From Deuterostichococcus epilithicus (taxonomy: Eukaryota > Chlorophyta > Trebouxiophyceae > Prasiolales > Stichococcaceae), in NCBI GenBank assembly GCA_033439295.1, contig JAVTLE010000021.1, positions 1,984,009 through 2,048,008 of the forward strand: a stretch of DNA of 64,000 bases, written 5' to 3'. Positions 1 to 64,000 of this stretch are shown here, in pieces. The translations under genes were made by a program, and so were the position numbers. The stretch's first letter is position 1, and the number at the start of each line of letters is the position of its first letter. The notes below the pieces were generated by a model, which saw nothing but the letters and a program-made list of their open reading frames with translations, did no database searches and was not told where the DNA came from.

Positions 1-234
1 GCAGTAGCACGCTGTTTGCCATGCCCGCTGCGACGCGACGCGGTGAGCACACTGTCAGCTGGCAGTGCAGGGTGCGGAGAGGCCAAGCATGCCGCGCGCA
101 CCTGTGAACATCCATGTAATGACGAAGAGGGTGCCACAGGCCGCGAAAAAGTAGGCTAGCACCTGCTGGAAGGGGATAGCCGGCGCCGCATAGCCCGGCA
201 GCTCAAGGTCGATGGGGAAGTACGGGTGCCTCAT
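1..234 (-). CDS. HYD1: Sterol Delta8-Delta7 isomerase (EBP/HYD1 family), 5' end only
   Basis: Left-edge fragment of 3-beta-hydroxysteroid-Delta8,Delta7-isomerase, the ER enzyme that shifts the ring-B double bond in sterol synthesis. Seen: an ATG at 234 opens a 133-base exon (102-234) starting MRHPYFPIDLELPGY. This is the conserved N-terminal HPY-P-DL-LPGY signature of the EBP family. It is followed by the first hydrophobic helix (FQQVLAYFFAACGTLFVITW). A GT donor follows at 101 with one leftover base. An acceptor at 30-28 restores frame into a second exon (1-27) that runs off the window. The rest of the enzyme, including its catalytic helices, lies outside. The start is chosen because no in-frame Met lies further upstream before non-coding sequence. 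Family assignment rests on about 50 residues but the signature is distinctive. Confidence 0.8.
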
Positions 235-1213
235 GTCTCTATGGAAGCCAAGTTGTTTGAAGCTTGGATTATGAAAACCTGTTTTAATGTATGTTACTCG
301 CAGTGATGTTCGTTGCCTCAGATCTCACTTGATCTGGGTCCACGTCTGGACGCTCAGGCTTGCAACGCCGGCCAGGACTTGATGCAAATCTCACTCACTG
401 ACACACCACAATCGTGTGACACGGGCCGTAACTTGATGGTGAAGCCTGCGAGTCGCGTTTCGGCGTTTACATGACAGGGTTTATCGTTCGCATGGCCTGC
501 AACGTCAGCACGCACAGGGCTTCTGAGTTCTGACGCACCTCCGGAGTCCTGACCTCCACAACCTGATCAACCGCTGGAAGCCCGGAGCCCCAGCCTTGAC
601 GCCAACGCCATTTCACATCACGGTGTCTTTCTGTGTCGTCAGCCGGGCCGAGGGATGCGTCCATCGCGCTGTGCAGCTCCCTGAAGTACAAGCTTGCCAC
701 GTGCCGCTCTGAGCACGGAAGGCATGGCAGGGGCAGCAGGCCCTCGCGATGACCGTGTGACGCATCATGGCGTAAAGGGTTCAGGCGATTGCTGACCTCG
801 AAGCATTGTCGCTGCGTATCCGCGGGTCAACCAATACGACGCATGTACTTCCAGCTCCGGCTTTCGAGCGCGACGGCCCGAGGCAACCGCGACGCGTCTG
901 CTTCTCTCGTGAGCCGGTGCGCTTCTTCTGCGAGGTGTGCACATGGCCGTGCGCCCAGCAAGCCTCTGTCGACGCCGAGCCTCCCGATCCTATGCAAAAC
1001 CTCTGGCATACCCAAAATCGGCGCTCCCTGCTGGTGTCACGCTTCACACTGGTGGACACGGAAACATTTCAACACCGACGTGCCCGTCCATCAGCACGTC
1101 ACGATCTGTCAGTGCCCTGCAGGTGTGTCTGACCGAGATCGGCACCGGAGCAGCGTGCAGCAGCTCGGTGAGGTGAGACGCCGCGCGAGAGCGCACTTTA
1201 CCCAATTCTCTTC
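235..1213. other. No gene recognised; probable promoter side of the sterol isomerase
   Basis: I see open frames on both strands here but none with a convincing protein character or a consistent set of splice phases. The first part is presumably the 5' UTR and promoter of the sterol isomerase gene, which starts at 234 on the minus strand. The section near 1000-1213 may hold the 3' UTR of whatever is encoded in the next block. Confidence 0.4.
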
Positions 1214-2990
1214 TCATCTGGAGTGCCGCTGCTGGCCGCGCGGTGCTGAAATTTTGAACGGCACTTTCGAAGGTGGGACAACTTCGAAGGGCACCGCCAT
1301 ACCGTAGTGCGGGCGCGCAGGTGCCTCTGCTTCCGCCGGGCCATGGCCGGGCGAGATTGACAATTCAGCGCTGGCACATGATGATCGCGGATGCGAGGAC
1401 GCCGGAGCACAAGCGCAACGCATCCCCTGATGCGCTTGTGAACACGCAGAGCAGCACCTCCTCAGTGCGCCGTACCTCAAGGTGAGCCCGTCTCAGCTCT
1501 AAGCTACTTGTGTTCGTCGCTCTGACTTGCTGCCGGGTCACCACTGCGATGACGACTGGCGCGGCATGCGCCAACGTACCGGAAATTGGGTCGCGCACCT
1601 GGTCCTGGCAATCCGACCCTCGCTGCCCGTCATCTTGACGTGTTGCTCCTGGCTGCCGCCGCAGGGCCAAGCACCCGAAGCGGGTGCCGCCGCTGCTGCA
1701 GGGTCGCGACAGCAGCAGATGCGCCTCGCAGCACGGCCCCTCGGCCCATGACGACCGTGCCGTGACCCGCAAGCTGTCGTTCACCATGTGCGAGCCGGCG
1801 GCGGCGGAGGAGCGCCCCCGCAAGCGCAAGACGTCCGCGTCGCTCAGCGCCACCAGCGAGTCCGGCGGCAGCGCCAGCCGCGACAGCCGTGGCACGGAGG
1901 TGTCCTCGTCCAGCGTGTACAGGTGCTTCGCCCTCCGCTGCCCATGCCCCTGATTGCTCACATCCTCGTGCTGGCTTGCCGCTCGAAGCCGGCCGATGTC
2001 AGCAGTGCCCAAGCACAGTGCGCTGGGAAAGACAAGCTGCGCGCTCTGCCGCCCTGTGCAGGGCCTCATTTGTGTCCTGGCACCCGTACAGGATCAGCTC
2101 CTCCCAGGTGGACCGCGCTTCGGTGGTGCTGGTCACCCGCACCCTGAGCCTGCGCTGCGATTCCGCCGCGGCGCCGGCCAGTCCGGCGGGCGGCCAGTCG
2201 CTTCCGTGCTCGCTGGCCGACGACGGGCGGCAGCGCTCCGTCAGCAGCGGCGCCGCCGGCACGCCCTGCTCCGCGCTGAGCAGAGCGCCGGCTGTTGCCA
2301 GCGCACGGGCTTTCGCCTTTGGCTCGTCCCCGGACGGCGCGCCCAGCCCGCTGGCGTCCTCCAACGGCTCGCCGTCGCAGCTGAGCTTCCTGGACTGGAA
2401 TGCGGCGCTGCAGCGCTGCAGCGGCATCAGCAACCCGCTCGCGCGCCCGCCGCTGCCGCTGACGCCCCCAGGTGCGGCACCGCGCACTGAGCAAAACCGA
2501 CCTGACAACGCCGCTACAGTGCAAAGCACTGGCACTGTCCGACTTTTTTGATGTCGGGACATGCTGCAGCTGCTGCTGCTGGACGCTCTCTGATAATTTG
2601 AGTGGGATGCGGCGCAGGATCTTGTAACTCGCCAGAGTTGACAGCCTGCCTGACGCACGACCAGCATTCGCCGGCACAGCAGCAGGCCGCCAGCAAGCTG
2701 AGCGCGCTGGACATGATGTTGAAGTCCGTGATGGCGGCCGAGCACAGGGTCCGCTGCAGCGCGCATATCTGAGCAACGAGCTGCAGTTGCGCAGCTGAAT
2801 GTACACAGAACTGGCTTCGAAATGGACGCAGTGTGTGATGGGGCCGCCACAAATTGCTTGACCGACTCGGGTGTACCTTGCTTTTGATTTTTTGCTCTTT
2901 GAGTTGGCTGTGCATGCGCCGATGCCAGCTTGCGGGGAAGCATGAACCTTCCCATGATCTCTCTCACGTGAATTTGTGCACCCATCACAT
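1214..2990. other. Coding-like block; strand and product unresolved
   Basis: Long, GC3-rich open stretches occur on both strands, so a gene is likely, but I cannot fix the strand from sequence alone. Minus-strand reading: pieces around 2640-2770 (ITDFNIMSSALSLLAACCCA), 2090-2460 (ending STTEARSTWEELILYG), 1660-1950 (HLYTLDEDTSVPRLSRLALP) and 1376-1470 (EEVLLCVFTSASGDALRL). These have normal alternating hydrophobicity and end in a stop at 1365. Plus-strand reading: three exons (about 1378-1480, 1665-1921, 2091-2471) join in phase through good GT-AG sites. They encode a Ser/Pro-rich protein containing RRTS and PRKRK motifs. I lean to the minus strand because its composition is less skewed and because the genes on both sides are on that strand. 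I recognise no family in either reading. Confidence 0.4.
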
Positions 2991-3144
2991 CATGGAAGTC
3001 GTAGGATGCAAATCAGGGGACATCATGACGCTGCTGTATGTGAAAAGTCAACTGCTGGTACCGGCGCCCGGCCAACAAAACCTGTATGCAAATTTGTTTG
3101 AGCTTCAATTTCCTGGCGCCGCCACTAGGTATCGCCGTCAGCAA

Positions 3145-6100
3145 TCAAAACTTGTCGTTGTCATCATCGTACAGCCGGTCCAGGTCCCCGTACTTCTGCA
3201 TGGCCACCTCTGCCCGCACCTGCGCTCGCAGAAACAGTTGACACACTCAGTATGCTGGAGCCAACGGGTGCGCCATTTGCCGCTCCTGCACACACCCGAT
3301 CGAAGGAGACAGCTCTGCAGCTTGAAAGCATGACGATGAGCATGCGCTGCACCTTGCGGGCGGTGTCGGTCGCCACACCGACGATGATGAGCACCGATGT
3401 GCCCGCAAAGCCACGGAAAGCCGTCAACTTCGTGACGGCCTCCACCGCTGCAGGTGCTGCCTGCAGACACGAGCAGCAGCAATCAGAATCGATGTGGGAA
3501 CCGCAGCAAGAAATTTGGCGCAAGTCTCTGAGGTTTTGAGAGAGCCGCGAGCGTTGCAAGGTGCAGCCTGTCAATCCTGCTGACTGCGCTTGCAGCCAGC
3601 CTGACCTGCCACCACTCTGGTTTGCAGGGACCCCAGCGGCCAGAAGGTCCATCAAGCAATGATATCATGCGATGCTTCTGAACTGTGCTTCATCCGATGG
3701 GAGGAGGGACGCATGCATGGCTGGAGCCGCAACACACGCACCGCAAGGGCGCCGAGGAACACGGAGCCGAGCACCGACATGTTCTTCAGCGTCTCCGTGA
3801 TGAATTCAGCCGTCTTGCGGCCCGGCCGCACCGCCGGAATGGACGCGCCCTGCAGCGACCAAACATGCACGATCAGATGTCGGCGGCAAGACGCCAGCAG
3901 AACCTGCAGCAATGTGGGTGGTGAGGCTCTGTGCTTGGCGGCAGCGAGCGCAACATGCCCACAGCCACACCACAGTGCTCCTACGCCCCAGCAGACGGTG
4001 CCCCGCATGATGACGCTTAGCAACTGCAGGGCGCCGCCTCGGTCGATGTCCGATGCAGTGCTGCGGAGACGCCTGTTTGCAACTTGAAGCGGCAGCGCCA
4101 TGCACAGGCGATACAGAGCTGGCACCATGCACGCACGCCTCCCTGGGAACCCCATCCCGCAGCACACCTGCCGCTTGAGCTGCTCGGCGAGTTCCTTGGG
4201 CTCCAGTTGCAGGAAGGTGTAGTACCAGTTGAAGAAGGCGATCAGCAGGACGTTGACCTGCAACACATGTGACACAAGTCAGCCGTCAGTGCCGCTGCGC
4301 GTGCACTGCGAGCTGCAAGAGCGCAGTCGACAGGCCACCGAGGCCATCTTCACAGGTGCGCGCCCGCCCTGCAGTCCATAGCGCAGCGGCACACGGCCGC
4401 CGCCGCCGCAGAGGTGCGGGCCAGTGCGCGAAGGAGCAAGCGGTGTGCGAAGAGCAAACACGTGGGAACTCAGGTCTTTAAGATGACAAAGCCGCTGACC
4501 GGGAGGTAAAAGCCGCCGGCTGGCGACACCGCCTTGGCAAACGAAGTGACGGCGGGGGTGTTGAAGTAGCGCGCCAGGGCCGTGGGTGCCGCCAGCAGCG
4601 AGGAGGCGAAGATGACCGGCATCACGCCCGTTGCGTTCACCTGCGGGCGCAACGTTGTTGTGCAACCTTATGCCCTCTGAATCAGCCAACCAGCGGCCAG
4701 TTCATGCTGATGCAAAAGCCTTGTTGTTTGTGCATGTGCCTGCAGCATGCTTGGCTTGGTGGGGCACCACACGCGAGGATGCCGCGCCAAGCGGATCGAG
4801 GCGGCTACGGGGGCGGCGGCGACAGGCCGACTCTTCGACGGGCCGATGCCTGTTGTCGGGACTCCTGCGACGTTCCAGCACAGACAGCCACACGTTGGCC
4901 GAAAGCATTCGGAAAGCTCGCCTTGAAGGGCAGGTAGGACTGGCGGCCGAGGCCGCCGACGCGGTAGCGGGAGGCGTAGTTCATTGGGATCTTGCGCTCC
5001 GCCTCTTGCACGTACACGATGCCCAGCGTCGTTAGAAAGAAGGCCAGCGTGTACACCGCCAGATTGCTGCTGTTCTCGCTGCTGGCCTGCAGAGTAAGGG
5101 TTTCAGCACAGGGCTTTCAGGTGGTGTAGGGCGTCAGTCTTTTGAGGGGCATCGGTACCGGCTGCCTGCCTCTGCACAGCCTGGATCAGACTACGCAATC
5201 TGGTTCACCAAGTGCAAGTCAGTCACAGCAGGCTGGGCTGGCGGCAATTATGCTGGGGAGAGCCGCAGGCACACAGGCACATTGCCCTCGACAGATGCTC
5301 CTGGTGCTGCGGCACTGCCTGGCAACTCGAGGGCGTGTGCGCAGAGTCACTTGCCTGCTGCACGGCGCCGCCAACCGAGGTGGGCAGCGCGGACGCGATA
5401 TTGGCAAAGATGAGGATGGAGGTGCCATTGCCCAGCTTCAGCTCCGTGATCACGTCAGCAGTCTGCATGACATGATGACGAATTCAGGTTTAGCTACGTT
5501 ATCACCCAAGGCAGAAAAATCTCAAGTCAAGTCACTTTCAGCTTGCTGTGTGCACCAATCATCGCGCAGCAACAATGTAATGCATGGTGTGATGCATGGC
5601 AGACAAGACATCCCATTCCGTATCTTTGCACAGAAGAGGTGCAGCTCACATAGACCAGGATCATGGCGCCGGCGGTGAGCATCGCAGAGTTGGTAACGAG
5701 CCACTCAGCCGAGAAGTCGTTGACAAACGGCCGGATGTAGGTCAGCTGGCCGACGGACTGCACGATGGCAAACGCGAGCGCCGCCAGCTTCTGGTAGATC
5801 TGGAACCGCGACTGCCCCTGCCGCACCAGCAGAAGGACTGCCAGTCAACAACCTGCTGCTGGGATGCGGAGGGGGAGCAGAGACGACATATTCCAAGGTG
5901 CAGGGTGGCATATATGGTACAGCTGGCTGCGCATTGTTCAAGGGGCCTGTGCAACGGTGAATGCATTCTTGAAGTTTCGCACCAGGGTGCCCTCCTCCCG
6001 CTGCAGCTTCTTGAGCGACGGAAACACCGTCGACAGCAGCTGCAGGATGATGGAGGCATTGATGTAGGGCACAATGCCTGCAGGGCAGCGGCGCAGCCTC

Positions 6101-7350
6101 GACACTGTCTGCAATTTTAGAAGGGGCCCTTGCAAGGGACGGCACATTTCACGACACCCGAAGATACGTGGCGGAGACCAAGTGCCCCCGATGTTACATG
6201 TTGCAGCCGGCAAAAATGCCAGTGCAGGAACCCCCGCCTGTGCTTCGGCCTCCACTGCTAGACCCGAATGATGGACGCCATGTCACCTAGCGAGAAGAGG
6301 CCGACTTTGGAGATGGAGCCGCCGGACAGCTGGTCGATGTAGCCGAGCAGGCCGCCGCCACCGGAGCGCATGCTCTCGGCAAAGCGGTCCACGTCCACGC
6401 CGGGCACCCGGATGTACACGCCCACCCGTGAGAAGATCACCAGCGCCTGTGCAAGCCAGCACGACAGCAGTGAAGTGGCGCTCAGGATAGTGTTCCTTTG
6501 GGCTGTCCTGGGTGAGCCGGCGGGCGGAGCCGCAGCCAGTCTGGACGGGGCCTGGCAAACAGAGGGTCGCAGGGTGCTCGCATGTTGAGCACTGTGTGTT
6601 ACTGCATTTTCAACGCAAGTGATGCAGCGAATCTCACCAGCAGCATGCCCAGCTTCTTAGGGAGGTCGCCCCTGAAGAACTGCCCTAAGCCGCCGCCACC
6701 GTCCTGCTGCCCAACCGAGGCGCTGGATGACCGCCCCTCCGTCGTCGCCATCTGCGCCGTCAACCGGCCCATGTAAGCATCAATTGGGATATCACCACGA
6801 GGGACTGCAGGATATGAGCAGCTGTGCACGACCTTGGGAGCATCGGTGCAGTTTGTGCAAAGCACGCCTGTACCTGCAGCGCCGTCGGTGACCATTCCAG
6901 GCCAGCTCGGAGCCACGCCAGGCTGGTGCAATCCTGCACCGTCGGCTCCGCTGGCTGCGCTGCGTCTGCTTTGCCCCTCCAGAAATCACCTGCCATTGGT
7001 GCAGCCGGTCAGTGCAGGGACACTCACGCTTTGCATGCACGCTGCATTTTGCCGCCGCATCTGCTTCTGCATTCGCCTCAGTGCTTGTCTCACCTTCCAG
7101 AATCCTGGGCAGCTGCGGCCATCCAGCCCGCCTCGACCTGAGGGCTGGTGTGCTCACCGCCGTCACCTCTTGGCTGCGGCGTGACCGCGCGAGGCCTGTG
7201 GAGGATGCCGCACATGTTTATGCCTCATTGCTTATAGCTGTCGTGCGCTCCAGGCTTTAAACAATAACTCTTCAGCGCACCTTGTCGTTGCTGGCTCCCG
7301 AACACGCTCCTCACATGCGATCGCTGCCCAAGTTGACAAGGACACGCCAT
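3145..7350 (-). CDS. SCY1: Chloroplast protein translocase subunit SecY (cpSecY)
   Basis: Plastid SecY, the channel subunit of the thylakoid cpSec translocase. Thirteen exons, high to low: 7281-7350, 7094-7168, 6638-6804, 6287-6446, 5983-6077, 5650-5817, 5355-5462, 4922-5086, 4500-4640, 4168-4257, 3742-3849, 3353-3460, 3145-3219. Together they give about 509 residues. Recognisable blocks are [15 protein letters not shown] (first periplasm-type loop), [47 protein letters not shown] (last cytosolic loop), [19 protein letters not shown] and the C-terminal [13 protein letters not shown]. The first ~45 residues are basic/Ser-rich, as expected of a transit peptide; that N-terminal splice (acceptor near 7169) is the least certain. 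Two introns have GC donors: CAG|GCAAGT at 5354 and AAG|GCGAGC at 4921. In both cases no GT alternative keeps the conserved protein in frame. Exons and phases all add up. Confidence 0.93.
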
Positions 7351-7848
7351 GTCTAAATGGCAGTCGCTGGTCACTGACGTCCGTCTCGCGGTGCGGCGGG
7401 ATCCCTCAAGAGGAAGCAAAGTCTACCTCCTCGCAGATGCGACTGCCAGACAGGGCTACGGCGCCATCTGTAAGCTGCAAAGGTGCGCAGCGTTTCCACG
7501 CGCTGGTGACTGGGCTTGATCATCATCCCGTTCGAAAGGAAAGGCAGCTCCTGATTGTTACAAAAACCGTCTTTGATTGGGGATGGGCAAGGCTATTCGC
7601 TTCCAATTGGCGCGCTGCATATAAGGCAGAGCATTCGGATTTGAAGCCAATTCAACTCCGCTGCCGATCCAGCAAACAAATCAGGTGCTCGTGTTGTCTC
7701 GGCTCGACCTTCTCTTGACGTGCCGCGCCAGGGGGCATGCAGACCTTCTACCGCTTGAGGGTTGTCATCAGTGGCATGCGGACGCAAGTCACAATGACGA
7801 AGGCGTCGCATTGGCGCTCGCCCTGGCGGCATCGCCCTGTTGTTCCCT
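7351..7848. other. Intergenic: SecY promoter side and LPLAT 3' end
   Basis: This spacer lies between the SecY start codon (7350) and the stop codon of the acyltransferase gene (7849), both on the minus strand. It should hold the acyltransferase 3' UTR and the SecY promoter/5' UTR. I see no coding signal or recognisable site. Confidence 0.5.
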
Positions 7849-10687
7849 TTACTCTTCCTTACTGCCGTGCGCTGCAACGCTGCCATCCGAAGCTGTGGGC
7901 TGTCCGCCGGCGGGCTCCTTGGGCTTGCTCGGTCGTGAAGGCGGCAAGACTGCGCCAAATATGGTGATGGCTGCAGAACAACAGGAACAATGCTGCTGGT
8001 CAGTTTTGGTCGCAGTAGATGTCCTGCACGTCACGGGGCAGCAAAATCACGAGGAGCAAGGCTCAGCTGCAGAGTGTGACTCGTGTTGCATCTGCAACCT
8101 TGCTCACCTGCCACGAGGACATGGCCGAAGAAGTGCATTGACCGCCATACCGCCAAGCTCTGCCCGAGGTAGAGCACCTGTGAACAAACGCAGGGATGTC
8201 TGGTGCAATGTCATTGCCAGCTCGCCGACTGTTCGACCTCTATTTCTTAAAGAGCTGAACTGCAGCGCACTGGTGTCACGAGAAAGCTTGCAAGCAAGCA
8301 GCGGGCACGCACCATGAAGGCGGTGCCCATGTACTGCAGCGTGAGCTCCGTGTACAGCAGCTTGAGCAGACGCCACAGTAGGTTGTCCTGCACGCCGCTG
8401 CTCCACGTGCGCTCGTACCGGTACAGCACCTGCAAGTGCAGGCAGAGTTGGTCGTTCGTGAAGATCCTCCCGAAGAGTCCATGGCAGGCTTGATCGGCAA
8501 CCGCCACCGGGTGTGGCGTGAGGGGATCTGTTGTACTTGAATAGCTGTGATCCTCTCCTAACGAGGCTGATGCCGTCTTGACCAAGCCCCACCTTGGAGG
8601 AGTTGAAGAAGAACGCGCAGGAGATGAAGAACAGGGCGTAGCCAGGGAAGATGCCATGCCAGAGGCCGCTGACCAGCTGAGTGATGACCAGCGTAGAGAG
8701 CGACGGCTTACGCCCCTTGGGCGTCAGGCGGTCATACACATCTGCAGAACAATCAAGCGCAAGATTGAGGCTGGTGCTTGAACGCAACGGGTAGCTGATT
8801 AGAGATGGACTTGAGTCAGACTTGCAACTGCAGAGGCAAGCTCGACAGGCAGCGACGCTAGTGCTGAGGGAAGGGAAGCAGTCGCAAAGCAAGATTGCAG
8901 CCGATGAGCGAAAGGCTCGTTTGGATGAAAGAAGTCTCACATCTCCGCAGGAAGTTGCCGGTGGCGATGTTCCAGTCGGCTGGCAGCCGTGCCGCCGAGG
9001 TCGACAGCTCCACCTTACGGATGCGCGTGTTGACGCAGCGGTCCCACCTCGCTCTGCCGGTGGCGTCATCGTTGCCGTTGTAGCACAGGCCAGAGAAGAT
9101 GAGGGAGCTCTCCGACACCGCCCATGCAAAGTAGTAGCGCATGCGGTAGGTCAGCCCCACGGCACAGATGAAGCCGAGCTTCTGCAGGAAGTTCATGCGC
9201 GGGAACCAGGCGGACTCCAGGGCGTCGACGGGGAAGTAGGCGTTGAAGTACAGGTGCAGGGCGGCGCAGAGGATGCCCTTAGCCAGGCGCAGCAGGCCCG
9301 GCACTAGAGGGTTGGGGCTGCCGCCGCCGTTGCCGCCCGCCCACACGCCCTCGCGCTCGACAAACTGCAGGTAGTCCTTTACCTCGAAATACGGACCTGC
9401 ACAGCCAAGATGTGTGCAGTTCTCCAGTTGCAGTGTGCAGTGGTAGCACACAGAGTTCTCTCTGCACTGCTGGCAGTCGAAAATTGGCAATAGGAAGGCG
9501 CAAGCCATGTCAAATCTTGTTCATGGCACATCCGTCGAAACATGCAGCACAGCCTGCTCCGCGCAGCTACTCACCTGCCAGCAGGTTGCCAAAGCTGAAA
9601 AGGTAAGACAGATATGCCAGCGGACTCGGCAGCTCCCTCAGCTTGTGGCTGTGCTGGTACGGGCTCAGGTCCTGCACGTCACGCGGGGACACTGGTGTGA
9701 CCTGAAGCGTCAGATGTGTCCCAGTTTGTTGACGTTCACGCTCTGTTCTGGGGCAGATGAAAGGCGCTTGAGGACCGAGCATTCCCACCAACCCAGGTGC
9801 TGCTCGCTGGTATCCTCGCTCTGACATCAGGCAGACGGATACATTTCTGAGCTGGCCCTTCACCCACCTTGTCCTCCTTCAGGCCGTCCTGGTAGCAGAC
9901 GGCCACGGATATGAGCTTCAGGGTCAGCACCATCTGTGCGCCAGTAAAGTCCATCTTGCCCTCCTTCCACGCCTGCCCGCTAGCGCTGCCAATGTGGCTG
10001 CGACACAAGCAGCGGCGCGAAGTGACTGGTGGAGGCAGAATCCACGAGTGCGCCGCTGCAAGCGAGCGAAATGGACTGCAGAGCGTGCAACGCAAGTGTC
10101 TCGCAGGTCTCTGAGATGCAGAAGCAACGCGGCCTGGAAGCCGCGCCGATATTGCTCAAAAAGACGTTTCAAACGCAGAAGTCAGACTGCGTGGGGACTG
10201 AGCGGCAGCGTCGTACCACCACAGCAGGTAGCCGAAGCTGGTGAGCCACGTGAGCGTGCCGGCGTGCTCACGGAAGCGCAGCATGGCCAGGTAGCTGAAG
10301 GCCGCGGGCACCAGGGCGTTGAATACGCCGCTGCCAAAGGGGTAGTAGATGAGCAGGAAACCCGATAGCGCCGAGTACGCATGGCGCGCTGCGCACACCG
10401 GCAGGGTTGAGATGGCAACGCGTCCACCTTCGTTGACTGCACCGGCACAATATGCCAGAACATGCGTGCATGCATTGTGGCTGCGCAAGTTCTGCCGCAT
10501 GCTCGCTTGCGACCAGGCTGCAGCACTCACCTCTGGGGTTGGGCAGCAGCCTGAAGACGGCGCCGGCCACCACGCTCAGGAAGAAGGCGATGGTGAAGCG
10601 GAACTGGGAGAAGGACACGCCAAGCGCCTCCGCGCCGTGCAGCTCCCAGCCCATAGCCCCCGGAGGATTCGCCACCGTCGAGCTCAT
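7849..10687 (-). CDS. LPCAT: MBOAT lysophospholipid acyltransferase (LPCAT/LPEAT type)
   Basis: Membrane-bound O-acyltransferase that re-acylates lysophospholipids in the ER (Lands cycle). Nine exons: 10531-10687, 10217-10388, 9868-9997, 9575-9671, 8941-9396, 8593-8741, 8313-8429, 8108-8177, 7849-7970, giving 489 residues, the usual length for plant LPCAT1. Landmarks in order: RHAYSALSGFLLIYYPFGSG, SASGQAWKEGKMDFTGAQMV, YFEVKDYLQF, TYRMRYYFAWAVSESSLIFS, DWNIATGNFLRRYVYDRL and LVSGLWHGIFPGYALFF. The last contains the catalytic His of the MBOAT family, and the Asn-containing WNIATGNF block is also intact. Start 10687 is the first Met of a frame whose only upstream sequence is non-coding. The short C-terminus (ending HGSKEE) is polar and carries no obvious ER-retrieval signal. 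Acyl-donor and lysolipid preference cannot be read from the sequence. Confidence 0.94.
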
Positions 10688-11128
10688 GCTGCCGCCTGGC
10701 AGTCTGCGATGTAGATGTAGGCGTTCGAGAGCACAATTCAGGCGGCCTGCATCGGAGGCGATGACTTCCTGCGAGCTGAGATCAACGTCGGTTGCCGTGT
10801 GATACCCATCAACGAGCTGGCTGATCCACGAGCGCGGCTCTCAGCCGATGGCTGTCACGCTGAGACACTTACAATCACGGTCGCTGTCACCCTCTCGCCG
10901 TACTGACTACTAGAAGCATCAATTGCAGCTTCGCAGCCCGTGCCAGCATCAAAGGGGGGGAATGCCACCCAACAGTATTTAACGAGTGGAGAACAGAAAA
11001 CTAGCTCACATGGACGCTCCAGTCGTCCAGTGAGGAGTGAGCAGTGACCAGTGAGCAGTGGCAGAGGATACTATGATCCATAAGTCCGAAGGGAATGGAC
11101 TAGTATCCCTGATGTCGCAACCCTTTAT
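10688..11128. other. Intergenic spacer with degenerate short repeats
   Basis: Spacer between the acyltransferase start and the 3' end of the next minus-strand gene. Around 11029-11064 there is a run of imperfect CAGTGAGSA-like units. A TAAATAAAG motif overlaps the stop of the adjacent gene. No gene is seen. Confidence 0.4.
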
Positions 11129-11506
11129 TTAAATCACTCTCCGCTTGCGCCGCCCCTCCATCGCCTCGAACTTCGCCGCGCTTGTGTCAGCAACGGGCTG
11201 CCGGCAGGCGGCCTCCGCGGCTGCAGCGGTGCTGTCGGCCAGCCGCCACTTTTGCAGGTGAGGCACAGCAGCAACACATGACCATGTCTGAGCCGCTAGG
11301 CACACGAGCACCCCATATTGGTGATCACTGGTACCTTTCCTGCGCTTCTCCGCCCCTTGAAGCGCTGATGGCGAAGGTTCCGCGGCTTGCCTGTGCTTTT
11401 GGACGCTGATCAAGGAGCCGAAAGGCGGCACAAGTGATCAGCTACCTGCATTGAAACTCCGCATGACAAGGCCGATGATGATTGATTCCCAACAGGTTCG
11501 GACCAT
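11129..11506 (-). CDS. Small basic hypothetical protein (about 78 aa)
   Basis: I do not recognise this protein. Three exons join in phase on the minus strand. The first starts at the ATG at 11506 (MVRTCWESIIIGLVMRSFN), with a donor at GCAG|GTAGCT. A middle exon encodes KPRNLRHQRFKGRRSAGK between a CACAG acceptor and a GTACCA donor. The last exon (about 11129-11248) encodes KWRLADSTAAAAEAA and ends KFEAMEGRRKRRVI before TAA at 11129. The product is strongly basic, with Arg/Lys clusters in the middle and at the C-terminus, which would suit an RNA- or ribosome-associated factor; that is inference only. The gene is head-to-head with the rhomboid gene. The third-exon acceptor (CAAAAG) is weak, so the model could be shorter or have extra exons. 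Confidence 0.45.
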
Positions 11507-12047
11507 CGCCTCGGCGACTCTGACGACAGTATATCTGGCTTGCACCACCGTCTGATGGCCTTCAGGAAATTTCACACAGCCGCGTTCGACTGCTCTGCAA
11601 GATCTTTGCACCTGACGTTGCGAGTACTATTACTGTGCAGGGTTGACGGCACACCTTACTGCTACTCCAGCCACCTACTACAAAAGGTGGGTGCAGCATG
11701 AAGGGCCACTTCGGTGTATCACTATTGGTCAGGCGTCAGCCTGGCCAAGGAGAGTGTGTTTCGCCGGGCGAAAGTCCCCGGGCGACGAGGCAGAAAGTGC
11801 CAGCCTGAAAGGGCAAGACCCCTGTTGCGCCCTCCCCGGTCACGGGGAGTGTGTCGCGCAGGGCAGTTCGCCATCAATACAGTCATGTGTGCCAGTGGGC
11901 CGCAAAGCACTTTGCGGCTCACCAACTCAACGGGGCTTACTCTCGTGCTGACGCTCACACCCCCCACCCCCACAGGCAGACGTGACGCTTGCCCAGAGGC
12001 TTCCCGGCTCCAACTGCGGCGCAGGTCGACGTGCGCAAGGTCCTGTG
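11507..12047. promoter_or_regulatory. Shared divergent promoter region (small gene / rhomboid)
   Basis: About 540 bases between two start codons pointing away from each other. I see no long coding frame with a consistent model, so this should contain both 5' UTRs and both promoters. No defined element is recognised. Confidence 0.4.
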
Positions 12048-13754
12048 ATGGATGAACAAGACTCTTCCTCCTGGTGCGTCCTGCAGTCTTACTTGCTGAA
12101 GTGTTTCAGGATCTGCCTGACGGCTCGATGGCGATTGAGGCAGGATGAAGACATTTATTCACCACAGACCTGAACGTATTGGAGGCTGGTGTCTCCATGC
12201 CGATACATCATGCACCATTCTGACTGCACGAACTCAAGTCGCCCTTGCGTTGTCACTCTGACGAAGCATCTGCACCATGCTACCGTGTATCGATGTCCTT
12301 GCCATCAGTCAAGCAAGCCACACGGTGTCCGTCCCACCGCAGATCACGACTCGGGTGACAGCTATGGGGCGGTCTGTGCTGCTGGAGGTGCGCCTGCTCC
12401 TCTTGAAACATTGTTTCATTCAGTCATCTTCGGCCTTATTCCGTTCTGCACAGCGCAAGTTGGCTCTGCACCACGTCTGTTGCCGGCCATCTCATCTGTG
12501 TGTTTATGCTTGCCTATGGCATGCAAGCAGCAGCAAGGTCTGACTTGACGCCGCAGGCCGCGTGCCCAGGTCCTGGATCGCCCAGTTACTTCATGCGCCA
12601 TCGGCCTGTGCGTCGCCGTGTGGCTGCGCATCCACAGCGCGGGGCTAGGCTACCAGGACGTCGGCTGCAGCTACGACCTGGTCGTCCGGCAGCTGCAGTT
12701 TTGGCGCCTGCTGACCGCTCAGGTCAGTCTGCCTACACAATGGCAGCATTGGTCAGTCTGCCTACACGTTATGTAGCTGCCACATATCTCAGCAGCTCAG
12801 CTGCCAGACTTTTCACATGCGCTTGCTGCGCTTGCTGCTTGGCTCAATGTCAATCAGGTGTTTGCGCATGGTCTTGAATCTTTGTGCTGCCGTTCATTTG
12901 TTTTTGTTCGAAATGTGGTGCCGATGTCTTTCTTCGCTGCTTGCTGCAGATCAGCCACGTCTCGGGCCTGCACCTGCTGTTCAACTGCTCTGCACTGTGG
13001 AACATGGGCTCGGTTGAGACAGGCGGCTTGCTTGCCCCCGGCTCTGGTTCCGTCTTCTACTTGTCCTACACACTCCTCTTCTTCGTCCTCTCTGCAGTGG
13101 TGCGCAAAACCGTGCTTGTCGTGTATCCCCAATTTCGTGTTCGTCATGTGTCTCAACGCCTGGATATCTCGTCTGTTCAGCCATCAGTGGGTTCCGTGTC
13201 AATGAGAGGCAATTTGTCATCGCAGGGCATCACTGGCCTATACGCGCTTGCAGTCAAGGCCTTCCGCAGGGAGCAAGATGCGTCAACGCTGACCGTTGGC
13301 TACTCCTGTGTGGTCTTTGCGTGGATGGCGTTCTTAGCCGCATCAGCCGGTGGGCCTCTTCTCCCATGTACCTATCCTTGCACTTCTGCCACAGTCAGTC
13401 TGCTGCTGTCTGGTGGCCACCAACCGATGCTTATGAACTGTCTTGCATCCCACAGGCGCCACGTCGACATACAGCTTGTTTGGCGCTGTGTCCATCCCCG
13501 CCAACCTGATGCCATTTGGCGCTCTGATCTTCACTTCCATCATCGTGCCGCAAGCAAGCTTCTTGGGGCACCTGGCGGGCCTGGTGTCGGGATACATCGT
13601 GGCCTTTGTGCCGCACATCCCTCTGCTGGCCAATGTCGGCATCTTTGCCTGCTTCATGTGCGGCGTGGCATGGAGCCTGTATGTACAGTTCGGCTCACAG
13701 TACCTGAGGCTGTACCTCCCAATCCGGTCGAGCGAGGACGTGGAGTTGGGTTGA
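12048..13754 (+). CDS. RBL14: Rhomboid-family intramembrane serine protease (RBL14-like)
   Basis: Polytopic membrane protease of the rhomboid superfamily, closest by eye to the plant RBL13/14 branch. Five exons: 12048-12073, 12557-12722, 12950-13099, 13226-13349, 13456-13754, giving 254 residues. The start exon is only 26 bases (MDEQDSSS) and is followed by a 483-base intron; the Trp codon is split TG|G. Landmarks: RPVTSCAIGLCVAVWLR (TM1), QFWRLLTAQISHVSGLHLLF (loop with the HxxxxHLxxF-type motif), TVGYSCVVFAWM and VPQASFLGHLAGLVSGYIVA. The GYS serine lies in a Gly-x-Ser context and the late His lies in a GHLAG helix, so the catalytic dyad looks intact and the protein is probably an active protease. 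Donor sequence is duplicated just after exon 2 (see repeat at 12722). Substrate and compartment are unknown. Confidence 0.9.
12722..12767 (+). repeat. 17-bp direct repeat spanning a splice donor
   Basis: The sequence GGTCAGTCTGCCTACAC occurs at 12722-12738 and again at 12751-12767. The first copy contains the donor used after rhomboid exon 2 (CAG|GTCAGT). The second copy is a ready-made decoy donor inside the intron. Confidence 0.85.
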
Positions 13755-14129
13755 AACCTGCTTGGCGGGTTTGATGTTCGTTCCACTGGCCGTGATGTCT
13801 CAGCAATACCCTAGATGTATTGTCAGAAGGCAGCTTCATCCCACTTTCAGGTACAGATAGGCGATTGAATAGGTGAAACATCCTGCTCAAACCGTGCCTG
13901 AGTGACCTCCGTGGTGTACTCACTTCATCTGAGGACTCTCTGAATCGCAACTGTTCACGAAAGCAACCACATACCTACCTGTGACCTCTGGAACAGCAGG
14001 CAACATCTGCGTCACACTACTCCATAGCGCCTGAAAACCACCGCATGTCCTGCGGGCTTCACGTCAAACGTACTTGAAGACCTCGAAATTGGTAAACAGC
14101 CTCTGTTGACGTTCGTGTGCAGCTCATAA
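13755..14129. other. Convergent spacer (rhomboid / ECD 3' ends)
   Basis: Tail-to-tail spacer between the rhomboid stop (13754) and the ECD stop (14130). It should contain both 3' UTRs. No gene is seen. Confidence 0.5.
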
Positions 14130-18220
<4,091 letters not shown>

Positions 18221-18624
18221 GGTGCTGATGTATATTGTACGAGCCTAGCGCAATGCAGCTGATTTGCCAGCAGCGTCCATTCAGCGCATCATGCTCAATT
18301 GCGATGGCATAGACTTGCAGAGCGCAAATGTGTCTTCATGCAATCCACCTTCTGAATTTGAACCTGTTGCTTGGCATGACAGTCATGTTTCGGAAGGCTG
18401 AGATGAAGGAGGCACACACGCATTCGCAGAATAGAGCAAGAACCTTCCACCTCGCTGCTGAACCCAAAACGACCACACGCAGCGCTTGCCCTCGCGCCGC
18501 CCTGCCAAGCAAGCTACTGACCATTTCCTTGGACAGAGCAGCTGCCCTGAGATGTGCCTGCATATGTGTGGCGTACAGACAGCTCAAATGACTGAGCTTG
18601 GTCTCTGAAGCAAAATCATCCGCC
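18221..18624. promoter_or_regulatory. Shared divergent promoter (ECD / SMARCAD1-like)
   Basis: About 404 bases between the ECD start (18220, minus) and the helicase start (18625, plus). The region is noticeably less GC-rich than the flanking exons. No defined motif is recognised. Confidence 0.5.
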
Positions 18625-24958
<6,334 letters not shown>

Positions 24959-25156
24959 AACACGCAGACGCCAGCATGCACGCACGATTGAGACGGCATG
25001 GCCACAATCTGGTGCATGCTGCATTGGCTGGCACATCATCCGCGATGCGCTATAAGGGTGAGCCAGCGCCGAAGCTCGCAAGATACAGGGTGAACCAGTG
25101 CGCCGTGGCGCTGGGCGTCGTGCTTGGGTTCAGCGCCTACACATACAAAGCAAATA

Positions 25157-26057
25157 TCAGCCATACAGCATCATTTTGTAGGGGCCTCGTGAAAACACAT
25201 GGCTCCCAAACCTCAGCAGCAGCTCGCACACCTGTAGCAGAGACAGGTGCATGACGAGCCGTGGCGCTGCACGCACCTTGACATGATAATTCTTCAGCGC
25301 TGTGAAGACGGCTGTCAGCTGGCCGCGGGCGCCAACCCACTTGTAGAGGCCAGGCCACAACCTGTACACGATGCGGGCGAGCAGCGCGATGCGGTGCATG
25401 CCGGCCTCGCTGGATCCGAAGCCATCGACGTAAACGGAAACCGCCACTCCGTCCACCATGATGTTCCCTGCGATCAGACCGCTTTCCCCTGCTGAATTCA
25501 GGGCGCATGCTGAAACGAGGACTTGGAGGCTCACACGGCAGCGTGCAGCTTGACTCCACGGCAGACGCCTCTGCATGTGGTTGTTGTCCTGCTGCGCAGA
25601 CGGTTGCGTCCTGGGCTGTTCAGCAGCACCTCGCACGGTGACTGGGGAGGCGAGCCCCGTGCCGGGCACGCTCTCGATGCTGGTGATGCGCTCCGCCACC
25701 ACGCGCCCGCCCTCTGCGGCGCGCCACAGGTACTGGCCAATGCGCACTTCGCGCGCCGGCACGGCGGCACGCGCGGCGAAGGGCGCGCCGGCCGTGCTGG
25801 CCACGTACATGAAGTGCGACCCCGTGAGCTCCACCTGCAGTGTCGGAGAGAGGCACGTGAGGACGTGCGGCTCAAGCAAGGCTCGGGCGCGCGGCTGTGT
25901 CGTTGCAGCCGCAAGCAAGGGCCGCGCGTGAGGACTTTGGCAGGTTGCAACCCCCACTCCGGCGCATTGCGCACCAGTGGAGAATCATCTTGGCTGCAAC
26001 GACAGAGTGATGACTCTGCGTGCGCGACAATCATTGCGCGACAGCCGCAACCTACAT

Positions 26058-26097
<40 letters not shown>

Positions 26098-29027
26098 CAG
26101 CAGCGGCGGCGCACCGCAGCGCCACTGGCGGTTCCCAGCCGCAGGAAGGTGAATGTGCCCTCGTTTTGGCGGTGCACGTCTGCCATCAACGGGCTCCATC
26201 CCAGTGTCCCATCGTCTAGCACGACCTACGCAACGCACCGCCGCATGCAACAAGTGTGAGACTAATGAGCGCAAGGCTCCAAGAACATTACACAGGCCTT
26301 CAGCCGCGTGGCTCCATCACATGCTGCACCGATTGCATGCCATCCCTGAACGCCACATGAGAACACTATGCGGACACACATGCGGACAGGGGCGGCCACA
26401 CTTGCAGTTTTACTGGACCCCCGTAGGCGAGTGGCGACCATGCCACGCTTACCTGCATCATGTCGCCGGGGCGCACATCGGCAAGCCGCTTGGTCGATGG
26501 TGCGCCGCCCTCCAGCACCCATGCTGTCGCAGCCAGTGGGAAGCAATCCAGTGGCAGATTGTAATAGAGCTCCATGTAGCCGGCTGGGCAGATGCGAATA
26601 TCCCTCTTTAAGCAGCCCGCTGCTATGACCGGGAGAAACTGGTCGCATTTGTAGCAGCTGCACCCCCGGAAAGAACCAGCCCCATTGTTCGGGTCGCATT
26701 GGATGCTTTTGTCGAGGATGGCGCCATTTTTCAGCACTTCGTATTGTAGCAGGCGCCGGCGCGTGCTATTGCCATTGGAGCCAGCGTTGTTTAGTGTGGA
26801 GCCGTCGCCGCCCACGAGGCTGATGCTGCACATGGCTTGGCCAGCCGGGCAAACTACCTGCGAGGCACCGTCGGCATCCCACTGGATTGAAGGGATCTGG
26901 TGAGCACAGAGCGCAGCGCTCAACTAATCTGCCACACGCTATGGTGAGACAACGTCCAAAGGACGGGGGGAGGGGGGTCACATTGTTATATATATTACTC
27001 CTCAAGGCGCTCACCTTGACGTCCATGCCATTGACTGTGACCATCCCCTGAACCATCCTGGGCGCGCCGCTTTCTGCGCAGTCCTGGCAGGCCGTCGCTT
27101 GCTTTGCCCAGGCAGAGCACCCAGACTCCTGCGCGATCTGCATCATCCAGGTGCAGGCCAGCGTCAGCTCAAGCAGCTGCCGCCACTGGGCATGGTGGCA
27201 ATGTGCAAGTCGTGCTTTCAGGGCACGCAAGTCAGCGGCCAGCCGACTTGGGTGTATCTCTACAACGTATGGAGCTAAATACTCTAGGATGTGTTCATAT
27301 TTTCATATTCCCATGCCACAGCTTGCTACATGACACTTGGCGGCAGCCCTTGTTCACCCGCACGGTTGAGACGTTGCTGGTCGTGTCCGGGTCGTCGGCA
27401 CCATATGTCACAGCTGGGAATGATGATTGCCCTGCAGCAACAAAACAGTGTAAGCTCGTTCGTCCAGCTTTGATGCGGCGGCGCGCAGCCAGCGTACGAC
27501 CAGCACAACATGTACGTATGCGTGTATCAGCGATTCAAAGCTCACCTTCATGCAGCCACTGGCAGCCTTGCAGCGCGTCGGCTGCGTTGATCATCGCTCC
27601 TGTTCCAAGTCGGTGTGCGCTCGTTCTACCCAAGCTGGAACATTCGGCCGGATCACAGGCTGGAAGTCAGTCACAACGAACAACGCAGGAACTTGCCTTC
27701 TCCAGTAGCGAGAAGCCGCCGGCGGCCCGATATGCTTGACGGCATGCTGATGTTCAGTTTCATATAGCCGGCAGTGGCCACGCGCAGGGTGTTTGCCGAG
27801 CGCTTGTCCTGCAGCGCGCCGGCCTGCCATGACACACACACCAGCTGATAAAGCGGCATCCTTTCTGATACACAGCTGCAGACTCAGGATGTAGCCAGCT
27901 CACCACCTATGCAAGAGGACGCCACGACAGGCTGTGCAGAACCAGACCAGTTCTGTCTGACCGCCATCACGGCCATGCGCCTGCAGACCTGACTTTTCGT
28001 GTCCTTGTGTGCCGCAACGATGCCCCAGGTTAGGCCCACGATGGCTCCGATCAGCAGCACCAAGAAGACCAGCATGATGCCAGCCGCCCTGCGGCGGCGC
28101 AATGACATACGACATGCGAGTCAGCATGCGTGCCACCTGAGACATCAAGCTCGCCCTGTGCAGCGGCACCAACTGCTGCTACGGGAGCACTGCTGTAGGC
28201 AAACAACACAACGGTGTTTGTGCAAACGCGTGTGAGCGGCTATGCTTATGTAGCGCGCGCGTGCGCGCCCAGTGCTGCATGCGGCAGTGTGCATGAGCAC
28301 GACTGGTGCGGCCAGGGTGGTCGCTGCCGTCGTATGCAATGGCGTTGCTACTTCGCACCATTTGAGGTACTTGAACTGGACTTCCCTGGCTATCACATCT
28401 TCAAGGTGGTCCACCTGCATCCAAAGCGCCAAACTGTCAGATTCGATCTGGCTGTTCACATCCGCCCTGTGCATCCATGGGCGCCGCCGCACGCACTCTG
28501 CCCTAGAAAGCCTTCCTGGTAGGCACAGAAAGTGCTGGCGCGCTCACTAGTTCCTGCCTGTCGATGATGCCGTCCCCGTCGGCGTCCAGACGCTGGAGGC
28601 GCCTCTCCAATTTTCGCCGCCGGTTGGGGAGGTGCCCAGAGGCGGAGTCACCGTCTGTGCCAACGGCGACGCGGATGCTGGGCATCTGGCGCAGCTCCTT
28701 CCCCGTTGGCTCGAGCACCATCCCAGCGCTCATAGCGACGGTGGCGAGCACCTGTGTGCGTCGCCGATAAGCGGATGCGCGTCAGCTATCACATAATGGC
28801 ACAGCCAGTAGCAACACTGCAACAGACTTGGGGTGTGACTCGTTTCAATGGGCATGTTTTTCGCCGAACGGAATATGGTGGACAGAAGGTCAATCTACGG
28901 GGGGAGCTGCATGCCCCAGCGCTTTTGCATCCACAAAGCGCTAGTCTACTGACAACAACTGAGAGGTCTGCAGCTCTGCAGAGCCGGCGACGACCACCTC
29001 AGGTCCGAAGCCCCGGTGCACTCCCAT
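25157..29027 (-). CDS. EF-hand / transmembrane / Hint (hedgehog-type autoprocessing) protein
   Basis: Unnamed membrane protein, about 595-605 aa. Exons: (28998-29027, tentative), 28548-28751, 28359-28414, 27989-28088, 27697-27823, 27546-27581, 27358-27431, 27015-27176, 26453-26896, 26115-26225, 25630-25834, 25277-25467, 25157-25231. Order of parts: an EF-hand (LDADGDGIIDRQEL, all canonical Ca ligands); basic residues, then one TM segment (GIMLVFLVLLIGAIVGLTWG); a Cys-containing ectodomain (exons 27823-26500; CSCYKCDQF); then a Hint domain. The Hint begins at DCFPLAATAWVLEGG near residue 371, continues LADVRPGDMM, LTGSHFMYV (TxxH), VPAREVRIGQYLW and ends GNIMVDGVAVSVYVD. A 75-residue tail follows. 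Positive-inside charge predicts the EF-hand in the cytosol and Hint outside or lumenal. Cys and TxxH are present, so self-cleavage at Asp-Cys is likely. One GC donor (27696). The start may instead be the Met in exon 28548-28751. Head-to-head with UPF0426. Confidence 0.85.
26059..26094 (+). repeat. (CAG)12 microsatellite
   Basis: Twelve uninterrupted CAG units followed by GAG(CAG)2 on the plus strand. On the gene strand this is a CTG run lying about 20 bases after the donor of the Hint-protein exon 26115-26225, so it is read as intronic in my model. Such runs vary in length easily. Confidence 0.92.
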
Positions 29028-29604
29028 GTGTGTGCCCGCGCTGATTTGTCACTACGGCTGTACAGCAGGTCCACTGCTAACCTCAGATGCGAAGACGTCG
29101 ATAGCCTCACATATCCTACGCTTATAGGCGGACACAAGCTGCCCGCCCGAGCACTGTGTGCCGAGAATGACTTGCTGAAAATGTGAAATGTACCGACGAC
29201 GGCTGCTCCAGCGGCTCCGTACGCGCCACCAGACCTGACGGCTGCTCCGGTGGCTCCGTCCGCGCTGCCACCTCAGCCGCGCGTTGCAGTGCCTTGTATA
29301 AAGCCCCTTATTCGCACCACCAAAATCGTACCAGCTTGTGTTGCGTGATCATATGCACCAGTGTAATCGATGTGAGCGCGTGGCCGGCTGATGAGTAAAC
29401 TTACGTCATAGAATGTATAGCAGAATTGGATAACTGGAATTGGATATCATGGCTAGCAATTTAGCCACAGGGCCGGTGCCTCCACGTGCAGCCGCAGTGA
29501 ATCGACGTAGTGCTGGACGAGCAGCATAAATACTTATTTGCGACATCCGCGCAACGTGCCAGCTCAATATCTTCGAGACTGATTGCAAGACCTCGGTTTC
29601 GGAC
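29028..29604. promoter_or_regulatory. Divergent promoter region (Hint protein / UPF0426)
   Basis: About 580 bases between oppositely directed genes. It is fairly AT-rich toward 29290-29560 and contains a diverged tandem repeat at 29198-29271. No coding signal is convincing. Confidence 0.4.
29198..29271 (+). repeat. Diverged direct repeat, two ~33-bp copies
   Basis: A unit beginning GACGGCTGCTCC and continuing to a GCGCYRCCAC-like end occurs at 29198-29229 and again, with a few changes, at 29237-29271. It lies in the divergent promoter region. Confidence 0.75.
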
Positions 29605-30167
29605 ATGCACGGCCTCTCGTCCCTGCCTGTTCACCAGCCTGTGGCTGCATCGAAGGGTGCACGTCTGAGCAGGCCCGGTGGCCTCGCGCACGCACCACGT
29701 GGTTCTCGCAGTTCGGTTAAAGCAATAGCTCGTGCCAACCTGGCAGACAACATCTCGAACCCGCTCCTCCGCCTCGCCATCAAGGTAAATCGTGGCGCTG
29801 ATGCGCGCTGCAGTTCAGTGTCATGCACATCCTCGGGTCGCAGTAATGTGACAAGGTAGCTTTGCCCTTTGCAGGAACCTGTCGCGTTCTCGGGAGGCAT
29901 TGTTGCGGGACTGCTGGGTCTCAGCCTGTCTGAGGACCCCCTGAAGGACTGGCTTGAGCGCACCGCGGCAGGGGTGCAGGTGACTCCCGGTCGATCGAAT
30001 ACTCATGCAGCATACGTTTGGCAAGCTGGGTTCAGCTGTGAGCATATTGCTAAGTCAGACTTGGTGCCATGCACCAGGTGCCGGACAGCTCGTCGCAAGT
30101 CTCGCAGGTCACGGTCGCGCCGCCGAGCTCGCTGAACGGCCAGCCCGGGCGTCCGCTGCGACAGTAA
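29605..30167 (+). CDS. UPF0426 family protein, probably chloroplast
   Basis: Small plant/algal plastid protein of unknown function (UPF0426, like Arabidopsis At1g28150). Three exons: 29605-29784, 29875-29979, 30078-30167; 124 residues, all in phase 0. The first ~45 residues are Ser/Ala/Arg-rich without acidic residues (HQPVAASKGARLSR), as in a chloroplast transit peptide. The conserved core spans exons 1-2: NPLLRLAIK followed by EPVAFSGGIVAGLLGLSLSE and DPLKDWLERT. The third exon encodes a variable Ser/Val/Pro tail ending RPLRQ. The stop (30167) is only 80 bases before the first possible start of the RCC1-repeat gene, the tightest spacing in the window. Confidence 0.82.
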
Positions 30168-30247
30168 CACGCGGTCGCTTGCAAGCGACATCGGGCAGAG
30201 CAGCTGGCACAGCAGCCGACCAGTGATTTCGACGGAGTCGGACTTGC

Positions 30248-33200
30248 ATGCCTGGCGTGCGGCGGCAGCTGCTCCCGGAAGTCGATCTGGCGGCGGCAGC
30301 GGCGCAGGAGGCAGCAGGCCTTTCAGCAAGCAAAAACCCCGCGCCGCACCGCAGCATGTCCACGCCGCGATCTGAGAAGGGCTCCGGCCAGCCTGCGGGC
30401 TCCCTGTGCCGTGGACTGCCGGCATATAGTCGGACGCCGCCGGGCACCGCCGTCGTGTTTGGCTTTGGCGTCGCCGAAGACGGACAGCTGGTGAGGCATC
30501 TGAACTGCCAGATCGATGCATGAGCTGCGGGCACTGGGGCGTGGTCTCCAAGCCTCCTCGGTCATCGATTTAGAATTTGTCGTACAGCAATTTTCGCACT
30601 AAGTGTCCCACCTGGAGCTTTGCAGTCCTGGCCAAACGTCCATGCGCTTTTGTCGGGACTGGTCCGCCATGCTGCGCTGCTGTTGTGCAGGGCGTGGACA
30701 CGGAGGACAACCTGCTGAGCCCCAAGGTCATCGAGTCGCTGCTGGGCACGCGGCTGCGGGGCCGTGACTTCATCTCCGGGCCGCTGGTCGGCGGCAGCCG
30801 CAACACGCTCGCCATCGACGCCGACGGCCAGGTACATTGGGGGGCATCAACGCAGCTGCTGACACACGAGCAGCATGTGCGACGCACTCACGCCCATCAT
30901 CGGTGGCTCACACCGCACAGCACAGCTGCGCGGCTTGCGCCGCCATCGGCGCCTCCCCGCGCCTGCTCGAAGCACCGTCGTGCAGTCACAGACCAACTCC
31001 CCAACCGTCTGTCGTGCACAGCTGCTGGCGTGGGGCTGGAACGCGCGGGGGACGCTGGGCCACGGGCACCGCACCACGGAGCGCAAGCCGCGCTACGTGT
31101 CCGAGCTGCGCGGCGTGCGCATCGTGCAGGCAGCCCTCGGCGGCTGGCACACCCTCGCCCTCGACGACTCCGGCCAGGCAGGACTTGACACCATGTCACT
31201 CATCAGCGTGCTGGCAGGCGCCTGGGCCTCCGTCTGTGGCTCGATGAGGCCTGTGCTCGAGTGGCTTGGTGCTTGAGTGGCCTGGGCGGCAAGCCGGGAG
31301 CGTGCCGGACGACAGCGCGGGCGGTGCGCAACGCAGCGGCCCATTGCATGTCCACCTCAGGAAGGGCACAAGAGTCAACTGAGCGCCTTGCTCCACAGAC
31401 ATCCTGGCCCTGGTCAGCTCAGCACCATTTCCCGGTGCAGGCCTGGGCGTTTGGCGGCAACGAATATCAGCAGGCGACGGGGGAGGAAAACGAGGAGGGG
31501 CCGGGCCACGACGTGGTCACGCCGCAGCCCTGCCTGAGCGGCGTGCGGGTGGTTCAGGTGGCCGCCGGCGGCATGCACTCTGTGGCGCTGACCGACGCCG
31601 GCGAGGTGCGCAATTATATGAAGCTGTCGTGGAGACTGTGGGGCAGATTGTCTCCCCTCCTGACAACCAGCAGCTGCGAACACCACAGTCCATGTTCACA
31701 CTCCATGCAGTGTCCCGCTGCGCCACCCTGTCATGTGCCAGTCGTCATGCTGGATGGAACCACCCTGCTGCCAACATTCTGCCAACACCATAGTGAGCCC
31801 TAACTGGGGATGATACTAGGGGGTGCCATTGCACTGCCGCTGCAGGTGTGGACGTGGGGAGAGCCGTGGGGCTTCTTCCAGCTGGAGGTGCGGACTCGTG
31901 CCCATATCTGCCGGACACATGCAAGCATGCCCTTGCATGGGCACCGGCTGACTGCCAGTCAGTGCCGGACCGCAACACGAATGCTTCCAGGTGAACCGGC
32001 GGCCGCGCAAGGTGGAGGGTGCGATCAACATCGCCAAGGTGGCCTGCGGCGCCTTCCACAACCTGCTGCTCACCTGGTGTGCGCTGTTCAACACAAAGCA
32101 TGCCCTCACGGCGTTGCCTGCTGCCGCTTTGTACTGAAATGCCACGTCTGCGGTTTTGCGACGCTGGCAGCAGACAGGCGCACTGCTTGCGTGGCTCACA
32201 TGGCACGACGGTGTGTCGACGTCCCCGCAGGGATGGCGAGGTGTACGCCTGGGGCATCAACGACTTCGGCCAGGTGTGTGTGCGGGTGCCCCCTCCATTC
32301 AGCTCCGCAGCAAAGCGCAGCACCTGCCTGCAGAGCTCAGCGCTTGGCCTTGCCTGTGGCGGCGCCTCCGTGCTGGGGCACTGCAGTCCGTCCTGCTGCT
32401 GACGCTGTCACGTGTGCGGCGCTGTTGTGCAGCCAGCTTGCCATGCCGCCGCTCCTGAGACGCTTGCGGTGTTTTGCATCCACTGTCCTGCATCCACTCC
32501 TCGCTGCCGCTGATGCGGAGACGCCTGTGGTCTTATTGTGTGTTGCAACTGGTCCGCCCTGCCGCTGACGCTGGGAGCCTGACATTTTGATGCAACTATG
32601 GATGCACCGACAGCTGGGCAACGGTACGACGTCGTACGCCACTGAGCCCGTCAAGGTGGCAGGGCTGGAGGACACGCCCATTGCAGACATCAGCGCCGGC
32701 GGCTGGCACTCGCTGGCGCTCACCACCAGCGGCGGTGGGTGCTGCTGTCTGTGACGCGCTTGGGACCTGGACAGGTGCATGTGACGTGTCCAGCAGAGCC
32801 TGTCGGGACGCTCTGAGGCCCTTGGCGCTTCCGTGGAGTTGTGCCAAGGACAAACTGAACTTGCGGATCTGAGAAGGCTTCTGCCCTGCTGCAGAGGTGT
32901 ATGTGTGGGGACGCGGCGAGTGAGTCTGCAGCCCAAGCCCCCCCCTGCACCCTCGTGTCCGGCTCGTGCACTGCAAGGCCTGCTCGGCATGCCTGGCCTT
33001 TTGCTGCACTGCTTCGAGCGACGAGGTCACAGTTGACAGCCATCGTGTCTCGACGCCCAGCCTGATGCGCCGCCCAATGCCTGCAGGTACGGGCGGCTGG
33101 GGCTGGGCGACAAGACGGGCTCCAGCAAGCTTCGGCCGACGCTGGTGCAGTCTGTCCAGAACGAAAAGTGAGCTGTCTCCGCGAATATTGCCCGGTCTTC

Positions 33201-34819
33201 ACTGTCAGGCTGACACCCGGAGCCGCAGCGCGTAGTTCTGCCGCCAAGAGGGACCTTGCTGATGCTGCCTCCCGACTGCTGGTGCGAAGTTGTCAGCATG
33301 GCCCTGAACAGGCCTCGTGGCAACACAGGGTGGTGCAGGCGGTGTGTGGCGGAACGCACACCATTGCTCTCACGGAGGAGGGTCGCATCTTCATCTGGGG
33401 CCGTGGCAGCTTTGGTGCGGTCGCACCCCTGCTTGCTCCCATTGGCCTTGAGCGCCTTGCTGCGGATGCTAATTGTGCAGCCGCTCTGCGCGGGGCAGAG
33501 GCTCGAATCCTCACCCACCTCCTCGCTCCCCCTGCCAGTCTGCCGGAACACGGCAGCCACGAAGCTGCTGTGGTTGCTGCAGGACGGCTGGGCACCGGCA
33601 CGGAGCGCGACCACTACTCCCCCGTCGCCCTCGGTTTGCCAGGTGCCTGCTATGCTGTGCCGCCATCGCGAGAGCTTGCGGCTTCCTTGCGCACACCACT
33701 GACGATTGATCAGCTGCGGACTCCTCAGTACGGAGTTAGGTGCTGTCGGGGTGTCTGCGCAGCTGCATGCTGATGGCGCCCCCTTGGATCCCCACAGGGC
33801 AAAACAAGCAGATGTGAAGGGTGGCAGGTTGGCAGCTGCCGTAGGCGCCTCCTTGCAGTCGCACAAAGTGATGTCGTGACAACTTCAACAAAACGTTCGT
33901 TTTGTACTCTGCCTCCCCCTGGGCTGCAGGCGGGCCGGGCCGCTGGCGGGTGATCAGCCTGTGCGCCGGCGGGCGCCACTCCATGGTGCTGGCCGTGCCC
34001 GACGGCACCTCTGCCAACCGCGAGCATGGCGACAGCAGCGGCATGTCGTCGCCGGTGGCGGAGCCGCCATCCATCAACGGCCACGCTGTTGAGGAGGCGC
34101 CTGAGGAGGAGCCCGAGCCGCCGCCAGAGGGCTTCAGCCCACGCGACACCCGCGACGGCGAGGCGTCAGGTGCTGCCTCGTTGTGCAGCTTGTGTGCACT
34201 GTAATAAACCACAGGCTCGTGCTTTTGAAGGATCCTGCGCCAATCATCCGTGTGTCATGTTGCACACACACGCCGCGCACCTTCGCAAACCTCGAGCACT
34301 GCCCGCAGCTTCGCAGGCATCCCGCGGAGCAGCTCATCGTGCATTGCTTGCAGAGGGCGTGCTGGGCGGCTCGTCGGATGACGAGGAGGGAAAAGTGGGC
34401 GGCTCCTCGGACGACGAGGGCAAGGGCTTCGACCGCTCGAGCAACCAGCAAGGTGAGCACATGCGCAGGCTCCTGCTGTTGCAGCGACTTAGTCCTGCAC
34501 CACCAGCAAGCGCTACCCCCTGCTGCGGTGGTGGTGGCCACCAGCTGGCTGTTCGTCTATTCCTGCTTTGCTGCAGCCTGATTCCCACCTTGCTGCAGCG
34601 TGCTGCCAGACATGCGCACCATTGTCATTGTTGGTATCAGAAACGGTGCTGCAAATGTGCGTGGCCGCAGAGGAGGGCGGTGGGTACATGGGCAGCGGGC
34701 GGCGCCTGGGCGGCGCCGACAGCCCCGAGTACCGCGACCAGATGTCATCGGCGCAGGTCAACCTCATCGAGCGCGCCATGGCCGCCAGCGACATGCACAA
34801 TCTTGCCTCGGACGACTAG
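30248..34819 (+). CDS. RCC1-repeat (beta-propeller) protein
   Basis: Protein with multiple RCC1-type repeats, expected to fold as a seven-bladed beta-propeller; such proteins serve in Ran exchange, light signalling or ubiquitin pathways, and the sequence does not say which. Fifteen exons: 30248-30490, 30691-30831, 31022-31177, 31441-31605, 31846-31887, 31991-32076, 32231-32273, 32614-32734, 32895-32919, 33087-33167, 33329-33414, 33583-33642, 33930-34169, 34354-34452, 34641-34819; 588 residues. Blade signatures: LAWGWNARGTLGHG, LGGWHTLALDDSG, AWAFGGNEYQQ, AAGGMHSVALTDAGE, VACGAFHNLLLT, ISAGGWHSLALTTSGE, YGRLGLGDKTG, VCGGTHTIALTEEGRI, LCAGGRHSMVLAV. After the propeller comes an acidic tail with the repeat GGSSDDE x2 and a final helix (QVNLIERAMAASDMHNL). 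Intron 3 has a GC donor (CAG|GCAGGA). Exons of 25, 42 and 43 bases occur. The start may be the Met at 30356. No extra catalytic domain is seen. Confidence 0.9.
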
Positions 34820-35144
34820 ATAGTGTTGGCCAGAGTTGATGCTTATCCCCAGCTGCAGAACTGGTCATGAGTGCAAGGAGCGATCATTGGGACATGTGAC
34901 ACACTCCAGAGCACAACTGACACCCAGGGACAATTGGATCACGATGCCGAGTACTACTCGTATGTGAAGTGGTCTGATATACAATTGATGGAACCAAAAA
35001 ACACGAACATACAATTTTTCCAACGACTCGGTACATCACAAATCGCCACAGTAGTCCTGAGAGAACTAAAACGCCACGGCAGGTGTGCCCACTACAACGA
35101 GCTGCTGTCTAGATGCCAGCAAGTGCGCCGAGCCGAGCCATGAG
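34820..35144. other. AT-rich convergent spacer with an uninterrupted plus-strand frame
   Basis: Spacer between the RCC1-protein stop (34819) and the SYP5 stop (35145). It is clearly less GC-rich than the exons. A plus-strand frame stays open for about 90 codons up to 35143, with ordinary-looking composition (KWSDIQLMEPKNTNIQFFQR), and has an internal ATG. It is more likely 3' UTR than gene. Confidence 0.4.
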
Positions 35145-36679
35145 TCATAAGAGCTTGAACAGGAGCACGATGAGCACCACCAGAATGAGCGCCAGCCCGA
35201 AGGCCATGCAGGAGAACTTGCAGCCGCCAGAGTCGCGCAAAATCTGCTTGACGCGCTTCTGTGCTGCGCGCATGCGGCTGTGTGTCACATTAACGTCCTC
35301 GTCCAGCTCCGTCAGCAGCCGGTTATGCAGCGACAGCTCCTCGTCTATGGTCAGCGCCATGTGCTGTGGGCGCAGCGCACAGCAGAGTGTTTGTGAGTGA
35401 CGGTGACACTCAAATCACACCAACAGGCGATGACGCAAGCCCATGAGGCATGTAATGCTGCACAAAATGGCATTGCCAACCAGGACAAGCCTGGCTTTCT
35501 CAGCATGCAACGACGACCGATGCTTGGACAGCCGGAGCTGATGGCCCTGACGCTGCTGTCCATGCCAGTCACATAATATGATGCGCATGGTATGAGTGCC
35601 GCTACATGCATGCCACCCTGAGCAAACCACGAAGCTGTGGCAAGACTGCAGCACACCCGCGTGTTGTTGACGGTCTGCTCCAGCTGCGCCACCTGCTGGT
35701 CCTGCTCCTGCATCAGGCTCTGCTGCAGCTGCACCAGGCCTCGGCCGTCCAGGTTTGCTGTCGCTGTCGTCTCCTGGGGCGGCCCGTTCCACCCGGCGCC
35801 ATCCAGTAGCGCTGCCCTGTTTGCGGGGAGAGTAAGCCACTGTCACGTCAAGGGATTTGAGGGTGTCCATGGAGTGACACGGTGACCCCTCGTACAACCA
35901 CTGCCACAGGCAAGCCAGAAGCTGCTGGCTTCAGAGGCCAAATACATTCTGCAACGTCTGAATGATGCCTGACCTCTGATTGGGATGATTTTCACGCTTC
36001 AACGACAGCAGCATCTGTTGCCGCCGGCTCCTGAGGGCTGTGATCAGGTCTCGCCGCCGATTCTTCTCGTTCTCTGTCCTGCGCCAGGGATGCACACAGA
36101 GCTTTGAGCGCCGCTTGGCGAGTAAAGTTCCGTGTTCAACCTCATCCTGTGTCGTTCCCACGGCAGCGCCAAGGGTTACAAGGGAAACCTGAAACGTACA
36201 CAGAGTCGAGGGCCTCGAGCTTGTCAGCCAGGCTCTCCACCGTCGTGCCCAGCGATGCGAGCTTGCGCCGCGCCTGCGCTGTCAGCCTGGACGCCTCTGC
36301 ACCCCCATTTGCGTGCTGCACGTTGCGGTCCTGCGGCGGCCCAAACACGTCATCACAGACAGGTTCGGCGTCGCATCCGCCGACAGCCCAGCGGTGCATG
36401 ATTCAAGATGCATTCCGCAAGTGTACAAGTCAGAGCCTCGCCTGCCACACCTGAATGAGCGCCAACGTGTCGTTCGCAGACTGCTTTGCGTCTTCGTAAT
36501 CCTTGAGCCACGGGTCACTGTCGTTGCGCAAGCCTGCAGACAGGTGCAATGGCTGCTCATCTGGGGTGGCGCGCGCTCATGACCAATCTGCACTTCTGAT
36601 ACATTGTATGCTGCATGCCCGACACTTTGCCGCAGAGCAGCTGCGTGACGTATGAGGAACAATCTGAACCTGCAGCCAT
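35145..36679 (-). CDS. SYP5: Qc-SNARE, syntaxin SYP5 type
   Basis: Tail-anchored SNARE of the SYP5 (SYP51/52) group, which in plants acts in fusion at the late endosome and vacuole. Six exons: 36670-36679, 36451-36533, 36200-36330, 35974-36078, 35657-35816, 35145-35363; 235 residues, matching plant SYP5. The first coding exon is only 10 bases (ATG GCT GCA G). Landmarks: LRNDSDPWLKDYEDAKQSAN (N-terminal helix), LASLGTTVESLADKLEALDS, ENEKNRRRDLITALRSRRQQ, QQSLMQEQDQQVAQLEQTV, then the SNARE helix LTIDEELSLHNRLLTELDED ending VKQILRDSGGCKFSCM. The zero-layer residue looks to be Gln (the Q of EQDQQV). A C-terminal TM segment (GLALILVVLIVLLFKLL) finishes the protein. Cysteines just before the TM could be palmitoylated. 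Head-to-head with PTOX. Confidence 0.9.
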
Positions 36680-37274
36680 GTCGAAGCCCCTGGACGCGTC
36701 GGCTCCCGAAACGTTGAGGGTTGGTCAAAGGTGTCCTGCAAGGTCGCTGTCTTGATGCTGTGGGCGAGGCACTGCTGTCAGAAAATGTATGGGTCGTGTT
36801 GAAGAGCATATGGTGCAAGTGAAACAGCGCTTTGCCGTGGTCGTGCGGCCCGCCTCCGCTTTTCCTCACGTGCTGTGCTGAGGATCTTTTGACGACAAAC
36901 CGTCTGGCGCAATCCTTTGCTGTTTGGTCACTGTGCACTCGAAAGGTCGCGAGCGGCAACTCTCAAGGCGAGTCAGTAACGCAGCAGACAGAGACTCGCG
37001 CCGCACGCAGTAGGTTGAGACGGTCGCACTGTCGAGGACAGCAATGTCGTGCCCTATCGCTTCAGGCCACGCCCGCTGCAAGCAGCCACTGCGCGTGGCT
37101 CGCCATGCAGCTGCGCACAGGCAAGTCCGACCGCTTTTACCACTCGGCACTTTCGGCGTTCCTTGCGCGAGCCTGTGTCCGTATTTGAACAGGTCACAAG
37201 CTGGTGGCAGCTCCAACGGCTCAGTATCTATCTTAGTTGTTCTCACTTCCTGAAACACGATCAGTGAAGCTTGT
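36680..37274. promoter_or_regulatory. Shared divergent promoter (SYP5 / PTOX)
   Basis: About 595 bases between the SYP5 start (36679, minus) and the PTOX start (37275, plus). Several short frames occur; none extends either gene in phase in a clearly better way. No defined element is recognised. Confidence 0.45.
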
Positions 37275-40200
37275 ATGCGCTGTGCTGCTCATCAATGTCC
37301 ATGTGTCATCCAGGTCAGCGCCCGCTACAGTCCGCCCGGCGTGCGCAGCACCGCAACGGCAGCGGAGGAGCGTGAAGGCGCGTGCGGCGCCAAACCCCAC
37401 CCAAGACCGAGAGTGAGCTTCCTCGAACGTCTCTGCCCCGGGGCACCCCTCCTCATGTAGGCACTTCGGAAGCCTGCCGTCGGTGCTGCAGCCGAAGCGC
37501 TGATTTTTCAAACGCCGCCGGCAGCAACACGCTACCGTCGCTGGCGCACCAGCCGAGGCTGCTGCTGTTACCCGCAGGGACCTGTCCAAGATGGAGAAGC
37601 TGGGCTCAGCCGATGAGGAGGACGGCTCCTGCAAGACCTTTGTCGCCGCGGATGGCGAGGTCTTGGAGGTGACTCGCGCCGCGCACCCGACATGTGCTGC
37701 TGTCCGCCGAGCCTGCCCCATCAGACGAGGGCACCTCTCTGTTGTGTCTTGTCTCACACGGACGGCGCTGTCGAACGCTCGAATGCAGGCTGCTGCAACG
37801 TGTCAGAGGTGCAAGTGGACAAGCTACCAGGTTCACCGGACTAGGTCGATGGACGCAGGTGATGTGCGCCGACTACGGCTTCCGCAGCGGCAACATGCGG
37901 CTGTACCAGGGCGAGTACGACAGCGTGCCGACGAACGCTTTCTCGCTGGTGCGCCAGGGCCGCAGGGGAGCACGACTCGATGCTTGTCGCCACTGAGGCT
38001 GCGCCGGTATGCAGCGACTCAGACCTCTGATGCGTCCGAGTGGGCTGTGCAGGGCTTTGAGAATTTCAAGAAGGAGTTCGAGCAGCTGCGCCGCGCATTC
38101 CGGTTCGACGAGTTCGAGACTGTCACAAACGCCTCGCCGCCGACCAACCCTGTGACCAAGGTGAGCAACGATGCTTGCAAGAACACTTCTTGTGCTGCAC
38201 CGATGCTACCCGTCGCGAGGTGCAGAAGCTGCTTGCGCAAACCTGCACAGGTCCTGCCATGCGCAATGTCGCGCTTGCGTGCACGCTCGTCACATAACCC
38301 TGCTGGCTGCTCCGCAGGCGATCGGCAAAGCGGGCTCCAACCTCGTCCAGTTCTTTGCCAACATCGACCGGCGGCTGGAGGACGCTGGCGCGTTCCCCAA
38401 GCTGGGCAAGGCCAACCTCAACAGGGACGTCCTCGACGACGACGGCAGCATCGCGTCCGAGGTCACTGACGTGAGTCGATTCCGGGGTTCCAGAAACCCT
38501 TGGCGAGTTATGGCCGCTCACCGTGTCGCCCCGGCGCCCGCCCGCCCTCGGCAGCCGACCTGTGGTGTTGCTCCGGCACATGCTGCACCGCAGCACAGAC
38601 GTGCCACCTGTCGATCCTTGCACTCCAAACGTGCACGTCAGTGAGCATGAAGGCGGCCTGGGGTTGACACTGTCGAGCAAACCACGCGTGGACAGGTGCG
38701 GGACCTGCTAAACAAGCTGGAGCTGAGCAATGAGGCGGTGCTGATTCGGGAGCACAAGCGGGAGGCGGCGTACGGCAAGGTTGAGGCGCCCTGGTTCATC
38801 CGCCTGCCCTTCTCGGCGCTCTGCTGGACGCTCGACGTCGTGTTCGCTAACCGCCCCATCCAGCGGCGAGTGCTCGTGCTGTGCTCGTTTGCGTGCCTCC
38901 GTCGCAACCTCTGCTGTGCTCAACTTGTTCAATGTTTGCGAACAGCACTTTCTGCGTGCAACAGGCGCCGAGCAGTGGGGTCCCGCGTCATTGCTGCCGA
39001 GCAGCACCAGCTCGTGGTGCTGCCACGATCTGCAGCTGGTTGAAGCCATGCACTAGCACAACTTCGAATGCATCTGAAACATGTCAATCTGTCTGCAGGT
39101 TCTGGGTGCTGGAGACGGTGGCACGCGTCCCATACTTTGCCTTCATCAGCGTGCTGCACCTGTACGAGACCCTGGGTGAGTGATTCCGAAAGTGGCGCGC
39201 TGCGCACTGCGCGAGTGACGCAATAAATTTACATCTACACTGTGGCCCAGCTGGACACGGCTTCGTGTGGCATGATGTGCCATTTGCAGAGGCTTGGGCA
39301 GGCTGCCAATCGAAATTGTGGGTGTGCAGGCTGGTGGCGGGCGGGTGCTGGCCTGCGCAAAGTCCAGTGAGTCTGTCCCGCCCCTGAATGGAGCCGTGTC
39401 CGAGCTGGTCAACTTTTACATCTGAATTTAAAGTTATCTGCACCATCATCGCACGCACCGTTGCTGCACATTGCATGTGTTTCGCCCTGTGGGGCCTTCG
39501 CTGACGTACTGCTGTGCTGCGTTGCTCTCTACAGCTTCGCCGAGGAGTGGAATGAGGTAAGGTTCCGATCGCCTTGCATCGCTGCAGCACCCATGCCGTC
39601 CCTAGGCCGTTCGGCAGCGTCGCACTGTCAGCTCTTGGTGCCCATGTATGTGCACTGATCTACCCTGATCGTGTATCATTTCGAGCCTGTCCAGGCATCA
39701 GCAGCCTTCAGACACAACACCCAGCGTGACCAGGCATGTGCACTTGCTGCCGCAGATGCACCACCTGCAGATCATGGAGAGCCTGGGCGGCGACAGCCTG
39801 TGGCTGGACCGCTTCATGGCGCAGCACGGCGCCATCGTCTACTACTGGGTCCTCATCGCCTTCTTCTTCCTGTTCCCCTCGGTGCGGAAGATTTTTTTTC
39901 CATTCACGTTGGGACATGTGACCCGACATGTATGTCTATGTGGCTCCTGTTTGAGCAGAAGGATGAATCATGTCCCACAAGCCTCCAGTCGCCAGAGCTG
40001 CTTTGATGTGCGCAGCTGGCGTACAAGTTCGGGGAGCTAGTGGAGGTGCATGCAGCGGACACCTATGCCGAGTTCGTGGAGGCCAACGAGGTGTGTGCAT
40101 CTGCCTGGCCACTGGTCCGAACTGTCTGAACATGTGTGCCCTCTCTCTGAACCCTGTCTGAACATTGTGTGCACTGTTGGAATTTGTGCGGAGGAGGCTG

Positions 40201-41044
40201 CGCCTCAGAAGTGACAATGAGCTGAGAGCCGTCGCCTGTGGATCTGAACGCCGCTCGCTGATGGGCACAGGACCTGCTGAAGCAGCTGCCGCCGCCCGCC
40301 GTCGCCCTGGAGTACTACAAGGCGAGTGGCGGCCTCTGATCTGCCACGACGATCAGGACAGATTTGTGAAAGCAGTAGTTCCGCCCTGTTCGTTGCCGGC
40401 AAAAGTTCGACCTGATCATGCCCGACAGCATGATTGGTGGCGTCCTACTACAAGTAATTCTTCAAGCACAATCATGGGCCTGAGCCGTGTCACATGTTCG
40501 TAGGGAGACGACTTGTATATGTTCGACGACTTCCAGACCTCGGAGCAGCCTGAGCCGCGGCGGCCAAACTGCAAGTACGACCAGGCCCTTTTCCCGCGCT
40601 GTCTTGTCACCTTTCTGTTTCTGGCGTCCCGCCTTCTCTGCTGGTCAGCCCCTGTGCTCCGCTTTGTTTCTGTATGTTAGGCTTGACTCAAAAGCATACC
40701 TGCTTGCAGCAACCTGTACGACGTGTTTGTGAACATCCGGGACGACGAGCTGGAGCACGTGAAGACCATGGTGGCGTGCGAGGACAACAGCATCTCCGTC
40801 GACATCAGGGTGAGCATATTTACGTCCGGACCCTGCAGTTGGCGATTGTAGAGGCTTCATCAAGCCTCCTTAGTGCTTGATGAAGTCTTGCACCCAAAGA
40901 GGAGAGAATCTTCCCTGGAGCATGCCGAATGTGCTGGATGTGCTCGACACCATGCTGAGGGACCATGCATGCACGCTGCAGGAGAAGAACCGCTCGGGCA
41001 AGAGGAAGGTGAACAAGCCCGAGCTGAGCGGGAATGTCGCCTGA
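37275..41044 (+). CDS. PTOX: Plastid terminal oxidase (PTOX, plastoquinol oxidase) with a long N-terminal region
   Basis: Thylakoid di-iron plastoquinol:oxygen oxidase (alternative-oxidase superfamily), used in carotenoid desaturation and chlororespiration. Fifteen exons: 37275-37381, 37578-37668, 37859-37948, 38053-38160, 38318-38470, 38696-38865, 39099-39175, 39330-39366, 39535-39556, 39756-39881, 40016-40090, 40271-40321, 40504-40574, 40710-40809, 40982-41044; 446 residues. Di-iron signatures are intact: [52 protein letters not shown] and [17 protein letters not shown]-type wording [12 protein letters not shown] and RRPNC separates it from mitochondrial AOX. About 185 residues before the canonical core ([36 protein letters not shown]) are not familiar PTOX sequence, though the phases run through. 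GC donors at 38866 and 40322. One exon is 22 bases. Confidence 0.92.
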
Positions 41045-41557
41045 GCAAGGCCTGGCTGGCTGCTGCCAAGCGCAGGGCGGCACCATTCGGGGCCACCTGA
41101 ACATCCAAGACGGCGGCAAAGCTCCAGCAGCATTCTGCTGGTGCTGGCATGCCTGTATGTACCGATCGACTTGCAGCAGAGTAAGCTGCTTCAGAACTTC
41201 AGCAATTAGTTCTGGATGTTTGATGATGCAAGGAATCAAGGTTCTGGAGGTCGTCCGGTATGTGCTTCTGAGAGAATCGTATGAAAGCCGATTTGTTAGC
41301 ACATGACGGGTTCGTGTGGGTGGGAGATCGTTCGAGGATCAAAGTGAGCTGGCCCACGAGTGGGACTGTGTAAGTGATCAGTGCTTGGCTCTGTTGCGCC
41401 TTGCACAGTGTGCAGAGTTGCACATGGTCTTGACAGACGCTCCTCGAGCACTTCGCAGAGCGTCTGCAGCCACAAATCTACACCGACCAAGCCACTTCCT
41501 CTGCCTTTCCCTTCCTGGATCCGATGCACCCAGCATGCATCTCGACTCTGCGATGCT
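41045..41557. other. Convergent spacer (PTOX / unidentified plastid gene)
   Basis: Tail-to-tail spacer holding two 3' UTRs. It is less GC-rich than its surroundings. No gene is seen. Confidence 0.45.
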
Positions 41558-43443
41558 TCAACCGCCGCGCTTGAACTTACCGCCGCCGTCCTCTGGTTTG
41601 CCAAATGGCCACCAGCGGTTCTTCTCCTCCAGCAGCAGCGCGCCCTCCTCCAGCACTGGTGGCGGCTGCACCGTGCCATCCTGCGATCCGGGCGAACAAC
41701 CGTGTGAGCACAGGACGCGCTGAGACCCTCAGTCGCCACATCGGTGACCCGCCTCATGCGTGGGTCAAGCATCCGGAGGTCACAATGACAAACCAGCCTC
41801 CCGGCCCCACTTGACACTGGCTCTCTGACGACCACAGCCCAGACAAACCCCATGGGCGGACCTTGGCAATGGTAGCGGGCGCGTTGTCGGGCAGCGCCAC
41901 ACCGTCCTCGCTGGGGAAACCGAACAGCTTCTTCTGCTGCCTGTAATACTGTCGCTCCAAGTCCTTCACCGGGACGCCCTTCTTTTCCAGATCTGCGATG
42001 GGGACGCCGCCGATGGCGGACACGTCCACAGAGCGCAGGTCCGTGATGTTGCCCACCGGCACATACTGCGGGTCGCCCTTGCCATCGATGTAGATGTTGA
42101 GCATCGTGCCCTTGGGGTCGACCTGCCAGAGGAAGGGGTCGAACAGGAATGGTATCGCTAGTAACAATTGTCGAGGTCTTGCATACCCTCAGAGCAGAAT
42201 GGTGGGCTGGCATGACCGTGCATGCCGGGCAAATCACAGCCATTGCAGCCGGCGCTTGGAACCCCCGCCATCGAGGTCCGGGTGCAGTGAATATGGAGGC
42301 GATCCAGGTAGAAATCAGGAAGTAGCAGACGCACAAAGTAGATGCCGAGCTTGGGGTCGCCGGTGTCGTAGTACAGGTTGCCATTGGGGTCGATCAGAAA
42401 GATGTTGCCCTGCTCGTCCTGGAATGCTGCCACCGGGGCGCCGCCGGCGGTCTTGGCCACCGTCAACCCGCTGTCTGTCGTGTAGATCGGCGGGTCCTCC
42501 CCTGCGCCATGTCAAGCGGTTGGAGGTAAGTGAACGCCCAGATGGCGCAAGTTCGGGAAACGTATGGTTTTGGTCGGCGAGAAGCAGCAGCGCAGGCGAA
42601 CGCGGAAAGGCAACGGTGGGCATGTACTTCTTACGACCGCCGTGGCCAGTGCCGCGCCACCAAACATGATCGCCAGCAGCGCTGAGCGCCGTCCGAATGG
42701 CCCCAGGACGCTCTGCACAGATGGCAGTGGTGTCCAGGTCGAGCTATAATCATGACATGAATGTAGAGGATGCAAGTCTCATGACGATGCCACAGCTGTT
42801 CAGAGCAATGTGCGCTTACCTCTGAGCCGGGTGGCGGCGGAGGTGGCGGCGGCGGCGGCATGCGCATGGGTGGCGGCGGCGGTGGTGGCACGCGCACGGG
42901 CGGCGCAGTGGGAGCGCGCTGCCGGTCTGTATCCCAGTCCACATCACGCTGCGCCTGACATCTGCGCAGCACGATGGTGGACGGTCGTTTGTTCGGTGTC
43001 TATTGTGTCTCTTTAGAATGCAAAACCGATGGCATTGAAGGCGAGCGGCCGCAGTACTGACCTGGAAGAACGTCGCAGATGAAGCGACGACGAGCAGCCC
43101 GTTATTTTGCGCCACACAGGCTGTGCTGAACGCGGAAGGCCGCCGGGCTGGTGGCACCAGAGCATTGCCGGCTGCTGTACGATATGCATCGGTGTGCACT
43201 CTCTGATAGGTGTTTGCAACAAGGTCAAAACGGGCCACGAGCGAGCGCAGCGCTGAGAGTAGCACGTGTACCGGGTTTGCAGGCTTCCGCAAAATAGGCG
43301 AACCCCTTTTCAAGTACAAAACCTGCCCGCTGCGTGCCGGCGGCCTCTCTGAGCTCCTCACGAGTCTCGAGCAACCTTCGAGCAGTGCTGCGAGCGAGGT
43401 CCGGTGTTGTGTGACGGCGATCTCTGGAGATCTGCACCTGCAT
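41558..43443 (-). CDS. Unidentified, probably plastid-targeted membrane protein with a poly-Pro linker
   Basis: I do not recognise the family. Seven exons: 43323-43443, 43062-43171, 42820-42954, 42635-42712, 42335-42496, 41862-42122, 41558-41665; 324 residues. The N-terminus is rich in Arg/Thr/Ser (MQVQISRDRRHTTPDLAR), plausible for plastid import. Exon 3 encodes two proline runs (8 and 10) separated by MRM. Exon 4 encodes one hydrophobic segment (RRSALLAIMFGGAALATAV). The soluble part that follows looks conserved and globular: GNIFLIDPNGNLYYDTGDPK, LGIYF-VDPKGTMLNIYIDG, VPVGNITDLRSVDVSAIGGV, PIADLEKKGVPV, and a C-terminus RWWPFGKPEDGGGKFKRGG. The paired NGNLYYD and KGTMLNIY segments may be two related beta units. 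The acceptor of exon 5 (CAGGGGAG) is unusual. Head-to-head with FEN1. Confidence 0.7.
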
Positions 43444-43854
43444 TGAGACCCCAGCTCGAGCTCGGAAGCTGTCAGTCCCACATGAAATCAGCAAGAAATG
43501 GCAAGAAACAGCAAGAGATTGGACTTTTTAAAATTATATTTGAACCACAATTTGCTTTCACAGCGCCAGCACCTTGCAGCTTGCTCATACTTGTCAAGAC
43601 AACAGCCGAAGGTTTTGGCGGCCTCATACTTGTGGTGCAGGCGCGGAGGTATCAGCAGCTCGAGACCCATCTTGGCACACTGCCAAGGGTGTCCTCACCA
43701 GCTTGAAAACCTTGCTGTATCCATCGTCCAAGGAGCTCTGACGTACAGTGGCAGAGAGGGTGAAGATTTTTGTGATTGTCGCCGCTTCGCGTGTCATGAA
43801 GGGGCTGGTCCTGAGCTGATGCTTGCTGCGCCTTAGCGTCAAGCACCGGCAACC
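43444..43854. promoter_or_regulatory. Shared divergent promoter (unidentified plastid gene / FEN1)
   Basis: About 411 bases between two outward-facing start codons. The segment 43484-43560 is AT-rich and contains repeated GCAAGAAA-like units. No defined motif is recognised. Confidence 0.5.
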
Positions 43855-46800
43855 ATGGGAATCAAGGCGAGCTTCCTTGACCTTGGAGGGTACATCCGAC
43901 CACATCACCATTGGAATCTCACAGCAATGGTCGACATGGACGACAGTGGTCTGCATCATTCACGCAGGGCCTCGCCAAGCTGCTGGCGGATGCGGCGCCC
44001 GGCTCCTCAAAGTCGCAGAAGTTCGAGGACTACTTCGGCCGTAAAATTGCCATCGATGCCAGCATGCATATTTACCAGTTCCTGGTGGGGACCTTTTCGC
44101 TGCATTCGAGGAGGTGCCATGATGACGCAGCCGGCCAGCTGACCCGCGGATGCATATGGACCGTGCAAAGCATGGTTGCTGGGAGGCTGCGATGTGTGCC
44201 TCCCTCGTGCAGGTGGTAGTGGGCCGAACCGGAGACCAGACCCTCACAAGCGAGGCGGGCGACGTCACCAGGTGAGCGCCAGATGCAACACTCGATGCGC
44301 CATTGCGAAGTGACTGGCATTGCGATTCTGGCCAGTCCTGCGTGACGGCTCAAAGGCCACCATGTGGTGCTGCGAACATCATGAAACAGCGCACTGGGCT
44401 TGACGGCCATTCGTGCTTCCACGTCTGGCCGCAGCCATTTGCAGGGCATGTTCTTCCGGACAGCGCGCATGCTGGAGGCGGGCATCAAGCCGGTGTACGT
44501 GTTTGACGGCCAACCGCCGGCTGCCAAGAAGGAGGAGCTGGCCCGCAGGTGGGCACCCAGACTCTTCTTGGCATGGACCTCATGCATGGCGACGCAGGGT
44601 CGGCACATGGCATGCTGCGGTCGCGATACGGCTGCCAGTCCCATTTGTACGCTGCTGATGTCAGTTCCTGAGGTGAAGCCGGCAGAGTGAGCTCAGAAAC
44701 CTGTCCAGCATTGATCCCACAGCCATGCTACCAATACAGGTTCGAGCGCCGGGGGGAGGCGACAGAGGATCTGGCAGAGGCAAAGGAGGTGACACAACGT
44801 GATTGCGATTCGACTGCCTCGCGTTCACAGTGCCCGCCCTGCGAGCTTTACAGAGCAACCGCCGCAGCAGGGTCAGGGCGCAGCAGCCTGCTGCTGTGTG
44901 CAGGCGCATCATTAGGATTGCATCTTCAACATCATCTGTCTTGCTCCGAGCCGCCTGCAGCGTGCACATACCGTGCAGGCGCAGTGTCAACAACAAGCTC
45001 TTCTTGAGCTTGCTGCAAATACGAAGACAGGTCGTAGGGTCCTCATTTATGTTGCAAACATCGCCCGCCTTAACGCGCCGGTGCAGACGAAGACTGCGGA
45101 GGAGGTGGAAAAGTACAGCAAGCGCACAGTGCGGGTCACGAAGCAGCACAACGACGAGTGCAAGCAGCTGCTTTCGCTGCTGGGCGTGCCCATCATTGAG
45201 GCGCATCCCTCGCTCCCCTGCCCCAATCCAACCCTCTTACACCCGTTGCTGTGACGGTGGCCTTGCTTTACTCGGACCTTGCGAAGACCCTGCTGTGGGG
45301 GTGACGGTGAGCGATGGGCACGATGCATTCACGGCAAAGTTGCACGAGGCAGGCCTGACGGACGATGCTCCTCATGTACGTACACAGCTGGGGTGCATGC
45401 CTCCACCGGCAGCAACTTGTAAATTGCTTTTGTGACCCGTGGATGCCGGTGAAGACGAAGGCGCAGTCCACCGTGCAAGGCGAGCTTGACGGACGAGGCT
45501 CATCATGCATGTGTGGCTTCGCTCGGATGGCTGACATGTCCCCACCGTCAAGAAACCCTTTCGAAAGCTACAGGCGCCGTCAGAGGCGGAGGCGCAGTGC
45601 GCGGCGCTGTGCAAGGCGGGCCTGGTGTACGCGATGGCGTCCGAGGACATGGACAGTCTGACGTTCGCGACGCCGCGGCTGACGCGCAACCTGCTGACGC
45701 CCGCCTCCGCCAAGCTGCCCGTCACCGAGTACGACTACAGCCAGGTGTTGACATGGCAGGAATGACGATCTATCGACTAGGTTCGTGTCGTTGATCCCAG
45801 CTCACATGGGTGGCGTGGCATCGCGTGGCTTCGGGTGATTGACAGGCTGGGCAGCAGCAAGGCCGCTCCAGGGCTCGACCGACTCGTGTACCGCGCAGCG
45901 CAGGTGATTGAGGGGCTGGGCATCACCGATGACCAGTTCGTGGATGTGTGCATCCTGTGCGGCTGCGACTACGCGGGCACCATCCGCGGCATCGGGCCCA
46001 CGCGCGCCCTGAGCCTGGTGCAGAAGCATGGCAGCATTGAGGCGGTGCTGGCGGCCCTGGACAAGGACAAGTACCCCATCCCTGAGCCCTTCCCCTTCGA
46101 GGAGGCGCGCCGTCTCTTCAAGGGTGCGCCGCTGCGCCGCGTCTGCCCCCGTTTTCGTAACAGACATTCTCAAGCCTGCTCACATAGAAGGGAGAAAGCA
46201 GCGTCCGCGTGACCATAAGGCGAGAGCTTGTTGCAGTGGCTCTTGCGCGTCAAGATGGATAACGGAGCGGGGGCCTTGACCGCCTATGGATAAGCCTGCC
46301 GGACGCCACACCACGGCTGAGGCCCAGACTGGAGCAAACGGATAAGGTGCACGGCATGAAGTGGGTGGCGCCGCTGTCGCTGCTGCTGCAGCCACTGACT
46401 GTATCTTCTGCCCCCTGCATGCCTGCAGAGCCCAACGGAGAAAGTCCCAGGAATGAAGCAGGCCGCACTGGTGCTGCTGCTGCTGCTATGCTGGGGATAC
46501 TGAGGGTGCATTCCCCGGGCTTGCGTGCTGCTGAGGCCATATTTGCGTGCGCCGCAGAGCCCAAGGTGCTGGCGGCGCAGGAGGTGCCCGGCATGAAGTG
46601 GGTGGCGCCCGACCTGGAGGGCCTGGTCAAGTTCCTGGTGGAGGACAAGTCCTTCAACGAGGACCGGGTGCGCAAGGCCGTGGAGCGCATCAACGCCTCC
46701 CGCGGCAAGTCCAACCAGGGTGCGGATCTCTTCCAAGCTTCAGGAGTGCGCCTCCCTTCGGCATGTTTGCGCAAGGCCGTGGAGCGCATCAGCGCCTCCT

Positions 46801-47171
46801 GGCGAGCGCGGGTCCTTGATGCTGTCGACCATATCGTGTGTTTCTGACCCTCGCATTTGCTCGCATTTGCAGCGCGTGTGCTGCTTGCGGCAGAGACACC
46901 TAGAATGTGAGGGAAACAAGCAACACATCTGCGCAATGCTGCTCCCAGATTCGTGCACTCTGCACACAAGGCGCGCTCTCCACAGCTTTAGTACGCATCC
47001 CCGATCGCAGTGTGTATACATGCAGGCCGCCTGGACTCTTTCTTCACGATCAAGCCGCCAGCGCCCAGCGCCAAGAAAAGGGAGCCTGCCACCAAGGGCA
47101 AGGGCGCCGGCAAGCCTACCAAGAACGCGAAGAAGGGCGGCGTCAAGGGCGGCGTCAGCAAGAAGAAGTGA
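43855..47171 (+). CDS. FEN1: Flap endonuclease 1
   Basis: Structure-specific 5' nuclease that removes Okazaki flaps and works in long-patch base-excision repair with PCNA. Ten exons: 43855-43866, 43968-44084, 44213-44271, 44435-44548, 44740-44788, 45087-45200, 45574-45744, 45904-46123, 46558-46719, 47026-47171; 387 residues, the family norm. N-domain: [53 protein letters not shown]-domain: [38 protein letters not shown]3[21 protein letters not shown] box: NQGRLDSFF, followed by a Lys-rich tail. The metal-binding Asp/Glu residues are all in place. Exon 1 is 12 bases and its intron begins GC (AAG|GCGAGC); a second GC intron begins at 45201 (GAG|GCGCAT). Both are forced by invariant residues. 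The introns flanking exon 9 carry degraded copies of it. Confidence 0.96.
46344..46471 (+). repeat. Two degraded copies of the start of FEN1 exon 9 inside the preceding intron
   Basis: 46344-46373 matches exon sequence 46581-46610 (shared core GGCATGAAGTGGGTGGCGCC). 46426-46471 resembles the exon-9 acceptor and first codons (GCAGAGCCCAA, then a diverged GGAATGAAG). Neither copy keeps a frame that would extend FEN1. Confidence 0.75.
46770..46801 (+). repeat. Copy of the end of FEN1 exon 9 in the following intron
   Basis: The stretch beginning GCGCAAGGCCGTGGAGCGCA matches exon sequence 46670-46702 with only one or two changes, placed about 50 bases after the exon-9 donor. Confidence 0.85.
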
Positions 47172-47456
47172 AACATCAACTGCGAGCGATTCTCTGGAAA
47201 CTCTTGGATTTTGCAGGCGGGAGCGACTCGCCAGTGCAGAGAGGGTGCTGCCCATCACCAGACCAATTGGCTGCCTGCCATGCACTCTTGGAGATCGGAA
47301 ATCACGGCAGGCTGCGAGACGTGCAAGCGCTGTCCACTGCTGACGGGTACTTTCCTAGCATTATCAGAGCAAAGGTAAAGAGATCACGAAGCTTCATATT
47401 CAATCACATGCAGCAGCAGCAGCACGGGGCGCATTGCAACATGACGCTTTCCCGTG

Positions 47457-48640
47457 TCACACGCCTTTCCGCTCCGCGGGAGCCACCAGGTACTGGTGGC
47501 GCCGCAGATGCTGCAGCACCGTTTCTGCCATCTTTGTCGCACTCTGCAACTCGCCAGAGGCGTCCAGCGCATCGAGGATGATCTCCGGAGCTTGGGGCTC
47601 CTCGTACGGATCGTCGATGCCTGTGGCAAGTGGCTGCCAACCTTCAGACTGTGAACTGAGACGAGACTGCCGATGGAGGCTGTCTGAAACATCTCGTGAG
47701 GACTACCTTTGCGCCGGCATGTTGTACATACATACAGCGGCAGCATAATGCGGCAGGCTTGTACTTGCCTGTCAGCCCCTTCAGCTTGCCCGCACGTGCG
47801 GCCTTGTACAGGCCCTTAGGGTCACGCCTCTCGCAGATGTCCAGCGGCACCCGCATGTACACCTGCAGCACCCAACAAATGTTCACCCTGCCCTGCTTGG
47901 ATGCTCCAGGGCACATGTTCATGGCGTTGCAAACAACATGCCTCGACTCACATGGAATCCCACAACAGCGGGGCGTGCCAATCTCGCGCTGTGCATACCT
48001 CTATGAAGTCGCCGGGCAGCACCCGCTCCCGAACGCGCTGCCTGTCCGTGCGATAGGGCGAGATGATGGCCACAAGTGTGATAAGGCCGGTCTGCACGAA
48101 CAGGCGGGAAACCTCGCCGATGCGGCGGATGTTCTCGGTGCGGTCCGCTGCTGAGAAGCCAAGATTGCTGTTCAGGCCGTGTCGGATATTGTCCCCGTCC
48201 AGCAGGGCTGTCGCGTGGCCCGCGTCAGCGAGAGCGTGCTCGACGGTGGCGGCAACGGTGCTCTTGCCACTGCCGCTGAGCCCAGTGAACCAGAGGACGC
48301 AGCCGCGCTGGTTCAGCTGCTGCTGCTTGGCCTCTCTGCAACAGCAAGGCACACACATCGCAGGCTGAAGGAGTGATAGAAAGACTCGCGCCTCACCTCA
48401 CCGTAACCCATGTGTAGACATCAAATGCACCTCGACTCAGGTCATGCAATGAAGTGCCAGTCACCTGGAAACCGCGCCCTCGAACCACTTGATGTTTGTC
48501 GCCTGGCCAACGGTGTATGTGCCGCTCTCTTTCCGGGTGTCTTGGTTTGCCAGTCCTGGCGCGCAGGCAAAGCTGCTAGCTATGCTTTGTGAATGCAGGC
48601 CCAGCTGGCTGACTCGACGCAAATGCCGGAGGGCTAGCAT
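47457..48640 (-). CDS. APK1: Adenylyl-sulfate (APS) kinase, plant type with transit peptide
   Basis: Phosphorylates APS to PAPS, feeding sulfation. Four exons: 48465-48640, 47999-48335, 47769-47862, 47457-47620; 256 residues. The first exon, from ATG 48640, encodes a transit-like peptide ([19 protein letters not shown]) running in frame into [17 protein letters not shown], the lead-in of plant APS kinases. Catalytic features: P-loop [60 protein letters not shown], and the lid [25 protein letters not shown]. The last junction uses a GC donor (AG|GCAAGT at 47768), certain because [11 protein letters not shown] is invariant. No ATP-sulfurylase domain is attached. Convergent with FEN1. Confidence 0.94.
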
Positions 48641-49069
48641 GCCTCGCAGACCTCGAGACCCTTGTGTAGCGTTACCTCGCTACGCATGGTCGAGGATACG
48701 GTCGAGGAAAGAGGCACAGAAAACCGCTGTCAACTTTCTTCCCTAGATCACGTGCAGGCACGTTGCAGCATATGGACATTCCATTAGTCAGCCAGCACAG
48801 CACAGCGTTGGATGTTTTGATGCCAAGACTCTTTGATGTAGCTGCCCATTCCAGATATTAAAAGATTTTATCAGGTGGCCCTACAATACCCTCTCTCTCC
48901 AGCAATAATCAAATCACAACGACGCGTAGGGATTGATACACGGTGTACAACACACAGCATTGAAACAGCAGTTTGTGCACATTTACATTCGAATAGCGGT
49001 CATATAGGCGGCTCGATCGAGCAAAATTGGGGCCTCAAGAACCTTTCAAGTACAGCTGCAATGTGGACG
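48641..49069. other. Intergenic: APS kinase promoter side and MYB 3' end
   Basis: Spacer between two minus-strand genes. The part at 48850-49060 is AT-rich, as expected of a 3' UTR. No gene is seen. Confidence 0.45.
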
Positions 49070-52000
49070 TCAATACATTGCGGTACGAACCGGCGCGACG
49101 CTGAGCCTGACCGCCAGCTGCACAATGTGATGCAGCGCCTGCATGGCGGTGTCAGCCGACGCCGCCGCCACGGCAACCGCCAAGCCTGGCTTTACGGCAT
49201 CGTGCTGCGCATCGTCCAGCCGCAGAGCTACAATGATGTCGCCAAGCTGCGAGCCGCATGCCGCTCGCGTCTGCTCGCAGATGTGCCAGACGGCCGTTGC
49301 CAGCTGCATGACAGGCCATCACTCGTCATTTCTAGTTTACATGCATATAAGTCACCATGCAGCAGGCTGAGGGATGGCACGGTGATTTGAGGCGTGAGCA
49401 GTTGGCAGAGGTTGTACAACAGGATAATCTCACAAGGCCGGCACAGTGCTCGTTTCTGATATCCAAAAAAAGGACCCGCTGGCACCTGGCGCTCCTCTGT
49501 GGCGTGTGCTGGCAGCGGCGGCCCAATGCCGCGGTATGTGGCCGCCTGCGGCTGCTGCGTCAGGTCCAGCCGGCTCGTGTACGCATCTGCCTCCAGGATG
49601 GGGCCAGTGCTGACCTCCAGGTGCGTCCTGGTGTCCTCTGGCTCCACCTCGGCAGACTGTTCCCGCTGCTCTGCAGCGACGCAGCTGTGCATACATGGCG
49701 CACCAACTGGCCCTGCCGCATCCATGCCCAGCCTCTTGGGCGGCTTCGGCGACAGCATGAGCAGCAGCCGTGGCGGAACCATGTCCGAGGGCGAGGGCAG
49801 GCCCTCTGCATCGTATGCAGCACAGGCGCCCCGTGCGGCAACGATGTTGCTGCAGACTGACATGCGCCGCTCGTCCAGTGTCATGGGCACAGGCAACCCT
49901 GCGACTGGCGGTGCATGCACGCTAGAGGGACTGACCAGCCCTGCAAGAGCACAGCCACTTTGTCGGGGAGAGGGAGACAGAAGAACAGTTGTGAGTTGCT
50001 CTGGATCTACACCTCGATACATGCACCATGATGCGCGCATGCGCCTAATCAAAGTCTCCCAGCAGTCTCAATTCAGACGCACTGGCGGGTGATGCGGGCA
50101 GCCAATCCGCCGGCTGGTCTGGGCTGTGAGGATGTGTGAAGTTGGCACTGCCGTCTCCCGAAATCTGCTCCGCATGTTGCATGGCCACGGCTTTCCTGGG
50201 GCTGCCTGTGGTTGGAGTATGCCGGCAGACGCGCGTCATTGCACAAGGCCACTCAAACATGACAAGAGCGGAGATTGCGATGTTGTTCAAAGGCGTGCAG
50301 ATGGGCTCGTCAAACAACGACTTCTTCATCGCATTGCAGTGCCTCGTCAAACAATGACTTCATCAGCACATTGCAGTGACTGCGAGGTTATCACCGCCCT
50401 GACACTTGAGCATACCTGGGGTTGCGATTGTGCAGAGCAGCTGCTGCATGAAAGGCGTCGACGTGATGCCGGCGATGGCTGTCGCAGCTGCCTGTCCAAT
50501 ATCATCATCATGGTCGAAGACGTCCTCAAAGGTGCCGGCTGCCTCAGCGGCGGCGCGATCTTGCGCACCAGCGTTCCAGCCGGGATCCACCTGTGCAAAG
50601 AGCAGTGGTGATGAGTTCAGCATACTGCTGCCGTTGAGCAATGCGGGTGACCAGGCGAACGGACGGCATTGATCCAAAAGTGTGGCACAATGACAGTGAC
50701 GCTGCAGGGTCCTGACGAGCGAAGACATCGGATTGGGTTACCAGTCCAGCGCTGTCCACGTGATAGAGCCGCCCTGGCCGTCCGCCACACGCCCCTTGCA
50801 GGTTGGCACATGGCAGCGGAGTGGACTGAGCGCGCATCAGGGACGCCGCATCCAGGCCGCATAGTATTTGCTCGCACGTTGGCGTCACGCCCGTGCCAGG
50901 TAACACCAGACCCGGGAAGATGGGCGACAGCGCCTGCCACGGCGCAGCTGCAGCATCGTTCAGCATCGGAGGCTGCCGGAAATCACCAATCTGAAGCTCT
51001 GCTTCCGCCGCTGTCGGATGCGGCGGCAGTGCCTGCGCGAGCGGCAGCGGCTGCACCAGCGGCAGCGGCAGGCGTACTGGAGATGCCTGCATCTGCACGC
51101 AGCCTGATGCCTGGAACAGCTGTGGCCGCGGAGGCTGGCGGCTGGACCGTCGCGACTGGTGCTGCAAGTCTGGCGTAGCATAGTCGCTGTCAGCCTCTGA
51201 GGTGCTGCTGTTAGCCTCGGCGGTTGGGCTGGCACGCCACCGCTTGGCCGGCGATGCCCGGCCGCCGCCACCACCCCATTTCCCGCCCCCGCCGGCAGTG
51301 CGCCGAGACGCCGCCGGATCGTCGAGGTCCAGCTTCTTCATGTAGTTGCGCAGGCAGGTGGTCTCCCCAGGCAGCCGGGAGTCCGGCAGCAGCCGCCGCC
51401 GCAGCGTCGCGTTCCAGTGGTTCTTCACCGAATTCTCTGTGCGGCCCGGAATGCTCTGCGCACAAACAGCCAGCTTCAGACGGGATGTTCGCACGAAGTG
51501 CAGGAAGGTGTTAGGCCGCAAGTCGACATATCATGTTCGCCAAGTTGCATGAGTGGGTGATCAGCATGCATGGGACTTGCAGTTGCGGCGGCATTTGGTA
51601 GTGAGGTAGCTACCTTGCTGATGTCAGCCCACTTGTTGCCCAGCAGCGCGTGCGCCGCCGCCAACATGGCCTCCTCTTCGTTAGTCCATGCATCCCGCCT
51701 GATGTCGGGCCGCAGCTGGTTGTGCCACCGCTCCCTGCACTGCTTACCAATGCGCCCCGGAAACAACTTGGAGATGGAGCTCCAGCTGCCCTCTCCATGC
51801 TCCTCCACGAGTCTGCACAGAAGCAAAAACAAAATTGATGCTCAACTGCTACCAAGCACGTCGAGCGAGTAGCGACGGAGATCAGTCTTCCGGCTTTCTG
51901 TAGTGACAGCTGAAGCTGTGCTTCGCGTCATGCCAGACGCCAGCACGCTCGTAAACCAGACGAAGGAATATGCAGCACTTGATATAAGGGACCTCAAGGG

Positions 52001-52322
52001 GCGTTAGGTGCGCAGAGCGCTCGCTTAGGTCTCTCGGAAGGCAGATCGGCACAGATAGATAGCCCATGCACATAGGACGCAGGTCCGCGCACCTCGGGTG
52101 GTTCGGGGGACGAGCTAGACACCCAGACTTTTAAAGGTATGGAAATAAATTTGAAGCAATGTCCTGGGGTGCGCACCGGACAAGACGAGCATCCTCGGCC
52201 TCCGTCCAGCCGCCCTTGATTCTAGCGACGGGGTGGCGTCGCTTGCCGCCCTTGTCGGCCGTTCTGCCGCACTTCTGCGCCGGAGTAAGCCGCTGGTGGC
52301 TGCTGTCGCTATCACTCTCCAT
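49070..52322 (-). CDS. R2R3-MYB transcription factor, c-MYB-like
   Basis: DNA-binding regulator with two MYB repeats of the c-MYB/3R lineage. Seven exons: 52177-52322, 51614-51812, 50742-51455, 50416-50590, 50083-50205, 49486-49940, 49070-49303; 681 residues. R2: GGWTEAEDARLVRLVEEHGE, WSSISKLFPGRIGKQCRERW. R3: WTNEEEAMLAAAHALLGNKW, SIPGRTENSVKNHWNATL. The regularly spaced Trp residues are intact; no R1 repeat is visible. The rest is Pro/Ala/Ser-rich low complexity, ending in a helical C-terminus (WHICEQTRAACGSQLGDIIV). Met 52322 is the first ATG in the frame. If the intron after exon 5 is retained, translation instead ends at 50045 after RLLGDFD, a possible short isoform. A 36-bp tandem duplication lies in intron 4 (50306-50378). 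Target genes are unknown. Confidence 0.88.
50306..50378 (+). repeat. 36-bp tandem duplication in a MYB intron
   Basis: Two adjacent copies (50306-50341 and 50343-50378) of a unit starting CTCGTCAAACAA and ending CATTGCAGTG, differing at a few positions. They lie between exons 4 and 5 of the MYB gene. Confidence 0.85.
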
Positions 52323-53097
52323 GACAGCTTCTCTCGGTGATTCTACAATTGTTTCAGGCGGTGCGCGGGGGTGTTGAGTGCACGGATCGTCGTACCGATC
52401 GCAAACTTGACTGCGACACTCGTTTACATTCCCAAGAAGCGACACGCTGCGAATGAAGCATCACAAGACGGGCAGGAATAGAAACACGATTGCGGCGTGC
52501 ATGCATGGGTCATGAGTAGAGAAACGTGCACCTTTTTCCAGGCCCCCTCGGATGACGAATGCGGAGGGCCGTAGCTCGTCTGCAGGGCTTTGGACGTGCA
52601 AATGGCGTTCATGCACATCTCGACTGCAACATGCTGTGGCGAACAGGTTGCAAACGAGCCGAGCCACGTGATAAAAAACACAAGCAAGAACAGTGGCTGC
52701 CAATGACGTCGCTTCAGCGGCCAGACCACAGGGTTCTACAAATTCTAACTGGCAGGCTGCAGCGGCGCAACGACGCGGATCGAAAGATGCGATGCAGGGC
52801 CTCTGCGCCTGCTGGGTCCGACCTACGCGCGAGGTTCGTTCGTGTTGCCGCCGTCTGTACCAGCAGACGATGATGCTGTGCAGGTCCGGCGTCTGCAGCG
52901 CCAGTCAAGCGCCGACACAGTTTGAAATCCCCAGGCGGCATCGGTTGCACAGTGGACCGAGGCTGAAGCCAGCTGTGCAAGGCAATGGCCCTCAGGCCCT
53001 CTTTCTTCCCTTATGTACCCTGCAGCGTCAAGTGCGCCCGCGGCAGGGGTGCGCCCGCAGCCGGGCCGTGGCCACAGCGTCAGACACTCCCTATGGG
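52323..53097. other. Intergenic: MYB promoter side and phosphodiesterase 3' end
   Basis: About 775 bases between two minus-strand genes. Short frames occur on both strands but none has a protein-like model. It probably holds the MYB promoter/5' UTR and the phosphodiesterase 3' UTR. Confidence 0.4.
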
Positions 53098-56000
53098 TCA
53101 GCTGACCGCCTTCAGGTGCCGCGGCTCAAAGTCCTCATGCGACGGCAGCAGCCAGTCCTGCCACGGCACGGCGCCTGAGCGCCAGTGCGCCGTCGCCTTG
53201 TCCACGTTGGCCAGCGCTGTTGCCGCTGTGGTGGGCGCCAGCGCCGTAAGCGCCCGGAAGGACGGCGCCACCACCGCCTCCATGAACGACAGCTGCGCGG
53301 CGCAGACAGCAGCGCCTGAGCCTCCACCGGAACCCACCTCAGAGCCCTCCTCGCACGTGCCCTCCTCGCACGAGCAGCTGGAACCAGCTGCCGCTGACGA
53401 CGGTCCGAAGCCTCAATGCGGGCAGACCCGAGCCCAGTGTCTGAGCTTCCTTGGCGGGAGCTCTGCAGTCAGACTGGGGATGCAGGGCTTCTCCACCTGG
53501 GAGGCGGCGACGTCCGCGGAGGTGCGGTCGCACAGCTGGGAGATGGGCAGCCCAGCGGCGCGCTCCGCGTCGCCCTGCCCGAAGAACTCCTTGGAGATGC
53601 GAGCCGACCAGTTGAGGGACAGGCCAAGCCGCTTGCCGGGGTTGCCCAGGTCCGCGCAGTGCACCGCCAGCGACAGCGCCAGCAGCCGCTTCTCCGGCGG
53701 CCAGCCCCGCAGGTCCTCCCCCAACAGCGCCACGTTGGCTGCGGCGTGACGACAGCAGGAATGGTCCTGGCACCAAGGCAGTCTGGACCTCGCCTTGCAC
53801 AGCTTCGCGTCATGCAAAGCCACCGCCGCAGGTGCGGCCCATCAATCAATCACAGTGATCGAAAGCACGCATCAGTCTGCCCGGCCTCACAAGAATGTAG
53901 CAGGACTTGGGCCGGCAGTGAGCACTGACTGAAAATCACAGGCAATGCCGGGCAGCAAGAAGCACAAGATCCCGGACAGGAGCGGCTCTCGCCTGTGAAG
54001 TCGGACAGCAGGTCGGCATGCGACGCCATGTCCGTTGCCAGCACGATGCCGATCACTGTGCGCCGCAGGAAGCGGAACTCGTCCGGTTCTAAACCCTCCA
54101 GGAAGTTGTTGGCTGGCTGCAGCAGCAGCCGGAAGGCTGTTGCCGCGTGCATGTTCTCATTCACCGAGATGTCGTTCCAGGTGACGGCTGCTTCTGTTGA
54201 TGTGTTGACCATGTACGCATTGCCGAAGCCTATGGAAGCAGACGTTGCCATTGAGCCGCCTGAGTGAGGAGGCAGCACACAGCACACACCAGGCGCAGGT
54301 GGTCGCAGCAGAGTACCCGACTGCTCGGCAGCCTGATGCAAGAATGCCAGTACTGCAGCCATGCGCGATGGCCCACATGCGTGCGGCAGCAATCCGCCGA
54401 CGTCACACGGGTCCAACCACAAACTAATCAGACCTGGCTTGGGTTAAGGCATGTCCAATGCGCAGCGCTCTTTTTCACCAGGACGCATGCACACGGATCT
54501 CAGAATGATAATGCTGCTTACCTGGATGCTTCAAGTCGTGCACGCAGGCCGCGAGCAGCATGGCCAGCACCTCCAACTGGCTGAGTTGGCTGGTCAGCTC
54601 GTCTGACGCCAGGATGACGCCCACGTTCTGAGTCACGTCTGCCGCATGGACGCTGTTGTGGTAAGGATTAGGGTTGTACCCCGCCTCCACTGCCTGCGAC
54701 AATTTCAGAGCAGGCTGTCTGTTGGCGCAGCATGTGGCAGCGGCAATCAGCCAGATCAGGGGCTCAAGGACCAGCTTGTGTCAGCGGCACATGGAACCGC
54801 TGTTGCAACCTCCGATGACTGTAGCAGCAGGCTTCGGCCTCAAGCAGTCCGACAGGAGCCCCCGACAGCTGCCACAATCGCCACCGAGCATAAACCCACT
54901 AAAGCTAGCAGTGGTTGCACCGCACGCACCATGCGCTGGCAGCATGAAGTTGACGGACAGACACAAAATGTCGCTGAGGCTGCTGCGGACCTTCAGGAAA
55001 CTTCGAAGCTTGTCCGGCGGCAAGCTGAGGCTGTCCACGAGGCCGAAGTGCTGCAGCAGCGCCCATGTCACTGTCTGCAGTGGCCGCTGCCTCGACAGCC
55101 TTGCCACCGCAAACACGTCGAATGCGTCCCATTCCAGCAGCTGCACGTGCAGTTGCCACAGCGACGTCAGGGCACACTGTGTAGCTCCGCTGGCTGGCAG
55201 CTTCACTGAAGCCCATTCACATCTGCAGCATCAGAGCGGCTATTCTGGTGACACTCAACAGGACCCGCGACGGGCTGGCATGCATGAGCTCGACGCGTGA
55301 CGGCCCATCAACAGCCAGCCATCCCAGCCCGGCCTGTCAGAAAATGTAACAACGACAAAGGCTGGAAGCAGCGCACCAGTTCCATCTGTTCTGTCAGCTC
55401 TGGCGAGGGGCTGCTGAAGGAGCCGCTGGATCCCCGCAGCTGCGGACCAGCACGTTCAATTTTGAAATTTGCTGCATAAGCAGGGAGGAGCTCTCCGGCA
55501 AGGCAGACGGTATTGTATGGCCGATTTTCAAGGAGGTGACTTCAGCCGGATCACAGCAGTCAGTGCAGTCGTGGCAGTGTGATTGCTGCAAAGGCACACC
55601 TGCTGGGAAGGGGCATCGTCGTCTGGTAGCAGTGACGGCCTTGATAACCGCCCGCTGCCGAGCTGCAGGTGATTTCAACCTCAAACAAATTTGCAGTGTC
55701 TCGGTGCCTGAAGCAGGCTACATCCAGAGGCAAGTCTCATCAGCTGACACACCAACACGCCAGACCTGACGACCCACAGCTCAACGCGACCGCGTCTCCT
55801 CCATGCCCCGGCCTGTGTGCATCGACAAGCCCTACCACTGCTGGGTGCTGCGCCCAGCTGTGACACCGCTAGGCGGACACATCGACGCTGCTTGGCCACA
55901 AGCGATGCAGCTGCGGCGCTGCGCGAGAGCCCACCGCCAGCTCACCCGCAGGTCTGGGCTGCTGCTGTGCAAGGCAGAGCCGGTCGCAAGCTCGCTGCCG

Positions 56001-56152
56001 CTGAGCTCCCGCCGCAGTGTGAGCGCCGGCGACAGCGGATCGTCCAGCGCCTCCATGGCTGTGCTGTCCCGCCCCGGGTGCACGAACGCGCCCAGCCAGC
56101 CCACCAGCCGGCTGAGCGCAGTGACCTCAACCCTGTCCATCGGCAGCTGCGC
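53098..56152 (-). CDS. 3',5'-cyclic nucleotide phosphodiesterase (PDEase_I), N-terminus incomplete
   Basis: Class I cyclic-nucleotide phosphodiesterase hydrolysing cAMP and/or cGMP. Well-supported catalytic exons: 54991-55176, 54522-54693, 53993-54229, 53497-53738, 53098-53292. They encode WDAFDVFAVARLSRQRPLQT, NPYHNSVHAADV (metal-site HN..H), CVHDLKHPG-FGNAYMVN (HD..HPG), NDISVNENMHAATAFRLL, HCADLGNPGKRLGLSLNW, SKEFFGQGDAERAAGLP and LSFMEAVVAP. All metal-ligand His/Asp residues are present. One intron has a GC donor (ACAG|GCGAGA at 53992). Upstream, an exon at 55946-56152 (MDRVEVTALSRLVGWLGAF) is on the same strand and probably belongs to the sensor region. Intermediate exons near 55210-55540 could not be joined with confidence. 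The protein may start as far up as an ATG at 56745. Cyclic-nucleotide specificity is not readable. Confidence 0.85.
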
Positions 56153-57200
56153 CTGTGGACATCACACACATGCTGAGTCACGATCAAGACGGCGCTTCTG
56201 GGCTGAGGAGTCAGATAGTCTCCGTGATACCGTCCTCTTGCTAAGGACTCTTTCGTGCCCTCGAGTCCTCATGGGTATACATGTCAGGGTCCGCCACCCC
56301 TGAGCGCCATTCCTGCAAGTTTGATATTTGAGACGCAGCTGACACCCATGGCCGCAGGTGCTGCTACTGCGATGCTGCCGAGCTGCAGATGAGGCTGCGG
56401 GGATCGACAGCTTCTGCCGCAGAGCTCAGAATCACTCCAGGCGGGCTGTTGTTGCAGCCTCAATCGCCTCAATGCCAGGAATAAGGCTGCTTATCAGATT
56501 CAGAGCTGCGAAGAACAGCTGCCGCAGCTGACGCAGCGGCAATTCTCCCAGGGCACATCTAGCAAACCGCGTTGAAGCGCTTGAATGCTGTAGGATCTTA
56601 TTCCATACGAGTATCGTCTGCATGCTACAGATTGCACGCAAAGTCGTTCGTTGATCGAGTGCTGGCACTGGTGGGGGTGCAGCTCAGACCGAGGTGTGAT
56701 CCATAAGAGGATTTACACCTGCGCCTCTTGCAGCAGCCTCAGACATGTCCCCACAGTATCTGGGTCCAGGCCTTGGCCGGAGCCCCTTCGCAGATTTCGC
56801 ATGTCGTTGTGAGGGTTCCACGGTCAAGTACGCCCTGAAGCCGCCCCTACAGCGTTTCGAGCACCGCGTGGATCAGTCTGTTCTTCTGCTCCGCAAGCTC
56901 GAAAGCACTGCGACTGGCGAAAATGTCACAGTGCGCCGGCAAGCGAAAATCTCTTGAAGGCTCAATGAAACAGTACCGTACTGACGTTTCCTTTACAAAT
57001 TCGGAAAAATCCCTTTTCAGCACCCTTTTCAAGCACTCAACGCCTTGTCGATTTCACGTTTGTCATGCTGTGAATGCTTGACACGTTCAGATCGAGAGTG
57101 CTGACGAGCAGTAGCGAGAGCGTATCGTTGCGCCGTTTACGGTGCCCGCACAGACTCTGGTGTAAGGACCAGATTTTCAAATCTGAGTGGCGGCGCCAAC
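56153..57200. other. Probable N-terminal exons of the phosphodiesterase, unresolved, plus promoter of the HMG-box gene
   Basis: Minus-strand fragments that look coding include a helical stretch near 56430-56545 (LRQLFFAALNLISSLIPGIE), a piece at 56280-56310 (EWRSGVADPDMY) and a candidate start MSEAAARGA from ATG 56745 with a GTGTAA donor. Their phases do not connect uniquely to the downstream exons. From about 56950 the sequence is the 5' flank of the plus-strand gene starting at 57201. Confidence 0.4.
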
Positions 57201-58245
57201 ATGGGCAAGAGTGTCACAGCATACTTCGCTTTCAGCGACGAGCACAGAGCTGCCGTGAGGAAGGTGCTGCAGGATGCGGCCGGACCTGATCAGAAGGTTT
57301 CAGTCGCTGAAGTGGCAAAGGGCCTGGGCCAGAAGTGGCGGGCGCTGGATGACGCAGAAAAGCAGAGGTGCAAACGGCGACAAGAAATCGTCAGCTGCAT
57401 GCTGCATGCTTTGTATGAACCGTGCAGCGCTGCCATCGCCATGTTCTGAGCCCAAGTCAATCCTGCTGATGGCGCCGCTCACAGGTATAAGGGCATAGCC
57501 CAGGAGCGCACAAAGGCAGCGGCAGAGGCGGCTGCTGCGGCGGCAGCGGCGGAAGCGAAGGAGCAGGTTGCCGCAGCCGCGGCAGGACGAGCAGAGCGGG
57601 GCGGCTCGCCAGGCGCGGGATCCGACGAGGAGGCTGCAGCCGCACATGAGGGCAGCGCTGAAACGGACGGCCGTGCGGCAGATGTCGGTGCGGCGCCTGC
57701 CGACGGTGCTGCAGCAAAGCCGGCGGCACTGCCGGTGTCGATCGTCAAGCGCATCATATGCATCGACGAGGACGTGCATCGGACGTCCGCCGGAGCTGTG
57801 CGTGCGGTTGCCGGCGCCACGGAGCTGTGGCTGGCCAAGGTGGCGGAGCGGGCGTTGGGGGTCGCGCTCAAATCCAAGCGCAAAACGCTGAACTTCAGCG
57901 ACATCCGAGCGGTGAGGGTGTCAAGTGTTGATGTTGCCAATTCTGCGTATACCTCTGGATAGGCTGCAGAAATTTGGCTATTCTTCCATGAGCACGAGAT
58001 TCCGCTCCTGATTAGTGAAGCATTCTCAATCTCAGGTGGCGTCCAAGGACAAGCGGCTGGTGGAGATGGGGCTGCAGGATATCTACGACCACGAGGAGAC
58101 GTTCGCAGAGGCGCGGGGCGAGGGGGGCGAGGCGGACGTGAACGGCGACGCCCGGCCGGCGAAGAAGCAGAAGAAGGCTGACACGCCAGATGCAAAAGCA
58201 AGGTCGATTACCTCGTTTTTTAAGGCCGGAGTCACAGCCGAATGA
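57201..58245 (+). CDS. HMG-box / histone-fold (POLE4/NF-YC-like) protein with a PIP-like tail
   Basis: Nuclear DNA-binding protein joining two chromatin domains. Three exons: 57201-57367, 57485-57911, 58036-58245; 267 residues. Residues 1-75 resemble an HMG box: SVTAYFAFSDEHRAAVRKVL, VAKGLGQKWRALDDAEKQ, YKGIAQERTK. A long Ala/Glu-rich linker follows. The histone fold starts at LPVSIVKRIICIDEDVHRTS, continues AVAGATELWLAKVAERALGV and RKTLNFSDIR, and is of the CBF/NF-Y type seen in DNA polymerase epsilon subunit 4, CHRAC and NF-YC13. The C-terminus has a basic patch (PAKKQKK) and RSITSFFKAG, resembling a PCNA-interacting peptide but lacking the usual leading Gln. Arabidopsis NF-YC13 ends similarly. 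A role in replication-coupled chromatin is inference. Confidence 0.82.
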
Positions 58246-58691
58246 AGCTTGCCTTCAAGACTACTCTGGTCAGTCATGCGTGTCCACAGGCAAGGACATT
58301 GGTGGCGTCTGTCGATGCGGTAGCAATATCGGCAGAGACATGTGGTGCGCAGCGTCTAGGTATCTATGTCAGGCCTGTCAACTGGGTCAGCGCAATGCAT
58401 GGTATTATTGAAGTGTTTCTTTGGAGGTACACACCTGCCGACAACAGATTTGCAGACTTGTCCTCAGTTTTGAGGTCCCTGTGACACACCCACAGTTCTT
58501 GACAATGCAAAACCGCAGAGTCAAAGCATTGCCACACGATGCATCAACAAAACTATGATGTGATGCGATTGCTGTTTCGTTTTGGTCAAGCTTTGGCCAT
58601 GGCGCCCAGAGTCCGGACCCCCCACCCTATCTACTTACCCCCAAACCATGCAGAAAGACTCCGAATTTTGTGGCCGAGGCCGCTGTGACTG
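58246..58691. other. Convergent spacer (HMG-box gene / Aurora kinase)
   Basis: Tail-to-tail spacer of about 446 bases containing two 3' UTRs, noticeably AT-richer than the exons. No gene is seen. Confidence 0.45.
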
Positions 58692-61169
<2,478 letters not shown>

Positions 61170-62055
61170 GAGAAACAACCACTTGATCAATGAGATGCAT
61201 GCATCCCACCTTCGCGGCGCCCTCTCGTGGCTGGGAGACCTGCTGCAACTGCTGCCCTCGTGATGACATGGCCGCTCGGCCCTTCTGCACGTCTAGACGC
61301 CTCGCCTACGCACAGACGGACCCTCGGCAACCTCTGATGCCAGCGCAGCTGTCTCAACGCATCAGTGACGCAGTGGCGATGGCGCGGGATGTGGATGTCT
61401 CGACAGGTGCGAATTGAATGTTCAGCTGTCAGACAGCGGGAATCCTAGGAATCTCAGAACCCGCCCGGCAGCAACAGCTGTTGCCAGCATCACAGCCAAT
61501 GTCCTCGCAACGACGGAAAGTTCCTCCAACGAACCAAGCGGGTAAATTGCACTCAAGCGGGGTCGGCCAAGCAGCGTGCGCACAACAGAAGAAGCAAGGC
61601 ACCTGATTTGAGGGTCAGGCTGACGAGAAGGACACCATTTGCCCAAAAGGCGGCGGCGACCAGCATCACAGCATGGGTAGGTACCAGCATGCTTGTTGCA
61701 GTTGCGGCAACGTGGTCTCTACCTATAGATCCTCCGCTCGCTCCGAATCTGTTGCATACGACGCCAGAGCATGTCCTCAGGCTGCGGTCTGTGTTCTCTG
61801 CCACCTTTGACTTCATCGCAGCAGGCTCCAGGTGCCGCGGCGACGGCCGGCACAATCGACTCAACAGCCAAACACTTATACTCTGATGCCACCCTGACTA
61901 GGTACCCCTTTTCATGCCGCAGCAAAAACAACGGAAGTAGCCTTCATGAATTCCAGACGTCTCTTGTCCTCAGAGACCCGCGGTACATGCATCCTAGTCG
62001 GCACAGTGCCTGGGTTCTCAGACCAGTGTCAATGGTCTGGGGCCGTCTGTGCCAT
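61170..62055. other. Intergenic region with a possible small minus-strand membrane-protein gene
   Basis: On the minus strand a hydrophobic segment at about 61610-61690 (THAVMLVAAAFWANGVLLVS) could be joined upstream, via AG|GTAGAG at about 61723, to a frame containing DMLWRRMQQIRSER. Downstream it could join one of two short exons near 61422-61575. One of those is itself hydrophobic (RTLAVMLATAVAAGRVL). The plus strand is also open here. I cannot choose a model, so this is flagged as possible only. The part below about 61290 would be Aurora 5' flank. Confidence 0.3.
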
Positions 62056-63999
<1,944 letters not shown>

Positions 64000-64000
64000 G

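Follow-up and report, generated by a model that had tools for sequence, protein, structure and literature searches.

What might Hint autoprocessing do outside animal Hedgehog signalling, and does a locus in the green alga Deuterostichococcus epilithicus encode a single protein that could reveal it? Hog proteins outside animals are a described group that includes red algae and mosses (Buerglin 2008, PMC2362128), and non-animal Hog proteins are described as of unknown function in the portion of PMC13353863 covered here. We analysed a stretch of 64,000 nucleotides of contig JAVTLE010000021.1 (the window), in which an earlier note had placed, at 25157-29027, a membrane protein combining an EF-hand, one transmembrane (TM) segment and a hedgehog-type Hint domain. 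The locus was correctly found, but not its limits. Exons set by comparison with paralogues, with splice sites and frame verified, gave a minus-strand gene at 28733..25050 with 12 exons and a predicted protein of 579 aa; all features described below lie on the minus strand. The exons are 28733-28548, 28414-28359, 28088-27989 and 27823-27697 (exons 1-4), 27599-27546, 27431-27337, 27137-27015 and 26857-26453 (exons 5-8), and 26225-26115, 25834-25630, 25467-25277 and 25136-25050 (exons 9-12). One junction, at the end of exon 6 (...KGCRQ), is in doubt: the window has the donor GTGTCA, but three paralogues would have to use GCATCA. Every motif named in the note, that is, the EF-hand loop, the TM segment, LDCFP, LTGSH and NIMVDGVAVSVY, was recovered on this strand, but two exons had been overlooked: exon 2 (28414-28359) and the last exon (25136-25050), which encodes ...AHWFTLYLASFGAGSPL followed by a stop, giving the C-terminus ...FGAGSPL. 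Two stretches called coding, IPSIQWDADGASQ and LIAG, are intron sequence in the corrected model; IPSIQWDADGASQ was read as intron because the paralogue L014 has TAG at the matching place. The proposed 5' limit also had to be revised, as it lay 294 bases upstream of the ATG, which four copies conserve. The predicted order is an EF-hand loop, one TM helix, a Cys-rich ectodomain, the Hint domain and a hog-like tail with HWF, and we class the putative product among the non-Hedgehog Hog proteins, although we found no description of its architecture.

The EF-TM and Hint exons could belong to two genes, in which case the joint model would be an artefact. We consider this very improbable because the EF-TM-Hint order recurs at five distinct loci (2.01, 2.28 and 3.28 Mb on C18, plus C10 and C5), four close copies have open frames, and several intron positions are common to the EF-TM-Hint loci. 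In addition, among the best-scored candidates, EF-TM matches outside Hint genes were confined to a weak EF-hand match at C3 (E 0.36) and a decayed copy at C11, in which a stop falls inside the aligned stretch and TxxH has become TSGR. Eight Hint genes were found in the genome. In seven of them, one predicted protein joins an EF-hand, a TM helix and an ectodomain to a Hint domain of hedgehog type that keeps Cys and TxxH, in line with the combination originally proposed. For L013, a pattern search of ~4.6 kb upstream, which short exons could escape, found no EF-TM part. Comparison of the four close copies shows purifying selection on the EF, TM and Hint exons, with dN/dS of 0-0.06 for the TM helix (6 pairs) and 0.23-0.42 for the Hint domain (6/6 pairs); the tandem pair L011/L012 has a whole-gene dN/dS ratio of 0.77.

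The EF-hand loop DADGDGIIDRQE (residues 50-61; 28551..28586) has ligand positions 1, 3, 5, 9 and 12 filled, as the note had read it. Its EF-hand_1 match (E 2e-4, 21.1 bits with the exon alone; E 0.0025, 17.7 bits with the whole protein) scores in both searches below the curated Pfam cut-off of 25.4 bits, and the whole-protein Pfam search returned no partner EF-hand for pairing, only this single hand. The TM segment was likewise recovered as one helix, WAAGIMLVFLVLLIGAIVGLTWGIVAA (residues 81-107; 28010..28360), encoded by exons 2-3 and crossing intron 2, with a best 19-residue Kyte-Doolittle mean of 2.84 and no other region above 1.6. Charges flanking the helix do not decide topology. However, the window protein has no Cys before the helix and 13 between it and the Hint domain, and sequons are present only after the helix, from which we infer a cytosolic N-terminus, the side on which the note had supposed calcium to be sensed. 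The seven EF-TM-Hint models likewise have 0 Cys before the helix and 8-13 between it and the Hint domain. Two basic motifs follow: GRRRLLATG (residues 147-155; 27701..27727), which reads GRRRLLQTG and SGRRLQQTG in the C10 pair, and STRRRLLQ (residues 278-285; 26744..26767), which has RRL at this place in 7/7 EF-TM-Hint models. RRLLQ was rejected as a genome-wide processing site because its enrichment is too weak, with 451 matches in the genome where a scrambled motif gives 349 and the reversed pattern 306. Comparison of the ectodomain with the PDB (E up to 10) gave three matches, which largely overlap on the query and were all discarded: RNA polymerase subunit delta (7ccg, E 0.0029, 20.7 bits) and the chlorinase-type or hypothetical proteins 2q6i (E 0.42) and 2q6o (E 0.47).

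The Hint module starts at Cys352 and extends from CFP to VSVYVDG over exons 8-11 (25421..26545). A Pfam search bore out the Hint/Hog assignment: PF01079 matched at E 5.7e-22, with a score of 78.8 bits that lies far above the cut-off of 29.7. The alignment to solved Hedgehog Hint domains spans domain residues 1-149. Among these structures, 6TYY, which carries D303H, matched at E 4.8e-9, ahead of the wild type 1AT0 at E 9.9e-8. The codon of the Hint Cys (LDCFP) is at 26545-26543, and alignment and translation place the TxxH motif LTGSH at 25814..25828. In ADVHRQ (26166..26183), His400 occupies the place of the general-base Asp (D303/D46) of Drosophila Hedgehog, a natural parallel to the His swap designed in the fly protein. 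Alignment A1, which contains 7 sequences and omits L012, shows no variation at Cys1, at the His in position 49 or at the last His of [TS]xxH. The hedgehog-like Hint domain is probably self-cleaving. Two other positions have changed: the C400 position of the SCYA motif is Val, Ala or Ser in 8/8 models (VSVY in the window), and the residue before the Hint Cys is D, Q, E, D, G, S, N or A, with Gly in only one of the eight. These changes would fit a Hint domain that has lost cleavage and acts simply as a beta domain outside the cell. This is improbable, as the nucleophilic Cys, [TS]xxH and the His in the general-base place are kept in 8/8 models (with Ser for Thr in L016 and L017), four of which have Hint domains merely 30-41% identical to that of the window.

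The same two changes, with C400 replaced in 8/8 models and the preceding residue not Gly in 7/8, would also suit a Hint domain that cleaves by hydrolysis only, acting as a timed chaperone or cap whose departure exposes a lipid-free C-terminus of the ectodomain. According to PMC9163320, Hedgehog autoprocessing is known to be accompanied by hydrolysis as a side reaction. Nevertheless, we see only a minor chance for this explanation because the same source reports that fly Hedgehog with D303H retains activity and has widened sterol use, so that His can act as the general base with sterols in that engineered protein, and because the HWF tail is kept among the four close copies. This tail (25053..25420), resembling the sterol recognition region of Hedgehog, contains AHWF (25103-25092) near the C-terminus in place of the HWY motif, as judged by motif inspection. 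It is conserved in the four close copies, with dN/dS of 0.29-0.56 in the 5 pairs where this is defined, and includes an amphipathic stretch with a hydrophobic moment of 0.38. Walls are common among algae, and a thioester passed to a non-sterol nucleophile, such as a cell-wall sugar, an amine or another protein, would tie the membrane protein to the wall. The D-to-H change admits more sterols as substrate (PMC8529194, PMC9163320), from which non-sterol acceptors are an extrapolation. We rate such a transfer as distinctly unlikely, as no binding site for an acceptor of this kind was recognised in the sequence, and the amphipathic stretch could face the membrane.

We give a probability of roughly one half to the main reading, in which the protein would be a membrane-anchored Hog (non-Hedgehog Hint) precursor of type II topology that is cleaved at Cys352, receives a lipid on the end of its ectodomain and presents a variable contact surface. 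The TM helix would take such a precursor into the secretory pathway, leaving the EF-hand in the cytosol and the ectodomain and Hint domain outside. Cys352, aided by Thr-x-x-His, would attack the Asp351-Cys352 bond to form a thioester, and His400, in the place of Hedgehog Asp303, would activate a hydroxyl nucleophile, for which a membrane sterol retained by the tail is the likeliest candidate. Lipid modification is plausible, given the hog-like tail with HWF and a match in the genome to the squalene-hopene/oxidosqualene cyclase family. The Patched family is matched as well, but neither match is sterol-specific because control genomes match too (2/14 for the cyclase and 3/14 for the Patched family). 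The earlier note had suggested that the Hint reaction could release the ectodomain. The order EF-TM-ectodomain-Hint speaks against this, because cleavage before Cys352 would free the Hint part and leave the ectodomain on its TM helix, with the lipid on its variable end. A basic-site protease acting at the RRRLL sites could later free the ectodomain, and the variable segment might serve as a contact surface for recognition between cells or against other organisms. The note had further suggested a plant-lineage analogue of processed ligands, which is a possible reading. The EF-TM-Hint family offers a small testable case, in which the substrate would be anchored, the candidate site of cleavage is defined, a natural His occupies the general-base position and a hypervariable module adjoins.

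This module, a hypervariable block of 67 residues on a six-Cys frame directly before the Hint Cys (residues 285-351; 26546..26746), is new here. It lies between the conserved RRRLL and the Hint Cys and varies among otherwise closely similar copies. Residue differences range from 29/64 to 41/66 inside the segment against 24/512 to 52/511 outside it (6 pairs; Fisher p 1.5e-12 to 1.0e-24), and all 6 Cys are kept, with a chance of 1.7e-4. The C10 tandem pair also differs at the pre-Hint place, with some intron blocks (61/106, 64/91) as divergent as the pre-Hint exon (34/52). Positive selection is not proven because dN/dS in the variable segment is near 1 (0.76-1.53). Its dS is elevated as well (0.40-0.64), so relaxed constraint, or an old divergence that recombination has preserved, would fit too. 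The diversity of the module suggests recognition. A more specific proposal, which we hold to be rather unlikely, is a polymorphic recognition system in which the six-Cys mini-protein between the RRRLL site and the Hint cleavage site would be converted by a protease and Hint autoprocessing into a lipid-tailed, copy-specific ligand, either on the surface or released. Its diversity would be kept while gene conversion homogenises the flanks, with a possible role in mating, self-recognition or defence in a unicellular alga.

Inteins and bacterial intein-like domains have the Hint fold and the first chemistry steps in common with Hog. Intein identity was rejected for the window protein, which is without a C-terminal Asn, nucleophile and downstream extein and instead has a hog-like tail and then the stop codon. 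Searches of viral contigs with alignment A1 and of prokaryotic genome contigs with a single Hint protein each gave 28 pattern matches, 0 of them confirmed. With the animal Hedgehog autoprocessing domain (1AT0, 6TYY), the window protein shares whole-domain Hint similarity, the Cys nucleophile, TxxH and an HWY-like tail motif, whereas it has His instead of Asp303, is without C400 and would be held as a precursor by a TM helix. No Hedge signalling domain was among the 8 Pfam families listed for the 579 aa (E up to 10). Likeness is also found among the non-Hedgehog Hog proteins known from red algae, mosses, alveolates, jakobids and haptophytes. PMC2362128 describes an N-terminal part, in which Cys residues are often conserved, ahead of Hog, and often a replaced motif J Cys; in haptophytes, as in the present family, the upstream region is less conserved than the Hog domain. 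Several of these proteins are described with signal peptides, and GmGIN1 and Hoglet with other N-terminal domains (PMC2362128), whereas the window protein has an EF-hand and a TM anchor; its family also differs in that close-copy variation is concentrated in one 67-residue block. The term 'EF-hand' is absent from the main text of PMC2362128, and the open-licence PMC literature, represented partly by titles and abstract starts, yielded no description that pairs a Hint domain with an EF-hand in algae or with Coccomyxa. The Hog and Kelch+Hog families of Cyanidiophyceae are, like the present family, multi-copy algal Hog genes of unknown function, but they have a Kelch partner and are mostly subtelomeric, and the portion of PMC13353863 covered here does not mention the EF-TM order. 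According to the same source, 8/10 of these genes in one species are expressed mainly in haploid cells.

The window (C18:1984009-2048008) belongs to a 46.8-Mb genome (21 contigs). With 39 hits in the chlorophyll a/b binding family, this genome is that of a photosynthetic eukaryote, presumably a green alga. We modelled the Hint gene of the window on the minus strand from 28733 to 25050, with 12 exons encoding 579 residues and a stop, by alignment with three close paralogues, and then confirmed in window coordinates that the reading frame and the splice sites hold. The introns are GT-AG in 10/11 cases and GC-AG in one (GCAAGT donor); the 3' limit of exon 6 is uncertain. All motifs recognised in an earlier note on this DNA are correct, but its span of 25157-29027 and its exon set both need correcting: exon 2, which encodes the helix after the EF-hand loop, and the last exon, which carries AHWF, were missing. 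The stretch IPSIQWDADGASQ, taken there as coding, is most likely intron, because the paralogue L014 has a TAG at that place, used as the acceptor in the model. A GCA/CTG trinucleotide run (26059-26094) lies within intron 9, and the three close paralogues share it at differing lengths. Downstream, pieces of a convergent gene with a helicase C-terminal domain occupy 24188-24958 on the plus strand (Pfam E 2.2e-9 on an upstream piece). The frame ending at 24958 is probably its last exon, and this probable stop lies about 90 bases from the Hint gene stop, leaving little space for extra Hint exons.

Searching the same genome with the Pfam Hint model turned up 10 matching exons, distributed over 8 gene loci, with 2/10 single-exon matches above the Pfam cut-off (one scored with its neighbours in frame); among 14 control genomes one gave a match, and none above the cut-off. 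Besides the window gene, contig C18 carries the tandem pair L011 and L012 at 3.28 Mb, L014 at 2.28 Mb and L013 at 0.74 Mb (738000-746000). L017 lies on C5, and the tandem pair L015 and L016 on C10 at 2.533-2.541 Mb of 2.575 Mb. With the contig ending some 34-42 kb away, this pair is reminiscent of the Hog genes in subtelomeric regions of red algal genomes. By spliced alignment, 7/8 Hint genes have the order EF-hand, transmembrane helix, ectodomain and Hint, the models of L015, L016, L017 and L013 being rough in the middle part. In L013, a search for the EF-hand and the helix found neither; its upstream part is Cys-rich, and it is possibly a secreted Hog protein. Searches with the N-terminal parts of the window gene and a C10 gene returned the Hint loci and, beyond these, one decayed copy (C11) and a weak EF-hand match (C3), which suggests that the EF-hand and helix accompany Hint in this genome, within reach of these searches. 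The decayed copy, kin of the C10 genes (C11:195500-204500, minus strand), has readable EF-hand and GALADKSSG exons, with TSGR in place of TxxH and a stop within the aligned stretch.

We compared the window gene, L011, L012 and L014 in six pairs by the Nei-Gojobori method. dN/dS was 0.28-0.65 in the N-terminal EF-hand region (five pairs; the remaining pair is identical), 0-0.06 in the helix, 0.04-0.60 in the first ectodomain part (ecto-A), 0.18-0.73 in the stretch preceding the second RRRLL motif, 0.23-0.42 in Hint and 0.29-0.56 in the hog-like tail (five pairs). The L011/L012 pair gives the top values in ecto-A and the following stretch and a whole-gene ratio of 0.77, the other five pairs 0.28-0.43. 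These ratios indicate that all these exons are coding and constrained.

Residues 285-351, lying between STRRRLL and the Hint Cys, behave otherwise: dN and dS are both 0.40-0.64 and dN/dS is 0.76-1.53. Intron distance among the same copies is 0.11-0.22. From 29/64 to 41/66 residues differ in this segment versus 24/512 to 52/511 outside it (Fisher p 1.5e-12 to 1.0e-24, 6/6 pairs), and open frames of 579, 579, 578 and 575 residues are kept. Only 18/68 columns are invariant, all six Cys among them (chance 1.7e-4), and RRL stands at the segment border in 7/7 models. With dN/dS close to 1 and dS elevated as well, positive selection is not proven. In L011/L012 the segment holds 18.25/37.25 of the whole-gene synonymous differences on 42.3/442.6 synonymous sites; in 150-base blocks, identity is 98.7-100% at either end of the gene and about 61% in the block with the segment, suggesting that gene conversion homogenised the flanks. 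The C10 pair likewise has unlike Cys-bearing peptides ahead of an identical CFPASAE; its pre-Hint exon is strongly divergent, at 34/52 aligned bases with large gaps, versus 88/104, 90/96 and 97/110 in Hint blocks, although some intron blocks are as divergent (61/106, 64/91). This segment is the part of the family most worth following up.

The window Hint domain aligns with solved Hedgehog Hint domains over residues 1-149 (6TYY, 1AT0) or 1-153 (6TD6). Cys1 is kept, TxxH reads TGSH, and His replaces Asp303 of Drosophila Hedgehog, as in 8/8 models and as an invariant column of the seven-sequence alignment. The best-scoring structure, 6TYY, is that of D303H according to the review PMC9163320. There, D303H is reported to preserve both structure and activity and to show improved reactivity towards some other sterols; D303A retains DTT-driven cleavage and loses full cholesterol transfer, T326A is strongly impaired and H329A has no activity. 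None of the 8 models keeps C400. The motif J Cys is also replaced in red algae and mosses (Buerglin, PMC2362128), and motif J, on our reading, contains C400. Near the end, the four close copies have HWF, L017 HWT and L013 RWT. L016, whose last exon is a weak one, ends in HW, and the model of L015 stops short of this region.

Domain order, constraint, catalytic residues and the variable block are all carried by the sequences. A type II membrane topology would fit the Cys distribution in the seven genes (0 before the helix, 8-13 between helix and Hint) and the sequons, which occur solely after the helix. Hint is predicted to cleave before Cys352 and might transfer the N-part to a sterol. In this genome the squalene-hopene/oxidosqualene cyclase family is matched by two exons and the Patched family by three; since these families also match in 2/14 and 3/14 control genomes, a sterol acceptor is plausible and no more. 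Ectodomain release by the Hint reaction alone, as earlier proposed, is impossible in this domain order; it would require a further cleavage, such as one at the RRRLL sites.

On sequence evidence this is a real gene family built on a known kind of domain. Its architecture in algae has no description that we found in the open-licence literature searched, and its function is putative. Hog proteins other than Hedgehog occur widely among eukaryotes and are described as having an unknown role (PMC2362128, PMC13353863). Most Hog genes of Cyanidiophyceae are expressed mainly in haploid cells (one species has 8/10 such genes and a single gene with mainly diploid expression; PMC13353863), an Ectocarpus Hint gene is expressed at low level in female gametes only (PMC3879662), and one diatom has over 290 genes bearing a Hint domain (PMC12803021). 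In the light of these data, a role in cell-cell contact is thinkable by analogy.
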